DNA of 64,000 bases from Synechococcus sp. PCC 6312 (GTDB lineage Bacteria > Cyanobacteriota > Cyanobacteriia > Thermosynechococcales > Thermosynechococcaceae): the NCBI RefSeq assembly GCF_000316685.1, contig NC_019680.1, positions 1,179,501 to 1,243,500 of the forward strand, written 5' to 3'. Shown in pieces: positions 1-64,000 of this stretch (the stretch's first letter is position 1; every line of letters begins with the position of its first letter). A program made the translations under genes and the position numbers. The notes beneath the pieces are model-generated. The model was given only the letters and a program-made list of their open reading frames with translations. It was not told the origin of the DNA and searched no databases.

Positions 1-1
1 G

Positions 2-574
2 AAGTGGTTATGCGGTGGAATTGTTGCAGTCGCTTGGGGGATTTTATCTCTTCCGGCTAGAGCAACTCCCGTGGATTACGTTGCCAGTCAAAGGGGCCTG
101 GGGGAAACCTCAATACCTATGACTGGCCTGGCTTTGCTCGAATTACCGCCCCTGCAGGAATCCACTCCTTTTTTACCTGATTTAGAGCGAAAAATTGTTC
201 TAAAACTCCGAGAACGGCGGGTTTATCTCTACGTTGGTGAACAAGTCCAGGCCAGTTATCCGGTGGCGGTGGGTAAACCGGGCTGGGAAACCCCTACGGG
301 GATGTTTAAGGTCATGCATATGGTCAAAAATCCGACCTGGAAAAATCCCTTTAATGGCACTGTTGTTCCCCCTGGTCCCGCAAATCCCCTCGGTGATCGT
401 TTAATCGTCTTCACCCCAATTGGAAATAAGGGCTATGCTGGGTTTCATGGCACCACTAATGAGTCCTTGATTGGCCAGGCAGTCTCCCACGGCTGTGTCC
501 GCATGAAAAATAATGATATTCGGGCCTTTTTTGAAGCTGTGGAACTAGGAACGCCCGTGATTGTCAAGCCCTAG
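2..574 (+). CDS. L,D-transpeptidase (YkuD family), 5' end outside window
   Basis: This is a secreted peptidoglycan cross-linking enzyme of the YkuD (ErfK/YbiS) fold, which forms 3-3 links between peptide stems or anchors proteins in the periplasm. The C-terminal part carries the catalytic signature: a His in FHGTT followed by SHGCVRM with the nucleophile Cys. The domain core starts near KIVLKLRERRVYLY. A GTG at 71 could serve as a start, but the same frame stays open to base 2. That upstream part reads as a hydrophobic signal-peptide core ending in LPARA, a good signal peptidase I site. The real start is therefore most likely just upstream of the window and the gene is 5'-partial here. The family call is secure; the physiological partner is not visible. 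Confidence 0.88.
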   Translation, partial: KWLCGGIVAVAWGILSLPARATPVDYVASQRGLGETSIPMTGLALLELPPLQESTPFLPDLERKIVLKLRERRVYLYVGEQVQASYPVAVGKPGWETPTGMFKVMHMVKNPTWKNPFNGTVVPPGPANPLGDRLIVFTPIGNKGYAGFHGTTNESLIGQAVSHGCVRMKNNDIRAFFEAVELGTPVIVKP

Positions 575-667
575 ATCAACTCAACTGGGGATTGTGGGCT
601 AAAAACTAGACCATTTCTCTCAAGCTGTAGTCCATTTCAAAATACCGTTTAGGTTCTCATAACCTTT

Positions 668-1465
668 ATGACCTATTGCCTGGGCATCGTAACGCAGTAT
701 GGCTTAGTAATGGCGGCTGACTCTCGAACGAACGCTGGGGTAGATTATATTTCCACTTATCAGAAGTTGTTCGATTTTACTGTTCCCGGCGAGCGGGTGA
801 TCCTGTTGGCAACGGCGGGTAATTTGTCCATGACCCAAGAAATCTTGACGATTTTACGTCGGGATCTGCGGGCTCAGGCCGATGTAAGTTTGCACACCTT
901 GCCCAATATGTACGAAATTGCCCGCTATGTGGGATCAAAGGTGCGCCAAGTGATTGAAACCCACCGGGCCTGGTTGCAGCAGGACAAAATTGACTATCAA
1001 TGCTCTTTTTTGCTGGGGGGGCAGATTCGGGGTGAAGAAACCTGTTTGTACTTAATTTACAGCCAAGGTAATTTTCTCCAGGCCACGCCGGAAACGCCAT
1101 TCCTCCAGATTGGGGAGACTAAATATGGTAAACCCATCCTAGACCGAACCTTAAGCTACGACACTCCCATTGAAGCAGCAGCTAAATATGCCCTGCTGTC
1201 CCTCGACTCCACGATGAAATCGAATATTTCTGTCGGCCCACCCCTGCACCTGATTAAATATGCGGCCAACAGTTTCTTGATTAAGCATCGGGTGGAGTTA
1301 GTGTTGCGGGATCCGTTCCTGATCAAAATCCGCAAATATTGGGAAGCGTCTTTACGCCACGCTTTTGAAGGAATGCCTGCGATTGAATGGCAGGAGGGAG
1401 AATTTGCTGATGTTGCGCTCTTATCCGCCCCTGCGCCAGACATTTCTACTCCTGTAGTTGAATAA
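668..1465 (+). CDS. Anbu (ancestral proteasome beta-like) peptidase
   Basis: A 265-aa Ntn-hydrolase of the Anbu/BPH type, related to proteasome beta subunits. The N-terminus MTYCLGIVTQYGLVMAADSR has Thr2, the expected nucleophile after Met removal. D18 and K33 occupy the positions of the proteasome catalytic Asp and Lys, and the TNAGVD segment is typical of Anbu. Length matches the family. In many bacteria Anbu sits in an operon with an alpha-E protein, an ATP-grasp protein and a transglutaminase-like protein. None of these is adjacent: the neighbours are an L,D-transpeptidase and a glutaredoxin, so this copy appears to stand alone. Substrates are unknown. A proteasome or HslV identity is less likely because of the length and the N-terminal motif. 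Confidence 0.85.
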   Translation: MTYCLGIVTQYGLVMAADSRTNAGVDYISTYQKLFDFTVPGERVILLATAGNLSMTQEILTILRRDLRAQADVSLHTLPNMYEIARYVGSKVRQVIETHRAWLQQDKIDYQCSFLLGGQIRGEETCLYLIYSQGNFLQATPETPFLQIGETKYGKPILDRTLSYDTPIEAAAKYALLSLDSTMKSNISVGPPLHLIKYAANSFLIKHRVELVLRDPFLIKIRKYWEASLRHAFEGMPAIEWQEGEFADVALLSAPAPDISTPVVE

Positions 1466-1620
1466 AATCTGCAAACATCACGGGTTCAAGGGAGGACATC
1501 CAGCCCTAGACTCAGCCCAAATGAATTAAAATCACTCCTTGACCCCAAGCTAAGACCCTTGAGCCAGGCCTGGGGGATGGGATTTGCCCGGCCTTTTCCC
1601 TTAAATTGAGATTAGAGTCG

Positions 1621-1655
1621 CATTGCAACTATTCGACTGGGTCACATTGCAACTA
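1621..1655 (+). repeat. Pair of 11-bp direct repeats upstream of grxD
   Basis: CATTGCAACTA occurs at 1621-1631 and again at 1645-1655, 24 bp apart start to start, just upstream of the AGGAG ribosome-binding site and start of the glutaredoxin gene. The position suggests an operator or untranslated-leader element, but this is inference from placement only. Confidence 0.4.
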
Positions 1656-1674
1656 GAAGTTAGGAGAACCCCCC

Positions 1675-1998
1675 ATGAGTGCTGATGTCCAAGCCAAAAT
1701 TGACAGCCTGGTAAAATCCAACAAAATTATGGTGTTTATGAAGGGGTCAAAGTTAATGCCCCAATGTGGGTTTTCAAACACGGCGGTACAAATCCTCAAT
1801 AGCCTGGGTGCGCCCTTTGAAACCTTTGATGTGCTGGCTGATTATGAAGTTCGTCAAGGGATTAAGGACTATTCCAACTGGCCGACGATTCCCCAGATTT
1901 ATATCAATGGTGAATTTGTCGGTGGCTCGGATATCTTAATTGAGTTATACCAAAAAGGTGAACTCCAAGAGATGGTGGCTGTGGCCTTAGCCTCTTAA
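1675..1998 (+). CDS. grxD: Monothiol glutaredoxin, Grx4/GrxD family
   Basis: A 107-aa CGFS-type glutaredoxin that carries or delivers [2Fe-2S] clusters, usually as a glutathione-bridged homodimer and with BolA partners. The motif [13 protein letters not shown] holds the single active-site Cys. The [19 protein letters not shown] segment is the glutathione-binding cis-Pro/GG region. The N-terminal helix and length match bacterial Grx4. A good Shine-Dalgarno (TAGGAG) precedes the ATG by about 10 bases. Two direct repeats lie immediately upstream. No bolA-like gene is adjacent in the window. Confidence 0.95.
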
Positions 1999-2039
1999 GG
2001 GTCAACAGTGGTAGCAATTGTCTTGAGACGATACAGATA

Positions 2040-2813
2040 ATGGGCGGGTTGTTGAAAGTTCCAGGCCGGATGTTGGCAGGATTTACAGCTGCATTTCGTG
2101 GCCTGGGGTTTATTGCGCGGCATCGGCTTTGGGGGTATCTGGTTTTACCAGCTTGTTTGAGCTTTGCCCTAGGCTTGGGGTTATTAGTGGGCAGTATTTG
2201 GCTCGTTCGTCATGGCTTGGCCCCTTTGACTGTGGGCTTAAACCCCGCCTGGTTGACTGTCTATGATGTTCTGACCCAAATCATTGCGGTCTTGGTGGCC
2301 CTGTTTTTAACCTTAATTGGCTACCAGGCCCTGCTGCCCCTGCTGGTGATTCCTTTTTTGGGGCCGCTGCTCAATCAAACAGAAATTATTTTGACCGGCC
2401 AGGCCGTGGAAGTGGGTTGGCAGCGGGATATGAAAAATGCCTTAGTGGGGATTTGGTTTGCTTTGCGGGATACGGGACTACAGCTACTCTGCCTAGGGTT
2501 CTCCCTATTTTTGGGGCCGGGACAGCCAATATTTATGGTGGTGATCAATAGCTACTTTCTGGGGCGGGGCAGTTTTGATTATTTATTAGAGAAGCATAAT
2601 TCGACCCTCCGCCAACGCCAGCAGCAAACTCGTCAATTATGGCCGGAAATCCAAGGCCTGGGATTAGCGCAAGTGGTGGGATTATTATTGCCAATTGTGG
2701 GAATTTTGTTAGTACCAGCTAGTGGCCTGGTGGGGGCTGCACTCTTGTTTTATCAAGCTCAACTTCCCTTTTCCCCCAAGATACCGGAGCTTAACGCCTC
2801 TCAGAGAACCTAA
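2040..2813 (+). CDS. EI24/CysZ-like integral membrane protein
   Basis: A 257-aa membrane protein with the EI24-domain pattern: an N-terminal amphipathic stretch ([15 protein letters not shown]), a first hydrophobic pair around residues 35-60 and 80-115, the conserved [16 protein letters not shown] loop, and a C-terminal hairpin ([26 protein letters not shown]). The bacterial relative CysZ is a sulfate permease, but the cyanobacterial members are untested, so transport of sulfate is only a family-based suggestion. It starts 41 bp after grxD on the same strand. Its stop codon overlaps the tail of accC on the other strand by four bases. Confidence 0.8.
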
Positions 2814-4168
2814 TCCCAACCGAGATGGCGCATCAGCTTTTCAACAAAATTGGTGTAAACCATGCCGCTCTGAAACTCTGGGGTTTCTAGGATCTTTTGA
2901 TGGAAATTAATCGTTGTCGGTAGTCCGGTAATGGCACATTCCCGTAAGGCGCGCCTCATCCGCCGAATGGCACTGGCCCGATCCGGCCCCCAGACAATGA
3001 GCTTACCAATTAAGGAATCATAATAGGGGGGAATTTCATAGTCCGTATAAACGTGGGAGTCCATCCGCACTCCGGGGCCACCTGGGGGTAAATAACCGTT
3101 GATCCGGCCGGGATGGGGGCGAAAATTCCGCTCTGGATCCTCAGCGTTAATCCGACATTCAATGGCATGGCCAGTCAATTTAACATCATCTTGACGCAGG
3201 TTGAGACGCTCCCCTTGGGCAATCCGAATTTGCTCGGCAATAATGTCCAGGCCAGTCACCATTTCCGTCACTGGATGTTCGACTTGGATACGGGTATTCA
3301 TCTCCATAAAGTAGAAGTTATCACTGCCATCCAATAAAAATTCAATCGTTCCCGCCCCGACATAGTGGATGGCTTTGGCGACACGCACGGCGGCCTGGCC
3401 CATTTTTTGGCGCAATTTTGGGGTTAAGGCGGGGCTAGGAGCTTCTTCTAACAGCTTTTGATGACGGCGTTGAATCGAGCAATCCCGTTCGCCTAGGTGG
3501 ATGACATTGCCATAGCTATCGGCCAAAATCTGAAACTCAATGTGGCGGGGATTTTCAATAAATCGCTCCAAGTAAACCCCTGGATTGCCAAAGGCTGCCT
3601 CGGCTTCCCCTTGAGCGGCGGCCAACAGGCGACTGAGATCTTCCGGGGCCCGAACTAAACGCATCCCCCGCCCGCCCCCCCCGGCTGTGGCTTTAATCAT
3701 CAAGGGATAGCCAATCTTCCCAGCTACGATTTGGGCCATGACTTCATCGGTAATTAGCCCTTCACTACCAGGAATGGTCGGCACGCCACAGGATTTCATG
3801 GTGGTTTTAGCGGTGGATTTATCGCCCATGGCCTGCATTGCGGCGGGTGAGGGGCCAATAAAGGTAATTTGGTGATCAGCGCAAATTTCGGCAAAGCGGG
3901 AGTTTTCGGCAAGAAACCCATACCCTGGATGAATGGCCGTGGCGTTACGGGTGAGGGCAGCAGCAATGATGTTGGGAATGTTTAAATAACTGCGATTACT
4001 CGGTGGTTCCCCAATACAGACCGCTTCATCGGCGAGTTGAACATGGAGGGCATGGCGATCCACTGTGGAATGGACGGCAACGGTGGCAATTCCCATCTCT
4101 TCACAGGTGCGTAAGATCCGTAGGGCAATTTCCCCCCGATTAGCAATTAAGATTTTCGAGAACGCCAT
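2810..4168 (-). CDS. accC: Acetyl-CoA carboxylase, biotin carboxylase subunit
   Basis: ATP-dependent carboxylation of the biotin on BCCP, the first half-reaction of malonyl-CoA synthesis for fatty acids. The protein begins [20 protein letters not shown], the universal biotin carboxylase N-terminus. It contains the glycine-rich ATP-grasp loop [11 protein letters not shown], the HxxERDCS motif ([14 protein letters not shown]) and the catalytic [15 protein letters not shown] segment. The frame extends 21 bases further upstream to a TTG, but ATG at 4168 gives the family-typical start and about 452 aa. The other carboxylase subunits are not in the window. It is convergent with the EI24-like gene. 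Confidence 0.96.
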
Positions 4169-4507
4169 GGTGAATCCAAAGGTGAGCAACCCCTAATGCT
4201 ATCATTTCACGATTGAGTTCCATGATCATTCTCTCTAAGCCTCAAGACCCAGAATTTAGATTCCCCAGGCCTCGTAAAGGGATAAAATTATTGCCAAATC
4301 ATTTCTTGATGTGTAGTGTTAATAGTCTCAAGCTAACAAGGCTAGACTGGAAAAAACCTGATGAACACACTGCTTAGGGGGCTTACTGGTTGGGAAATAT
4401 TTGTGTAAGTCCACAGGTTAGGCGGAAATGGAGCTAAGACCGAGAAGCAGTCAAGCAACCCCTTGGAGGGTGACAGATGATCAGAAAAGTATCATGTTTA
4501 ACTAGGA
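4169..4507. other. Intergenic region between accC and tRNA-Thr
   Basis: About 340 bases with no open frame of convincing coding character on either strand. One copy of the CAGGCCT-type motif is present near 4264. It presumably holds the accC promoter (minus strand) and the tRNA 3' processing region. I see no riboswitch or hairpin terminator that I could defend. Confidence 0.4.
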
Positions 4508-4579
4508 AGCCCGTGACGAGGATTGAACTCGTGACCTCACCCTTACCAAGGGTGTGCTCTACCACTGAGCCACACGGGC
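4508..4579 (-). tRNA. tRNA-Thr (anticodon GGU)
   Basis: Read on the minus strand, the acceptor stem GCCCGTG pairs with CACGGGC. The D arm is GCTCAGTGGTAGAGC. The anticodon stem CACCC/GGGTG encloses the loop TTGGTAA, giving anticodon GGT. The T arm is ACGAG-TTCAATC-CTCGT. The discriminator is U and CCA is not encoded. It decodes ACC/ACU threonine codons. It lies alone between accC and ruvB. Confidence 0.96.
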
Positions 4580-4703
4580 CTGGATTATTAAAATAACATA
4601 CTTACAGAATCAGTTTGTAGTTTTTTAGCTCACTAAGCCTGTCTAAGCTAAGTTTTACCCTGTAGCCTCCGTTATTCTCAAGTTTCTAATCAGATTAGTC
4701 TCC

Positions 4704-5765
4704 ATGCCAATTCTTTCATCTGCGGCAAACCCTGAACCAATCCCCAATTTACTCCAGGCCAGGCCACTCCCTGAGGATAGTGCCAGTCGCCCTGAAGAAA
4801 AGATCCGCCCCCAATCGTTAGCTGAATATGTTGGACAAGGGGAATTAAAGCAGGTGCTAGATATTGCGATTCAAGCGGCCAAGTCACGCCAAGAATACCT
4901 GGATCACTTGTTGTTGTACGGCCCCCCAGGCCTGGGAAAAACCACCATCGCTTTAATTTTGGCCGTAGAAATGGGAGTTACCTGCAAAGTTACCAGTGCC
5001 CCAGCCTTAGAACGGCCGCGGGATATTGTCGGTCTCCTTGTTAACTTAAAGCCAGGGGATATTCTGTTTATAGATGAAATACATCGCCTCAGCCGCATGA
5101 CCGAGGAGTTACTCTATCCCGCCATGGAAGATTTTCGTCTAGACATCACCATTGGTAAAGGTCAGAGTGCCCGGAGTCGGAGCTTGCCGTTACAACGCTT
5201 TACCCTGGTCGGTGCAACAACCCGCGCCGGGGCTTTAACATCGCCCTTACGAGATCGCTTTGGACTGATTCAACGTTTACGTTTTTATAATCCTGAGGAG
5301 TTAAGCCAAATCATTAACCGCAACGCCCAAATTTTGCAGGCAACTATCACCCCTGAGGCCTGTTTAGAGATTGCTCGCCGGGCCCGGGGAACGCCGCGTA
5401 TTGCTAATCGCCTGCTGAAGCGAGTCCGGGATTATGCGGCCGTTAAATATCAGGGCAAGATTACGGATCTGATTGCTCAGGAGGCATTGGAACTTTTTAA
5501 TGTTGACCCCAAGGGGCTAGATTGGACAGATCGCCGCCTACTAACTGTTTTAATTGAAACCTATCGAGGTGGGCCAGTGGGCTTAGATGCTTTGGCCGCT
5601 GCAACGGGAGAAGATGCTCAAACGATTGAGGAGGTTTATGAGCCTTACCTGATGCAAATTGGCTACCTGCAACGGACACCCCGTGGACGGATGGCAACAC
5701 CCCAGGCCTGGCAGCATTTGGACTATCAATTTCCTGGCGAACAGTTACCTTTGTTGGATATTTAG
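4704..5765 (+). CDS. ruvB: Holliday junction branch migration ATPase RuvB
   Basis: Hexameric AAA+ motor that drives branch migration of Holliday junctions together with RuvA in recombinational repair. Walker A GPPGLGKT is at residues 73-80, Walker B is FIDEIHR, and the sensor region contains [18 protein letters not shown]. The C-terminal winged helix holds [28 protein letters not shown]. Length 353 aa includes a roughly 30-residue N-terminal extension, common in cyanobacteria. ruvA is not adjacent. Confidence 0.97.
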
Positions 5766-5928
5766 TAGCTTGGCAGCCCCACGATAATTTAACCCATCAA
5801 AAATATAGCCTGACAGAAATTGTTCTAGACAAGGGAGAATATTGAAAGCTTCTCGATGTGGATGGGGGAGCTATGGTGACAACTGGGTTCTTACTTATTT
5901 CTGTTTCCCCTGTCATGGGTCATGGTAA

Positions 5929-6783
5929 ATGGCTAATTCACTCCCAATGATTACCCCTGAACAGCCTGATTTTTGGCCGCAGATGGTGGACTTTTGCCAG
6001 GCCCTGACGGAACGGGTAGGGACTACGTTACTCAAGGAGTTTAGCCAAGTTCAACGGGAACAAAAGGCCGATGGGAGTTTGGTAACCTCTGGAGATCGCT
6101 GGGCTGACCAAGAATTAACTGAGGCGATTCAAAGGGCATTTCCGGATCACGGCATCCTCAGTGAAGAAGGCAACCCTATTTTTCCCGCCGAGGACTGGGC
6201 CTGGATTATTGATCCAATTGATGGGACGACTAATTTTGCCCACGGTTTGCCCATTTGGTGCGTGGCGTTAGCACTTTGTTACAAAGGGTATCCTGTCTTT
6301 GGCTATGTGGCAGTTCCCCCCTTAGGGCAAAACTTTCATGGTTTTTGGCAGGCTCCCAATTATGCCGATGGGGCGTTTTTGAATGGTCAACCGATCCAGA
6401 CAAGCTCTGCTTCACCCGGCCCCCAGGAGTTCTTCAGTTTATGTGCCCGGAGTACCGCCGTGATTAGCCAGGCCAGCCTTAGCCATCTTGGCCCTATCCC
6501 CGCGAAGATAAGAATGTTAGGTTCAGCCAGTTACAATTTTCTGACCGTAGCTGCTGGTTTTACCTTGGGTGCTGTAGAAAAAACACCCCAAATCTGGGAT
6601 ATTGCCCCGGCCTGGCCGATTGTTAAGGCGGCAAATGGTGCAGTGATTTGGCTCGATCAGGCGCAACTTTTTCCCCTAACTCCAGGCCAGTCTCTAAGCA
6701 ATCAACCCCATCCAACTCTGATGGCTGCTAACCCCAACATTGGCAACGATTTCTTACCTTGGCTAAACTGTCTTGTCCATTAA
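5929..6783 (+). CDS. Inositol monophosphatase family protein
   Basis: Mg-dependent phosphatase of the IMPase/SuhB/FBPase superfamily, 284 aa. The metal-binding motifs are seen as EE at residues 79-80, DPIDGTTNF (D95, D98) and WDIAPAWPIVKAANG towards the C-terminus. Likely substrates are inositol-1-phosphate or related sugar phosphates such as histidinol phosphate; the sequence alone does not decide. ATG at 5929 gives a standard-length protein. The 3' side opens into the AT-rich accessory island. Confidence 0.88.
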   Translation: MANSLPMITPEQPDFWPQMVDFCQALTERVGTTLLKEFSQVQREQKADGSLVTSGDRWADQELTEAIQRAFPDHGILSEEGNPIFPAEDWAWIIDPIDGTTNFAHGLPIWCVALALCYKGYPVFGYVAVPPLGQNFHGFWQAPNYADGAFLNGQPIQTSSASPGPQEFFSLCARSTAVISQASLSHLGPIPAKIRMLGSASYNFLTVAAGFTLGAVEKTPQIWDIAPAWPIVKAANGAVIWLDQAQLFPLTPGQSLSNQPHPTLMAANPNIGNDFLPWLNCLVH

Positions 6784-6895
6784 CCTGATGTAAGTGAGCC
6801 AGAAACAATGATGTTGGAGTCTAATGTAATTGTTGGGCTGCTCAATGTCGCAGTAGGGGTTTATATTTTGAGATCAACCACAAAAAGATTGAATA

Positions 6896-7079
6896 TTAAG
6901 GAGAATCCAAGGAACGATCAAGATTGCTTTTAATGGGAAGCCTAACAATCTTGCACCCCGAAGTATTTTCTTTTCGTTTTAAGTCCTCAAATATTGCTCG
7001 AAGATCGTAGTTAAAAGACTTAGCGTATTCTTCTGGATACTTATGAATTTCAGCAACGATCTCATCTTCATTTATACAT
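6896..7079 (-). pseudogene. Frameshifted copy of the 58-aa small gene at 7520-7696
   Basis: On the minus strand the reading EIVAEIHKYPEEYAKSFNYD, then LRAIFEDLKRKENTSGCKIV, closely parallels the intact downstream gene at 7520-7696. The start region differs by one extra base: ATG-TAT-AAA is followed directly by TGA here, whereas the intact copy reads AAA GAT GAG. The copy is therefore translationally dead unless an alternative start is used. The two copies are direct repeats about 615 bp apart, evidence of duplication and decay. Confidence 0.75.
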
Positions 7080-7196
7080 GATTCAACCTTTAAGCTTCCA
7101 TTTCTACATCTGATTTCAATATTTTATACATATATCTAAAATAAAGATTCAGATGAAACCCAATTCTCAGTTAACAGGCCTGGGACTCGACAAAAC

Positions 7197-7443
7197 TCAG
7201 AGAAAATATTCGTGATCAGCGTTAGACCTGCACTCCTGGCCTGGACACTCATTGAGAAAGTCATCACTGGCTACAGGCCCCATCCAAGAAAAAACTATCC
7301 CAAACCGCATCAACTGGGGCAATAATCCGCTCTTGTCCGTGAACTCGAATGTTGACCTCTGTGACGGATTTATCAAACTGAACACCCTTGGGCAAATAAA
7401 CGGCTTGATTCTAATTTGTTGTAAAAATTTTGCTTCTCACCAT
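7197..7443 (-). pseudogene. Decayed VapB-type antitoxin gene
   Basis: From the ATG at 7443 the minus strand reads MVRSKIFTTN, a TAG stop at codon 11 (7411-7413), then NQAVYLPKGVQFDKSVTEVN and IRVHGQERIIAPVDAVWDSFF. This matches the AbrB-like VapB pattern (KIFTTNRSQAVRLPK...). After WDSFF the expected tail (MGPVASDDFLNE) continues in a different frame, so there is also a frameshift. One nonsense plus one frameshift mutation makes it a pseudogene. No VapC/PIN toxin is left beside it. Confidence 0.75.
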
Positions 7444-7519
7444 ATTAGTCCTCCCAAATCTTATGCTCCAGGCCAAACATCTGACTAAATCTCAGGGCAA
7501 TCACATCACTGCCTTAACT

Positions 7520-7696
7520 CTAGCTCTCACCTAGATCAATATTTTTCTGAATGGGTAGTTTAACAATCTTACGTCCCGAAGCATCCTGTTTTCGTTTTAA
7601 GTCCTTAAATATTGCTTGAAGATCATAATTAAACGACTTAGCGTATTCTTCCCGATACTTATGAATTTCTGCAACAATCTCATCTTTTTTATACAT
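7520..7696 (-). CDS. Small antitoxin-like protein, 58 aa
   Basis: The ATG at 7696 opens a 58-codon frame beginning MYKKDEIVAEIHKYREEYAK and containing FNYDLQAIFKDLKRKQDASG, ending in LGES. It is charged and helical. Similar short proteins occur in cyanobacteria beside toxin-like genes, so an antitoxin role is plausible, but I do not recognise a named family with certainty. It is intact, unlike its diverged duplicate at 6896-7079. No toxin partner is visible on either side; the next gene downstream on this strand is the decayed vapB. Confidence 0.6.
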   Translation of the reverse strand: MYKKDEIVAEIHKYREEYAKSFNYDLQAIFKDLKRKQDASGRKIVKLPIQKNIDLGES

Positions 7697-7777
7697 GATT
7701 CAATCTTTAAGACTCGACTTGTATAAGCTTATGTAGCAAACAGTAATATTTTAAAATAGCTAATTAGCTATTGCTCT

Positions 7778-8515
7778 TTAAGGACTATCTACCAAATCTA
7801 CTTGTGCTAGATGCATCAGAGTATTAATTTGCTCAGAAGCTGTTATTGTCTTACCATTTATCCAATCAGACGGGGGAATATCAGGATTTAGCTTTCCAAA
7901 CTTTTGAAGGCAATGGGAGTAAGCAATAGCAGCCTGGATTCTATAGCTTCCAATAAATTTCCCCTCATTCCCCATAAACGACCATTTGATAATTCTTTGC
8001 TGGATGCCGTTTAAAAGTGTTATGGCTAGTTCTTCAAAATCATGAATAGTTAAGTCAAAATGGTATTGATCAGCCGGAGAGAAATCTAAATTATTTTCAG
8101 GCGTAGATTTAAAATTAGTAGTTGTAGGAAGATAAGATGTTGGAATAATTAAAGACCCACGTGTACAATGAGATTTTCGTTTAGAACCTCTATCCGAACG
8201 AAAATTTTGTTGAGATATGCCCTCTGCCATAACAGCAAAAGCATGTCCATAATCTAGAGGATCAAGAGTATCTGAGCTATAGACTGATATTCCTGAATCT
8301 ACTCCGTCAAAAACACATTGAATGACTCTATTAATAAGTTCATTATTCCAATTTTGATTTGAACAATTAATTGTTTCGTTAATTATAGTAATGAAGTCAA
8401 CACGGTTTCTGCAAAGACGAATCAGATTTTCAGGATGATTCTCCCCGGACTTTGAGATTCTAGCTTTCTTAAAATATTTATTGAATTGCAGTAATAAATC
8501 AAGAAGTGAAGCCAT
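7778..8515 (-). CDS. Unknown protein, third gene of the TIGR04255 cassette
   Basis: A 245-aa protein that I do not recognise. It is soluble, with no signal peptide or membrane segment, rich in polar residues, with a helical C-terminal half (HFDLTIHDFEELAITLLNGI) and a Ser/Thr/Pro-rich middle around residues 115-145. Its ATG begins two bases after the stop of the preceding gene and has no obvious Shine-Dalgarno, so translation is probably coupled. The gene is AT-rich and lacks the CCAGGCC motif common in the flanking core genes, suggesting acquisition by transfer. Confidence 0.7.
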   Translation of the reverse strand: MASLLDLLLQFNKYFKKARISKSGENHPENLIRLCRNRVDFITIINETINCSNQNWNNELINRVIQCVFDGVDSGISVYSSDTLDPLDYGHAFAVMAEGISQQNFRSDRGSKRKSHCTRGSLIIPTSYLPTTTNFKSTPENNLDFSPADQYHFDLTIHDFEELAITLLNGIQQRIIKWSFMGNEGKFIGSYRIQAAIAYSHCLQKFGKLNPDIPPSDWINGKTITASEQINTLMHLAQVDLVDSP

Positions 8516-8517
8516 TT

Positions 8518-9282
8518 TTAACTCAGTAGTTCACTTATGCCCTTAATAAGATGTGAGTGAGGCAATTCTTGAGTAGAAAGGGCTTGAGATAGACAATTCT
8601 TGCCCATGGTTCCACCGCATGTAAGCAGAAAAACGGCTGCCGTTTGAGCTAAACGTTTATCAGTTGAATTCAAAAATAAACTTACGGTGGAAAGTAAAAG
8701 TTCATTAGTAGTTGAAAATTCTGCATCACTCAAGGCAGACAATAGAACTCGCTTACTAATTAAAGGTATATTTTTAATATATGTGGAAATTAATGAATGA
8801 TATTCATTTGAAGCTTTTATTAGCCACTCTGCCACTAAAATTGATATATCATATAACACCTTTTCTTCCTCTTGTTCTCGGAAAAGCCTACCAAGATATT
8901 CTCTAATTACAATGGAGATATTGCGTGGAAATAGAAAATCGATAAAATTAGTTGAAGGAGATGTAGACGTTCCTGTTTCTTGCAAGCATTGAAACTTTGC
9001 AACATCTCTGCCTACAAAAAACTGACGAACAGCTTCATTTTGAAGTAAGTCTCTACTAATTGAGGCTTGATTAGCTAAGGCTTGACAAAATCTTTCAAAT
9101 GTTGTGGATTTGTCATCAGTAAGTGTTGGTGAGAAAATTAAAAAAGGCACTTTACCGTAGAGCTTATCTTGATTTTCACGAGACGGATTGTGGTTGAAGG
9201 GCTTGTTGTAGCTTTGCCGTGATACACCAGCGGAAGAAGTTGCCTGCTTCTCTGTTAAATCTATCGAGGGAATCAGTAGCAT
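8518..9282 (-). CDS. Unknown helical protein, second gene of the TIGR04255 cassette
   Basis: A 254-aa protein of unknown function. The C-terminal two-thirds looks all-helical and repeat-like (RVLLSALSDAEF, LLSTVSLFLNS, LAQTAAVFLLTCGG), faintly reminiscent of HEAT-type helices, but that is not proven. The ATG at 9282 lies inside the upstream gene, giving a 107-base overlap in a different frame. It is supported by GGAG seven bases before the ATG. The only alternative is a GTG at 9150. The overlap implies tight co-evolution or coupling with the TIGR04255-type gene. Confidence 0.68.
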   Translation of the reverse strand: MLLIPSIDLTEKQATSSAGVSRQSYNKPFNHNPSRENQDKLYGKVPFLIFSPTLTDDKSTTFERFCQALANQASISRDLLQNEAVRQFFVGRDVAKFQCLQETGTSTSPSTNFIDFLFPRNISIVIREYLGRLFREQEEEKVLYDISILVAEWLIKASNEYHSLISTYIKNIPLISKRVLLSALSDAEFSTTNELLLSTVSLFLNSTDKRLAQTAAVFLLTCGGTMGKNCLSQALSTQELPHSHLIKGISELLS

Positions 9283-9958
9283 TGCTTATCTCCGTAATAT
9301 TTTCAGTATAAAAATCAGCATCTATTAAATACCCTAATTCTTCAGATTCTTCTTTCCGAGCAAGACCATATCGAACTCGCAAAGCTGCATCTGCATAGTC
9401 AAGTCGACAGGCAAAACCCGAAAGTGCTTCAGTAAAATCCTGTTCTGGCAAGTTATCATCTATGAAGATACCCAATATAGCAGGCTGAAGTAAGTTTCGC
9501 CATGGTTCATTCATTAACTCGAGTTCAGAACGAACAATAAAATCCTGATAGCGCAAACCAATTCTTGTGAAATGAGTTGGAGAATAATGCTTAACTAATA
9601 TATCAGTTGCATAAAATAAACGAGATTTAAAGTCTCCCCAATTTTCATACCGTAAAGTTGAAAGAGCTAAGAAATCACTTGATAAAACAAGCTTCCAACA
9701 CCCATCCTTATCGATAAATTCATAACTCAAGCCTTGATTCATTAATATAAGAGATGAGCCTGCCTGAGGACTTGATAAAACTGGAAATTCTACAGGACGA
9801 GGAGAATTAAGTGTTGGATACTTGGAACGGATTTCTTCCTGGAAATTCACCGGAGCTTCAGTCTCAATCCGTAGAATTTTAGGAAAGCGAAGCTGACAAA
9901 TAACCTCTGCTAGAGGATTCTTATCGTAGCTAACACGTTGAGACTCAGGAAACTTCAT
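9176..9958 (-). CDS. TIGR04255-family protein, first gene of cassette
   Basis: A 260-aa protein with the hallmarks of the sporadically distributed TIGR04255 family: an N-terminal YDKNPLAEVICQLRFP strand, a central YEFIDKDGCWKLVLSSDFLALST segment and an LRYQDFI motif. The family's function is not established. It heads a three-gene AT-rich operon on the minus strand, and the second gene starts inside its last 107 bases. The neighbourhood contains toxin-antitoxin debris, consistent with an accessory or defence-type locus, but this is inference. The start ATG at 9958 has no clear Shine-Dalgarno. Confidence 0.75.
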   Translation of the reverse strand: MKFPESQRVSYDKNPLAEVICQLRFPKILRIETEAPVNFQEEIRSKYPTLNSPRPVEFPVLSSPQAGSSLILMNQGLSYEFIDKDGCWKLVLSSDFLALSTLRYENWGDFKSRLFYATDILVKHYSPTHFTRIGLRYQDFIVRSELELMNEPWRNLLQPAILGIFIDDNLPEQDFTEALSGFACRLDYADAALRVRYGLARKEESEELGYLIDADFYTENITEISNATDSLDRFNREAGNFFRWCITAKLQQALQPQSVS

Positions 9959-10142
9959 GGCGATATCAACGAAATATTCTTAATCTACTTAACCGAAAAT
10001 ATTTTTGCAAAAATCATATTCTTGCTATAACCACGATGCTTTCAGTTATGGATATATTCAAGTAGGAATTTTATGGGTTTCTGCTTGATGTTGATTTTTA
10101 TTTTGATAAATTCAAATTTTGGCCTCAGTTCCTGGAAGTTGC

Positions 10143-12548
10143 ATGGTATACAAAATGACTACGCCAAAGGATAAGTTCTCTGGTTCAGATAGAAATCCTA
10201 CCATGGCGACTACTCCCATGCTAACTTTTTCTCCTTTGTCTGATATTGATCGATTTTTCGCCTGTAGCTCAACGGTGGCTCTCAAGGTCAAGGGGATGCG
10301 ATGTGGCGGCTGTGTGGCCAATGTTGAAAAGCAACTGATGCAGCAACCGGGGGTAACTTCAGCGGCGGTTAATCTTGTCACAGCAACGGCAATGGTGGCC
10401 TATGAACCAAAAACCATTCAACCCCAGGCCCTTGCGGATCATCTCACCCAGGCCGGATTTCCTACCGAGGTTTTAAGCAGCGATCTCCCGATTACCCAAA
10501 GCCTTTTAGATGTCAGCGAATCCAACAGCCACACCGATGTTATTTTTGCCTTTCCCCATACCGATTTAATTCTAGCCATCGTTTTCCTGCTCCTCTCTGG
10601 GGTGGGTCATGTTCAAGATTGGTTAGGTCTGTCGCTGCATCATGTTCCGGGCTTACACATTCTCCACACCATGGCTTGGCATTGGGGCCTGGCAACCTTG
10701 GCATTGATCGGGCCAGGCCGGGGCATTATTCGCGATGGCTGGCAAAGTTTGTGGCGGGGCAATCCAACCATGAACACCCTGGTCGGCCTGGGGGCGGTGT
10801 CGTCCTATGTCGCTAGTGTGATTGCCTGGCGAGTACCCGGTCTGGCCTGGGAGTGTTTTTTCGATGAGCCGGTGATGATTATTGGTTTTATTCTTTTGGG
10901 ACGCACCCTAGAACAACGGGCGAGAAACAAGGCCAGCCAAAGTTTACGATCTCTCATTGCCCTCCAACCTGCCCTAGCCCAATGGGTTGCAAATCCAGAT
11001 CGGACGGATGGGGTAACAATTCCAGTAGCTCAGGTTCAAATAGGGGATTGGTTGCGGGTGTTGCCAGGGGATAAATTACCTGTGGATGGGGTGGTCGTCC
11101 GAGGCGAAACCTTTGTGACTGAGGCTGTGTTAACCGGAGAAGCACGACCCATTGCTAAAGTTCCGGGGGATACGGTCATGGCGGGCAGTTTGAACCAGGC
11201 CAGTGCGATCACAATCCAGGCCACGGCTTGCGGCAACGATACCCTTTTGGGGCAAATTCTCACTCTTGTCACCCAGGCCCAGACCCGGAAAGCTCCAATC
11301 CAACGACTGGCGGATTTAATTGCCGGATATTTCACCTATGGCGTGTTGGTCTTAGCGGCGGTGACGATTGGCTTTTGGTGGGGCCTGGCTCCGACGCTTT
11401 TGGGAATTGCTGGGGGAACAGCGGCCTTACTGTTGGGTTTGAAATTGGGTATGGCGGTCTTGGTGGTGGCTTGTCCCTGTGCCTTGGGTTTGGCGACTCC
11501 AACGGCAATTTTAGTGGGAACCAGCTTGGGGGCAGAACAGGGCCTCTTGATTCGGGGTGGGGATGTTTTAGAAACCCTGCATCGCTTAACCACGGTTGTC
11601 TTTGACAAAACTGGCACCCTGACTTGGGGCAAATTAACGGTACAAAACAGTATTCCCTTGGCGAACTTGGATGAAACTGAACTCTTACAATTAGCGGCTA
11701 GTCTGGAACAAAATTATCGTCATCCCATCGCCCAGGCCCTGTTAAGTGAAGCCAAAGATAAAAACATTACCTTACTCCCAATCACTGAAACTGAATCCAT
11801 TCCTGGCCTGGGAATTAAAGCCGTTTGGAATGAGCAAGTGTTACGAGTCGGCAGCTTGGCCTGGTTAGCAAAAGAAGGATTGAAAGCTGAGACTCTTGAG
11901 GATCAAAATCAACAGAACTTGAGTGTGATTGGAATTGGCCTGGATCAAAAACTGATTGGTTTAATTGCCCTGGAAGATCAACTGCGCTCTGATGCGGTTC
12001 AAACCCTAGAGAAACTGAAAGAAATAGGTCTGGAGATTCAAGTTTTAACAGGCGATTCAGAAACAGCAACCCAAGCAATTTTAGAACCACTCAATTTAAA
12101 GAAAACTCAAATCCAAACCCAACTCTTACCCACTGAAAAAGTGGCCTGGATTGAACAGCAAAAAGCGGCCGGAAAAGTCATCGCGATGGTTGGAGATGGG
12201 ACGAATGATGCACCTGCTTTGGCTGGGGCCGATGTGGGAATTGCCTTAGCCAGTGGCACCGATGTGGCTCTCGAAACTGCTGGCATTGTCCTCACCCATA
12301 ACCGTTTAGCCGATGTCGTGGCAGCAATTAAACTCAGTCGAGCGACATTTTCTAAAATTCAACAAAACCTGGCCTGGGCCTGTGGCTATAACCTGATTGC
12401 AATTCCGGTGGCGGCGGGTGTGTTGTTACCCGTTTGGCAGATTAGTTTGACCCCAGGCCTGGCAGCAGCGTGTATGGCTCTCAGTTCAATTTCTGTCGTA
12501 GCCAATGCCTTACTCTTGAGAAAAGAGTATCACCGCCCCCAGCCCTAA
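10143..12548 (+). CDS. copA: Copper-translocating P1B-type ATPase
   Basis: ATP-driven Cu(I) export or thylakoid delivery pump. An N-terminal heavy-metal domain carries GMRCGGC (Cys54, Cys57 from the ATG at 10143). Transmembrane helices follow, then the actuator motif TGEARP, the intramembrane metal site CPC (residues 444-446), the phosphorylated DKTGTLT (Asp488), the HP motif YRHPIAQAL and the hinge GDGTNDAPAL. CPC and GMxCxxC indicate copper rather than zinc or cadmium. The frame is open 24 bases further to a TTG. ATG at 10143, with GGAAG upstream, is preferred; 10155, 10203 and 10218 are alternative ATGs. Cyanobacteria have two such pumps (CtaA, PacS) and the sequence alone does not say which this is. 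purU follows after 3 bp. Confidence 0.92.
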   Translation: MVYKMTTPKDKFSGSDRNPTMATTPMLTFSPLSDIDRFFACSSTVALKVKGMRCGGCVANVEKQLMQQPGVTSAAVNLVTATAMVAYEPKTIQPQALADHLTQAGFPTEVLSSDLPITQSLLDVSESNSHTDVIFAFPHTDLILAIVFLLLSGVGHVQDWLGLSLHHVPGLHILHTMAWHWGLATLALIGPGRGIIRDGWQSLWRGNPTMNTLVGLGAVSSYVASVIAWRVPGLAWECFFDEPVMIIGFILLGRTLEQRARNKASQSLRSLIALQPALAQWVANPDRTDGVTIPVAQVQIGDWLRVLPGDKLPVDGVVVRGETFVTEAVLTGEARPIAKVPGDTVMAGSLNQASAITIQATACGNDTLLGQILTLVTQAQTRKAPIQRLADLIAGYFTYGVLVLAAVTIGFWWGLAPTLLGIAGGTAALLLGLKLGMAVLVVACPCALGLATPTAILVGTSLGAEQGLLIRGGDVLETLHRLTTVVFDKTGTLTWGKLTVQNSIPLANLDETELLQLAASLEQNYRHPIAQALLSEAKDKNITLLPITETESIPGLGIKAVWNEQVLRVGSLAWLAKEGLKAETLEDQNQQNLSVIGIGLDQKLIGLIALEDQLRSDAVQTLEKLKEIGLEIQVLTGDSETATQAILEPLNLKKTQIQTQLLPTEKVAWIEQQKAAGKVIAMVGDGTNDAPALAGADVGIALASGTDVALETAGIVLTHNRLADVVAAIKLSRATFSKIQQNLAWACGYNLIAIPVAAGVLLPVWQISLTPGLAAACMALSSISVVANALLLRKEYHRPQP

Positions 12549-12551
12549 CCC

Positions 12552-13406
12552 ATGAGCATTCCCACCGCTACACTTTTAGTTTCTTGTCCAGATCAACGGG
12601 GCCTGGTGGCCAAACTTTCCCAATTTATTTATAGCAACGGCGGTAATATCATCCATGCCGATCACCACACCGATGCCCAGGCCGGCCTGTTTTTAACCCG
12701 CTTAGAGTGGCAACTCGATGGGTTTCATCTCCCCCGTGAACTGATCGGCCCCGCATTCCAGGCCATTGCCCAACCCCTCCAGGCCCAGTGGCAGTTGCAT
12801 TTTTCTGATGTCCGGCCCCGCCTGGCCATTTGGGTGAGCAAGCAAGATCATTGCTTATTAGATTTAATTTGGCGATACCAGGCCGGGGAATTACCCGCCG
12901 ATATTGTTTGCATCATCAGTAACCATTCCACTTGCCAGGCCCTTGCGACTCAGTTTGAAATTGACTATCACTATTTACCCATTACCCCGAAAAATAAAGC
13001 CGAACAGGAAGAACGGGAACTAGAACTGCTAGCAGGCTATCGGATTGATCTAGTTGTTTTAGCCAAATATATGCAGGTGCTTAGTGCGGATTTTCTCGCT
13101 CAATTCAAGCCAGTGATCAATATTCACCATTCATTTTTACCAGCATTTGCCGGAGCTAACCCCTATCAACGGGCCCATGAACGGGGGGTAAAAATCATCG
13201 GTGCTACGGCCCACTATGTTACTCCAGAGTTAGATCAAGGGCCGATTATTGAGCAGGATGTGGTTCGGGTTAGTCATCGGGATGATGTTCCTGATTTGAT
13301 TCGCAAGGGCAAAGATTTAGAACGAATCGTTTTAGCTAGAGCCGTTCATCTGCACTTGCAACAACGGGTTTTAGCCTATGGAAATCGCACCGCAGTCTTT
13401 GCTTAA
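12552..13406 (+). CDS. purU: Formyltetrahydrofolate deformylase
   Basis: Hydrolyses 10-formyl-THF to THF and formate, balancing one-carbon pools. It has an N-terminal ACT domain (TATLLVSCPDQRGLVAKLSQ) and a C-terminal formyltransferase-fold domain. The catalytic NIHHSFLPAFAGANPY segment supplies His and Asn, with the conserved Asp in YVTPELDQGPIIEQD. Length 284 aa is standard. It starts 3 bp after copA and is probably cotranscribed. Its 3' end overlaps an opposite-strand DUF29 remnant. Confidence 0.95.
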   Translation: MSIPTATLLVSCPDQRGLVAKLSQFIYSNGGNIIHADHHTDAQAGLFLTRLEWQLDGFHLPRELIGPAFQAIAQPLQAQWQLHFSDVRPRLAIWVSKQDHCLLDLIWRYQAGELPADIVCIISNHSTCQALATQFEIDYHYLPITPKNKAEQEERELELLAGYRIDLVVLAKYMQVLSADFLAQFKPVINIHHSFLPAFAGANPYQRAHERGVKIIGATAHYVTPELDQGPIIEQDVVRVSHRDDVPDLIRKGKDLERIVLARAVHLHLQQRVLAYGNRTAVFA

Positions 13407-13671
13407 AGCGATCTAATCCTTCTACAACACTCGATACCCAGCTATTATGATAGTTATCAGTGTGAAGTTGCCTGGATAACTTCAGTAAATGTTTGATACC
13501 CCGAATCCATTGACTTGCCAGAGCGTGTCGTTCTGAACTTTCCCAGCTCGCAACCGCCTCAATAGGATGCTCTAAGTCAAGCTCTGTAAAATCTCTGGCT
13601 TGTAATTGGGCTACGGTTTCTGCGCCCCAGTTTGTATAATCTGTTTCGTATAGGGTTTGTGTCGCTTGCAT
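13336..13671 (-). pseudogene. Truncated DUF29-family gene
   Basis: The first roughly 90 residues match the DUF29 pattern common in cyanobacteria: LYETDYTNW, DFTELDLEHPIEAVASWESS, then HLLKLSR and NSWVSSVVEGLDRFKQRL. A full DUF29 protein is around 140-150 aa. Here the frame runs into the antisense of the purU 3' end and stops, so the native C-terminus is missing. It looks like the remains of a DUF29 gene cut off at the purU boundary. DUF29 function is unknown. Confidence 0.6.
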
Positions 13672-13883
13672 TGTTTTGACCCTCTCGCTGAATTTACTCT
13701 AGTGCGCTTGCCAGGCCTGGGAATGACTTTGGGGGACGACTTTGAAAATAGTGCTAAAACCCCTGATGGCTCAAGACCAATAATCTCTCTAGTCGAGGTG
13801 CAGTCTTTTGTTCTTGCCAGTTATTAAGAAAAGCGTTAAGATAGTTTACAAAGCTTAATACTTGCCATAGGTTTTTTTTGACG

Positions 13884-14855
13884 ATGTCTCCCGTTGCCCT
13901 TACCCCCTCTGCTCCTGCTGCTGCATCTCCGGCTCAATTGGCTCAGGAGTGGGCAAAACGCTATGTCCGTAATCTCAATGACCCAAACCAGGCCCTCATT
14001 GATGATCCCGCCACAGTTGCCAAAAAGCTCCAAGCAGACCTACGTCAAGCAAGTGTCCAGGCCTGGAATCGGACTGAAGGCTTTTTAGGGGCAGAACTTC
14101 GCCGCCATGACATTGCTGCTGAGTTGATTGATCCTTGGGATATTTCTAAGGATATCCATGATATCTACCAGCAAACCTTAATCCTTTATCGGGACGGCAA
14201 AACTCCAGACCAATTGACAATGACAGTGGGGCCAACAGTCGGCCAAGTTCGCCGCAAACATACAGCCATAGACCCCCGCGTCATTGGTTTTGTCAGCCTG
14301 CAATTTCACCATACGGGAGTGATCCTGCTCCAAAATGCCCCAGCCAGCCAGCGGGAAACTCTGCAAAACTTTTTTAAGGTCATTGACGATCACCTCTATA
14401 TGCCGTTACACCGAGCCTACGAAGCGGCGGCCAACCATGATTACAATTCCCCTGGATTATCCCTCGTCCGCCATCTCTTGCCGGAAAGCACCGCCATTGC
14501 CACCACCATCTGTCAGCGAGTGGCCGCAGCCTTTCAAAGTCACCGTTGTTTTACGGGCCCCTTAAACCATCCTCAAGTTAGAACTTCGAGCATTCGGGAT
14601 GTGGAAATGTTTCAAATCTATTTGTGGGTTTGTTTACTGGAGGGGAGTTTAGATGCCATTCAACGGGAACTGTTTCCCCTCTGCCTCATGCTCTATCCCA
14701 CCTTAAATGTCACCTGGGAGTTGGTCTATCAAATGGTCTATCTCCTCGGTACAGAAATCAAAACTCGGACAACCAACCTCGACAGTTCAGCCTTAACACC
14801 CTACTACCAGGCCTTGCGGGAAATGTTTAATCCCAAAATCTTCCAAGGGGTCTAG
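13884..14855 (+). CDS. Conserved cyanobacterial-type protein of unknown function
   Basis: A 323-aa soluble protein with an Ala/Pro-rich N-terminus (about 20 residues) followed by a compact, mostly helical domain. It has no signal peptide, clear membrane helix or catalytic motif that I recognise. The domain contains QLTMTVGPTVGQVRRKHTA and IGFVSLQFHHTG. The frame is open to a TTG at 13878, but ATG at 13884 is the natural start. The gene carries the CCAGGCCTGG palindrome (14057-14066) typical of native DNA here. The response regulator gene follows after about 125 bp. No function is assigned. Confidence 0.75.
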   Translation: MSPVALTPSAPAAASPAQLAQEWAKRYVRNLNDPNQALIDDPATVAKKLQADLRQASVQAWNRTEGFLGAELRRHDIAAELIDPWDISKDIHDIYQQTLILYRDGKTPDQLTMTVGPTVGQVRRKHTAIDPRVIGFVSLQFHHTGVILLQNAPASQRETLQNFFKVIDDHLYMPLHRAYEAAANHDYNSPGLSLVRHLLPESTAIATTICQRVAAAFQSHRCFTGPLNHPQVRTSSIRDVEMFQIYLWVCLLEGSLDAIQRELFPLCLMLYPTLNVTWELVYQMVYLLGTEIKTRTTNLDSSALTPYYQALREMFNPKIFQGV

Positions 14856-14980
14856 AGCGTTAATAAACTGTAACCCTAATTTGTTGTCCCGCCTACAAGA
14901 ATTTGTGGCCAGAGCTACGGAATGGTCAGGGTCAATTTGCTAAATTAGCCATCATCATTTTGCGTGTTCAAAAGGCTACT

Positions 14981-15754
14981 TTGCAGGCAATCATCCATAT
15001 CCAAGTTGTTCAAAGCAATCCCCATCTGCGCTCACTTTTGGGTTGGCATCTCCAGCAGGCGGGGTTTGTTGTTCATTTATCTTCTGGCTGTCAACACGCC
15101 CAAGAACTTTTCCAGACCCGCCATCCTGACCTGATTGTCCTGGATACAGATTTACCCGATGGCAGTGGCCTGGAACTCTGTCGGTGGCTACGGCGGCAAC
15201 AGCAGGTGCTAATTTTCATGCTCTCGGCTCGTAACCAGGAAGGAGATATTGTTGCCGGACTCAAGGCTGGGGCCGATGATTATTTGACTAAACCCTTTGG
15301 GATGCAAGAATTTTTAGTCCGGATTGAATCCCTCAGTCGCCGCGCCCACCCTCTCTTGCCTGCCTACTTGAATTTTGGAGATCTCCAAATTGATCTAATT
15401 CAACGCCGTGTTTTTGTCCGTCAACATCCCGCCGATTTAACACCCCAAGAATTTAGCTTGCTCTATGTCCTGACCCAGGCCGGTGGTGTTCCCCTCAGCC
15501 GCCAAGATTTACTCCTGCGGGCCTGGCCCGAATACATTGACAATCCACGTACCGTAGATACCCATATTCTATCCCTGAGAAAGAAAATCGAACTTGACCC
15601 CCAGCATCCCCGCATTATTCAAACCATTCGGAATGTTGGCTATCGCCTCAATCTTGATCTACTCAATGTCAGCCATCATCGGCAAATGACTACCAGTTCC
15701 TTGCCCCAACCTGTGCCACCGAAACCATCTCCTGTTTCCCAGGCCTGGAATTAA
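14981..15754 (+). CDS. OmpR-type response regulator with atypical receiver
   Basis: A receiver domain plus C-terminal winged-helix DNA-binding domain (LTPQEFSLLYVLTQAGG, then TVDTHILSLRKKIE and IRNVGYRL). The phosphoacceptor Asp is present (LIVLDTDLPDGSG), as are the Ser/Thr switch (FMLSA) and Lys (TKPF). The acidic pair near the N-terminus that holds Mg is replaced: the strand reads IQVVQSNPHLR instead of VVEDD. Phosphorylation may thus be weak or unnecessary, as in known atypical regulators. No ATG precedes the domain. TTG at 14981 with AAAGG five bases upstream is chosen; the frame is open back to a TTG at 14903. No histidine kinase is adjacent. A Pro-rich tail follows the DNA-binding domain. 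Confidence 0.82.
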   Translation: MQAIIHIQVVQSNPHLRSLLGWHLQQAGFVVHLSSGCQHAQELFQTRHPDLIVLDTDLPDGSGLELCRWLRRQQQVLIFMLSARNQEGDIVAGLKAGADDYLTKPFGMQEFLVRIESLSRRAHPLLPAYLNFGDLQIDLIQRRVFVRQHPADLTPQEFSLLYVLTQAGGVPLSRQDLLLRAWPEYIDNPRTVDTHILSLRKKIELDPQHPRIIQTIRNVGYRLNLDLLNVSHHRQMTTSSLPQPVPPKPSPVSQAWN

Positions 15755-15780
15755 CCCATCTCCTAACCCCTGAAGTGTCC

Positions 15781-16830
15781 CTAAGGTAAGGTCATTGGGG
15801 CGGGCTGCGGGGGATTGAAGGATTCTAAAACTGTGATGTAAGCCTCACCAAATAAAGTCGTCACCGATGCGGCTGTCCCGGCCGAAATTGCTCCACCTGC
15901 AATTACCCCAAGGCCTGGAATCAGTTTCAACGCACTCCCGACAATGGCTCGCCCCATCAGCGTTGCTCCGGCTCCAGTCACTAAACTTGCCAGCAAAGTC
16001 GTCAAGACACTCTGAGACAAGGGTAAACCAAAGACCGCCCCCACACTCGCTAACATTCCCACTTGGACTGGCACAATTAAAATAGCATCTGCAAAGGGAA
16101 TGGGTGTTGCGGCAATGGCTGCTGCACTGGCCGCGGCGGTGGCAACAATTAAATGGGCCTGCTGTTTTTTGAGATCTAGATCAACCTTTTGGGCCGCCAC
16201 AAAGGCGCGCTGTTGCCCTTCTGGAACCAAATCAAAGGTTAAGGCCACCAATGCTTGCAGGCCCATCGGCTCTTTCCTGTGGCCATCATCATCTAGTTCG
16301 GGAATTGAGCGGACTCGAACCACATTTCGGGCCTGGGGTAGAAGGGTTTGTACGGTGGATTGAAATCCCTGATCGGCCCTAGCTTTTGTGATCACTGCAA
16401 TTACAGGCAAATAGTGAGCTAGCATTTTCACTAACTCGCTTTCCGCCGCCTCCACCCGCCTTAGCCCCTCATCAATGCAAACCCAGGCCACGTGAATATG
16501 TTGGTTTTGGTTCCGCTCTAAATGCCGTTGAGCCACAAAGGTTTGGAGCGCGCCTAAAGTCTCTTGAAAATCCTGCATTTCCAGGCCCCGCGAGTCAAAA
16601 ATAGACAGAGGCAGTCCACTTTTACAAATTTCCCGGATGTTGGGAGTGACGGGCCGGCCATCCCCTGTGGATGCTAACTCCCCTTGAAAGACCGCATTAA
16701 TCAGGGTACTTTTACCAACCCCTGAACGCCCCGCAATTAAGATATTGACATGGCCGTGCTCTTCTCTAGCTGTGGCTAAAGCCTTACGAATCATCTTATC
16801 CAGGTTAAACTGATGCCCTAGCCACTCCAC
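15781..16830 (-). CDS. Membrane-associated GTPase with DUF697-like C-terminus
   Basis: A 349-aa protein with an Era/TrmE-type G domain: P-loop GRSGVGKST (about residues 34-42), G3 as FDSRGL and G4 as ITKAR. The C-terminal part is rich in Ala/Gly and hydrophobic (ATAAASAAAIAATPIPFADA, then LIPGLGVIAGGAISAGTAAS), resembling DUF697/YcjF-type membrane-inserting segments. It is likely a stress- or membrane-linked GTPase whose partner is unknown. The start is a GTG at 16830; a Met at residue 13 is an alternative. It is convergent with the response regulator, 26 bp apart. Confidence 0.75.
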   Translation of the reverse strand: MEWLGHQFNLDKMIRKALATAREEHGHVNILIAGRSGVGKSTLINAVFQGELASTGDGRPVTPNIREICKSGLPLSIFDSRGLEMQDFQETLGALQTFVAQRHLERNQNQHIHVAWVCIDEGLRRVEAAESELVKMLAHYLPVIAVITKARADQGFQSTVQTLLPQARNVVRVRSIPELDDDGHRKEPMGLQALVALTFDLVPEGQQRAFVAAQKVDLDLKKQQAHLIVATAAASAAAIAATPIPFADAILIVPVQVGMLASVGAVFGLPLSQSVLTTLLASLVTGAGATLMGRAIVGSALKLIPGLGVIAGGAISAGTAASVTTLFGEAYITVLESFNPPQPAPMTLP

Positions 16831-17375
16831 TCACCGACCCTCAGCAATAGAAGTGTATAAGATTAGTCACGAACTATAAAAACAGCCGAAATCTTCAACA
16901 CCAGGCAAGTAACATAGGCTATTGATCACACTATGAAGCTAAGCTTAGCTAAATTAGGTTGTCAAGTACCCTCATGTCCAGCCTTTACGGCAAGTCACTC
17001 AATCTCTCTCCAGCACGCCTTGAGATGCCAGTAAAAACAGTGGGAGTTCCCAAGACACTCTGACTAGGGCCGAAAATTTAATCTAGGATTACGCAGATTG
17101 CTCTGAGAGAGTCTAAATCTTAAAAGGATGCCCATCAAGCATTGCCTGAGTGATCCCTATCTAGCCTTAAATCAGTAACGCTCTACCAAGATTACCCGGC
17201 CAGAATGTCAACGAAGATCGTTTTTTAATTCACAAAGACAGGCCTGGGAAATATCTGGATTTTTTCCAATCCCAAATAGCCTGGGTAGAGAGACTAAAAT
17301 GAGCCCTGCTAGCAATTTTTGGGATTCTAGGAAAACTCACTCATAGGTCTAGCACTTCCAGGCCCCGATATATCC
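16831..17375. other. 545-bp intergenic region downstream of the str operon
   Basis: No open frame with coding character on either strand. It contains one CAGGCCTGGG motif near 17240 and several short A/T runs. It must hold the 3' untranslated region of rpsJ and the promoter of the GTPase gene (both minus strand). A small RNA could be here, but I see no recognisable fold and do not claim one. Confidence 0.4.
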
Positions 17376-17693
17376 TTACAATTTCACTTCAATATCTACT
17401 CCAGAAGGCAAATCCAATTTCATCAGCGCATCAATGGTTTTCGGAGACGGCTGATAAATATCAATAATCCGGCGATGGGTACGGGTTTCAAAATGCTCAC
17501 GGGAATCTTTATCAACGTGGGGGGACCGCAGAACGCAATATATCTTCCGGCGAGTTGGAAGCGGAATTGGCCCGACTGCTGAAGCACCTGTCCGCTTGGC
17601 TGTGTCCACAATCCGGTCGCAGGATGTATCGAGTAAACGATGATCAAAGGCCTTCAAACGAATGCGAATCTTTTGCTGCTGTAACGTAGCCAT
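17376..17693 (-). CDS. rpsJ: 30S ribosomal protein S10
   Basis: A 105-aa S10 of the small subunit head; it also acts as NusE in antitermination. It begins [20 protein letters not shown] and contains [18 protein letters not shown] and the characteristic [19 protein letters not shown] loop. It is the last gene of the str operon, 91 bp after tuf. Placing rpsJ at the end of rpsL-rpsG-fusA-tuf is the usual cyanobacterial arrangement. Confidence 0.98.
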
Positions 17694-17784
17694 GTAAACT
17701 CCTTAAATTTTCAAGGTTCAAAAGCAACCAAAACTAAAGCCGCCAGGCCCCAAAGCAGAGAACTGACGGCCAAAGTTCACTTAA

Positions 17785-19014
17785 CTATTTGACGATTTTG
17801 GATACAACACCCGCGCCAATGGTTCGGCCGCCCTCCCGAATGGCAAAGCGCATCCCCTGTTCAATGGCGATGGGGTTGATCAACTCCACATTGACCTTAA
17901 TCCGGTCGCCGGGCATGACCATTTCGACATTTTCACCTTCATCACTGGTAAAAGAAGTAATGGTTCCGGTAACATCCGTTGTCCGCACATAGAACTGAGG
18001 CCGATAGCCTGCGAAGAAGGGAGTTTTCCGGCCGCCTTCTTTTTCAGTCAGAACATAAACTTCCCCTTCAAATTCGGTATGGGGAGTAATCGAACCGGGT
18101 TTGGCAATCACCATCCCCCGTTGGATATCTTCTTTTTTCAGACCCCGAAGCAAGAGACCCGCGTTATCACCCGCCATCCCTTCATCCAAGCTCTTCTTGA
18201 ACATCTCAATCCCGGTCACGGTAGTGCTGCGGGTATCCCGAATCCCGACCAATTCCACAGTGTCGTTAACCTTGACCTTACCCCGCTCAATCCGACCGGT
18301 GGCCACGGTACCCCGACCAGTAATCGAGAACACATCTTCCACCGCCATCAAGAAGGGCTTGTCGATATCACGGGTCGGCGTGGGGATAAAGCTGTCAACA
18401 GCATCCATCAGTTCATAGATTTTATCGACAAATTCGTTCTCGCCCCGGGCGGTTTTCGGGCTGGCGGTCATCGCTTCTAAAGCTTTCAAACCAGAACCTT
18501 TGATGATCGGTAAATCATCGCCAGGGAAATCATATTCGGTCAGCAACTCCCGCAGTTCCAACTCCACCAATTCCAAGAGTTCTTCGTCATCCACTTGATC
18601 CACTTTGTTCAAGAAGACGACAATGCTGGGTACACCCACCTGCCGGGCCAAAAGAATATGCTCTTTAGTCTGGGGCATGGCACCATCGGTGGCCGCAACC
18701 ACCAGAATTGCACCGTCCATCTGCGCCGCCCCGGTAATCATGTTTTTCACATAGTCAGCGTGGCCTGGGCAGTCCACATGAGCATAGTGGCGGTTTTCAG
18801 TTTCGTATTCCACGTGGGCCGTGTTGATCGTGATCCCACGGGCTTTTTCCTCAGGAGCTGCATCAATTTCATCATATTTTTTGGCTGAGGCTTGGCCCAG
18901 CGCGGCCAAAGTCATGGTGATTGCCGCAGTCAGCGTGGTTTTACCGTGGTCAACGTGGCCAATCGTACCGATGTTGACGTGGGGTTTAGTCCGTTCAAAT
19001 TTAGCGCGTGCCAT
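17785..19014 (-). CDS. tuf: Translation elongation factor Tu
   Basis: GTPase delivering aminoacyl-tRNA to the ribosome, 409 aa as in cyanobacteria. It begins [20 protein letters not shown], with G1 GHVDHGKT, G3 DCPGHADY, G4 NKVD, and domain II/III ending [24 protein letters not shown] precedes the ATG. It lies 18 bp after fusA. Confidence 0.99.
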
Positions 19015-19032
19015 TTAATTCCTCTTGTGTAA

Positions 19033-21108
19033 CTAAGCGTTCCCTTTGTTTTTGGCGATGATGGCCTCAGCCACGTTGCGGGGGACTTCCTCGTAATGGC
19101 TAAATTCCATTGAGAAAATACCCCGTCCCTGAGTATTCGAGCGAATATCCGTGGCATAACCAAACATCCGCTCCAGAGGGACTTTAGCTGTAACCTTGGC
19201 CAGGCCACCTTCAGCGACTTGCCCCTCAATTTGACCCCGACGAGAAATCAAGTCCCCCATCACGGTTCCCAGGAAATCTTCTGGAACTTCAACTTCAACT
19301 TTCATCATCGGTTCCAGCAATACCGGATTAGATTTCATCACTGCGTCTTTAATCGCCATTGACCCAGCAATTTTGAAAGCCATTTCTGAAGAGTCGACAT
19401 CGTGGTAAGAGCCATCCACCAGCGTAACCTTCAGGTCAATCACAGGATAACCCGCCAAAATCCCAGATTCGCAGGCTTCTTTCATGCCCTGTTCGGCCGG
19501 GCCAACATATTCTTTGGGAACTGTACCCCCGACAATTTTGGAGACAAATTCAAAGCCACTACCGGGTTCACCGGGGGTTAACTCAATGACAACATGACCA
19601 TACTGGCCTTTACCGCCGCTTTGACGAATAAATTTACCTTCAGTACGGACAGGTTTGCGAACCGTTTCCCGGTAGGCGACTTGGGGCTGACCGATATTGG
19701 CTTCCACCTTAAACTCTCGGAGCATCCGATCCACCAGAATTTCCAGGTGAAGTTCACCCATCCCCGCAATCACGGTTTGGTTAGTTTCCGAATCTACGCT
19801 CACCCGGAAGGTCGGGTCTTCTTCAGCCAGGGATTGCAGAGCTTTGGAAAGCTTTTCCATATCCTGCTTGGTTTTGGGTTCTACCGCTACAGAAATTACT
19901 GGCTCAGGAATAAACAAGGACTCGAGAATGATGGGGGCATTATCTTCACAGAGGGTATCCCCCGTAAAGGTGTCTTTCAGACCCAAGGTTGCCCCCAAGT
20001 CCCCAGCCCGTAATTCATCCACTTCAATCCGGTCATCGGCTTTAAGGACAATCAAGCGGGAAATTCGTTCTTTTTTGCCTTTGGTCGCATTCAGGACATA
20101 ACTGCCTTTTTTCAGCACCCCGGAATAGACCCGGACAAAGGTGAGTCGCCCAAAGGGATCCGCCATGATTTTGAAGGCTAGAGCAGCTAAAGGCTCGGTG
20201 TCATCGGCGTGACGTTCCACAATGGAGCCGTTAGGCAGTGTGCCTTGAATAGCAGGAACCTCAAGGGGGGAAGGGAGATAGTCAACCACCGCATCCAGAA
20301 GCAACTGCACCCCTTTATTTTTGAAAGCTGAGCCACAAATCAAGGGGACAATTGTGCCCGCAATGGTACCTTGACGCAGACCAGCTTTAATTTCGGCTTC
20401 GGTCAGTTCCTCGCCTTCGAGATATTTTTCCATCAAGACATCATCAGTCTCAGCTACGGCCTCAACCAATTTAGTGCGAAACTCTTCGGCTTTGTCGACC
20501 ATGTCTGCCGGAATCTCGGTTTCAAGAATTTCTTTACCGAGATCGTCTTTGTAGATGTAGGCCTTTTGATGGACTAAATCCACAACCCCTTGGAACTGGT
20601 CTTCGGCCCCAATGGGCAGTTGAATCGGCACGGCATTGGCCCGGAGGCGATCTGTAATTTGGCCATAAACCTTATAAAAGTTGGCACCCGTTCGATCCAT
20701 TTTGTTGACGAACACAATCCGGGGGACTTTATAGCGATCCGCTTGCCGCCAGACAGTTTCCGACTGTGGTTGCACCCCACCCACAGAGCAAAAGACGGCA
20801 ATCACGCCATCTAAAACTCGCATCGAGCGTTCGACTTCGATGGTAAAGTCCACGTGGCCTGGGGTATCGATGATGTTGATTTGATAATTTTTCCAGGAGG
20901 TACTAATGGCGGCTGCAGTGATGGTGATTCCCCGTTCCCGTTCCTGGGCCATCCAGTCGGTGGTGGCATTACCATCATGGACTTCACCGATTTTATGCAC
21001 CACTCCAGAGTAGAAGAGAATGCGTTCGGTTGTGGTGGTTTTACCCGCATCAATGTGAGCGGCGATGCCAATATTTCTGATGCGCTCTAGCGGGACAGTC
21101 CGGGCCAC
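19033..21108 (-). CDS. fusA: Translation elongation factor G
   Basis: Ribosomal translocase GTPase of 691 aa. It has G1 [15 protein letters not shown], switch [20 protein letters not shown]4 NKMDR, the domain IV loop [19 protein letters not shown], and C-terminal [20 protein letters not shown]. It starts with GTG at 21108 behind a strong Shine-Dalgarno (AGGAGGTAGCT). It lies between rpsG and tuf in the str operon. Confidence 0.99.
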
Positions 21109-21208
21109 AGCTACCTCCTTAAGTTGCTCAATCGTGGTTAAAAAAAGTTAACGTAATCAATTTAATTGTATCCAATTGGCCTGGATGATTACTCAAAACA
21201 GGAATAAA

Positions 21209-21679
21209 TCAATAACGATAATGGGCAAAGGCTTTGTTGGCCTCAGCCATTTTGTGGGTTTCTTCCCGTTTCCGAATCGTGCTTCCGGTTTCGTTGGCGG
21301 CATCCATAACTTCATTGGCTAACTTATTGACCATAGAGCGGCCAGAGCGTTTCCGGGAAAATTGAACTAACCAGCGTAGGGCTAGGGCTGTTCCCCGATC
21401 TTGGCGGACTTCCATCGGGACTTGATAGGTGGCTCCACCCACTCGGCGGGCTTTGACTTCAACCAAGGGGGTCGCATTCTTGATGGCTTTTTCAAAGATT
21501 TGCAGGGCCTCTTGTCCAGTCCGTTCCTCAACGGTTTTCATGGCATCATAGACAATCCGGCCGGCGATAGACTTTTTGCCACTCAGCATAATGCGTTGAA
21601 TCAGCATACTGATTAGGCGGCTGTTATAGACCGGATCGGGGGCCGTGGGACGTTTGGTGGCGCGGGTACGACGGGACAT
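21209..21679 (-). CDS. rpsG: 30S ribosomal protein S7
   Basis: A 156-aa S7, primary binder of the 16S rRNA 3' domain and of the E-site region. It begins [20 protein letters not shown] and contains [19 protein letters not shown] and the C-terminal [12 protein letters not shown]. It follows rpsL by 43 bp and precedes fusA by 100 bp. Confidence 0.99.
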
Positions 21680-21722
21680 AGTGGTTAAAACTCTAGTTGC
21701 ACTGCAATAAACGTACTAAAAA

Positions 21723-22127
21723 TTATTTCTTACCTTTTGTGGGAGTGGCGGCTCCGGGCTTAGGTTGTTTGGCTCCATATTTGGAACGACCTTGCTTGCG
21801 GTCTTTAACTCCGGCGGTATCAAGCGTACCCCGGATAATGTGGTAGCGAACCCCTGGTAAGTCTTTGACCCGGCCACCTCGAATCATCACAACGGAATGT
21901 TCTTGGAGGTTGTGACCAATACCCGGAATGTAGGCAGTGACTTCAAACCCAGAAGTTAAGCGTACCCGAGCTACTTTCCGCAGGGCCGAGTTGGGCTTTT
22001 TGGGGGTAGTGGTATAAACACGGGTGCAAACGCCGCGCCGTTGGGGGCAGCTTTTTAGGGCTGGGGACTTAGTTTTCTTTTTTAGAAGTTCACGCTCTTG
22101 GCGGATTAACTGCTGAATAGTGGGCAT
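21723..22127 (-). CDS. rpsL: 30S ribosomal protein S12
   Basis: Decoding-centre protein, 134 aa. It begins [20 protein letters not shown], with the conserved [16 protein letters not shown] and [17 protein letters not shown] segments that surround the streptomycin-resistance positions. The C-terminus is about ten residues longer than the shortest bacterial S12 ([12 protein letters not shown]), as usual in cyanobacteria. It is the first gene of the str operon; a strong promoter lies 44-73 bases upstream of its start. Confidence 0.99.
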
Positions 22128-22170
22128 TGGGTATGATAATTCCGTGATGCAAATATTTCACCGACCTCTT

Positions 22171-22200
22171 AGTGTAGCGAGTTTGGGGGGGCGGTGTCAA
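22171..22200 (-). promoter_or_regulatory. Sigma-70 type promoter of the str operon
   Basis: On the minus strand, TTGACA (22195-22200) and TACACT (22171-22176) are separated by 18 bases that include a run of seven C. Transcription should begin near 22163, giving a roughly 35-base leader before rpsL. The -35 is a perfect consensus match. Confidence 0.75.
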
Positions 22201-22423
22201 ACTATTGGCAGAATTTCTTGGGCAGTTGGGGTTAAAGCTGGCGATCAAGTCCTGACAATGGGCTGTGATGATTTTCAAAGTTTTGGGCGGAGATTGGGGA
22301 GAAAAGTCTAAAATTAATGTGGTAGAAAATTTGTTTGAGACTAATATTTTATTAACCATTGCCCCCTATCTTAGGGGTTTATTGCGTTTGTATGGTTTTT
22401 TACGGCAGCTTTAGTGACTTTTA

Positions 22424-24148
22424 ATGTCCCAGTATCGTCCATTGGGCCTGGTGGGGCAGGGGCAGTATGGTCAGGTGTATTTAGCCTATAGTCCATTGCA
22501 GCGGGGCCTGGTGGCATTGAAGGCATTGCATCCACAACGGTTTCCGACCCGGAATTTTTTGCGAGAACTCCGGTTTTTGCTGGGCTTTAATCATCCCCAA
22601 GTGGTGCGCTGTCATACCTTGGATTATTGGCAGGGGCGGCGTTGTTTGGTCATGGACTATGGGGAAGGGGGAACCCTGCGGGGATTATTGGAGCAAGAGC
22701 GGCATTTACCTCTGTTATTGGCGTTGGAGTTAACGGCGGAGGTTTTGGCTGGATTGCAATATATTCATGGACAGGGAATTATCCACTGTGATATTAAGCC
22801 AGAGAACATCTTACTACGGTTAACGCGCCAGGCCTGGCGGGCCCAGATTTCGGATTTGGGGGTAGCCCGGATTGAGGCGGAGGTGGAAAGTGCTGGGCAT
22901 ACGGGTTCTCCGGCCTATATGGCTCCGGAGCGGTTTTATGGAAAATATTCACCCACCTCTGATTTGTATGCTGTCGGAATTTTGTTGTTTGAGATGATGA
23001 CTGGGGAGCGACCCTTTCGAGGGACTCCGGTAGAGTTGATGAGTGCCCATTTAAGCCAATCCCCAGAAATTTCCCCAGGCCTGCCATTTCTAGTCCAAAC
23101 TCTTCTGCGTAAAGCCTTAAGTAAATTGCCTCAAAAACGCTATCAAACTGCCGCTGAAATGTCTCGGGCCGTGAAGTTAGCCCATGATGTTTTGTTGGCT
23201 GAGGGAAAGCAATTTTATCCCTTGTTTCCAAAATCAGCCACTTGGTTCCAGGCCTGGCAATCCCGGACTACTTATCCTCTTGATCACCCTTTAACAGAGC
23301 TAATTGCTGTGGAAGAGGCCGCCTATGGAATTTGTGACCACCAGATTTTCCAGTTCTCAGTTGATGGCAGTCCCAGAAGCAGCATGGCGATCCAGGCCCC
23401 GGCGAAGAAACTCTACGCCAGCCAGGTTAACTACTATTACCGGGATGCTGTAGGTCATCTTTATCTGGGAGAGCAATCAGCTTCCGCTTTGATTCCACTG
23501 GGACATCCTGAACATCATGAGAATTATGTCTTGGGGATTGAAGCCCAGGGAAAATGGCTTGTCCAGGCCCCAGCGGACTTATCTCAGCCCCTAGAGATCA
23601 TGCATTGGCCCAGAGGGACAGTTTATACCTGTGCATTACTGAATCCTGAGTTGAGTCGTTTACAACATTTAATTTCGGTGAACGCTCGCTATGGCCTGGC
23701 TGTGGTGGGCGTTAGTAAGGGGCAACAAACCCAACTCCATCTCTTTAATCGCCGTGGACAAGCCCTTCTGATGACTGGATTACCCTTTCGGATCAGGCAG
23801 GTAACCCAGTCCCGCAGAGATCCTTGGCAATTTTTGGCTTTAACCCCTGACCAACCCCAGGCTCTAATTCTGCTGCGGCTCAAACCTTGGCAAGTTCAAC
23901 GGCTGACCTTAAGCTTCTCTCCCCGGTGGATAACCGCAACCCCCTGGGGCTATGCCGTAGCGGATCAGGAGCGAGTTGTCGGTCTTTCGGAAACTGGGGA
24001 GTTGTTGGGAGGAATTGCGGTCAAAGACGAACTGACAGGAATAGCCCTGGGTGGGGATAGGGGCTTGTGGTTAGCTAGTTGGGATGGAGAAAAGGGCAAG
24101 CTGGAGTGGGTCGAGTTTAGTGCCATGGGCCTGGATTTAATCTTTTAG
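22424..24148 (+). CDS. Ser/Thr protein kinase with C-terminal sensor-like domain
   Basis: A Hanks-type kinase of 574 aa. The glycine loop is GLVGQGQYGQVY, Lys33 lies in ALKAL, the catalytic loop HCDIKPENIL holds Asp123, the Mg-binding Asp144 sits in SDLG (instead of DFG), and GSPAYMAPE marks the activation segment. The HRD Arg is replaced by Cys, so it is a non-RD kinase. There is no transmembrane helix. After the kinase domain (about residue 270) comes some 300 residues of beta-rich, WD- or PQQ-like character without a family I can name, possibly a beta-propeller. It is divergent from rpsL. Cytosolic sensing of an unknown signal is an inference. Confidence 0.88.
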   Translation: MSQYRPLGLVGQGQYGQVYLAYSPLQRGLVALKALHPQRFPTRNFLRELRFLLGFNHPQVVRCHTLDYWQGRRCLVMDYGEGGTLRGLLEQERHLPLLLALELTAEVLAGLQYIHGQGIIHCDIKPENILLRLTRQAWRAQISDLGVARIEAEVESAGHTGSPAYMAPERFYGKYSPTSDLYAVGILLFEMMTGERPFRGTPVELMSAHLSQSPEISPGLPFLVQTLLRKALSKLPQKRYQTAAEMSRAVKLAHDVLLAEGKQFYPLFPKSATWFQAWQSRTTYPLDHPLTELIAVEEAAYGICDHQIFQFSVDGSPRSSMAIQAPAKKLYASQVNYYYRDAVGHLYLGEQSASALIPLGHPEHHENYVLGIEAQGKWLVQAPADLSQPLEIMHWPRGTVYTCALLNPELSRLQHLISVNARYGLAVVGVSKGQQTQLHLFNRRGQALLMTGLPFRIRQVTQSRRDPWQFLALTPDQPQALILLRLKPWQVQRLTLSFSPRWITATPWGYAVADQERVVGLSETGELLGGIAVKDELTGIALGGDRGLWLASWDGEKGKLEWVEFSAMGLDLIF

Positions 24149-24272
24149 AAATTGCTAGGGCCTCTCATCAATGAGCAGGGTTGACAAAATTAACAAAAAG
24201 CAGAGACGAAAGCTAGGCAACCGAGCATTTCCTAACCTCCCAATCAGGGCTATGGCTGGGTCAGGCTAATCC

Positions 24273-27200
24273 TTAGTCATCTTCGTAGTCGTCCTCATCT
24301 CCATCCTCTTCGTACTCATCGTCATCAGATTCTGCGCTATCAGAGGGTAAAAGACGACCAGCCAATTGATCATCAATCAACAGGTTGGCATCATCTAAAA
24401 GAGGATAGGTGGGCGGTTCCGGGAGGAGAGTTTCCAGTTCATCTTCATCAGAACTGGCCAGGGTATAGGGGCGATTTTTCCGCTCTTCTACTAAGCGATT
24501 GACATCGTCCTCATAGTCCCGATCCAGATCGACACCAAAAGTATCCTCGTAGATGTTGAACCCGGTTCCGGCTGGAATCAACCGCCCAATAATCACGTTT
24601 TCCTTCAAGCCCCGCAGCCAATCAGATTTCCCTTCAATTGCCGCTTCCGTGAGAACGCGAGTGGTTTCTTGGAAACTAGCAGCGGAGATAAAGCTATCGG
24701 TATTGAGGGAGGCTTTAGTAATCCCCAAAAGGATGGGGGTGTATTGGGCCGGTGCGCCGCCAGTGACAGACATGGGAATATTAGATTCCTCGGCCTGGCG
24801 TAAATCCATCATTTCACCGGGTAAGGAAACCGTATCCCCCCCATCGTCAATCCTGACCTTAGAAGTCATTTGGCGCACGACCACCTCAATGTGTTTGTCG
24901 GAAATCTCAATCCCTTGGGTTAAGTAGACCGACTGAACTTCATTGACTAAAAAGGTTTGTACCCTTTGCAGGGCCGCTTGGGCCGCATCTAAAAGCGTAA
25001 TTTCTTGATCATCTAGCTTATTGAGATCTGCTTTTAACTGCTCATGACCTTGGGGACCCTTGTAGTACTCAAAGTAAATACTCAAGATGTCATGGGGGTC
25101 ACTGGGGCCGTCTGTGAGGGGATCACCCACATCAACGGTCTGACCATCAGCAACAATCGCACTCTGACCTGGCATGACTGGGTAATCTTGAATTGTGCCA
25201 TCCCCTTCATCCACTTTGATTTCGACACTGTCATCATCGTTGTAAATGACCCGGCAAATTCCCGGCCGGATGGCTAAGGCACATTTTTCCTTGGGATGCC
25301 GCCCTTCTAAAAGTTCTTCAATCCGGGGGAGCCCTTGGATGATGTCTCCGGTTTTGGCCCGCTCAAACACTAACAGAGCTAAGTTGTCCCCCCGTTGCAC
25401 CAAATCCCCATCATCAATTTGCAGGACTGCACCAGGGGAAACCAGGTAGGGACGGGCGATGCGCAGGATTACTTCCCCCCCCTTAACCGCAATCACTTCC
25501 CCCGTTTCAGGGGCGATTACTCCGATAGCCACGTCTTCCCCAGCCCGGAGCAAATCACCCACGGCCACGGTTGGTTCCCCTTTGATGGGAATTGCCAGAC
25601 GATCGGCTTCTGTGATAACTAGGATGCGGCGGACTAATTCACCACTGCGGAGAATACCCTGAACCTCGCCCCCTTGCTTAGCCCTGATTTCAGTCCGGGC
25701 TACAACGGCACCCGGTTTGATTTCTTCACCGTCCTGAACAAGGATGCTGGTGTGGGTACTTCCTTGGGTCTGATCGGCGGCCATATCCCGGCGAATCACC
25801 AGAGATTCCAAAATGACTAATTGTAGCCGTTGAATGTCGGAATCACTCTGGTCGTTGACCACTTCAATATCCGCAGCCAGTTGTGGGGCCTCTGTGCCAA
25901 TTTCCAAGATTAATTGAGTTCGGAGTAAATCTACCCCCTCCACTGACCGTACCCGTTCATCATGTTTGAATGGTAACCGTTGCACAGCCCGCAAGCGAAT
26001 CAATTGCCCAGAGGCATCACTGGACTCTTGGCTAGGAATCGAAGGCTCATCTGGAACGGCATATTCAACCACTGGCCGCAACAAGAGGGCCGGGCCGTCT
26101 GGGCCATCTTCCAGAAACTCTTGATAGCGCAATTCTGTGACCTCCAGACCAGGCATGACTTCTTGGCCAGGCTGAGTCAGACTGCCGCTTTGGGTCCGCG
26201 CCACTTCTGGGTCGTCAATAAGATGGAGATCACCGGGTTTGATGATAATTTCCCGGAGAATGTCATTTTTCTGGACAACTTCGACAACGCCGCTACTTTG
26301 ACAGAAGATATCTTTAACAACCTCAGTCCCGGCTTCGACAAACTGGCCGTCTTCCACTAGAAGGAGGGAAATATCTTTATTAACCTCATGGGTTTCTTCC
26401 GGAATCCAGAGCAATGTGCCGCCTTGGATGACTTCAAAGCCCTGTTTAGCCTTGCCTTTTTTAGAAACCTCTACGCCCGCATACTTGAGGATGCCTCCGG
26501 TTTGTGTCCGGTAGTGATCATCAATCAGTTCGGCCACCACTTGGCTGTTGATCACCTTAGTTCCAGGGGCAGCGGTGATGGAAAACTTTTGACCGGCCTG
26601 GGTTTCCAGGACATAATGCTCGCGCCCCTGATAGGTTTCTTTGATCACTTGGGCTTTGTCAAGTAGTACAGAAGCGGTAATGATTTCAACTTCCCGCCCC
26701 CCTTTGCCTTCTGTTTGTTCGGGTAAACGCACGACCCCGCCATGCTCGGTAACAATCCGGGTTTCCGCTAAGACCGAATCCGCCTCAATGCGATCACCGT
26801 TGTTGACATCGGGAATTGCCCCTGGCGGTAAGTTATAGACCTCCCCAGACAGTACCCAAATTAATCCCCCCTTGGGAGCAACCCGGGTCATGATGCCTTG
26901 GCGATCTCGTTTTTCTTCAGGTTCCAAGTTAACGAATTTCACCTGACCCGCTAGATCGGAGGCGACATCCTTCGTGACCTTTTCCGTTGATTTACGGGTA
27001 GTACGACCGGCCTGAGCGACTTCTGCTAAAAGTTGACCAACTTTAACTTTTGCTCCATCTTTGGCCAACAGAATTGAGCCTTGGATGACTTCATATTCCT
27101 GCTGGGTCTTGTCTCCGGTCAGCAGTAATGTACCGTTGGTTTCAACCAAAAAGGCATCATCTCCGTGGCGTGTCCGAAACGGCCGGGCCCGCAAACCCGC

Positions 27201-28304
27201 TTTATATTTAACTGTGCCGACAAAGGGGGCGCGCTCTTGACGAGCAACTTCTCCGGTAAACACCCCGCCTGTGTGGAATGTCCGCATTGTTAGCTGGGTT
27301 CCCGGTTCACCAATGGACTGGGCCGCAATAATTCCAACGGCTTCCCCCATATCCACCAGTTGAGCATGGGCCAAGCTCCAGCCATAGCACTTCTGACAGA
27401 CGGAACGGGCGGCATCACAGGTTAAGGGGGAGCGAACTACCACTTCTTCCACGCCAGCGGCTGCAATTTGTTGGGCGATTTCAGCTGAGACGGGTTGATT
27501 TTTCTCGACTATCACGGCCTGGGTACGCGGATCAATCACATCTACTAAGGGCATCCGGCCCAAGAGTCGATCTTCGAGCTTGAGAACTTTGTCCCCAACG
27601 GTCATACTGCGTAGGGGTAAACCGCGCTGCGTGCCACAGTCCTCTTCTCGAATAATCACATCCTGGGAAACATCCACTAATCGCCGGGTTAGGTAGCCAG
27701 AGTCGGCTGTCCGTAAAGCTGTATCGACCAGCCCCTTGCGTGCTCCATAGGAGGAAATGATATATTCCGTAACCGTCAGTCCTTCTCGGAAGTTGGTCTT
27801 AATCGGTAAGTCAATAATTTCCCCTTGGGGATTGGCCATCAAACCCCGCATTCCCACCAACTGCCGTACCTGGGATAAATTCCCCCTCGCCCCAGAGAAG
27901 GCCATCATGTAAACGGAATTCAGAACATCAGTTTCTTGGAAGTGTTTGACGACTTCGTTCTTGAGTTCCTCGTTGGTGGTATTCCAGGTGTCAATTACCT
28001 TTTGGAATCGCTCGACCTCCGTAATTTCACCCCGGGAGTAACGCTCTTGGGCAGATTTAATTTCCTTCTCAGCAGATTGGAGAAGTTCCTGTTTTTTGGG
28101 CGGAACTAACAAATCATCCACACTGATGGAAACCCCGGCTCGGGTCGCATAGCGAAAGCCCAGGTCTTTGATTTTGTCAGCCATTTCGGCTGTCCGGGCG
28201 GTGCCACAGTGGCTAAAGGCCCAGGAAATCAGATTGCGGAGGCCTTTTTTATCAATGATTTTGTTGAAGAAAACAGGTTTGGTTTGGGCAGTCGGGCTGG
28301 TCAT
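24273..28304 (-). CDS. rpoC2: RNA polymerase beta'' (C-terminal beta') subunit
   Basis: The cyanobacterial C-terminal half of beta', including the large insertion (SI3) inside the trigger loop region. [20 protein letters not shown] begins the protein at ATG 28304, preceded by GGAG seven bases upstream; the frame runs 36 bases further but that start is not supported. The zinc-binding Cys set is visible ([15 protein letters not shown]), followed by [20 protein letters not shown] (bridge-helix and trigger-loop region). The SI3 insertion is seen as long beta-rich repeats. The C-terminus is strongly acidic ([17 protein letters not shown]). About 1343 aa. It is the last gene of rpoB-rpoC1-rpoC2. 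Confidence 0.98.
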
Positions 28305-28329
28305 GCAACATCTCCAAGTAATCGCGGAT

Positions 28330-30195
28330 TTAGCTGGCAAGGCTTTCTTGAATGGTTTGGTTGTAAATAATTCGGCCGGGGGTTGTCCGAATATATTGGG
28401 TAATTAGATTTCCGGCGGCATCTAAACGGCGTTTCCGCAGCTGATAGGTTTCTAGGGTTGTGCCATCGGATTGCGTCACAATTTCTGGTTGGGAGCGATC
28501 ACCATCCTCCACCGGCCCGTCAAAGCGAACCCAGACATAGGCATGGAGATCGAGTTGCTGCTCCTGGTAGGCCATGACCACGTCATTAAAGTTAGCAAAG
28601 TAGCGATCTTCCGCCACCAGTTTCGGATTTTCGGCCGTGAGGTAATAGCAACCCAAAACCATATCTTGGCTGGGAGTAACGATGGGTTTACCTGTAGCTG
28701 GAGAAAGAATGTTATTAGAAGCCAACATCAACAACCGGGCCTCGGCCTGGGCTTCGATGGAGAGGGGCACGTGTACTGCCATTTGGTCCCCATCAAAGTC
28801 AGCATTAAAGGCTGGACACACCAGAGGATGTAGTTGAATCGCCCGCCCTTCGACGAGGATCGGCTCAAAGGCCTGGATGCCTAAACGGTGTAAGGTTGGA
28901 GCCCGGTTGAGCATAACGGGATGCCCATCAATCACATCTTCCAGCACGTCCCAAATAACCGGATCATTCCGCAGGATCAGGCGTTTGGCTGCTTTGATAT
29001 TATTGACAATCCCTTGGCGAATCAGACGGTGAATCACGAAGGGTTGGAATAACTCAATCGCCATTTCCCGCGGTAAGCCGCATTGGTGCATTTTTAGCTT
29101 GGGGCCAACCACAATCACGGAACGACCCGAATAGTCCACCCGTTTACCCAGAAGGTTTTGCCGGAATCGGCCTTGTTTCCCTTCGATAATGTCCGAAAGA
29201 GACTTTAAGGGCCGATTATTAGCACCGACAACTGTGCGACCACGACGGCCGTTATCCACAAGGGCATCAACAGCTTCCTGGAGCATCCGTTTTTCATTGC
29301 GGACGATAATCTCAGGCGCAAGGATTTCCTGTAAGCGGGCCAAACGGTTATTGCGGTTGATGACTCGCCGATAGAGATCGTTTAAGTCAGAGGTCGCAAA
29401 CCGGCCGCCATCTAGTTGCACCATTGGGCGTAGGTCTGGAGGAATAACAGGAATCACTTCCAAAACCATCCAATCCGGCCGACTGCCTGTGGCAATGAAG
29501 TTATCAATCACCCGTAAGCGCTTGATCAACTTAGCTCGCTTTTGCCCCTTGGATGCTGCAATTTCTTCCCGGAGTTGTTCCGCTTCGGTGGGCAAATCCA
29601 AGTCTTGAAGTAGCCGTTGAATCGCCTCAGCCCCAATCCCGACTTCAATGTCAACGAGTTGGGAATCTTCACTGTAAATTTGCTCCTCGATTTCTTGCCA
29701 CTGCTCTTCTGTGAGAAGTTGCTTGTAGCTTAGGCCATCGTGATTACCTGGGTTGAGAACCACATAGGAGTTGAAGTAAACAATTTGTTCAACATCCCGC
29801 AGTGGAATATCCAACAGAATCGCCATGTAGCTTGGAATCCCTTTGAGATACCAAACATGGGTGACTGGGGCCGCCAACTTGATATAGCCCATCCGATGCC
29901 GCCGCACCCGCGATTCGGTCACTTCTACGCCGCACCGTTCACAGACAATACCCCGATGGCGAACCCGTTTATATTTGCCACAGTGACATTCCCAATCTTT
30001 GGCTGGACCAAAAATTCGCTCACAGAACAAACCATCCATTTCTGGCTTGAGAGTTCGGTAGTTAATGGTTTCGGGCTTGGTGACTTCCCCGACCACCTGG
30101 CCATTGGGTAAAGTCCGTTGTCCCCATTTGGTAATCCGATCCGGGGAGGCAAGGGCAACTTTTACATAGTCAAACCGTTGTTCCAGCCTAGGCAT
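28330..30195 (-). CDS. rpoC1: RNA polymerase gamma (N-terminal beta') subunit
   Basis: The N-terminal half of the split beta', a cyanobacterial and plastid hallmark. It begins [20 protein letters not shown] at ATG 30195 with AAGAGG upstream; the frame extends 33 bases further. The zinc motif [20 protein letters not shown] and the catalytic NADFDGD that binds the active-site Mg ions are present. It ends 25 bp before rpoC2 and starts 92 bp after rpoB. Confidence 0.98.
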
Positions 30196-30287
30196 AGGGT
30201 CAAAAACCTCTTGGTTGCGAGTAATCAAGTGAATCTTCAGAAATCAAAATGGAATGTGTTGAGTCGGATGGCTAGCCAGAAAAGATA

Positions 30288-33200
30288 TTAGACCTCGCTT
30301 TCATCTAAATCTTCGGCATTCAAGGACTCATAAGTTGGCCGTGCTGGGGCCCGACGTTGCATCACATCAGCCATGAGGTCGACTTCAGGATCAACTTTGA
30401 CAGTGGTAAAGTCATCATCTCCAGCAGTCGCCACTTTCTTGACGGAAATATCCAAACAGAGGGATTGCAGTTCTCGCATTAGCACCTTGAAGGATTCCGG
30501 TGTCCCAGGCCTGGGGATAGATTGCCCCTTAACAATGGCATTGAGAGCCTCATTCCGCCCCTGCATATCGTCAGATTTAACGGTAAGCAGTTCTTGGAGA
30601 ATATAGGCGGCCCCATAAGCTTCTAAGGCCCAGACTTCCATTTCTCCAAACCGCTGACCACCCTGCTGGGCTTTTCCGCCTAGAGGCTGCTGAGTCACCA
30701 AAGAGTAGGGGCCGGTAGAGCGAGCATGAATCTTGTCATCCACCAAGTGAACCAGTTTCAGCATATAGGCCATTCCAACCGTAATTGGTCGGTCAAAAGG
30801 TTCCCCCGTGCGGCCGTCAAAGACTTGGAGCTTACCGGGGTTTTCGGGATCAAAGACCCAATCATGACCCGTTGCTTCCCGGGCCTGGCGCAGTTTTTCG
30901 TGGACTGTTTCTCGAGACTTCTCCAGGCCATGCATTTCATCAAAAGGCGTAATCTTGAAGCGCATCCCCAGATTTTGGCCAGCCCAGCCCAAAAGACATT
31001 CGTAGACCTGGCCAACATTCATCCGGGAGGGGACACCCAGAGGATTGAGGACAATGTCAACGGGCGTGCCATCGGGTAAAAAGGGCATATCCTCAGCCGG
31101 GAGAATCCGGGAAATAATTCCCTTATTCCCATGCCGCCCGGCCATTTTATCGCCGACTTGGATTTTCCGTTTTTGAGCCACATAAACCCGCACGACCATA
31201 TTGGCCCCCGGTGGTAACTCATCCCCTTGTTCACGGGTAAAGACCCGCACATCCACGACCCGACCCCGCTCACCGTTAGGAACTCGTAAGGAGTTATCCC
31301 GCACATCACGGGCTTTTTCCCCAAAGATGGCTCGCAAAAGTTTTTCTTCCGGTGGCTGATCAGACTCCCCTTTCGGGGTAACTTTCCCAACCAGAATATC
31401 ACCGGACTCGACGTAAGCCCCCACACGGATAATGCCGGTCTCGTTGAGTTGTCGTAAAGAATCCTCAGAGACGTTGGGAACTTCTCGGGTAATTTCTTCC
31501 GGCCCGAGCTTGGTTTGGCGGGCTTCAATTTCGTACTTCTCGACGTGAATGGAGGTGTAGATATCCTCTTGGACCAACCGCTCGCTAATTAAAATTGCAT
31601 CTTCATAGTTATAGCCTTCCCAGGGCATATAGGCGACCATGATATTTTGTCCAAGGGCCAGTTCACCCCCTTCAGTCGCTGAACCATCGGCAATCACCTG
31701 CCCGGCCTTCACCTGATCACCAGCAAACACCAGTGGGCGTTGATTCAGACAGGTATCTTGGTTGGAACGATGGTATTTTTGCAAATAGTAGCTAATTTCC
31801 TGGCCTTGGGGAGAGCGAACTTTAATCAAGTTGGCGGCCACATAGGTCACTTCCCCGTCAGTCCGACTAAGGATAACCATCCCAGAATCGCGGGCGGCCT
31901 GGGATTCAAGTCCAGTTCCCACGAGTGGTCGGGTCGAGCGTAACAGTGGCACGGCCTGGCGTTGCATGTTTGAACCCATCAGGGCCCGGTTCGCATCATC
32001 GTGTTCCAGGAATGGAATTAACGAAGTCGCCACAGAAATAATCTGAACCGGCGACACCGCCACGAAATCCACCTGATCCGGGGTTGTAGTCGTGAAATCT
32101 TGCCGATAACGGACGGGAACAACTTCACCGAGAATATAGCCCTGTTCATCCGTGGGAATATCACCCGGTGCAACCCGCTTATCATCTTCTTCATCGGCGG
32201 TCATGTAAAGCGGGGCCTGTTCTTTGAGAACTTTACCATCTTTGACTGGATAAAAAGGCGTTTCAATAAAGCCATACTCATTAACGCGGGCATGAGTTGC
32301 CAAGGAACCAATCAACCCGGCATTGGGCCCCTCTGGGGTTTCAATGGGACAAATTCGTCCATAGTGGCTGGGGTGAATATCCCGGACAGCAAACCCAGCC
32401 CGTTCCCGAGTCAAACCCCCAGGCCCTAAGGCACTTAAGCGGCGTTTATGGGTCAGTTCTGCCAAGGGATTCGTTTGATCCATGAATTGGGATAACTGGC
32501 TTGAGCCGAAAAATTCCTTAATCGCCGCAACTAAGGGTTTGGGGTTCACTAAGGAAGCTGGACTGAGGTTGTCCGTATCTGAAACGGTCATCCGTTCCCG
32601 AATAATCCGCTCAAGGCGATTGAGACCTACCCGGACTTGGTTCTGTAGCAATTCACCCACAGACCGTACCCGACGATTCCCCAAATGGTCAATGTCATCC
32701 ACACTACCCAGATCAAATTCCAAGTTGATGAGGTAGTCAATGGCAGCGAGAATATCTTCTGGGGTTAAAACACGGGTGGTATCGGGAATCGTCAGTTGCA
32801 GCTTTTTATTGAGTTTGTAACGTCCTACCCGCCCCAGGTCATAGCGTTTGGGATCAAAGAACCGAGATTCTAAAAGTTGCTGCCCACCCGAAACCGTGGG
32901 AGGCTCACCCGGCCGTAGCTTCCGGTACAATTCTAAAAGAGCATCTTCTTCAGTAAACTTGCCTTCTTTCTCAATAGTTTTTTGATAGTACTCAGGGTGG
33001 CGCATCCGCTCCATAATCTCGCCATCACTGAGTCCCAAGGCCTTGAGAAGAACGTGGGCTGAGAGTTTCCGAGTCTTATCAATCCGAACCCAAATCAAAT
33101 CATTTTTGTCGGTCTCAAACTTCAACCAGGCCCCGCGATTGGGAATCAAGCTGGCATTGTAACTGCGGCGACCATTTTTATCGGTTTCCGATTTGTAATA

Positions 33201-33602
33201 GACCCCAGGACTACGGACAATTTGGTTAACAATAACCCGTTCCGCCCCGTTGATAATGAAAGTCCCCCGGTCGGTCATCAAAGGCAGATCGCCAATAAAG
33301 ACATCCTGATCAATGATGTTGCCGTTTTCCTTGTTAATCAGCCGAGTCGGAACATACATTTGCATTGAATAGGTGGCATCCCGCCGCTTGGCTTCATCTA
33401 CCGAGTATTTCGGCTGCTTTAGCTTGTAATTCTGGGCGAGGAAATGGAGCTCAATTTTGCCGGTATAGTCAGTAATAGGTGAAAAGCTGGCTAATTCTTC
33501 AATCAATCCTTCTTCTAAAAACCAACGAAAACTGGCCCGCTGAATCTCGACAAGGTCTGGAAGAGTAAAAGCGGGTGGCGTGTAAATTTGATTACTAGCC
33601 AT
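30288..33602 (-). CDS. rpoB: RNA polymerase beta subunit
   Basis: 1104 aa, standard for cyanobacteria. It has conserved RIF-region residues ([20 protein letters not shown]) and [20 protein letters not shown], then [12 protein letters not shown] and [20 protein letters not shown]. The ATG is preceded by AGAGGA. It is the first gene of the operon; a promoter lies 41-70 bases upstream. Confidence 0.99.
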
Positions 33603-33642
33603 GAATATCCTCTAGAGGGGCACGCTATGTTGCGGATCTTGC

Positions 33643-33672
33643 ATTGTACTCTAATCAGGATCCACAGGTCAA
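33643..33672 (-). promoter_or_regulatory. Sigma-70 type promoter of rpoB-rpoC1-rpoC2
   Basis: On the minus strand, TTGACC (33667-33672) and TACAAT (33643-33648) are separated by 18 bases. A start near 33636 would give a leader of about 33 bases. The -10 differs from TATAAT by one base. Confidence 0.7.
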
Positions 33673-33822
33673 TCATTATCCTATAAAGCAGGGATTGGAT
33701 TGCACCTTGTCTAGGGTATCGCATTTTAGCAGATTTAGGCAAAACCTTTCCGAATTGCCAGGCCAGGCACAGATCGTAAATAATTGTAAAGTTACTTCTC
33801 AGGCAATCATGCAGGATAGTTT

Positions 33823-34533
33823 GTGAACGGAAAAGTTGTCGTGGTGGTGGGTGCAACTGGAGGCATTGGCCAGGCCTTGGTTCCAGAATTAGCCAAACTC
33901 GGGACAAAGCTGGTTCTCGCTAGTCGTAATCTTGACAAACTCACGAATTTAGAGATGGCCTTGCCCCCGCAAAGCCCGGTGTTAATTCAGCCCACAGACA
34001 TTACCGACTACAGCCAAGTCCAAGCTCTGATGGCCGCCGCAAAGGCAGAATTTGGCAAAATTGATGTCTTAGTCAACGCGGCTGGAGCAGGAATTCTGAA
34101 GCAATACAACAAAATTGAACCGGCCGATCTTGATACGATGCTGGATTTGAACTTGAAAGGGAACTTCTACACCAGTCAACTTGCGGCAGAGGCGATGAAG
34201 GAAACGAAGGGCGGTCATATCTGTAATGTGATTGGGATTTTGGGCAAACACTCCATGGCCATGGGGTCAGCCTATTGCGCCTCGAAATTTGGGGCAGTGG
34301 GTTTTAGTAAATGTATGGCCGATGAACTGAAGCGATTTGGGATTAAATTTACCCTGTTTTATTTCGGTGGGATTGATTCACCCTTTTGGGATCAGGTCAG
34401 CTTGAAAGTGGATCGCAGCAAAATGTTAAGTCCAACCACTGCGGCCCAGAGCATTCTATTTGCCCTGCAAGCAGAACCCCAGGCCGTGCCCATGGAAATT
34501 AACATCCAACCTGAGAGTCATTTATTTTTCTAG
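33823..34533 (+). CDS. Short-chain dehydrogenase/reductase
   Basis: Classical SDR of 236 aa with the NAD(P)-binding GATGGIGQ (residues 10-17), the structural LVNAAGAG motif and the catalytic Tyr-Lys pair in AYCASKFGAVGF. The position after the first strand (SRNLDK) suggests NADP preference. The substrate is unknown. The start is GTG (33823), immediately after a gap shared with the divergent rpoB promoter. Confidence 0.88.
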   Translation: MNGKVVVVVGATGGIGQALVPELAKLGTKLVLASRNLDKLTNLEMALPPQSPVLIQPTDITDYSQVQALMAAAKAEFGKIDVLVNAAGAGILKQYNKIEPADLDTMLDLNLKGNFYTSQLAAEAMKETKGGHICNVIGILGKHSMAMGSAYCASKFGAVGFSKCMADELKRFGIKFTLFYFGGIDSPFWDQVSLKVDRSKMLSPTTAAQSILFALQAEPQAVPMEINIQPESHLFF

Positions 34534-34577
34534 GGGGCAATTATTCTCTTCACGGGATTGATAACTAAGTTCCAGGG

Positions 34578-35060
34578 TTAATCCCACCATAAGCCCACCC
34601 CCTTATTGATCTGTAAGGACTTGATTAGGAGTGTCATCCCAAACTCTTCATTGGTAAAATCAACCCCAGCAATCAACTCAGCTAACTCTGGGGACATATC
34701 TGCGGGGGCTAGGTCTTCTACGATGGAGTCAAAACAGCCAAAGTGTTGATCAATCACGTCCGGGCAAAACTCATAAATATCTGCGGCTAGGCTCTCTAGC
34801 TCCTCAGGCAAAGTCTGAAACATCACCGTGAGGGCATCATTTTCGACATCTTGAATCTCAACCCCATATTGCTCATCCCAGGCCTGGAGTTTGGCGACAA
34901 TATCATCGGTTTCAAGGTCAAAATTGGGGGCTTCGGTCTGCTGTTCATAAAGTGGGGCAAACTTGGCTGGGGTGTGAGCAGTCGGCATAGGGCGATCTCG
35001 GTTGGGACTAGATCCAGAACTAGCTTTAAGGATGGCAGAATTCCTGAGCGGGGTCATCAA
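34578..35060 (-). CDS. DUF4253-like hypothetical protein
   Basis: A 160-aa acidic cytosolic protein. The segment LAADIYEFCPDVIDQHFG followed by a terminal LQINKGVGLWWD resembles the DUF4253 core, whose members often end in a W-W-D element. Function unknown. ATG at 35060 lacks a Shine-Dalgarno; ATG at 34988 (MPTAHTPAK) is an alternative start that would drop a Ser/Arg-rich leader. It is convergent with the SDR gene. Confidence 0.65.
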   Translation of the reverse strand: MMTPLRNSAILKASSGSSPNRDRPMPTAHTPAKFAPLYEQQTEAPNFDLETDDIVAKLQAWDEQYGVEIQDVENDALTVMFQTLPEELESLAADIYEFCPDVIDQHFGCFDSIVEDLAPADMSPELAELIAGVDFTNEEFGMTLLIKSLQINKGVGLWWD

Positions 35061-35265
35061 TGTTAGGTAAGTATTCAGTTAAGTCAGTATTAAGTAAGTT
35101 TTCGGTTTTCGTTGCAATTGGTGAATTAGAACGGGGGTAGCGGAACATTGCTCTAGTTCCTGTTGTCACCTCTCAAAAGCGTCATTATCAAAGCTGTAGT
35201 CCATTCGCTACGGCATGAGTCCTTAGGCATCGTCAACTTTTTATTATTCTTGGTGAACTAATCCT

Positions 35266-36048
35266 ATGCCCCCTGAGTCTGAACCTGGATCATCGGCCTT
35301 AGCTCCTGCCAAACCTGAAACAACTAAACCCTTTCCCCAGCTTTTTTGGGGCTTAGTGGCCATTGCTATTGCTCTAGGAACTGGATCACTCATCGGGGCG
35401 GGGGCGATTAAATCTTTGCGCAGTGGCGATACCTTGACGGTGATTGGTTCAGCAAAACGACCGATTCGGGCGGATCATGTGGTTTGGCGCAGTTCCGTCT
35501 CCAGTCAGCAGCCCACCCTAGCCCAGGCCTTCCAAGATGTCAAACGCTATAGTGAGCGCGTCCAGGCCTATTTCAAAGCCCAAACTATTCCCGCCGATGC
35601 CATTACCCTGAGTGCCGTGAGTACCGAGGCCATTCCGGAAATGGTCAATAATAATCCTACGGGTAGAACCTTAGCCTATCGCCTTGTCCAGAGTTTTGAA
35701 ATTAGTTCGCCGGATGTGGATGGGATTGCCAAAATCTCCCGCTCTAGCACTGACTTGATTAATGAGGGAATTCCGTTTGTCTCCGATCCGCCCCAATATC
35801 TCTATACCAATCTCAGCAAATTGCGGGTCGAAATGATTACGGAAGCCACTAAGGATGCCAAGGAGCGGGCCGATGCCATTGCGGGGGTGACAGGGACTCG
35901 AGTGGGGCCAGTTCGGAGTGCCGAGACCGATGCGTTCCAAGTGACAGCCCGCTACTCCACAGATGTGAGTGGCAGTGGCTCCTATGATACCCAAACCATT
36001 GACAAGGACATTACGGCGGTGATTTCGGTAACCTTTCGGGTGGACTAG
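35266..36048 (+). CDS. SIMPL-domain (DUF541) protein
   Basis: A 260-aa membrane-anchored protein: Pro-rich cytosolic N-terminus, one transmembrane helix at about residues 25-47, then a SIMPL/DUF541 domain starting at LTVIGSAKRPIRADHVVWR and ending ITAVISVTFRVD. Related proteins (e.g. BP26/OMP28) form periplasmic oligomers; the role here is unknown. An ABC-2 permease gene follows after 80 bp on the same strand. Confidence 0.85.
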   Translation: MPPESEPGSSALAPAKPETTKPFPQLFWGLVAIAIALGTGSLIGAGAIKSLRSGDTLTVIGSAKRPIRADHVVWRSSVSSQQPTLAQAFQDVKRYSERVQAYFKAQTIPADAITLSAVSTEAIPEMVNNNPTGRTLAYRLVQSFEISSPDVDGIAKISRSSTDLINEGIPFVSDPPQYLYTNLSKLRVEMITEATKDAKERADAIAGVTGTRVGPVRSAETDAFQVTARYSTDVSGSGSYDTQTIDKDITAVISVTFRVD

Positions 36049-36128
36049 AACTCGGTGCTGGGAAATTGCCGGGTGGGTGATTGCGATAAAATTACGAATA
36101 ATTAAGTCAGCCTGGAATTAAACTGCCC

Positions 36129-37007
36129 ATGACTACCACGCCTAGCCCATCCCCAGAAATTCTGAGTTTACGACCAGATATGCAAGAGAACGTTGGAGCC
36201 GTTGGGGAGTTTATTCAGGAGACTTTAGCCTTAACCCGGCGGCTCTTTATTCAACTGCAGCGGCGGCCCTCAACCCTGATTGCGGGGATTATTCAACCCT
36301 TAATGTGGCTAATTCTGTTTGGAGCCTTATTCAAAAACGTTCCCCAAGGTCTATTCGGGGCCAGCCGTGACTATGGGCAATTCCTCTGCGCCGGGGTGAT
36401 TGTCTTTACCGCCTTTAGTGGGGCCTTAAATGCGGGGTTGCCGGTGATGTTTGATCGGGAATTTGGCTTTTTGAATCGGCTCCTGGTTGCCCCCCTGGTC
36501 TCGCGCTTTTCCATTGTTCTCGCTTCAGCCCTGTTTATTACCACCCTGAGTGTCTTGCAGTCGGCGGCCATTGTCGGGACAGGGTATTTATTGGGAAGTG
36601 GTTTACCAAGTTGGTCTGGCCTGGGGGTTGTCATGCTAATCATTCTCTGTTTGGTGTTTGGGGTGACGGCCTTGAGCTTGGGGCTGACCTTTGCCTTGCC
36701 TGGGCATATTGAGCTTTTGGCCGTGATTTTTGTGATCAACCTGCCCCTGCTTTTTGCGAGTACGGCCCTTGTCCCCCTAGAGTTTATGCCCGGTTGGTTG
36801 CAAGTGGTGGCCAGTTTAAACCCCCTCAGTTTTGCCATTGAACCGATTCGGTATCTTTACCTCCACTCGGCCTGGACGTTTGGTGACGTTGTTATGGCGG
36901 CTGCTTGGGGACATATTACCCTCTGGCAATCTATGGTTGTGTTATTGGGGTTTGCTGGCCTGGTGGTGGTGAGTATTCAAGGCCTGTTACGGCGGACTCT
37001 ATCTTAG
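36129..37007 (+). CDS. ABC-2 type transporter permease
   Basis: A 292-aa permease with the ABC-2 fold: six hydrophobic segments beginning at TLIAGIIQPLMWLILFGALF. It has the conserved MFDREFGFLNRLLVAPLVSR coupling segment, ALVPLEFMPGWLQVVASLNP and a final helix. Such permeases export drugs, lipids or polysaccharides with a separate ATPase. No ATPase gene is adjacent, so the partner must lie elsewhere. It ends 3 bp before the convergent DUF1565 gene. Confidence 0.9.
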   Translation: MTTTPSPSPEILSLRPDMQENVGAVGEFIQETLALTRRLFIQLQRRPSTLIAGIIQPLMWLILFGALFKNVPQGLFGASRDYGQFLCAGVIVFTAFSGALNAGLPVMFDREFGFLNRLLVAPLVSRFSIVLASALFITTLSVLQSAAIVGTGYLLGSGLPSWSGLGVVMLIILCLVFGVTALSLGLTFALPGHIELLAVIFVINLPLLFASTALVPLEFMPGWLQVVASLNPLSFAIEPIRYLYLHSAWTFGDVVMAAAWGHITLWQSMVVLLGFAGLVVVSIQGLLRRTLS

Positions 37008-37010
37008 AAA

Positions 37011-38153
37011 TTAATTCACTTTGATAGTGTCTAAGTTTCCAGCTAAGTTGATCGGAGATGGAGGTGGCTGATCCAGGCCGGGAACCAGACATTGGGGTGT
37101 GGTGATAGCTGTTGTTGGGTCAAATCCGGGGCGTTGCAGGGTTAGGCTACCGTGATTGCAGATGCCCGTGTAGGAGACATTTTCTAAGTTGGGGCCATCG
37201 AGGCTGAGATTACCCCTGTTTTCAATCCCATTTAAGCTATTCACAATGCGCAGATTTTTAATGACACTGCCCTCGGACTGGTTGAAGATAGCCAAGTTGG
37301 TATTGGATACGAGAATATTTTCTAAGGTAGCGGCTCCCAGGAGTTGAATTAAGGGCATTGTATCCCCGCTGGCCAGCAAGCCATTTTCACTGCAATGGGC
37401 CAAGCTAAAGTCATCAACACCCACATTGCCCCGCATCTGCACATCGCGAATTTCTGGTTTGGCCACACCACTGACAAGGATGCAGCTATCTGCCATGGTG
37501 ACGTGTTTGACTTGAATTTTCGGCGTGGGTAAGGGGCCGGCGGCTTTGATGGTGAGAAATCCCCGCGTAATGCTGACCTGTTCCACGGATACCTCGCCAG
37601 TCGCGTTTTCCTGGGGGCGAATTAGGATACCAGTTTCATTGAGGACAAGTTGCTCAACCCGACTGTTATGACTGAGTTGCAGGGATTGCTTGACGGTGGT
37701 GGCTGTTCCTTGTCCTTTCAGCGTGACCCCAGGAGGAATTAAAAGCGGTTCGGAGGTGTTGGCATCCCCGTAGGTTCCGGCGGCCAGTTGGATGATGAAT
37801 TGAGCTTGGGGTTCCTTGGCCTGGGCGGCGGTGACGGCTGTTATGGCTTGGCTGAGGGTTGGAAAGGGGGCATTGGCGGTTCCGTCCGATTGATCAGTCC
37901 CATCGGCAGCAACATAAAAGGTGGGCGTGCTTGTGAGGGCCTGGAGGCGGTCGAGTAGGTTGGGGTTGGGCGGGGTATCAGCGGCCTGGGCAATGGCATT
38001 GAGATGAGGATTTGTATCTGGAGAAAGGCTGTCCTGGAACGGATTAGGCCACCACCGCTGGGCTACATCATGGAGATTATTGGCAAAAGCCATGATCACC
38101 ACTGCCCCTGATAATCCGGCAAAGATAGCATTCCGAACTTGTTTAACTACCAT
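37011..38153 (-). CDS. DUF1565 parallel beta-helix protein, exported
   Basis: A 380-aa protein with an N-terminal hydrophobic segment (IFAGLSGAVVIMAFANNL, signal or anchor). The DUF1565 signature is FYVAADGTDQSDGTANAPFP with SQAITAV, followed by repeated short beta turns typical of a pectin-lyase-like right-handed helix (GTYGD, GVTLKGQG, NSRVEQLVLNETGI). It is likely a surface or periplasmic carbohydrate-binding or processing protein. No catalytic residue is assignable. Convergent with the ABC-2 permease. Confidence 0.82.
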   Translation of the reverse strand: MVVKQVRNAIFAGLSGAVVIMAFANNLHDVAQRWWPNPFQDSLSPDTNPHLNAIAQAADTPPNPNLLDRLQALTSTPTFYVAADGTDQSDGTANAPFPTLSQAITAVTAAQAKEPQAQFIIQLAAGTYGDANTSEPLLIPPGVTLKGQGTATTVKQSLQLSHNSRVEQLVLNETGILIRPQENATGEVSVEQVSITRGFLTIKAAGPLPTPKIQVKHVTMADSCILVSGVAKPEIRDVQMRGNVGVDDFSLAHCSENGLLASGDTMPLIQLLGAATLENILVSNTNLAIFNQSEGSVIKNLRIVNSLNGIENRGNLSLDGPNLENVSYTGICNHGSLTLQRPGFDPTTAITTPQCLVPGLDQPPPSPINLAGNLDTIKVN

Positions 38154-38309
38154 AGACTCCTCACGTTGTCAGTTTGCCCGCCCTAGAACCTTGGACACTA
38201 ACAGGGCTTTGACGTAGTCTGCGGTGAATCAGTTCCCCCAATGCGGAATCTAGGCAGTGGGATAAGCAATCACTATCCTGCCGGGTGTTGTGGATGGGTT
38301 ATTCAGGTT

Positions 38310-38654
38310 TTAAGGACAAACAGCTCGGGCAATGTCTCCAGCAATTGTACCCGCGGGATAGCTCCGCGTCCCTGACCAAGACCAGTTGTAGAATTCACTT
38401 TTGACATCGTAGGGATTACAGGAGGCTGTGGCATCGTGCCAATATTCATCGCCAACCGTGGATAGCTTAAAGTTGACCTGTTTCACCCCTTGATTCCCAA
38501 CATAGACACTTAAAGAATCCATATCCACGGTGTAAATGGTTCCCTTGCCGTTGTTGGCCACCCGCACTTCCCGTTCAGCCCAGGCCGGGAGAGCCGTCAC
38601 TGCCACCGTCACAACCGGAAGTAAGACCAGAGTTTTAAATAAAAGTGATTTCAT
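38310..38654 (-). CDS. Small secreted protein of unknown function
   Basis: About 114 aa. MKSLLFKTLVLLPVVTVAVT, ending in LPAWA, is a clear signal peptide with cleavage after AWA. The mature part has two Cys residues (SCNPY and AVCP at the C-terminus) that could form a disulfide, and is rich in Tyr/Trp. The frame is open seven codons upstream, but the ATG at 38654 with AGGA nine bases before it gives a proper signal peptide. Family not recognised. Confidence 0.7.
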   Translation of the reverse strand: MKSLLFKTLVLLPVVTVAVTALPAWAEREVRVANNGKGTIYTVDMDSLSVYVGNQGVKQVNFKLSTVGDEYWHDATASCNPYDVKSEFYNWSWSGTRSYPAGTIAGDIARAVCP

Positions 38655-38675
38655 CCTGAAATATCCTAATGACAT

Positions 38676-39043
38676 AGATGTAAGCCGATGACCAAATTAG
38701 CGGAATCCCACAGGCCCGGGGTATTTGGCGAATCAATCGGATTGATGGAAAATATTTTAGTGTGATTTTAGGCTGGCCTGGGAAATTGTTACCAGAAAGA
38801 CCACTAGAAATTGAAGAAGATTTTAAAGCCTTGGGAAGCTAATGTTATGGGAATCCTGGCCCTAGGTTTAAAACTCTTGCACATATTTTCTCCAATTTAT
38901 AAAAATCAGCCTGTCCCGTCAAAATATGGCTCCTCAATCAGAAATTACCCCTATGGGATTTAGAAAATCTATGGGGCTGTGTCTAAAATAGCTCTAAACT
39001 CTTATAGATAAAGTACCCTACAGCGTCAACCTAATCACCCCTA
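38676..39043. other. Intergenic region upstream of the restriction gene
   Basis: 368 bases without a normal gene. A 52-codon frame from 38684 to 38842 (plus strand), ending GKLLPERPLEIEEDFKALGS, has protein-like composition but no ATG and may be the end of a lost gene. A perfect 7-bp inverted repeat ATCAATC-G-GATTGAT (38732-38746) lies inside it. The remainder is AT-rich leader before the restriction gene. Confidence 0.4.
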
Positions 39044-42000
39044 ATGAAATTAGCGAATATCCTCAAAGACTCAAATTACAAGCTGTTGCAGTTTACGACC
39101 GCTGAGATTGAGCAGTTAGAGCAGAGCATTATTCTTAAAGAGGCTAAGAGTGGTGAAGCTCCCTATACCGATTGTTTAGTACGCAAAAAACAAATCAAAC
39201 TTACGCCAGAAGAGGTGATTCGGCAACTTTATTTACGAGTCTTGACCGAACGTTTGAACTATCCTCTCAGCCGCATTCAGGTTGAGTATGGGGTCAACTT
39301 TGGAACAGAGGTGAAACGGGCAGACATTGTAGTAATGGATAAAGACCGACCCAATGCAGTGTACATGATTGTAGAGCTAAAGAAACCAAAACTTAAAGAT
39401 GGCAAAGGACAGCTTCGCTCTTACTGTAATGCTACTGGGGCGCAGATTGCTGTTTGGACAAATGGGGCGCAGATTTCCTATTACCAGCGCAAGGATCCTA
39501 ATTATTTTGAAGATATCCCTAAGTTACCAAATGCGAATGAAACCCTGGCTGATATTCTCAAAATCAAGTTCACGCTGGAAGATTTGATTGCTAATGACAA
39601 GTTAGTAAAGGAGAACAAATCTCTCAAGACTTTGATCGAAGAAATGGAAGATGAGGTGCTAGCCAATGCTGGGGTAGATGTTTTTGAGGAATTGTTTAAG
39701 CTGATTTTTACTAAACTCTATGATGAGTGGTTTGCTGGTCAAGGTAATCGTCGCTCTAGCCACTCGCTTGAGTTCCGCAATACCGGACAGACAGAAAGCG
39801 ATCTATATACTAAGATTCAATCTCTTTTTGATAAAGCCAAGAAAAAATGGGAGGGTGTATTTAGCGAAGATACCAAGATTAGTCTGACGCGCTCTCATTT
39901 ATCGGTATGTGTATCGTCTTTGGAAAACGTTAAGTTATTCAATTCCAATCTTGAAGTTATTGATGAAGCTTTTGAATATTTAATTAATAAGAGTAGTCGG
40001 GGTGAGAAAGGTCAGTTTTTTACACCTCGTTATGTCATTGATATGTGTGTGAGAATGCTCAATCCCCAAGAGGATGAGTACATCATTGATACAGCAGCAG
40101 GTTCGTCTGGATTTCCAGTTCATACAATCTTTTATGTCTGGCGACAGATTTTAGATGATGAGGGTTTAGAAGCAAGTCATTTATTTTCTTTGGAAGATAA
40201 GCCACCTCGGTGTAAAGAGTATGTAGAAGATAAGGTTTTTGCGATTGATTTTGATGAAAAGGCTGTGCGTGTGGCCCGGACGTTAAATCTAATTGCCGGA
40301 GATGGACAGACGAATGTGTTGCATTTGAATACGCTGGACTACGAACTGTGGGATGAAGTGACGGAGCAGGAGAATTGGGATGATGTTTACCATGAGGGTT
40401 TTAGGCGACTGAAGAAGCGACGACCCAAAGGCAGCAAGGACTATCGAGAGTTCCAGTTTGATGTGTTGATGGCGAATCCACCCTTTGCCGGAGATATTAA
40501 GGAACCGCGGATGATTGCCCGTTATGACTTGGCCAAAAAGGCAAATGGAAAATGGGAAACCAAGGTTGGGCGCGACATTTTATTTATTGAACGCAACCTG
40601 GACTTTCTGAAACCGGGGGGCAGAATGGCGATTGTGCTGCCTCAAGGACGGTTTAACAACTCTTCTGATAAAAACATTCGAGATTATATTGCAGCGCGCT
40701 GTCGAATTTTGGCGGTCGTAGGGCTACATAGCAACACGTTTAAACCGCACACAGGGACAAAGACTTCGGTGTTGTTTGTGCAGAAGTGGAATGATGACCC
40801 CAAAGCTGGCGCACTCTGTCCCCGAAAGGATGACTACAATATCTTTTTTGCGACAATGCGGAAGTCGGGCAAGGATAATTCCGGTGAAAAGATTTATGTC
40901 AAGAAGCCTGACGGTTCGGGGGATTTGCGGTTCGATGAACATAATCATTGGATTGTGGATCATGATTTGTTTAACCATGAGGGACTGACGGAAGACGGGA
41001 TTGCCGAAGCCTTTATTGAGTTTGCCAAAAAGGAGAATCTCAGTTTTTTTGAACCCGGCCCATCTGTAACACCGTTTGATGCTGTGAGGTATCAGCAGTT
41101 AATGGATGGGCTTGAAGCAGTTGAGTTGAAATTTTCTGATGTATTAGAAGATAATGAATTGCTTAGAATTGACAGCGAGTATTTTAAGATTGAGTACCTA
41201 GAAAAATTAAGACAAATCAAAAGATTACCTTATCAAAAAATTGAAGAATTTGCATATGTAACTGATGGAATTCATGAATCAATTCAATTTGATGAAGATA
41301 GTTCAATCAATTTAATCTCTGCAAAATCTCCTAAGGAAAACATATTCGATCTATCAGGAAATGAATGTATATCTCATGAACAACATAAGAAAAATCCTCG
41401 TACCACACTCAAAGAAGGCGATGTAATTATTTCAACAGTTGGCACAATTGGTAACTGTGCAGTAGTAGATGAAACGATTCTTCCGGCAAATTCTGACAGG
41501 CACGTTGGAATTGTGCGCATAGAGAAGGATTATAAGTCGTATTTCTTGTCTACTTTTATTCTTTCTAAGTATGGAAAATTTCAGACTCTTAGAGAATCCA
41601 CAGGAAATGTTCAACTCAATCTTTTTATATATAAAATAAAGTCCCTTAAAATTCCTCTTCTTTCTGAGAAGTTTCAAGAGACAGTTGAAGGATTGGTTCA
41701 CTTTGCACACGCATCTTTAAGGCAATCGAAAAAAATATATCAACAAGCTGAGAATTTGCTGTTGTCGGAGCTTGGTTTGCAGGCCTGGCAGCCCACGGAA
41801 AAAACTGTTGCAGTCAAAAGTTTTTCTGAGTCGTTCCTATCTTCCGGTCGCTTCGATGCTGAGTATTACCAGCCTAAATACGATGAACTTTATGATCATC
41901 TAGAAACCTCTTGTTCAGAGAAAGGGTGGGAGCTAAAAAGGCTAGAAGATTTATCATCACTCTTCAAATACGGAACTTCTGAGCCATTTGAATATCTTGA

Positions 42001-42547
42001 TCAAGGTTTACCTTTTCTGAGAATTGCTGATTTGCAGAAGTATCGCTTCAGTGAAAAAGACTTAAAATTTATTTCGCAAGAAGCCGCCAAGCAGCAACAA
42101 GCAAATGTCAAGACAGGTGATGTTCTAATCTCTCGAAGTGGAACACTGGGGCTTGCTGTCGTAATTCCCGAATACTTAAATAATGCTGTCTATGGAAGTT
42201 ATTTTATTCTAACGAGACCCGATAAAACATCTATACTGCCAACCTATCTTGCCCTTTATATAAACTCATTGGTTGGTAAGCTGCAAACTGAGCAAGCGAA
42301 TACAGGCGGGATTCAAACTAACTTAACAATTCCTGTGCTTGAATCTTTACTGATCGCATGCCCTCCGTTAGAAGTTCAGCAGAAGTTTGTTCATAAGGTT
42401 ACTCAATCCTACGATACAGAAGACAAGTCCAAACAACTGCTAGAAATTGCTAAAACAGGAGTAGAACGGGCAATCGAAACAGATGAAGCAACGGCAAAAA
42501 ATTGGATTAACCAGCAGCTAGAAGTCTTGGGGATAGAATTGACATGA
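39044..42547 (+). CDS. Single-chain restriction-modification enzyme (nuclease-methylase-specificity fusion)
   Basis: 1167 aa combining all three activities. Residues 45-140 form an HSDR_N-like PD-(D/E)xK nuclease, with E81, D94 in KRADIVVMD, and E111-x-K113 in VELKKPK. Residues 300-650 form an N6-adenine methyltransferase of the HsdM type, with SAM motif DTAAGSSGF (349-357) and catalytic NPPF (478-481). The C-terminus (about 690-1140) has two HsdS-like target recognition domains separated by helical spacers, each with an EGDVIIS- or TGDVLISRSGT-type turn. There is no helicase motif, so it is not Type I. The architecture matches Type IIB/IIG enzymes such as AloI, which recognise a bipartite site and may cut on both sides. 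The first recognition domain is markedly AT-rich. The stop codon overlaps the next ATG (ATGA). Confidence 0.88.
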   Translation: MKLANILKDSNYKLLQFTTAEIEQLEQSIILKEAKSGEAPYTDCLVRKKQIKLTPEEVIRQLYLRVLTERLNYPLSRIQVEYGVNFGTEVKRADIVVMDKDRPNAVYMIVELKKPKLKDGKGQLRSYCNATGAQIAVWTNGAQISYYQRKDPNYFEDIPKLPNANETLADILKIKFTLEDLIANDKLVKENKSLKTLIEEMEDEVLANAGVDVFEELFKLIFTKLYDEWFAGQGNRRSSHSLEFRNTGQTESDLYTKIQSLFDKAKKKWEGVFSEDTKISLTRSHLSVCVSSLENVKLFNSNLEVIDEAFEYLINKSSRGEKGQFFTPRYVIDMCVRMLNPQEDEYIIDTAAGSSGFPVHTIFYVWRQILDDEGLEASHLFSLEDKPPRCKEYVEDKVFAIDFDEKAVRVARTLNLIAGDGQTNVLHLNTLDYELWDEVTEQENWDDVYHEGFRRLKKRRPKGSKDYREFQFDVLMANPPFAGDIKEPRMIARYDLAKKANGKWETKVGRDILFIERNLDFLKPGGRMAIVLPQGRFNNSSDKNIRDYIAARCRILAVVGLHSNTFKPHTGTKTSVLFVQKWNDDPKAGALCPRKDDYNIFFATMRKSGKDNSGEKIYVKKPDGSGDLRFDEHNHWIVDHDLFNHEGLTEDGIAEAFIEFAKKENLSFFEPGPSVTPFDAVRYQQLMDGLEAVELKFSDVLEDNELLRIDSEYFKIEYLEKLRQIKRLPYQKIEEFAYVTDGIHESIQFDEDSSINLISAKSPKENIFDLSGNECISHEQHKKNPRTTLKEGDVIISTVGTIGNCAVVDETILPANSDRHVGIVRIEKDYKSYFLSTFILSKYGKFQTLRESTGNVQLNLFIYKIKSLKIPLLSEKFQETVEGLVHFAHASLRQSKKIYQQAENLLLSELGLQAWQPTEKTVAVKSFSESFLSSGRFDAEYYQPKYDELYDHLETSCSEKGWELKRLEDLSSLFKYGTSEPFEYLDQGLPFLRIADLQKYRFSEKDLKFISQEAAKQQQANVKTGDVLISRSGTLGLAVVIPEYLNNAVYGSYFILTRPDKTSILPTYLALYINSLVGKLQTEQANTGGIQTNLTIPVLESLLIACPPLEVQQKFVHKVTQSYDTEDKSKQLLEIAKTGVERAIETDEATAKNWINQQLEVLGIELT

Positions 42548-42852
42548 AACTTAAAAATATTGAAATTCCTGTTGATCAAATTTCAGCACTCTGTCAACAA
42601 TGGCATATTTCTAAACTTTCGTTATTTGGCTCAGTTTTGCGAGATGACTTTTCACCCACCAGTGACATCGATATTTTAGTTGAGTTTGAATCTGGCTTTA
42701 CCCCTAGCTTCTTCAAGTTATATCAAATTCAAGAGGAACTTTCAGCTTTATTTGATAACCGACCCATTGATCTGATCACGACTAAATTTCTCAATCAACG
42801 AATTCGCGATCGCGTTTTAGCCACAGCTAAGGTTTTTTATGTCGCAACGTGA
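42544..42852 (+). CDS. MntA-type nucleotidyltransferase antitoxin
   Basis: 102-aa minimal nucleotidyltransferase with the GS-x10-DxD motif (G29 S30, D41, D43) in LFGSVLRDDFSPTSDIDILV. In characterised MntA/HepT pairs this enzyme neutralises the HEPN toxin by adding AMP to a Tyr. Its ATG overlaps the stop of the restriction gene by four bases and its end overlaps the HEPN start by 14 bases, so the three genes form one coupled operon. It contains one GCGATCGC octamer (42806-42813), rare in this window, hinting at origin in another cyanobacterium. Confidence 0.88.
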   Translation: MKLKNIEIPVDQISALCQQWHISKLSLFGSVLRDDFSPTSDIDILVEFESGFTPSFFKLYQIQEELSALFDNRPIDLITTKFLNQRIRDRVLATAKVFYVAT

Positions 42853-43180
42853 TGACCTAGTTTATATTAGACACATGATCGATACTGCCAACAAAGCGAT
42901 TGATTTTGTAGCAGGTTTAAGCCGAGAAGACTTTGATAATAATGAGCAACTGAGATTAGCAATCACTCATCTATTGCAAATTATTGGCGAAGCTGCTCGA
43001 AGAGTTTCTTTAGAGTTTCGAGATACTCATCCAGAAATTCCCTGGAAAGCAATCGTTGGAATGAGAAGTAAGGTCGTTCATGACTACTTAAACGTAGATG
43101 AAGATGTAGTTTGGAACACTGTAAAAAATGATCTTTCTCCCTTAGTTCTGGAACTAGAAAAACTTTTGCTCAAATTTTAA
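42839..43180 (+). CDS. HepT-like HEPN toxin (DUF86)
   Basis: 113-aa HEPN-domain RNase toxin. The RX4HXY motif is at R76, H81 and Y83 (RSKVVHDY), with Tyr83 being the residue AMPylated in homologous systems. It begins MSQRDDLVYIRHMIDTANKA, typical of DUF86. It overlaps the MntA gene and forms a Type VII-like toxin-antitoxin pair. Its stop is followed directly by a decayed copy of the restriction gene tail. Confidence 0.88.
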   Translation: MSQRDDLVYIRHMIDTANKAIDFVAGLSREDFDNNEQLRLAITHLLQIIGEAARRVSLEFRDTHPEIPWKAIVGMRSKVVHDYLNVDEDVVWNTVKNDLSPLVLELEKLLLKF

Positions 43181-43181
43181 A

Positions 43182-43295
43182 CAACTACTTGAAATTCATG
43201 AAACAGGAGTAGCCCAAGCAATTGAAGCTGATGAAACCACCGCAATAACATAGATTAATTAGGAACTTCAAATTTTGGGTATTAACTTAAATTAA
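43182..43295 (+). pseudogene. Decayed second copy of the restriction gene 3' end
   Basis: 38 codons, colinear without gaps to the last 38 codons (including stop) of the restriction-modification gene. QLLEIHETGVAQAIEADETT corresponds to QLLEIAKTGVERAIETDEAT, and ELQILGINLN to QLEVLGIELT. Two in-frame TAG codons replace the Trp (codon 24) and the first Gln (codon 27). The toxin-antitoxin pair therefore sits between two copies of the restriction gene end, one intact and one dead. Confidence 0.82.
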
Positions 43296-43312
43296 AGCCA
43301 CAAAGTAAAACT

Positions 43313-44323
43313 TTAAATTGTGAAGTCAGACCCCCAGCGGAAAATCGCTGCACCCCAGGTTAAACCCGCCCCAAACCCGGCAGTGGCAATGACATGGCCT
43401 GGTTTAATTTTGCCTTTTTCAATAGATTCTGCCAAAGCTAACGGAATCGAAGCCGCCGAAGTGTTGCCGTAGTTGGCTAGGTTGCTAATAACTTTTTCTT
43501 TGGGAATTTCTAAGCGTTGGGCGACCGAGTCTAAAATCCGTTGATTCGCTTGATGCAGAACTAACCAATCAATATCTGCCGCTGTCAAATTGGCCCGATG
43601 TAGGGTTTTGGTAATCACTTCTGGGACTTGGGTGACGGCAAAGCGATAGACCTCCTGCCCGTTCATGACAATGGGGTGATAGGTTCCCTGGCCAATTTGG
43701 GTGTGGGCGAGGGCCTGGGGTTTGGGTTGGTAGGCCAAGGTTAAATGGTGATTGAGCCGGCCGTCACTGCGCAGTTCAAAGCCAAGGAGAGCATTTTCAA
43801 GGGTGGGAGCAGCTTCGATGATCATCGCGCCGGCCCCATCGCCAAACAAGATACAGGTGCGCCGATCTTGCCAATCCACCCAACGGGAAAGAATATCCGC
43901 GCCAATCACCAATGCTCGTTTGTAGGTTCCGGTTTGGAGATATTGCGAGGCAGTCACCAGACCAAAGATAAACCCGGAACAGGCTGCCGTTAAATCAAAG
44001 GCTACAGCATGGGCGGCCCCAATCCGAGCTTGAATGACACTGGCACTGCCAAAGAGATCATCCGGGGTTGAGGTAGCCAAAATGACTAAATCAAGACTAG
44101 CTGGATCAATATCAGCTTGAGTGAGGGCAGCTTGGGCCGCGGTGGTGGCCAAGTCAGTCAAGGTTAGATCGGGTGTGGCGATCCGGCGGTTTTCAATGCC
44201 TGTCCGAGTTCTAATCCACTCATCTGAGGTTTCCACCAAGGCAGTCAGATCATGATTACTCAGGGAAGTGGGTGGGGCTGCGGCACCAATGCCAATGAAG
44301 TTAACGCCAAAAGGCAAATCCAC
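43313..44323 (-). CDS. fabH: Beta-ketoacyl-ACP synthase III
   Basis: Condenses acetyl-CoA with malonyl-ACP to start fatty acid synthesis. Thiolase fold, 336 aa. The catalytic Cys is in TAACSGFIFG, His in WLVLHQANQRI and Asn in NYGNTSAASIP. It starts with GTG at 44323, sharing one base with the plsX stop (TAGTG), behind GGAGA. The plsX-fabH pairing is a classical lipid operon. Confidence 0.97.
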   Translation of the reverse strand: MDLPFGVNFIGIGAAAPPTSLSNHDLTALVETSDEWIRTRTGIENRRIATPDLTLTDLATTAAQAALTQADIDPASLDLVILATSTPDDLFGSASVIQARIGAAHAVAFDLTAACSGFIFGLVTASQYLQTGTYKRALVIGADILSRWVDWQDRRTCILFGDGAGAMIIEAAPTLENALLGFELRSDGRLNHHLTLAYQPKPQALAHTQIGQGTYHPIVMNGQEVYRFAVTQVPEVITKTLHRANLTAADIDWLVLHQANQRILDSVAQRLEIPKEKVISNLANYGNTSAASIPLALAESIEKGKIKPGHVIATAGFGAGLTWGAAIFRWGSDFTI

Positions 44324-45348
44324 TAATCTCCCTCTCCGACAACACTGGATGCGTGATAACAGGCCTGAATCCGTTGCGAGACTTGATGTTCGACTGCTTC
44401 TTGGGCCAGCCGAATGGCATTAAAAATGGACGGGGCCTGGGCACTACCATGACTGATGATGCAAATTCCATCCACCCCCAAGAGCAAACCGCCCCCATGT
44501 TCGGCATGATCAATGCGTTGCTTAATATTCCGTAAGTTAGGGCGTAACAAGGCTGTTCCTAAGCGACCCCGCCAGCCTTTGGGTAATTCTTCCCGGAGAA
44601 TTTGAACTAACACGCCTCCGAGGGATTCGGCAAATTTCAATAAAACATTACCGACAAAACCATCACAAACTACCACATCAAACTGCCCCGACATCACATC
44701 CCGCCCTTCCGCATTACCCAAAAAGGAAATCCGGGGATTATCCCGTAACAAGCTGTGGGCCTGGAGGGCAAGGTCATTACCCTTGCTGTCTTCTTCGCCA
44801 ATATTGAGTAGGCCAACTTTGGGTTCTTCAACGCCTAAAACAAATTGACTATAAATGGAACCCATCAAGGCAAATTGCTCGAGGTAGCGGGGTTTACAGT
44901 CAACATTGGCCCCAACATCGAGAATCAAAACCGATTTACTGGGGAGGAGGGTCGGGAACATGGCCCCAATGGCAGGTCGGTCAATCCCGGGTAATTTCCC
45001 AAGTCGAAGCAAGGCAGCCGCCATCGCCGCCCCAGAATGCCCGGCAGAAACCACCGCATCGGCTTCCCCTTTCTTCACCAAGGTCATCGCCACATTGATT
45101 GAGGCATTGGGTTTGCGGCGCAGGGCAATCAACGGCTCTTCGTGCATTGCCACAACATCAGTAGCAGGGACAATTTTGAGCTTAATCCCGCTTTCATGTT
45201 CATCTAAATACCGCTGGATTGGCTCAGGGTCGCCCACCAGGATAATTTCTGCTGCCAATTCTGCTTGGGCCCGAATCGCTCCAGCAACTATTTCGTCGGG
45301 GGCATAGTCGCCGCCCATGGCATCTACCACAATCCGTGGACAAGTCAT
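44323..45348 (-). CDS. plsX: Phosphate acyltransferase PlsX
   Basis: Makes acyl-phosphate from acyl-ACP for phosphatidic acid synthesis; peripheral membrane enzyme. 341 aa beginning MTCPRIVVDAMGGDYAPDEI, with DVGANVDCKPRYLEQFALMG and VCDGFVGNVLLKFAE, all family-typical. AGGA abuts the ATG. It is the first gene of plsX-fabH and divergent from the FHA-PrsW gene. Confidence 0.97.
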   Translation of the reverse strand: MTCPRIVVDAMGGDYAPDEIVAGAIRAQAELAAEIILVGDPEPIQRYLDEHESGIKLKIVPATDVVAMHEEPLIALRRKPNASINVAMTLVKKGEADAVVSAGHSGAAMAAALLRLGKLPGIDRPAIGAMFPTLLPSKSVLILDVGANVDCKPRYLEQFALMGSIYSQFVLGVEEPKVGLLNIGEEDSKGNDLALQAHSLLRDNPRISFLGNAEGRDVMSGQFDVVVCDGFVGNVLLKFAESLGGVLVQILREELPKGWRGRLGTALLRPNLRNIKQRIDHAEHGGGLLLGVDGICIISHGSAQAPSIFNAIRLAQEAVEHQVSQRIQACYHASSVVGEGD

Positions 45349-45423
45349 TCCTAAACTCTTGTGACAAAATCCTTCAGAATTTTAGCAGATGAACTTGCCC
45401 TCCCTCGCACTTTAGGCGCGCAA

Positions 45424-46728
45424 ATGATGGAAAACCTCGGATCGTTTGGCTCGTTTCCCAGGCCTGGCCAGGGGCCCCTGTTACGGCAAGTTTCTCCAGA
45501 AACCCAGGACTTTTGGTTGTCAGAAACGGAATCAACCCTGATTGGGCGGGATCCGCAAAGTTGTCAGGTGGCTCTAGATTCCCAACGCTATGGGGCGGTC
45601 TCACGCCATCATGTTTCCTTACGACCCGGCACTGGGGCAACAGAACCTTGGCTCTGGCAAATTGAGGATTTGAACAGTATTAACGGGACATTTTTGAATC
45701 ACCGCCGCATTACTGCCCCCCATGTGTTGACTCCTGGTGATCGGTTTCGGTTGGGCACAGAGGGGCCGGAGTTTGAGTTTCATTACATTGCTGCAAGCGC
45801 AGTCCCCGCCACCCTCAGCCGCCCGCCCGTGAGTACGTTAACCCTGTCCCAATTAATGCCTCTGTTAGCCGCCGGCCAGGATTTAGCTCGCAAGGCTTAT
45901 CTGATTCCAGGCATGGTGACGGTGTTGGCCGTAATTTTGCTATTTATGACCACTGCTAATGGTGCCCTGTTTAAGGTGGTGTTGGCGGTTTACTTGGGCC
46001 TGGCGGGGTATTACTTTATCTATCAACTCTGTGGCAAACCGAAACCAATTTGGGTCTTGGCGGCGGCGGTAATTCTGGAGATTTTATTAATTCGTAGTCC
46101 TGTCACCCTTGCCCTGGCCTGGTTTTTTCGGCAGGTGTTACCGGGAACAGTCAATCCAAGTCAGATGAATTTTGGGCAGCAGTTTATTGGTTACTTTTTT
46201 GGGGCGGGGTTGATGGAGGAGTTACTCAAAGCAATTCCTGTTTTGATCGCTTGGGGCCTGGGCCGGGTGTTGCGCTCTCCCCGCCGAGAACAAGTTGGGG
46301 TTTGGGAACCGTTGGATGGGATTTTATTGGCCACAGCCGCTGCCTTGGGCTTTACGTGGTTAGAGACACTGGGGCAATATGTACCTAATTTAATTGCCCA
46401 AACGGGAGATTTAACCGGCTTACAGGTGTTGATTCCGCGGGTCTTAGGGTCGGTGGCCGGACATATGGCCTACAGTGGCTATTTTGGTTACTGCATTGGC
46501 TTGGCAGTGCTGTACCCGCGTCAACGCTGGTTTATCCTCGGCCTGGGTTGGTTTGTGGCGGCCTTAATCCATGCCCTCTGGAATACTTCGGCAACCAGTT
46601 TTGGCCCCTTGGGTTTAGTCGGGGTGGGCATTTTGGCCTATGCGTTACTAACTGCAACAATTCTTAAAGCGCGTCAACTCTCCCCCACCCGAGCTTTGAA
46701 CTTTGCGACCCGTTTTTATGACCGTTAA
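45424..46728 (+). CDS. FHA-domain protein fused to PrsW-family membrane protease
   Basis: About 434 aa. The N-terminal FHA domain (phosphothreonine binding) shows TLIGRDPQSCQV, SRHHVSLR and NSINGTFLNHRRI. After a linker come eight or so membrane helices with the PrsW signature: EELLKAIPVLIAWGLG (Glu-Glu), GHMAYSGYFGYCIGLA and ALIHALWNTSA (His), consistent with a CAAX-protease/PrsW-type intramembrane metalloprotease. Joining a phospho-reader to a site-1-like protease suggests kinase-controlled proteolysis of a membrane substrate; this is inference. The frame is open to a GTG at 45361, but ATG at 45424 with AGG upstream leaves room for the divergent promoter. Confidence 0.82.
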   Translation: MMENLGSFGSFPRPGQGPLLRQVSPETQDFWLSETESTLIGRDPQSCQVALDSQRYGAVSRHHVSLRPGTGATEPWLWQIEDLNSINGTFLNHRRITAPHVLTPGDRFRLGTEGPEFEFHYIAASAVPATLSRPPVSTLTLSQLMPLLAAGQDLARKAYLIPGMVTVLAVILLFMTTANGALFKVVLAVYLGLAGYYFIYQLCGKPKPIWVLAAAVILEILLIRSPVTLALAWFFRQVLPGTVNPSQMNFGQQFIGYFFGAGLMEELLKAIPVLIAWGLGRVLRSPRREQVGVWEPLDGILLATAAALGFTWLETLGQYVPNLIAQTGDLTGLQVLIPRVLGSVAGHMAYSGYFGYCIGLAVLYPRQRWFILGLGWFVAALIHALWNTSATSFGPLGLVGVGILAYALLTATILKARQLSPTRALNFATRFYDR

Positions 46729-47485
46729 CATCTCTCACCCGGTCTGGCGGTATATTCCCCCGATAACGGCGACCGGTTTAACCCAAATGGCCATTGATAC
46801 CTGGCTTTGGCAACAACAACAACAGGGCGGGATGACATCTTGTTTGCGGTTTTATCAATGGGAGTCGGCGGCAATTTCTTACGGTTATCATCAAAAAGAT
46901 TTACCTGCCCAGTGGTGCACCTTGGCCTGGGGGGGGAAACCCTTAGAAATAATCAAACGACCCACTGGCGGGCGGGCTGTTTTACACCAGGGCGATTTGA
47001 CCTATGGGATCGTGACTCGGATGGCAGCACCACGACGACGCTTGGCCTATGAGACCCTCTGCCAGTTTTTGATTACGGGTTGGGGGCGTTTGGGGCTACC
47101 CTTGCGCTTAGGGTCTGACCTGGGACATGATCAGCGGACTGTGAACTGTTTTAGTCGTGCAACCACAGCGGATTTAGTTTTGCCATGCCCTCTTTCTGGG
47201 GGCTATAAATTAATTGGCAGTGCCCAGGCCTGGAGTGGGTTAACTGTTTTACAACAGGGTTCAATGCGGCTATGGCCCGATCCAAATTTATGGCAACAGG
47301 TATTCCAGGCCCCGTTAATCCTGCCTAACTGTCAATTCCCTGATACTGAAATCATTATCTCAACCCTCTGCCAGGCCCTAGAGGATGATTTGGGCATCTC
47401 CTTAGTCTCAGAACCCTTAACTCCAGCCGAATGGCAAGCCATTAAAAAGATCCAAAACGACCCACAATTCACCTGCTCAAACTAA
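46718..47485 (+). CDS. Lipoate-protein ligase A family protein
   Basis: 255 aa of the BPL/LplA/LipB fold. It has RPTGGRAVLHQGDLTYGIV (the RRxxGGGxVxH-like substrate loop) and KLIGSAQAWSG (the conserved Lys-x-x-G-S/A-Q). It probably attaches lipoate or octanoate to 2-oxoacid dehydrogenase or GcvH domains, though some cyanobacterial homologues are uncharacterised. The start ATG at 46718 overlaps the preceding stop by 11 bases, indicating coupling; a TTG at 46703 is less likely. Confidence 0.82.
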   Translation: MTVNISHPVWRYIPPITATGLTQMAIDTWLWQQQQQGGMTSCLRFYQWESAAISYGYHQKDLPAQWCTLAWGGKPLEIIKRPTGGRAVLHQGDLTYGIVTRMAAPRRRLAYETLCQFLITGWGRLGLPLRLGSDLGHDQRTVNCFSRATTADLVLPCPLSGGYKLIGSAQAWSGLTVLQQGSMRLWPDPNLWQQVFQAPLILPNCQFPDTEIIISTLCQALEDDLGISLVSEPLTPAEWQAIKKIQNDPQFTCSN

Positions 47486-47510
47486 TACCAAACCCAAACA
47501 AACAGGGTTG

Positions 47511-47540
47511 TTGTCGAATTTTTGTAAGAAAGGCTACAAT
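47511..47540 (+). promoter_or_regulatory. Candidate sigma-70 promoter upstream of sigA
   Basis: TTGTCG (47511-47516) and TACAAT (47535-47540) are separated by 18 bases, the same spacing as at rpsL and rpoB. It would give a leader of roughly 190 bases before sigA. The -35 is a weaker match. Confidence 0.5.
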
Positions 47541-47734
47541 CAATGAGGTTTTAGCTAGAATATTGCAGAACAATGTTGAAAGCCTCACCGGATTAGGGGT
47601 TGACCAGCCTGGGATGTTTTTACATCACGCTAAAGTTCAGGCTAATTCCCACTCTCGGTGAGCTACTTCAACCTTAGTTTTACGACTATCGCCAATTTTA
47701 ATGTCACTTAGAGAGAAGAGATGAGGACACCAGC

Positions 47735-48883
47735 ATGACCCAGGCCACTGTACTCGAGGCAACCCCGGCGGCCGAAATGGCCCTTGATGCATTACTCATT
47801 GAGGCTGACGATGAACTGGATGAAGAGCTTGATGAGTTAGAAGATGATGAAGCCTCCGATGATGGTGAGGGCAAAGCGGGTAAAGCTAAGGGACGGCGGC
47901 GGGCCACGGCCAAGAAAAAACACTACACCGAAGATTCCATTCGTCTGTACTTGCAGGAAATTGGCCGGATTCGCCTGCTCCGGGCTGATGAAGAAATTGA
48001 ACTGGCGCGCAAAATTGCCGACTTGCTGGAACTAGAACGGATTCGCGACCGGATTAGTGAGCAATTGGACTGTGACCCGGACGATTTAGAGCGTCACCCC
48101 GAACCCTGGGCTAGTGAAGTCAAGATGACGTTGCCTGCATTTCGGCATCGCTTATTTGTCGGGCGACGGGCCAAAGAAAAAATGGTGCAGTCGAACCTCC
48201 GACTTGTGGTCTCCATCGCTAAGAAATATATGAACCGGGGCCTGTCCTTCCAAGATTTGATTCAAGAAGGGAGTTTGGGTTTGATTCGGGCGGCTGAAAA
48301 GTTTGATCACGAAAAAGGCTATAAATTCTCGACCTATGCCACTTGGTGGATCCGCCAGGCCATTACCCGCGCCATTGCCGATCAGTCCCGGACAATCCGC
48401 CTCCCCGTTCACCTTTACGAAACCATTTCCCGGATCAAGAAAACCACCAAACTCCTCTCCCAGGAAATGGGACGCAAACCTACAGAGGAGGAAATTGCCG
48501 AACGGATGGAAATGACCATCGAAAAACTGCGGTTTATTGCCAAGTCGGCCCAACTGCCCATTTCCTTAGAAACCCCCATCGGTAAAGAAGAAGATTCTCG
48601 ATTGGGGGATTTTATTGAGTCGGATGGGGAAACCCCAGAAGATCAGGTTTCCAAACATTTGCTCCGGGAAGACTTGGAAACAGTTTTATGTACCCTCAGC
48701 CCTCGCGAGCGGGATGTTTTGAAACTGCGTTATGGCCTGGACGATGGGCGGATGAAAACTCTCGAAGAAATTGGGCAAATTTTTAATGTGACGCGGGAAC
48801 GGATTCGCCAAATTGAAGCAAAGGCCCTTCGTAAACTCCGCCACCCCAACCGCAATAGTGTTCTGAAGGAATACATCCGCTAG
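47735..48883 (+). CDS. sigA: Principal sigma factor (group 1, SigA/RpoD)
   Basis: 382 aa. The acidic N-terminal region (about residues 20-48, with the [19 protein letters not shown] stretch) is followed by region 1.2 ([19 protein letters not shown]), region 2 ([19 protein letters not shown], then [13 protein letters not shown] and [20 protein letters not shown]), region 3 ([14 protein letters not shown]), and region 4 ([15 protein letters not shown], ending in [19 protein letters not shown]). This is the housekeeping sigma factor type. GAGG lies eight bases before the ATG. Confidence 0.96.
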
Positions 48884-49051
48884 GTTTTGATAATCTCGCA
48901 ATGTGGTGATCAAAGCCAGTGATATTGAGTTTTCTAGACTAAGACATTTGAGTTCTGATGAATCCTGATCTGGAAATAATGATCGCAGAATCAATCTTTT
49001 CTTGAGCTACGATCTCTTAGTTGTTCCCTGGTTTTGATCGTTGGGAGTTTT

Positions 49052-49657
49052 ATGCAGCCTGAAGACACAGCCATTGCCTATGATGACTTGGCCCATTGGT
49101 GGCAAGAGCAGCATCAGCAATCCGAATATGGTCTGGCTCCCTTAAGGCGGGCTATTCAATTGACCCAACCTAGGGGATTGGCGATTGATATTGGTTGTGG
49201 CAGTAGTGGACGTTTTATCTCGGTCTTACTCAATTCTGGCTTTACAGTTGAAGGGTTGGATATTTCAGCCCAGATGATTCAATTAGCCCAAGAACTCCAT
49301 CCAGGCCTGGTGTTTTATTGTCAAAATGTGGCTGACTGGCAACCCACTAAACCTTATAACCTCATCACGGCCTGGGATAGTACGTTTCATTTACCCTTGA
49401 ATTTGCAAGAGCCGGTTTTAACTAAACTCTGTAATGCCTTAGCTGATCAAGGAATTTTGCTTTTGACCTGTGGCGGTGGGGCCGATGCCAGTGAAATTCG
49501 CGGTAGTTTTCAGTCCCAAGATTTTGAGTACAGTACCTTAGGCATTAACCACATCTTAAGAATTATTGATCAGCAGGGTTGCACCTGTTTGCATTTGGAA
49601 TATGATCAACATCCAGAAAATCATGTTTACCTGATTATCCAGAAGCACGTTGGGTAG
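49052..49657 (+). CDS. SAM-dependent methyltransferase (class I)
   Basis: About 201 aa with motif I AIDIGCGSSGRFISVL and a following acidic residue at VEGLDIS. The domain has no C-terminal extension and no substrate-specific motif that I recognise. ATG at 49052 has GGGAG just upstream; the frame is open to a TTG at 49034. It stands alone between sigA and aroB (opposite strand). The substrate is unknown. Confidence 0.8.
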   Translation: MQPEDTAIAYDDLAHWWQEQHQQSEYGLAPLRRAIQLTQPRGLAIDIGCGSSGRFISVLLNSGFTVEGLDISAQMIQLAQELHPGLVFYCQNVADWQPTKPYNLITAWDSTFHLPLNLQEPVLTKLCNALADQGILLLTCGGGADASEIRGSFQSQDFEYSTLGINHILRIIDQQGCTCLHLEYDQHPENHVYLIIQKHVG

Positions 49658-49714
49658 GGAAAGATGTCTCTATGTTTTGATCACGCTCTTGGTCAATGAC
49701 TCATCTGAGTGGGC

Positions 49715-50854
49715 CTAATCATGGGACTGGAGGGATCGGATGGCTTCCCGAATGATGGTTGCGGGGACTTGATCGTGGATGATTACTTGACCAATGGCCT
49801 GGGGCAAAATAAAGCGAACTTGACCATCTTTAACTTTCTTGTCGCTGGTTAACAGGGTTAGAACTATATCCAAATCTAAATCTCCAGGCCAGGCCGTGGG
49901 TAACTTAACTTTTTTAACTAACTGCATCTGGCGTGTTTGATTGGTTTCTGTCCACAGGCCCATCCTGACCGCAATTTCCCCCGCCGCTAACATTCCCAGG
50001 CCCACCGCTTCCCCATGATTAAACTGGCGATACTGGGTAATACTTTCCAAGGCATGGCCGAGGGTATGACCGTAGTTGAGAATGGCCCGTAATCCCGATT
50101 CCCGCTCGTCTTTTGTCACCACATTTACCTTGGCCTGGCAGGAACGGATTAAGATTTCGGCTAAGAGATCTTCACTCACGGCCTGGACACGATCGAGGGC
50201 AGTCGCATTTTCGAGCAAGTCAAATAATTCCGCATCCCAGATCACCCCATACTTAATCACCTCTGCCATGGCTGCCCGAAATTCTCGCCGGGGGAGGGTT
50301 TGCAAGGTATGGGGATCAATCAGGACTAAACGAGGTTGATGGAAGGCCCCAATTAAATTTTTGCCCTGGGGATGATTAACCCCTGTTTTTCCCCCAATAG
50401 CGGCATCTACCATTGCTAATAAACTAGTGGGAACTTGAATCACGCCAATCCCTCGCAACCAAGTCGCCGCCGCAAATCCGGTCATATCCCCAACCACACC
50501 GCCCCCCAAGGCGACCAAGGCCGAGCCGCGTTCAAGTCTGTGGGCTAAGGCTGCATCGTAGATTTTCTGGAGGGTTTTCGGGGTTTTGAAGCGTTCCCCC
50601 GCCGGAATTAGGCATTTTTCCACATCCGCCCCTGCGTTGACCAAAGAGTCTATAATTTCTGGCCCATAGTGTTGAAAAATTTGCGGATTTGAGACGACCA
50701 GGAGCTTTTGACCGGGTTTAATCAGCCCTTGCCCTTGGAGAATTGCCCCTAGGAATGCTTGCCCGCCAGATTGAATCACGACTTTGTAGGCCTGGTTGGG
50801 AAGATTGACGGGAATAGATCGAGATAACATCGTTAAACTAGCGTTAGAGTTCAT
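49715..50854 (-). CDS. aroB: 3-dehydroquinate synthase
   Basis: Second step of the shikimate pathway (DAHP to 3-dehydroquinate), NAD and metal dependent. It has [41 protein letters not shown], and metal-binding His residues in [12 protein letters not shown] and [11 protein letters not shown]. The frame is open to 50911, but that start would overlap the divergent small gene; ATG at 50854 or 50830 gives the usual 360-380 aa. Confidence 0.95.
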
Positions 50855-50894
50855 GACTCTAGCATCCCATAGATGGAAATAGGAGTTGAAGGCG

Positions 50895-51098
50895 ATGACA
50901 GTTGAGGGCAAGACAATTCATACTTCTCTGGAGGAGCGACTTACCTTAGCAGAAAAGGCCATTACAGAATTGCAAAGGCAAGTGTCAACCTCTGAATCAA
51001 TCAACTGGCTACAAGAAATTACTGGGTCTTTTAAGGATGAGCCTGAGTTTGAAAAGGTACTTGCTTATGGCCAGGCAGTGCGTCATGGTAATAAATAA
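50895..51098 (+). CDS. Small antitoxin-like protein (orphan)
   Basis: 67 aa beginning [20 protein letters not shown], with a coiled-coil-like middle and a C-terminal [20 protein letters not shown]. This short pattern (SLEERL...GSFKDEPEF) is common in cyanobacterial genes that precede PIN-domain toxins, so an antitoxin role is likely by family resemblance. No PIN-domain gene follows; the next bases encode a short unknown frame and then a GIY-YIG protein. The frame is open to a TTG at 50886. Confidence 0.65.
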
Positions 51099-51231
51099 TT
51101 TTGCAAAATCCAAGATGGATAATGAAATGCCTCTTAATCAGCATCTCAAAAATTCAAGAAAGGTCTTTGAAGAAGTTGCATTAAATACTTCATTATTCAA
51201 GTTTGATCGTCAAGAAGCTAATGAGCGATAG
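51085..51231 (+). CDS. Possible 48-aa protein after the orphan antitoxin
   Basis: ATG at 51085 overlaps the end of the antitoxin-like gene and opens a 48-codon charged frame ([20 protein letters not shown] at its start, ending RQEANER). It resembles no toxin I know. It may be a real small gene or a remnant of the lost partner. Low confidence. Confidence 0.3.
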   Translation: MVINNFAKSKMDNEMPLNQHLKNSRKVFEEVALNTSLFKFDRQEANER

Positions 51232-51265
51232 AGCTTTGAGGTATAAAGATTATAAAGGTTGATCC

Positions 51266-52180
51266 TTGCCAATTGATGAACTTATGGAATGGAAAACTTG
51301 GCCAAGTGTAGAATTTGAGCAACGACAAAGCTTGCCGCCAGAATCAGGAATCTATGTTCTAGTTGATGCTGCTGATAAAGTTTGGTATGTTGGACTTTCA
51401 ACAAATCTTTGTTCTCGTTGGGAAGGAAGAAAACATCATCGGCATGACCAACTTAAGCGAACAAACACAAGGCGACAGTATCAAATTTATTGGAAAAAAG
51501 TACCCACTTATCAACTCAAGGAAAAAGAAACAGAGTATATCCACCAATTTCAGCCATTTCTAAACTTCACTAAAGTTAGAAACTACACAAGACCAAACCT
51601 AAGCGCAAATGAGGAATTTACACGTGTATTAAAGATCATTACTGATAAAGCTACAAACTCTCCAAAATATAGATCTGCAGTTTTAGGATATTATAATCAA
51701 GTCGAAATCAATGAAAATGATCAACTAAATGAAGCAATATCTATCATAATTATTATAGGATATAGTGATTGTAAAATAATTGAAAAATCGTATCTGAAAT
51801 CTCAAAAAAGAAAGGGGAGTTTGTTTAGAGATTCATGGTGTGTTAATAAAAGTTATTGTCATAAAGATAAGTTAGCAATAAATCCTCTTAAAATCTACAG
51901 CTTTTCCTTAAATCAAGTGCTTTATGAGTTTGTTGCATTCTCATCTATATCAAACTGGCTTGAAATAAATGAAGATAAGCTGACGTTATTTGATATTTGC
52001 AATCAACCAATTTTTGCACTAAGGAATCCAACAGATTTACAAGAAGCCTTAACTAAACAACAAGAGGTTTGGGATCTTTTTTATGCCCACTTTAAGCGAC
52101 GTAGGCAATTAGCCGATGAAGATTACATTGCATATCGAATGTCGGAGTTGAAACCCATTGATCAACTTTCGGGGGTTTGA
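51266..52180 (+). CDS. GIY-YIG nuclease-domain protein
   Basis: 304 aa. The N-terminal 100 residues carry a GIY-YIG fold: SGIYVLVDAADKVWYVGLST (GIY and YVG), the catalytic Arg in NLCSRWEG, and the Glu/Asn pair in EKETEYIHQFQPFLN. The C-terminal 200 residues are unrecognised, AT-rich and possibly DNA binding. The frame starts at TTG 51266 with AAAGG seven bases upstream; ATG 51284 is an alternative. The base composition is strongly AT-rich and free of the CCAGGCC motif. It ends 3 bp before cobJ, so it looks inserted immediately upstream of the cobalamin genes. Confidence 0.75.
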   Translation: MPIDELMEWKTWPSVEFEQRQSLPPESGIYVLVDAADKVWYVGLSTNLCSRWEGRKHHRHDQLKRTNTRRQYQIYWKKVPTYQLKEKETEYIHQFQPFLNFTKVRNYTRPNLSANEEFTRVLKIITDKATNSPKYRSAVLGYYNQVEINENDQLNEAISIIIIIGYSDCKIIEKSYLKSQKRKGSLFRDSWCVNKSYCHKDKLAINPLKIYSFSLNQVLYEFVAFSSISNWLEINEDKLTLFDICNQPIFALRNPTDLQEALTKQQEVWDLFYAHFKRRRQLADEDYIAYRMSELKPIDQLSGV

Positions 52181-52183
52181 TAG

Positions 52184-53605
52184 ATGACCATTGCATTGAT
52201 GACTTTGAACCAGGCCAGTGTCATTACCGCCCGCAAAATTACGGCCCAGTTACCCGATGCAAAAATTTATGGATTAGCCAATCGCACCCAGGCCCCGGAT
52301 ATTGCCTATACAGATTTTGGCGAGACGGTTCGGGAGTTATTTCAAGCTGGAGTGCCGATTATTGGGTTTTGTGCGGCGGGGATTTTGATTCGGACATTGG
52401 CCCCACTCCTGAGCAATAAATGGCAAGAACCTCCTGTTTTGGCGGTGGCGGAAGATGGGAGTGCGGTTGTGCCGTTGTTGGGGGGCTTAAAGGGGGCCAA
52501 TCAGTTAGCGCGGCACATTGCCAATATTTTAGACGTTAACGCCGCTATTACCACTACTGGAGATATTCGCTTTCAAACTGCCTTACTTGCACCACCCCCA
52601 AGCTATCATCTCGTTAATCCTGAAGATGCCAAAGAATTTTTAGCTGACCTACTTAGTGGAGCTTCAATCAAACTATTAGGAAATGCTCCTTGGTTAACCG
52701 ACAGTAAAATTTCTTTTTTAGCCGCTGACCAGGCCAGTGATCTTGTTATTGAAATTGCTAACTTAGAAACACCCTTATCTGAACTAAAACCCAGTTCTAA
52801 GCAGTTAATTTATCGGTATCACCCGGAAACCGCTGCATCACAACCGGGAAAATTAGTCATTGTTGGCACTGGGCCGGGGGATCTGGCCTGGATGTCGCCT
52901 GAAGTGAAAACAGCCTTGCTCGCAGCTACGGATTGGGTCGGCTATAAAACCTATTTGAATTTAGTAGAATCTCTGCGCTTGCCCCAGATTACCCGCCATG
53001 AATCTGATAATCGGGTGGAATTGGATCGGGCCGAACTGGCCTTAGATTTAGCGGCAATGGGAAAATCTGTAGCAGTAGTGTCATCGGGAGATCCGGGCAT
53101 TTTTGCCATGGCGGCGGCGGTGTTTGAAGTCTTGGAGCAACGAGCTAAACCCAGTTGGGAGCAGATTCAAGTTACAGTGTGTCCGGGGATTTCCGCCTTC
53201 CAGGCCGCGGCGGCATTAGTGGGTGCGCCCTTGGGTCATGATTTTTGTGTAATTTCGTTATCGGACATTCTCAAACCTTGGGAGATCATTGTCCAGCGAA
53301 TCATCCATGCCGCCCAGGCCGATTTTGTGATTGCCTTTTATAATCCCGTCTCTTCCCAACGCACCTGGCAGTTAGAAACCGCAAAGGAAATTCTCTTAAG
53401 CTATCGAACTCCAGCAACCCCCGTCATTTTAGGGCGGAATTTGGGCCGGCCTGGGCAAACTGTAATCATCCAAACTTTAGAAACCTTAGATATTAATCAA
53501 GTGGATATGCGGACAGTGGTATTGGTAGGTTCGAGTCAAACAAAAGTGATGCAGCATAATTCCCGCCAGTGGGTTTATACGCCGCGTTTTTATCCGGGTT
53601 ACTAA
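52184..53605 (+). CDS. cobJ: Fused CbiG-CobJ cobalamin enzyme (precorrin-3B C17-methyltransferase)
   Basis: 473 aa acting in corrin ring contraction. The N-terminal 200 residues are CbiG-like (GFCAAGILIRTLAPLL, VVPLLGGLKGANQLA, ITTTGDIRF). The C-terminal 250 are the SAM-dependent CobJ/CbiH methyltransferase: LVIVGTGPGDLAWMSPEV, VVSSGDPGIFAMAA, FYNPVSSQRTW and GRNLGRPGQ. This fusion is frequent in cyanobacteria. cobB follows 3 bp later, so both are in one operon. Confidence 0.92.
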   Translation: MTIALMTLNQASVITARKITAQLPDAKIYGLANRTQAPDIAYTDFGETVRELFQAGVPIIGFCAAGILIRTLAPLLSNKWQEPPVLAVAEDGSAVVPLLGGLKGANQLARHIANILDVNAAITTTGDIRFQTALLAPPPSYHLVNPEDAKEFLADLLSGASIKLLGNAPWLTDSKISFLAADQASDLVIEIANLETPLSELKPSSKQLIYRYHPETAASQPGKLVIVGTGPGDLAWMSPEVKTALLAATDWVGYKTYLNLVESLRLPQITRHESDNRVELDRAELALDLAAMGKSVAVVSSGDPGIFAMAAAVFEVLEQRAKPSWEQIQVTVCPGISAFQAAAALVGAPLGHDFCVISLSDILKPWEIIVQRIIHAAQADFVIAFYNPVSSQRTWQLETAKEILLSYRTPATPVILGRNLGRPGQTVIIQTLETLDINQVDMRTVVLVGSSQTKVMQHNSRQWVYTPRFYPGY

Positions 53606-53608
53606 GTT

Positions 53609-55462
53609 ATGAGTTTAATTATTGCGGGTGAACGGAGCGGAGTTGGCAAAACAACCGTCACTCTTGCGCTTTTAGCAGCCTTAGCCCAACAGAACTCTAA
53701 AATAATTCAATCTTTCAAAGTTGGCCCCGACTATATCGATCCGATGTTTCATCGCCGCCTGACGGGTCGCCCTTGTCGGAATTTGGATGTAATTTTAACC
53801 TCAGAAACTTACGTTCAAGATTGCTTTACCCGCCATACTGCTGCTTGTGATTATGTCGTGATCGAAGGGGTAATGGGCTTATTTGATGGGGCTAGTTCGA
53901 CTCTGATCAACCCGGTCATACCTTGGGATCGAGGCAGCACGGCTCATATTGCCGATCTATTACAGTTACCCATTCTTTTAGTCGTGAATGCGGCTGGAAC
54001 CTCTCGCTCGATTGCGGCCCTAGTACATGGCTATCAAACCTATGCCCCTCAGTTAAACATTGCTGGTGTTGTCTTCAACCGAGTTAGTAGTGAACGTCAT
54101 TTAGAGTTATTGTCAAGAGCTTTAGCGAGTCTGAATATGCCACTGCTGGGGGTGTTTTATCGGCAAGCTGACATCACCATCCCGGATCGCCATTTGGGCC
54201 TGGTTCCCACCGATGAACTCCCTGAACTGCCGGCCTTGATTCAGCGTCTCGCCACCTTGGGCCAGGCCAGTTTTGCTTGGGATCAGTTACTCCCCCTTTT
54301 AGCCCCACCGATCCTACAGCCGTTAACCTCTAAGCTGGAAATTTCAGCCTTAAAGCAAGAACAATTGACCTCTGAGCTACAACTTTCGAGTTCTGACCCT
54401 CAACAATTGACTTCTGAGCTACAACTTTCGAGTTCTGACCCTCAACAATTGACTTCTGAGCTACAACTTTCGAGTTCTGACCCTCAACAATTGACTTCTG
54501 AGCTACAACTTTCGAGTTCTGACCCTCAACAATTGACCTCTGAACTACAACTTTCGAGTTCCGAACCGCACCATTGGACTTCTGAACTACAACTTTCGAG
54601 TTCTGAACCGCACCATTTGACCTCTGAGCTACAACTTTTGAGTTCTGAACCGCACCATTGGACTTCTGAGCTACAACTTTCGAGTTCTGAACCTCACCAT
54701 TGGACTTCTGAACTACAACTTTCGAGTTCTGAACCGCACCATTTGACCTCTGAGCTACAACTTTTGAGTTCTGAACCCCAATATCAACCTGAGGCCCTGT
54801 GTCGGTTAGCCATTGCCCAAGATGCCGCCTTTAACTTTTACTACGCCGATAACTTGGATATTTTGGAATCTGTGGGCTTTGAACTCGTGGCCTGGAGTCC
54901 GTTGGCAGATACGTCCCTTCCCGACAATATTCACGGGCTATATTTGGGCGGTGGGTTCCCCGAAATGTTTGCCGCTGAGTTGAGTGCCAATCAATCCCTC
55001 ATCCAGCAATTACATCACCTCATTTCCCAAGGCTTGCCAGCCTATGCCGAATGCGGCGGGTTAATGTATCTCTGCCAGGCGATTGTGGACTTTGAGCAAC
55101 ATTCTCATCCAATGCTGGGAATTTTACCCACCACGGCCCAAATGGGAAAACGGCTCACCCTCGGCTATCGGCACGTCCAACCCAATCCAGGCCTGGTTAA
55201 CGCCCTCATTCCCGATGCTCAGATCATAGTTGGCCATGAATTTCATCGCTCAACCTTAACAACTCGACCGACTCTTCCCCTCTATCACCTGACCCACTAT
55301 GACGGGAGCAGGCCCCAAACAGAAGGCTGGCAGGTATTCAATGTCTATGCGTCCTATGTCCATTTGCACTTTGGCGGCTGTTTGTCCCTACCAAAATGGT
55401 TTTTGAACTTGTGTCAAACCTATTACCTGAAGCAATCATCCAACTGCGGCAATCCTTTTTGA
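53609..55462 (+). CDS. cobB: Cobyrinic acid a,c-diamide synthase with expanded repeat linker
   Basis: ATP- and glutamine-dependent amidation of the a and c side chains of cobyrinate (CobB/CbiA). N-terminal P-loop ERSGVGKTTVTLALL and FKVGPDYIDPMFH; C-terminal glutaminase (GATase_3) with nucleophile Cys482 in YAECGGLMYL and His in YVHLHFGG. At 617 aa it is about 140 residues longer than usual. The excess is exactly ten tandem 14-residue repeats (residues 252-391) in the linker between the synthetase and glutaminase domains, preceded by one degenerate unit (238-251). All catalytic motifs are intact, so the enzyme is probably active. The last codons and stop lie inside a MITE-like element. Confidence 0.93.
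   Translation: MSLIIAGERSGVGKTTVTLALLAALAQQNSKIIQSFKVGPDYIDPMFHRRLTGRPCRNLDVILTSETYVQDCFTRHTAACDYVVIEGVMGLFDGASSTLINPVIPWDRGSTAHIADLLQLPILLVVNAAGTSRSIAALVHGYQTYAPQLNIAGVVFNRVSSERHLELLSRALASLNMPLLGVFYRQADITIPDRHLGLVPTDELPELPALIQRLATLGQASFAWDQLLPLLAPPILQPLTSKLEISALKQEQLTSELQLSSSDPQQLTSELQLSSSDPQQLTSELQLSSSDPQQLTSELQLSSSDPQQLTSELQLSSSEPHHWTSELQLSSSEPHHLTSELQLLSSEPHHWTSELQLSSSEPHHWTSELQLSSSEPHHLTSELQLLSSEPQYQPEALCRLAIAQDAAFNFYYADNLDILESVGFELVAWSPLADTSLPDNIHGLYLGGGFPEMFAAELSANQSLIQQLHHLISQGLPAYAECGGLMYLCQAIVDFEQHSHPMLGILPTTAQMGKRLTLGYRHVQPNPGLVNALIPDAQIIVGHEFHRSTLTTRPTLPLYHLTHYDGSRPQTEGWQVFNVYASYVHLHFGGCLSLPKWFLNLCQTYYLKQSSNCGNPF
54320..54781 (+). repeat. 42-bp tandem repeat array in cobB linker
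   Basis: Ten in-frame 42-bp units from 54362 to 54781. The first four read QLTSELQLSSSDPQ, unit 5 ends SSSEPH, and units 6-10 alternate HWTSELQLSSSEPH and HLTSELQLLSSEPH (the last ending PQ). A degenerate eleventh unit PLTSKLEISALKQE (54320-54361) precedes them and may be the ancestral linker from which the array expanded. Multiples of 42 keep the frame whatever the copy number. Confidence 0.95.
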
Positions 55463-55536
55463 TTCTGAACAGCAGAGCCTTGAGGTAACAGGATTTCCAG
55501 TATTGAGGAGTTCTATAACCCGGTGGGATTGCTATA
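55449..55536. mobile_element. MITE-like element, copy 1 (overlaps cobB end)
   Basis: An 88-bp non-coding element bounded by GCAATCC (55449-55455) and its exact reverse complement GGATTGC (55526-55532), continuing to GGATTGCTATA. About 80% of positions match copy 2 at 56090-56182. The left end supplies the last codons and stop of cobB (GGC AAT CCT TTT TGA). Confidence 0.6.
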
Positions 55537-55541
55537 GCTTT

Positions 55542-55910
55542 TCAACGGCTTTCAAACCCTTCTTCGTACTTAAGTCTTGATACCGTGGGATTGTCGGGCA
55601 AATAGATAACTTCTATATCTCCGCCTTCCCTTGGTAGACCAAGACTACGCTCTAAAACACCTGTCCGGCAATATTTCTTACCAGTGTTAGGATCAAAAAA
55701 TTCATACGTTACTATTGTCTGAAAATCTGTTCGATCATCTCGCACGTCTACAACAGTTGCTTGAATAAAACGTCCTTTACGGCGCAGAGTTTTCTCATTG
55801 ATCCTCGGTATGAGGATAAAAAGGGCAACACAAACAAATAGAAGAGCAACTAGCCCAATCAGGATTACTGTCCCTAGAGGCGCGCCAGTACCCAAAATTA
55901 AGATGACCAT
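55542..55910 (-). CDS. Small membrane protein, DUF3592-like
   Basis: About 122 aa: two hydrophobic stretches near the N-terminus (MVILILGTGAPLGTVILIGL, then VALLFVCVALFILIPRI) and a soluble domain (FIQATVVDVRDDRTDFQTIV, then YEFFDPNTGKKY and GDIEVIYLPDNPTVSRLK) of the DUF3592 type. Function unknown. ATG at 55910 gives a clean membrane N-terminus; the frame is open 13 codons further. The gene sits between two copies of a MITE-like repeat. Confidence 0.7.
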   Translation of the reverse strand: MVILILGTGAPLGTVILIGLVALLFVCVALFILIPRINEKTLRRKGRFIQATVVDVRDDRTDFQTIVTYEFFDPNTGKKYCRTGVLERSLGLPREGGDIEVIYLPDNPTVSRLKYEEGFESR

Positions 55911-56089
55911 CCTGGTTTTTCCTGAAACTAAACCAACCACTGAGTACATCCCAATACTACTTTAGAGACCGCTATCTGAGTGCTTTGAGCTAGGCGATTC
56001 CAGAGTTGCGGATATGTGTGATCGAGGCTGAAAACAATTGGCTCTATGGATATCCTAAAAACTTCTTGCTCTTGCCCCCAGGCGTGGGA

Positions 56090-56182
56090 TATAGCAATCC
56101 TTTTTAATTTCCAAATAGCAGAGCCTTGATGTAGCAGAATTTTTAGCATTGAGGAGTTGTATAACTGGGTGGAATTGCTATA
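56090..56182. mobile_element. MITE-like element, copy 2
   Basis: A 93-bp element with terminal inverted repeats TATAGCAATCC (56090-56100) and GGAATTGCTATA (56171-56182), one base off perfect. The internal sequence AGCAGAGCCTTGA and ATTGAGGAGTT is shared with copy 1. It lies in the 470-bp gap between the DUF3592-like gene and the amino-acid transporter, which otherwise holds no gene that I can support. Confidence 0.6.
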
Positions 56183-56379
56183 TCAGGCATCATTGTGATC
56201 AGAAAACGGCAAATCAACGGTAATGGCCTGACCCAGACTGCAATAAACAATGCAAAATCTACCCGATTCGACTGATACTCTGCTGCCTGGCTGGGGCTAG
56301 ATTGAACTCAAAATGAGTCATGGGCTACTGTTCAGGTGACCGCCCCCCGCTATGGTACAGGGTATTATGAGCTTGTTTT

Positions 56380-57915
56380 GTGGAGTATCCCGCTGTGTTC
56401 CAGGCCTGGCCCCGTCTTGTTTTGAGTGGGATTTTGATCATTTTTCTGGCTATTTCTAGCTGTACTCGCAATGATCAAAGTCTTTCCAAGGTGTTGCAAG
56501 TTGGCCTGGAACCCACCTTTGCCCCCTTTGAGTTTCAACCTGGAGGAGGCGAGGTCGTCGGCTTTGATGTCGATTTAATGCGGGCGGTGGGTCAAGCCGT
56601 GGGCCTGGCGGTGGAATTCAAAACCATGAACTTTGATGGCCTGATTCCGGCTTTAGCGGTCGGACAAATTCAAGCGGCGGCCTCTGGGATTACGATTACG
56701 GCAGATCGGCTTGAGGTGGTGGATTTCTCCCGTCCCTACTTTGAAGCGACCCTTGCGATTGGGGTTTTACCGGCCAACCGTAACCTAAAAACCTTTAAGG
56801 ACTTAGCCGGTAAACGAATTGCGGTGCAAATTGGCACGGCTTCCGCAGACGAGGCTAAAAAAATCCCCAACGCCAATGTGATTATTTACGACTCCACCGA
56901 TTTGAGTATCCAATCCCTGATTAGTAAAAATGTCGATGCCATCATTAACGACACACCGACCTTGCTTTACAGCATTGCTCGCGGTGGATTCAGCCAAATT
57001 CAAGTCTTTCGGCAAGAAGAAACCAGACAATATTATGGAGTCGCCACCCAACAGCAATCTCCCTACCTAAAACTGATTAACCAAGGCCTGGACAAAATCC
57101 TTAAAGATGGTACCTATGACAAAATTTATACCCAGTGGTTCGAGTCCCCGGCTCCAGCCCTCCCAGCATTGGCCCCAGCCCAACAAGAAATGGTTTCCAC
57201 GCAATCAGGACTGTGGGATAGTCTGAAAATTGCCCTGCGTTCCGTTCCCGCCCTGCTCCAAGGCACTGTGATCACCCTCCAACTCACCACCGCATCCATT
57301 GTTTTGGGAATTGCGGGGGGCCTGGTTTTAGCCTTGGTGCGTTTATCTCAAAACAAATGGGGCCTGGGACTGAGTGCCATCTACATTGACTTTTTCCGGG
57401 GAACACCCCTGCTCGTCCAAATTTTTATGATCTACTTTGGGATTCCGGGAATTGTCCAAGGCCTGGGCTTAGATTTTAGTCCCGACCGCTTTGTCGCCTC
57501 TGTGGCCGCCCTCAGTTTGAATGAAGCCGCCTACATGGCCGAGATTTTACGCAGTGGCCTCCAAGCGGTCGAAAAAGGCCAACAGGAAGCGGCCGAATCC
57601 TTGGGGTTTAGTGGTTGGCAAACCTTACGTCATGTGGTCTTTCCCCAGGCCTTTCGGCAAATGGTTCCAGCCCTCGGGAATGAGTTTATTTCGATGCTCA
57701 AAAATACCAGTTTGGTGGCGGTGATTGGCTATGAAGAACTGTTTCGGAAAGGTCAGTTAATTGTCGCAGATGAGTATCGGCCCTTTGAAATTTACACCAC
57801 TGTCGCGATTATTTACTTGATCATGACTGTGATTGCGGCCCGCGGGTTTGATTATTTGGAATACCGGCTCTATCCTGACAAACAGCCCCACAAGATCATC
57901 ACCTCAGTTAAATAA
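56380..57915 (+). CDS. Fused amino-acid ABC transporter, binding protein plus permease (BgtB-like)
   Basis: 511 aa. A lipoprotein signal (LAISSC, lipidated Cys28) is followed by a periplasmic polar-amino-acid binding domain (LQVGLEPTFAPFEFQPGGGE through EWFESP-like TQWFESP, about residues 38-260). The membrane permease domain (residues 280-505) has the cytoplasmic EAA loop EAAESLGFSGWQTLRHVVFP. The Synechocystis protein BgtB has this same fusion and works with the ATPase BgtA on basic amino acids and glutamine. No ATPase gene is adjacent. The start is GTG at 56380. Confidence 0.9.
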   Translation: MEYPAVFQAWPRLVLSGILIIFLAISSCTRNDQSLSKVLQVGLEPTFAPFEFQPGGGEVVGFDVDLMRAVGQAVGLAVEFKTMNFDGLIPALAVGQIQAAASGITITADRLEVVDFSRPYFEATLAIGVLPANRNLKTFKDLAGKRIAVQIGTASADEAKKIPNANVIIYDSTDLSIQSLISKNVDAIINDTPTLLYSIARGGFSQIQVFRQEETRQYYGVATQQQSPYLKLINQGLDKILKDGTYDKIYTQWFESPAPALPALAPAQQEMVSTQSGLWDSLKIALRSVPALLQGTVITLQLTTASIVLGIAGGLVLALVRLSQNKWGLGLSAIYIDFFRGTPLLVQIFMIYFGIPGIVQGLGLDFSPDRFVASVAALSLNEAAYMAEILRSGLQAVEKGQQEAAESLGFSGWQTLRHVVFPQAFRQMVPALGNEFISMLKNTSLVAVIGYEELFRKGQLIVADEYRPFEIYTTVAIIYLIMTVIAARGFDYLEYRLYPDKQPHKIITSVK

Positions 57916-57929
57916 TCGCCGCCTCAGCA

Positions 57930-58574
57930 ATGACCCTTGGCCTGCTCATTTTTACCCGTCACCCTGAACCCGGCCGCAGCAAAACCCGGTTAATTCCGGC
58001 CTTAGGAGCCACAGGAGCCGCCCAACTCCATCAAACAATGGCCGAGCATACCCTTCACCAGGCCAGAACCTTTGCCCAAGCCATCCCTGAACCTCTGGAA
58101 ATTATGGTTTGGTTTACCGGGGGAGACTTAGCTCTGATGCAGACTTGGTTAGGAACCGGAATCAACTATCAAACACAACCAGAAGGAGACTTGGGAGCGC
58201 GATTGCTCTATGCCTTGGGCCACCACTTTCAAACCACTGACCACCCTGCCTTCGTGATCGGGACGGACTGCCCAGAATTAACCGTTCCCATCCTCACCCA
58301 GGCCCAAGCGGCATTAACCAATCATGATCTCGTCATTGGCCCAGCCCAAGATGGCGGCTATTACTTAATTGGCCTGAAAAAGCTCATTCCAGAATTATTT
58401 CAAAACATGGCCTGGGGTAGCGATCAAGTCCTGAGAAAATCCCTCACCATTGCCCAAGATTTAGGATTATCCACCGCTCTGTTACCCGAATTAACCGACA
58501 TTGATCGCCCCGCAGATTTACGCCATTTACACCAGGCCAGATTTGGAGATTGGCTTCCTCCGCAATCCGTATAG
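57930..58574 (+). CDS. DUF2064 / TIGR04282 glycosyltransferase-like protein
   Basis: 214 aa with an N-terminal nucleotide-binding pattern LLIFTRHPEPGRSKTRLIPA, the GTDCPEL metal-site motif and AQDGGYYLIGLKK. This is the DUF2064 family, whose members are nucleotidyl- or glycosyltransferase-like and in some organisms are linked to arsenosugar synthesis. The substrate here is unknown. It starts 14 bp after the transporter gene. Confidence 0.85.
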   Translation: MTLGLLIFTRHPEPGRSKTRLIPALGATGAAQLHQTMAEHTLHQARTFAQAIPEPLEIMVWFTGGDLALMQTWLGTGINYQTQPEGDLGARLLYALGHHFQTTDHPAFVIGTDCPELTVPILTQAQAALTNHDLVIGPAQDGGYYLIGLKKLIPELFQNMAWGSDQVLRKSLTIAQDLGLSTALLPELTDIDRPADLRHLHQARFGDWLPPQSV

Positions 58575-58628
58575 AAACTGAGATAATAAGCTTTAAAGAA
58601 ATATCGGAAATTCTTGAGCGGAGATGCC

Positions 58629-58847
58629 ATGAGTGAATTACTTGAGCAGGCGATAGCTAAATTACAAACCCTGCCTGAAAGTGAGCAAAATGCAGTCGCA
58701 ACAATAATTTTGGCGGAAATTGAGGATGAATAGCGGTGGGATGAAGCATTTTCTCGCTCCCCAGATACCCTTGCAAAACTCGCAGCCTCAGCAATGCTCG
58801 AGTATCATGCCGGTCAAACCCAAGAACTAGATCCAGAAACCTTGTGA
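58629..58847 (+). pseudogene. Antitoxin gene interrupted by an in-frame stop
   Basis: MSELLEQAIAKLQTLPESEQ through EIEDE (34 codons) is followed by TAG (58731-58733). The same frame then continues RWDEAFSRSPDTLAKLAASA and ends QTQELDPETL. The full reading matches a common cyanobacterial antitoxin layout, so the TAG is a nonsense mutation in the middle. Its natural stop (TGA) overlaps the toxin GTG by four bases. Either the 34-aa fragment still works, TAG is read through, or the antitoxin is dead. Confidence 0.7.
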
Positions 58848-59107
58848 AGTCACGCACTACTGCCCAGTTTTGGAAACTATTTGCTGATTTACCGCCACAT
58901 ATTCAACAACAAGCTCTTGCCACCTATCTTCAGTTTCAGAAAGATGCGAGCTATCCAAGTCTGCGATTTAAGAAAGTTCATCCTAACCTCGCCATTTATT
59001 CTGTCCGGATCACCAAAGACTATCGAGCAGTTGGAGAGTTAGCGGGAGATAGAGTGATTCGGTTTTGGGTAGGTACTCATGCAGACTACAACAGGTTATT
59101 GGGGTAA
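58844..59107 (+). CDS. RelE/ParE-superfamily toxin
   Basis: 87 aa beginning MKSRTTAQFWKLFADLPPHI and containing YSVRITKDYRAVGELAGDRV then FWVGTHADYNRLL, the RelE/ParE-type fold with its C-terminal basic and aromatic residues. It would act as a ribosome-dependent mRNA interferase or gyrase poison; the subfamily is not decided. It starts with GTG overlapping the antitoxin stop (GTGA), a classic coupled arrangement. The toxin frame is intact. Confidence 0.75.
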   Translation: MKSRTTAQFWKLFADLPPHIQQQALATYLQFQKDASYPSLRFKKVHPNLAIYSVRITKDYRAVGELAGDRVIRFWVGTHADYNRLLG

Positions 59108-59282
59108 GTAAAAATGAGGCCCGCTTGTATCGTTAGAAATTACTAAAACAAGGTAGGAAAAAGCTTTAAGAGGCAACGTAGCTCAAATAAATGCCCCCCG
59201 TGTAGTCTGAATAACCGAGATATTTTTCCGGCTTGTGGTTAAATTGTGGGCAACATTGCCGCCGATTGCGAGACTCCCAGCC

Positions 59283-61589
59283 ATGCCGTTGCCGTTCATC
59301 CAGGCCGATGCCATTTTATGGGGATTAGCCTTCATTGTTGGGCTGTACTTGGGGGGGGCGCCTTGGGGGTGGATCATTGCATTAGTCCTCGGACTTCTGA
59401 TCAGTGTTTGTCGTAACCAGGCCCCGATTTGGCCGAAATTTTGGCGGAGTTTGCCCCCAGGCCGGAGTTGGTTAATTGCCACCGGAATCACCTTATTAGC
59501 CATGGCCTATCTATTTTTACGAACCCCTAACCCTGGGGCGACAGATATTAGTCGGGTCGTGACTCGGCTAACGGCCATGGGGGCTGAACCCACAGTCATG
59601 GTTGAAGGTCATGTGGAAACCTATCCGCTCCTGAATCGGGCCGGGAAATATCGCTTTTTTATGGGGGTCAAACGCTATCAACATCTTCCACGGGATGGAG
59701 GAGAACCAATGCTCCAGGGCCAGGCCAGTGGGCGGTTATACGTCACCGTGCCAGAGGAGGCGGGTCAAGACATTCGGCCAGGCCAAACCGTTGCTATCAC
59801 GGGATTTCTTTATCAACCCAAAGCGGGCGGGAATGCCTTTTATCGGGCCTTTAACTTTCAACGGCAATTACAACTGGAACGTACCTTTGCCGGGTTGGCT
59901 GGCCGGGATGCAAAAATTCTCAAACCGGGTTCACCCTGGGGCCTGTGGGCTTTACGAGAGCGGATCTTCACGGCTCAAGGGGAAAAGCTGGGGCCAGAAT
60001 TGGGACCACTTTTGAGTGCCATGTTACTGGGCAGTCGGGCCGTTGGGGTTCCGGCGTTTATTGGAGATGCTTTCCGGCGGGTGGGCCTATCCCATGCCAT
60101 GGCAGCCTCAGGGTTTCAGACCTCCATCATCCTGGGGTTAGTCATGGTGCTGGCCCGACCCTTGCCCAAAAGTCGCCAGTTACAAATCGGTGGGGCGGCC
60201 CTGATTGTCTTTGCTGGTCTGAGTGGGTTTGCTCCCTCGGTCATGCGAGCCGTGCTGATGGGATTAGCAGGCCTGGTCGCCTTAGCTGGGGATAGTAAAA
60301 ACCAACCTGCTGCCTTACTCTTAGCCATTGCCGTGATCATGCTCCTTGTCAATCCCCTCTGGAGTGAAGATTTAGGCTTTCAGCTCAGTTTTTTGGCCAC
60401 CTTGGGCTTGATTGTCTCCGCTGCGGCCATTGAAGCAAGGCTCAGTTGGCTCCCCGGCCCGCTGGCAAATTTAACCGCAATTCCCTTAGCCGCCAATATT
60501 TGGATATTTCCCTTAGCCCTGGCTATCTTTGGGGTCTTTCCCACCTATGGCCTGATTGTGAATGTGATTACGACCTTTTTGCTGTCCCTGATGACGGTGG
60601 GCAGTTTTATCAGTGGCCTGGGTGCCGTAATTTGGCCAACCTTGGGGGCACTCTTGGCCTGGGTCATGTATTATCCCACGCTAATTTTGCTCTGGCTTGT
60701 AAACTTCTTTGGCAGCTTACCCTATAGTCTTTTGGCCTTAGGAGCCTTGGGCTGGACGCAAGTCTTTGCTCTCTATGGGTTAATCCTTCTGGTCTGGCTG
60801 CATCCCTGGTGGCAACGGCGGTGGATATTAGCCCTCGGTACTGGCCTGGGCCTGGTAATCGTCCCATTTTTACTATTACAAACCAATACGTTTCGGGTCA
60901 CGGTTCTCGATAGCACCCAAACCCCAATCATGGTGATCCAGCAACCTGGCGGCAATGTCGTGATCAATAGTGGGGACCTCAAAAACGCCGGGACATCCCT
61001 GGGATCTTTTCTGGCGGCACAAGGGATTAACCAAATTCATTGGGCTATTGCCACGACCCGTCAAAGTCGAGATCAAGGCGGTTGGGCTGATTTAGCCAAA
61101 GTAACCCCCATCACCCGCATCAGTGAAATTCCCACGGCCAGCAGTGATGAGGACTATCGGGAAATGGTCAGTAAACTACCCAGTGACAAACAGCCGCTCC
61201 GTTTGGATCAAGAAGCTCAACTGGGGGATGTGGCTCTCAAGTTGCTGCGGGCTGATCCGGCTGTGATCCAAATGACGATTAAAGGCAAGAAATGGCTGTT
61301 TATTAGTGAACCACCCCGATCCTTGGGACAATCTATTTGGTTACGGTCGGCAAATTTACCCAGGCCAGATGTCCTGTGGTGGTGGGGGCGTAAGTTTGAT
61401 CCCAATCTCCTAGACATTCTCCAACCCCAGGCCCTCGTTTTAACCACTGCCCAACTCCCACCGGCTGTGCAAGATCAACTGAAATCCCGCCGTATTTCTT
61501 ATTATTGGGCTGGTCAAGATGGGGCCGTTCAGTGGCAACCCAGTGGGCGATTTTTACCCAACCAAAATACTGGGGAGAGTGGCTTATAG
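59283..61589 (+). CDS. comEC: ComEC/Rec2-family competence protein with degenerate hydrolase domain
   Basis: About 768 aa. An N-terminal membrane and OB-type region (DUF4131), a competence core (PF03772-like) with AMAASGFQTSIILGLVMVLA and many helices, and a C-terminal domain corresponding to the metallo-beta-lactamase-like hydrolase. The last lacks the HxHxDH metal motif: the position after the GGNVVINSGD strand reads IHWAIATTRQSRDQ without the His cluster. DNA uptake through the membrane channel is the family role; strand degradation by this domain is doubtful here. ATG at 59283 is chosen; a GTG at 59235 is also in frame. Confidence 0.87.
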   Translation: MPLPFIQADAILWGLAFIVGLYLGGAPWGWIIALVLGLLISVCRNQAPIWPKFWRSLPPGRSWLIATGITLLAMAYLFLRTPNPGATDISRVVTRLTAMGAEPTVMVEGHVETYPLLNRAGKYRFFMGVKRYQHLPRDGGEPMLQGQASGRLYVTVPEEAGQDIRPGQTVAITGFLYQPKAGGNAFYRAFNFQRQLQLERTFAGLAGRDAKILKPGSPWGLWALRERIFTAQGEKLGPELGPLLSAMLLGSRAVGVPAFIGDAFRRVGLSHAMAASGFQTSIILGLVMVLARPLPKSRQLQIGGAALIVFAGLSGFAPSVMRAVLMGLAGLVALAGDSKNQPAALLLAIAVIMLLVNPLWSEDLGFQLSFLATLGLIVSAAAIEARLSWLPGPLANLTAIPLAANIWIFPLALAIFGVFPTYGLIVNVITTFLLSLMTVGSFISGLGAVIWPTLGALLAWVMYYPTLILLWLVNFFGSLPYSLLALGALGWTQVFALYGLILLVWLHPWWQRRWILALGTGLGLVIVPFLLLQTNTFRVTVLDSTQTPIMVIQQPGGNVVINSGDLKNAGTSLGSFLAAQGINQIHWAIATTRQSRDQGGWADLAKVTPITRISEIPTASSDEDYREMVSKLPSDKQPLRLDQEAQLGDVALKLLRADPAVIQMTIKGKKWLFISEPPRSLGQSIWLRSANLPRPDVLWWWGRKFDPNLLDILQPQALVLTTAQLPPAVQDQLKSRRISYYWAGQDGAVQWQPSGRFLPNQNTGESGL

Positions 61590-61791
61590 AACCCATTTGG
61601 GGTCAACCTGTGTGTTGCTACTTGTCGTCAGAGGAGTTGAACAAAACAAAGATTTAGCTTAGCCAGATCATGATCGGGAGTTTTCAACACCTCCGATAGA
61701 CTACGTCAACATAAGTTCTTGGCTAAACTGTGTGGTGATTTTCACATGGACTCTAGCCCTATGTGGCAAATTTCTGAAGATTTAGCCGAAA

Positions 61792-63447
61792 TTAGCCCTG
61801 CCAGACAAACACTTTGGCTTCGTATTCTGCCAAGTCAATCATCATGTTGTCGGCCCCAGACTCAACATCATAATCGCCTGTCCATTCGTGCCAGGTTCCA
61901 TTGGCTGGGAAGTGAGGAACGGTATAGCCAGCCCAGAAGTTACCCGAAAAATTAGCAACAACAACAACCCGTGAGCCTTCCTCATTCCAGCGCGTGTAAG
62001 CAAGCACTTGTGAGTTAGGATCTTCGTGAAAAAAGTCAATATTTTCCACATACAAAGCCTGATTGTTTTTCCGCAGATGAATCAGCCCTTTATAGTATTC
62101 AAACAATTCCCCATTTAGATCATTATCTAACAGTGCCCATTCAACTTTTGCTTGCTCTTGGGTGTTATGTTTATACTCACCAAATTCTTCTCCCATCCAA
62201 ATCAAGGGCACACCCACCGCCGTCATCAGGATCGCCGCACCCAACTTCGCTCGCTTAAAGGCTTCATCATTAAAGATATTTCGATTGCCCAATTCTGCCA
62301 GGATATGATTGTGGTCGTGATTGGTTAGATAATTAACAACATTAGTTGTCCCCATAAACCCTTTTCGCTTGCAGTCAATCACATCCTTAAGCTGTTCGAT
62401 ATCAAACATATCGCCGCAGATGTGGCCGGTAATTACAGAACGAAAACTATCGTGCCAGCACCCATCCATCGGGCCATCGACATTTGTGATACTAGTTGTC
62501 TCTGGAATATGTTCGGCAATGTTATAAAATGGCTTAACTCCGGCTGTTTTTTTAGTTTCGGCAACGATCCAATGCATAAAGTCATAATTAGCAATTTGCC
62601 GGGCTGCATCGTAGCGAATGCCATCCACATGATATTCTTCAATCCAATAGCGAACAACATCACCAATGAATGTCCAGGCCGGTTTAACATCTAGGTTTTC
62701 ATCATAAAAGTCATAATTAAATTCTGGCCCCCAGTTGTTATCAGGATCCCGGGGAGAATGATGGTACCAGTAATCATGGTCAATTTGTGTCAGGGGACTA
62801 GACGATTCTGAGTGATTGTAAATCCCATCCATGATGACCCGAATCCCGCGGGCGTGACATTCATCAATCAGATTTTTTAACTCGTCCGTTGAGCCGTAAC
62901 TTGATTCTGCAGCAAAAAAGTAACGCGGGTTATACCCCCAGCTATAATCCCCCGGATATTCTTTGAGCGGCATCAGTTCAATGGCATTAATACCCAGGTC
63001 AGCAAGAAAATCTAACTTTTCGACAACGTGTTTATATTTACCGCGCACATAGCGGTCTGGTTCGCCCCCAGAAAAGTCAGCCACGTGCAGTTCATAAATG
63101 ACTAACTCGCGATCGCTGGGCAAGGGTTTATCGTCATGTTTCCAAATGTAGGTATCAACAATTTTTTTGCCATTTTTGATTTGGACAACCCCATTTTGAG
63201 TCGAATTATCAATATCTGTGGCATAGGGGTCAACAACCTCTAACCATTGATCCGGCTCGACAAACCAGCTTTTTGACTGAACCCGGAATTTATAGTGATA
63301 GGTGCCATCCTCCAGCTCAACTTGAGCGCGGAAATAGCCATCTTCTCCTTGTTGCATTGGAATATCTTCCCAGGCCGAGAATGACCCAATCAAGGCGACT
63401 GCTTTGTTGTAGGGGGCAAATAATTGAAATTCAATCGGGTGTGTCAT
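61792..63447 (-). CDS. GH13 alpha-amylase family enzyme with CBM48 N-terminus
   Basis: About 551 aa. The N-terminal CBM48 domain (FQLFAPYNKAVALIGSFSAW) is followed by a (beta/alpha)8 barrel: MDGIYNHSE, GIRYDAARQIANYDF (nucleophile Asp), FYNIAEHIPE (acid/base Glu), LTNHDHNHI (third acid). The C-terminal beta domain ends YEAKVFVWQG. The layout resembles GlgB/GlgX/TreZ relatives; the exact specificity (alpha-glucan hydrolase or branching type) cannot be decided by eye. The start ATG at 63447 has AGGGGA just upstream; the frame extends 24 bases further. Confidence 0.88.
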   Translation of the reverse strand: MTHPIEFQLFAPYNKAVALIGSFSAWEDIPMQQGEDGYFRAQVELEDGTYHYKFRVQSKSWFVEPDQWLEVVDPYATDIDNSTQNGVVQIKNGKKIVDTYIWKHDDKPLPSDRELVIYELHVADFSGGEPDRYVRGKYKHVVEKLDFLADLGINAIELMPLKEYPGDYSWGYNPRYFFAAESSYGSTDELKNLIDECHARGIRVIMDGIYNHSESSSPLTQIDHDYWYHHSPRDPDNNWGPEFNYDFYDENLDVKPAWTFIGDVVRYWIEEYHVDGIRYDAARQIANYDFMHWIVAETKKTAGVKPFYNIAEHIPETTSITNVDGPMDGCWHDSFRSVITGHICGDMFDIEQLKDVIDCKRKGFMGTTNVVNYLTNHDHNHILAELGNRNIFNDEAFKRAKLGAAILMTAVGVPLIWMGEEFGEYKHNTQEQAKVEWALLDNDLNGELFEYYKGLIHLRKNNQALYVENIDFFHEDPNSQVLAYTRWNEEGSRVVVVANFSGNFWAGYTVPHFPANGTWHEWTGDYDVESGADNMMIDLAEYEAKVFVWQG

Positions 63448-63732
63448 AAAGTCCCCTATGGTAAAAAGCATTGATTGGAATCAATATTGACCTGCGATCT
63501 AAAACCTTTTTCAAACTTGGGAAATGTAGGGGAATAAGGCACACTGCATCCGTCAATTCTATCGTCTCTCGATTCGTTGGTGATTGCTGAGAAAATTGTG
63601 GGGGCTTCAACGTTCGTACTATCTTTGCTGATAAAGTTCGCGTTTGATTGACAGCCATCCCAGGCCCTGATGGGTAAACCCTCGTTGAGTCAAAGGCCGC
63701 CAGAGATACCAAATGCATTCTATAAAAAGGGC

Positions 63733-64000
63733 TTAGGCGGCCAAGTGGGTTTCTACGGAGGTCACTAACTGGCTAGTCCAATGCTCAGCCAAGGTAGCCG
63801 AAACCGCCTCCACCATGACCCGAATGACCGGTTCTGTGCCCGAAGCCCGGACGAGAATCCGCCCTTGATCGCCCATGTCAGCGGTGGCTTGTTCAATCAG
63901 GGTTTGGAGCGGTTGACAGTCTTGCCAGGCCAGGCGGCGTTCCCGATCCATCACGGGGACATTGCGGAGAATTTGGGGATAGGACTCAAAACTGGCATCC
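63733..64000 (-). CDS. glmM: Phosphoglucosamine mutase, C-terminal part
   Basis: 3' end of a minus-strand gene that continues past the window edge. The in-frame reading starts [20 protein letters not shown] and contains [20 protein letters not shown], the phosphate-binding loop of the GlmM/phosphohexomutase C-terminal domain. It converts glucosamine-6-P to glucosamine-1-P for peptidoglycan and LPS precursors. A phosphomannomutase is an alternative, but VRASGTEP with IRVMVEA favours GlmM. The catalytic Ser is outside the window. Confidence 0.88.

Follow-up and report, generated by a model that had tools for sequence, protein, structure and literature searches.

A recurring pattern in cyanobacteria is that small toxin-antitoxin (TA) or nuclease genes come to lie directly behind a particular restriction gene, provide it with a new end and displace its old one downstream, and the stretch of Synechococcus sp. 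PCC 6312 DNA analysed here (64,000 nucleotides of contig NC_019680.1, hereafter the window) is one case of it. In the window, an MntA/HepT pair lies between the real end of a restriction-modification gene and a second, degenerate copy of that end, referred to below as the ghost. The ghost is probably the original, now displaced, 3' end of this gene, left behind when a cassette integrated by homologous recombination in the tail of the gene. We hold this explanation with fair confidence because it is carried by comparisons of loci before and after an insertion.

The restriction gene of the window and its second tail

The features on which the analysis is based are the following.
39044-42547, + strand: single-chain restriction-modification gene, 1167 aa (PF13588, PF02384, PF01420; RM.BsaXI match)
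42434-42547, + strand: real tail of the restriction gene, i.e. its last 37 codons and stop (sequence; tail-profile match)
42544-42852, + strand: MntA-like antitoxin, a nucleotidyltransferase (PF01909, E 2e-12; NCBIfam MntA, 44.6 bits against a cut-off of 60)
42839-43180, + strand: HepT-like toxin, a HEPN RNase (PF01934, E 4e-26; NCBIfam HepT, 39.2 bits against a cut-off of 60)
43182-43295, + strand: ghost tail with 2 in-frame TAG codons, probably the displaced former end of the restriction gene (alignment; own-genome search; tail-profile match)

The restriction gene encodes, in one ORF, an HSDR_N_2 nuclease (PF13588), an N6 methyltransferase (PF02384) and a C-terminal specificity region (PF01420). 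The best solved relative of its product is RM.BsaXI (8w0p, E 2e-21), and S.BsaXI matches part of the C-terminal region. Pfam Methylase_S covers one stretch only (residues 960-1131), and the first recognition domain is supported by PADLOC and PDB matches. Judging from these domains and relatives, the product is probably a Type IIB-like (TstI/BsaXI-like) enzyme. TstI is a known single-chain Type IIB enzyme, which combines nuclease, methyltransferase and recognition functions in one chain as the window gene does; unlike the window gene, it comes with no mention of a cassette array in the parts of that paper on which we draw (PMC4027205). Assignment of the gene to the MADS defence system was rejected, since the scores for MAD2 (321 against 720 bits) and MAD5 (152 against 400 bits) were far under the cut-off.

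The end of the restriction gene overlaps the MntA start in the sequence ATGA, and the MntA ORF in turn overlaps the HepT ORF. A nucleotidyltransferase gene adjacent to a gene for a HepT-like RNase is the layout of type VII MntA/HepT systems, and this layout is present in the window; both proteins stay under the NCBIfam equivalog cut-offs of 60 bits (44.6 for MntA and 39.2 for HepT). Members of the two families carry the motifs GSX10DXD (MntA) and RX4HXY (HepT), and by eye we found GSVLRDDFSPTSDID in the MntA translation and RSKVVHDY in that of HepT.

The ghost directly adjoins the stop codon of the toxin gene (43178-43180), and the match to the tail profile starts 2 bases within that codon. 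The initial annotation, made from the letters of the sequence, had described a gap-free match to the last 38 codons of the restriction gene, including the stop position and with two TAG codons, directly past the toxin stop, and both the match and its position were borne out. Ungapped comparison of 42434-42547 with 43182-43295, the unit being 37 codons plus a stop at a common position, showed identity at 79 of 114 bases and 23 of 38 codons, with TAG occurring twice in frame in the ghost. By codon position, 29/38, 30/38 and 20/38 bases were identical at positions 1, 2 and 3, and in steps of 15 bases the identity fell to background level immediately outside the match at either edge. The local alignment that the annotation had proposed gave a score of 90, above all 2000 dinucleotide shuffles of the ghost (mean 18.9, maximum 35), and chance similarity was thus rejected; against the whole 3.5 kb ORF, 300 shuffles reached at most 45. 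When the ghost was slid without gaps over both strands of the window, its best non-self place was the real tail (79/114), the next best place reaching 52/114. A search of the organism's own genome with the last 768 bases of the gene returned only 2 places at E <= 0.001, namely, the gene itself and the ghost (E 4e-10). The next gene past the ghost is fabH on the opposite strand, and the ghost of the window is therefore without an older cassette.

Tails and cassettes in other genomes

A profile built from 16 tails, which are conserved (mean column identity 74%), was used to search 386 cyanobacterial genomes and gave 54 matches in 40 genomes, two rows of one genome (G288) being pieces of a single tail. 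Nine matches lie in full-length restriction-gene frames of 1114-1194 aa and 2 in frames of 470-488 aa; the frames of the other 43 reach at most 247 aa, and these matches represent ghosts, the ends of broken genes or orphan tails. Internal stops occur in 14 of the 54. A scan of the collection for relatives of the window gene gave 80 loci. Among 75 loci examined for tail copies, 56 showed no match and 9 a match, 8 were too short and 2 were left open; L146, L184, L179, L166 and L161 were left out of the mapping as duplicates of other loci. Extra tail copies behind the gene were found in several cyanobacteria and in Methylovulum (L053), which we take to be a gammaproteobacterium and which is the 1 clear case outside cyanobacteria. 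In the Methylovulum locus, the cassette preceding the ghost (12499-13321) consists of an IS200-like transposase-domain gene and a DUF2442 gene. We do not regard the matches in L051, L082 and L043 (the last a GC-rich repeat) as tails, and the one in L054 is doubtful.

As a control, we determined how often the last 38 codons of a gene recur in the 3 kb behind it: this was so for 9 of 64 family genes and, in the same loci, for 13 of 875 others. The 9 are inflated by three loci fetched for their tails (L145, L160 and L178) and by the window, which is the finding itself; the 64 are a BLAST selection that contains some partial or separate specificity genes; and the 13 include 2 Uma2 genes of arrays and several genes that look like tandem relatives. 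Among loci not chosen for their tails, the count was 5/56, and 4/14 for the cyanobacterial ones.

In the mapped loci, tails alternate with small genes, as determined by Pfam searches and clustering. The cassette classes comprise MntA/HepT, Uma2, RelB-like plus ParE, DUF2281 plus PIN, HicB plus HicA, and DUF559; further cassettes consist of a PIN gene or a PemK/MazF-like gene, each with an unmatched partner. In cassette c2, c5, a gene with RelE/ParE matches just below the cut-off follows a small gene that no Pfam family matches, and class c21 gave no Pfam match. The order in L145 runs from the gene through DUF559, a ghost, MntA/HepT, c2+c5, a MazF-like pair, a tail remnant and a second MntA/HepT to a last ghost; its first MntA/HepT pair is 72 and 75% identical to that of the window. 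L160 has the same layout as the window (gene-tail-MntA/HepT-ghost), with a different MntA/HepT pair (41 and 37% to the window's).

Cassettes may outlive the restriction gene, since in L158, L163 and L165 the gene carries large internal deletions and the cassette ORFs behind it stay open. L147 is an array without a restriction gene in the 9.5 kb fetched, and L033 holds a tail remnant and MntA/HepT-like sequence without a restriction gene in 11 kb. In L033, after the tail remnant and MntA, a HepT-like start is fused in one ORF (4147-5190) to unrelated membrane-protein-like sequence, which looks like a deletion fusion. L158 contains a second tail-Uma2 unit (15668-15774) about 10 kb from the first and away from the restriction gene.

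We rejected a viral origin of the tail, as 43 stretches matched a pattern and 0 were confirmed. A large plasmid reservoir was likewise rejected, as 1 of 72,556 records in the collection searched was positive, namely, pAQ6 of Picosynechococcus sp. PCC 7002. This plasmid carries a relative of the restriction gene (L212, NC_010480.1, 101758-105897), followed 17 nt on by a small hypothetical gene and then by an overlapping gene annotated as a RelE/ParE-family toxin. Gene and cassette can thus reside together on a mobilizable plasmid.

Origin of the ghost

Three comparisons between loci of other genomes show the state before and after an insertion. L160 (gene-tail-MntA/HepT-ghost) and L045 (gene-tail-Uma2-ghost-MntA/HepT-ghost) share 850 nt at 90% identity with no gap, running from tail position 18 through MntA/HepT to the ghost; this segment begins as the real gene end in L160, and in L045 the L160-type gene end is a ghost with stops behind an inserted Uma2 gene. 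L180 and L178 differ by a c21 insert, the ghost, leader and antitoxin start matching over 239 nt at 94%. L056 and L039 compared with L036 reveal a Uma2 insert (493 nt at 80% and 366 nt at 82%); the restriction genes of L045 and L056 are short or interrupted N-terminally, which leaves the comparison of their tails unaffected. In these three comparisons the old 3' end lies downstream of a new one and is still the gene end in relatives, and the ghost is therefore a former gene end in those cases.

The first history offered by the initial annotation, in which the pair came with a new gene end and the original end now lies downstream, is thus seen as displacement in three other sets of loci. The annotation had also suggested looking for genomes that lack the pair and in which the second tail is the real end: displaced ends that are still gene ends were found in other genomes, and none was found at the window's own locus. 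The window gene had no full-length match in 57 other genomes, and its own state before insertion was not seen. A search from the fabH side in relatives (fabH in 27/27 loci, plsX in 26/27) found no empty site, since the short loci contained none of the 3 genes that were tested from the opposite side of the window gene.

Integration probably proceeds as follows. A TA pair or small nuclease gene, flanked as a cassette by a tail copy, would recombine homologously inside the resident tail of about 114 bp. The crossover would create a working hybrid end, its 5' part resident and its 3' part derived from the cassette, and downstream of it would lie the cassette and then the old tail of the resident, untranslated and decaying. 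Repeated rounds would build arrays of tail, cassette, ghost, cassette and ghost. Recombination would presumably be of the RecA type, with circles or transformed DNA as likely donors; no circular intermediate or donor was observed.

The two halves of the tail bear on where the crossover falls. The 3' end (last 20 bases plus 12 nt) was more similar between tails with the same cassette (0.73, 137 pairs) than between tails with different cassettes (0.56, 883 pairs; p = 0.0002, the smallest value possible with 5000 permutations). The 5' half (first 54 bases) showed no cassette effect (0.851 for 70 same-cassette pairs and 0.851 for 450 different ones, p = 0.49), nor was there a cassette signal for the whole tail once similarity of the methyltransferase domain was removed (11 same-cassette pairs against 80, p = 0.61). 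In a nearest-neighbour test, 16 of 33 tails shared their cassette with the nearest tail, against a shuffle mean of 4.5 and a maximum of 15 in 5000; the permutation and nearest-neighbour tests assume independent tails, and shared ancestry of some loci overstates their strength. The identity tests omit gap-aligned tails, which the table of spacings keeps, and the tail-versus-tail comparison also omits short ones (49 kept, 33 labelled, a label requiring a classified gene start <=200 nt away). A crossover inside the tail would explain all three results, i.e. a front that goes with the resident gene, an end that goes with the cassette and no signal over the whole tail. Because the cassette is reflected in the end of the tail and not in its 5' half, the present tail of the window is probably a hybrid.

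Spacers between tail and start codon are typical of the cassette class and alike behind a gene end or a ghost: 10 nt in 12/15 cases for Uma2, 38 nt in 5/5 for the RelB/ParE class c4c7 and 84-86 nt in 6/6 for DUF2281/PIN. Looser spacers were observed for MntA/HepT (10 nt in 5/12) and c2c5 (28-41 nt, with one at 130). As for the downstream border, the Uma2-to-ghost junction is alike in four genomes (L036, L045, L155 and L175) despite different followers, as if it belonged to the cassette and the cassette brought its own border.

The alternative history in the initial annotation, namely, that gene end and pair were duplicated in place and that the outer tail then decayed, would yield an identical layout in one step. 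The Uma2-linked tails of L038 do look locally duplicated (0.92 to each other, 0.87 and 0.90 to outside tails), and the two tails of L145 possibly so (0.96 to each other, 0.95 and 0.96 to outside tails). The window fits this alternative less well: its tail is 0.87 identical to Nostoc tails (L056 and L045) and 0.73 to its own ghost, a comparison weakened because the best identity of the ghost to any tail is also only 0.73. Moreover, the compared tails in L045, L050, L147, L158 and L160 match outside tails better than each other, neighbouring tails carry different cassettes, and the before/after comparisons show insertion. We therefore regard local duplication as unlikely for the window.

Integron gene cassettes are compact and are arrayed between related repeats at one entry point, and the cassettes described here share this arrangement, with related tails as the repeats. 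In 18 of the 24 intervals mapped, no more than 21 nt separate the end of the last cassette ORF from the ghost match that follows, or the two overlap. This compactness, together with the like Uma2 junction, fits the preferred reading and would also suit a site-specific system whose integrase recognises the tail as attachment site. Against such a system, the left borders of ghosts vary from profile position 1 to 74; this also tells against the preferred reading, as some of the borders may be illegitimate junctions. An attC-like folded site was rejected, as the folding of the window tail (both strands), of the lower strand of the ghost and of the lower strand of the L160 tail did not exceed that of shuffled DNA. 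No tyrosine recombinase of family PF00589 is encoded in the window, the nearest one in the same genome lying about 107 kb from the gene. Given these borders and folds and the search for this one recombinase family in the window's own genome, site-specific integration appears very unlikely. Much the same holds for the idea that the ghost is the remnant of a second, lost hsdS-like specificity gene duplicated behind the toxin: specificity genes and their fragments often occur in tandem, as at the pneumococcal tvr locus (PMC6265443, in part), and yet no ghost behind a cassette aligned before residue ~1115 in the mapped loci. A divergent recognition domain could escape such an alignment; even so, we consider a lost specificity gene highly improbable. 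Displacement of the former gene end by an incoming cassette thus remains the preferred reading.

Known systems and possible consequences

The closest parallel is the displacement of Rhs C-terminal ends, in which an incoming end displaces the 3' end of the gene and dissociated, often decayed ends are arrayed downstream; Jackson et al. (2009, PMC2935791) proposed that this occurs by homologous recombination and involves circular intermediates. The displaced Rhs tip is variable, whereas here the conserved tail of a restriction enzyme (mean column identity 74%) is the common border, and the cargo consists of separate TA or nuclease genes (PMC2935791). The restriction-gene tail would thus work by analogy with Rhs displacement; it is not filed as a member of that system, because the displaced part is conserved and the cargo separate. 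The pneumococcal tvr/SpnIV locus resembles the present loci in its restriction specificity genes, direct repeats, circle-mediated rearrangement and TA homologue (PMC6265443). It differs in that its recognition domains are shuffled by a dedicated recombinase, tvrR, which the TA homologue keeps in check. The loci described here instead build up numerous unrelated cassettes, and the single genome searched for a recombinase, that of the window, showed none close to the gene. The contrast with integrons lies in the lack of an attC-like fold, of a fixed junction and of a nearby integrase (PF00589, in the organism's own genome).

Known behaviour of TA pairs and the overlap of the genes suggest that cassettes could persist by addiction or by guarding the restriction gene, perhaps via coupled translation. 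More tentatively, the 3' end of the restriction gene might be a general integrase-free docking platform, the tail being both a needed protein segment and a homology address for unrelated TA or nuclease cassettes moving between cyanobacteria, with each insertion rebuilding the end of the enzyme and tying the enzyme to another module, addictive or guarding. Integration in the tail would provide a concrete route for the assembly of composite defence operons, in which a conserved coding end acts as a repeat that adds modules serially and leaves the host gene intact. If this is true, the order of acquisition would be readable, the cassette nearest the restriction gene being the newest, the presence of many unrelated TA families behind the same enzyme would be explained, and it would become testable whether TA pairs protect the restriction gene from loss. 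No earlier description of TA cassettes at the duplicated end of a restriction gene was found in a literature search that covered mostly titles and the starts of abstracts, most subscription journals being outside its scope, and this absence lends weak support to novelty.

Finally, we compared synonymous codons over 19 genes. Their identity in the tail was 0.66, against a mean of 0.54 for segments of 38 codons, and 3.8% of segments were as high. The highest synonymous-codon identity in the restriction gene family was observed just before the first recognition domain, corresponding to ~41012-41143 of the window (residues ~657-700), which is likely a second recombination joint, used for domain exchange. 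Raised synonymous identity both in the tail and before the first recognition domain fits the notion of recombination joints flanking the recognition domains.
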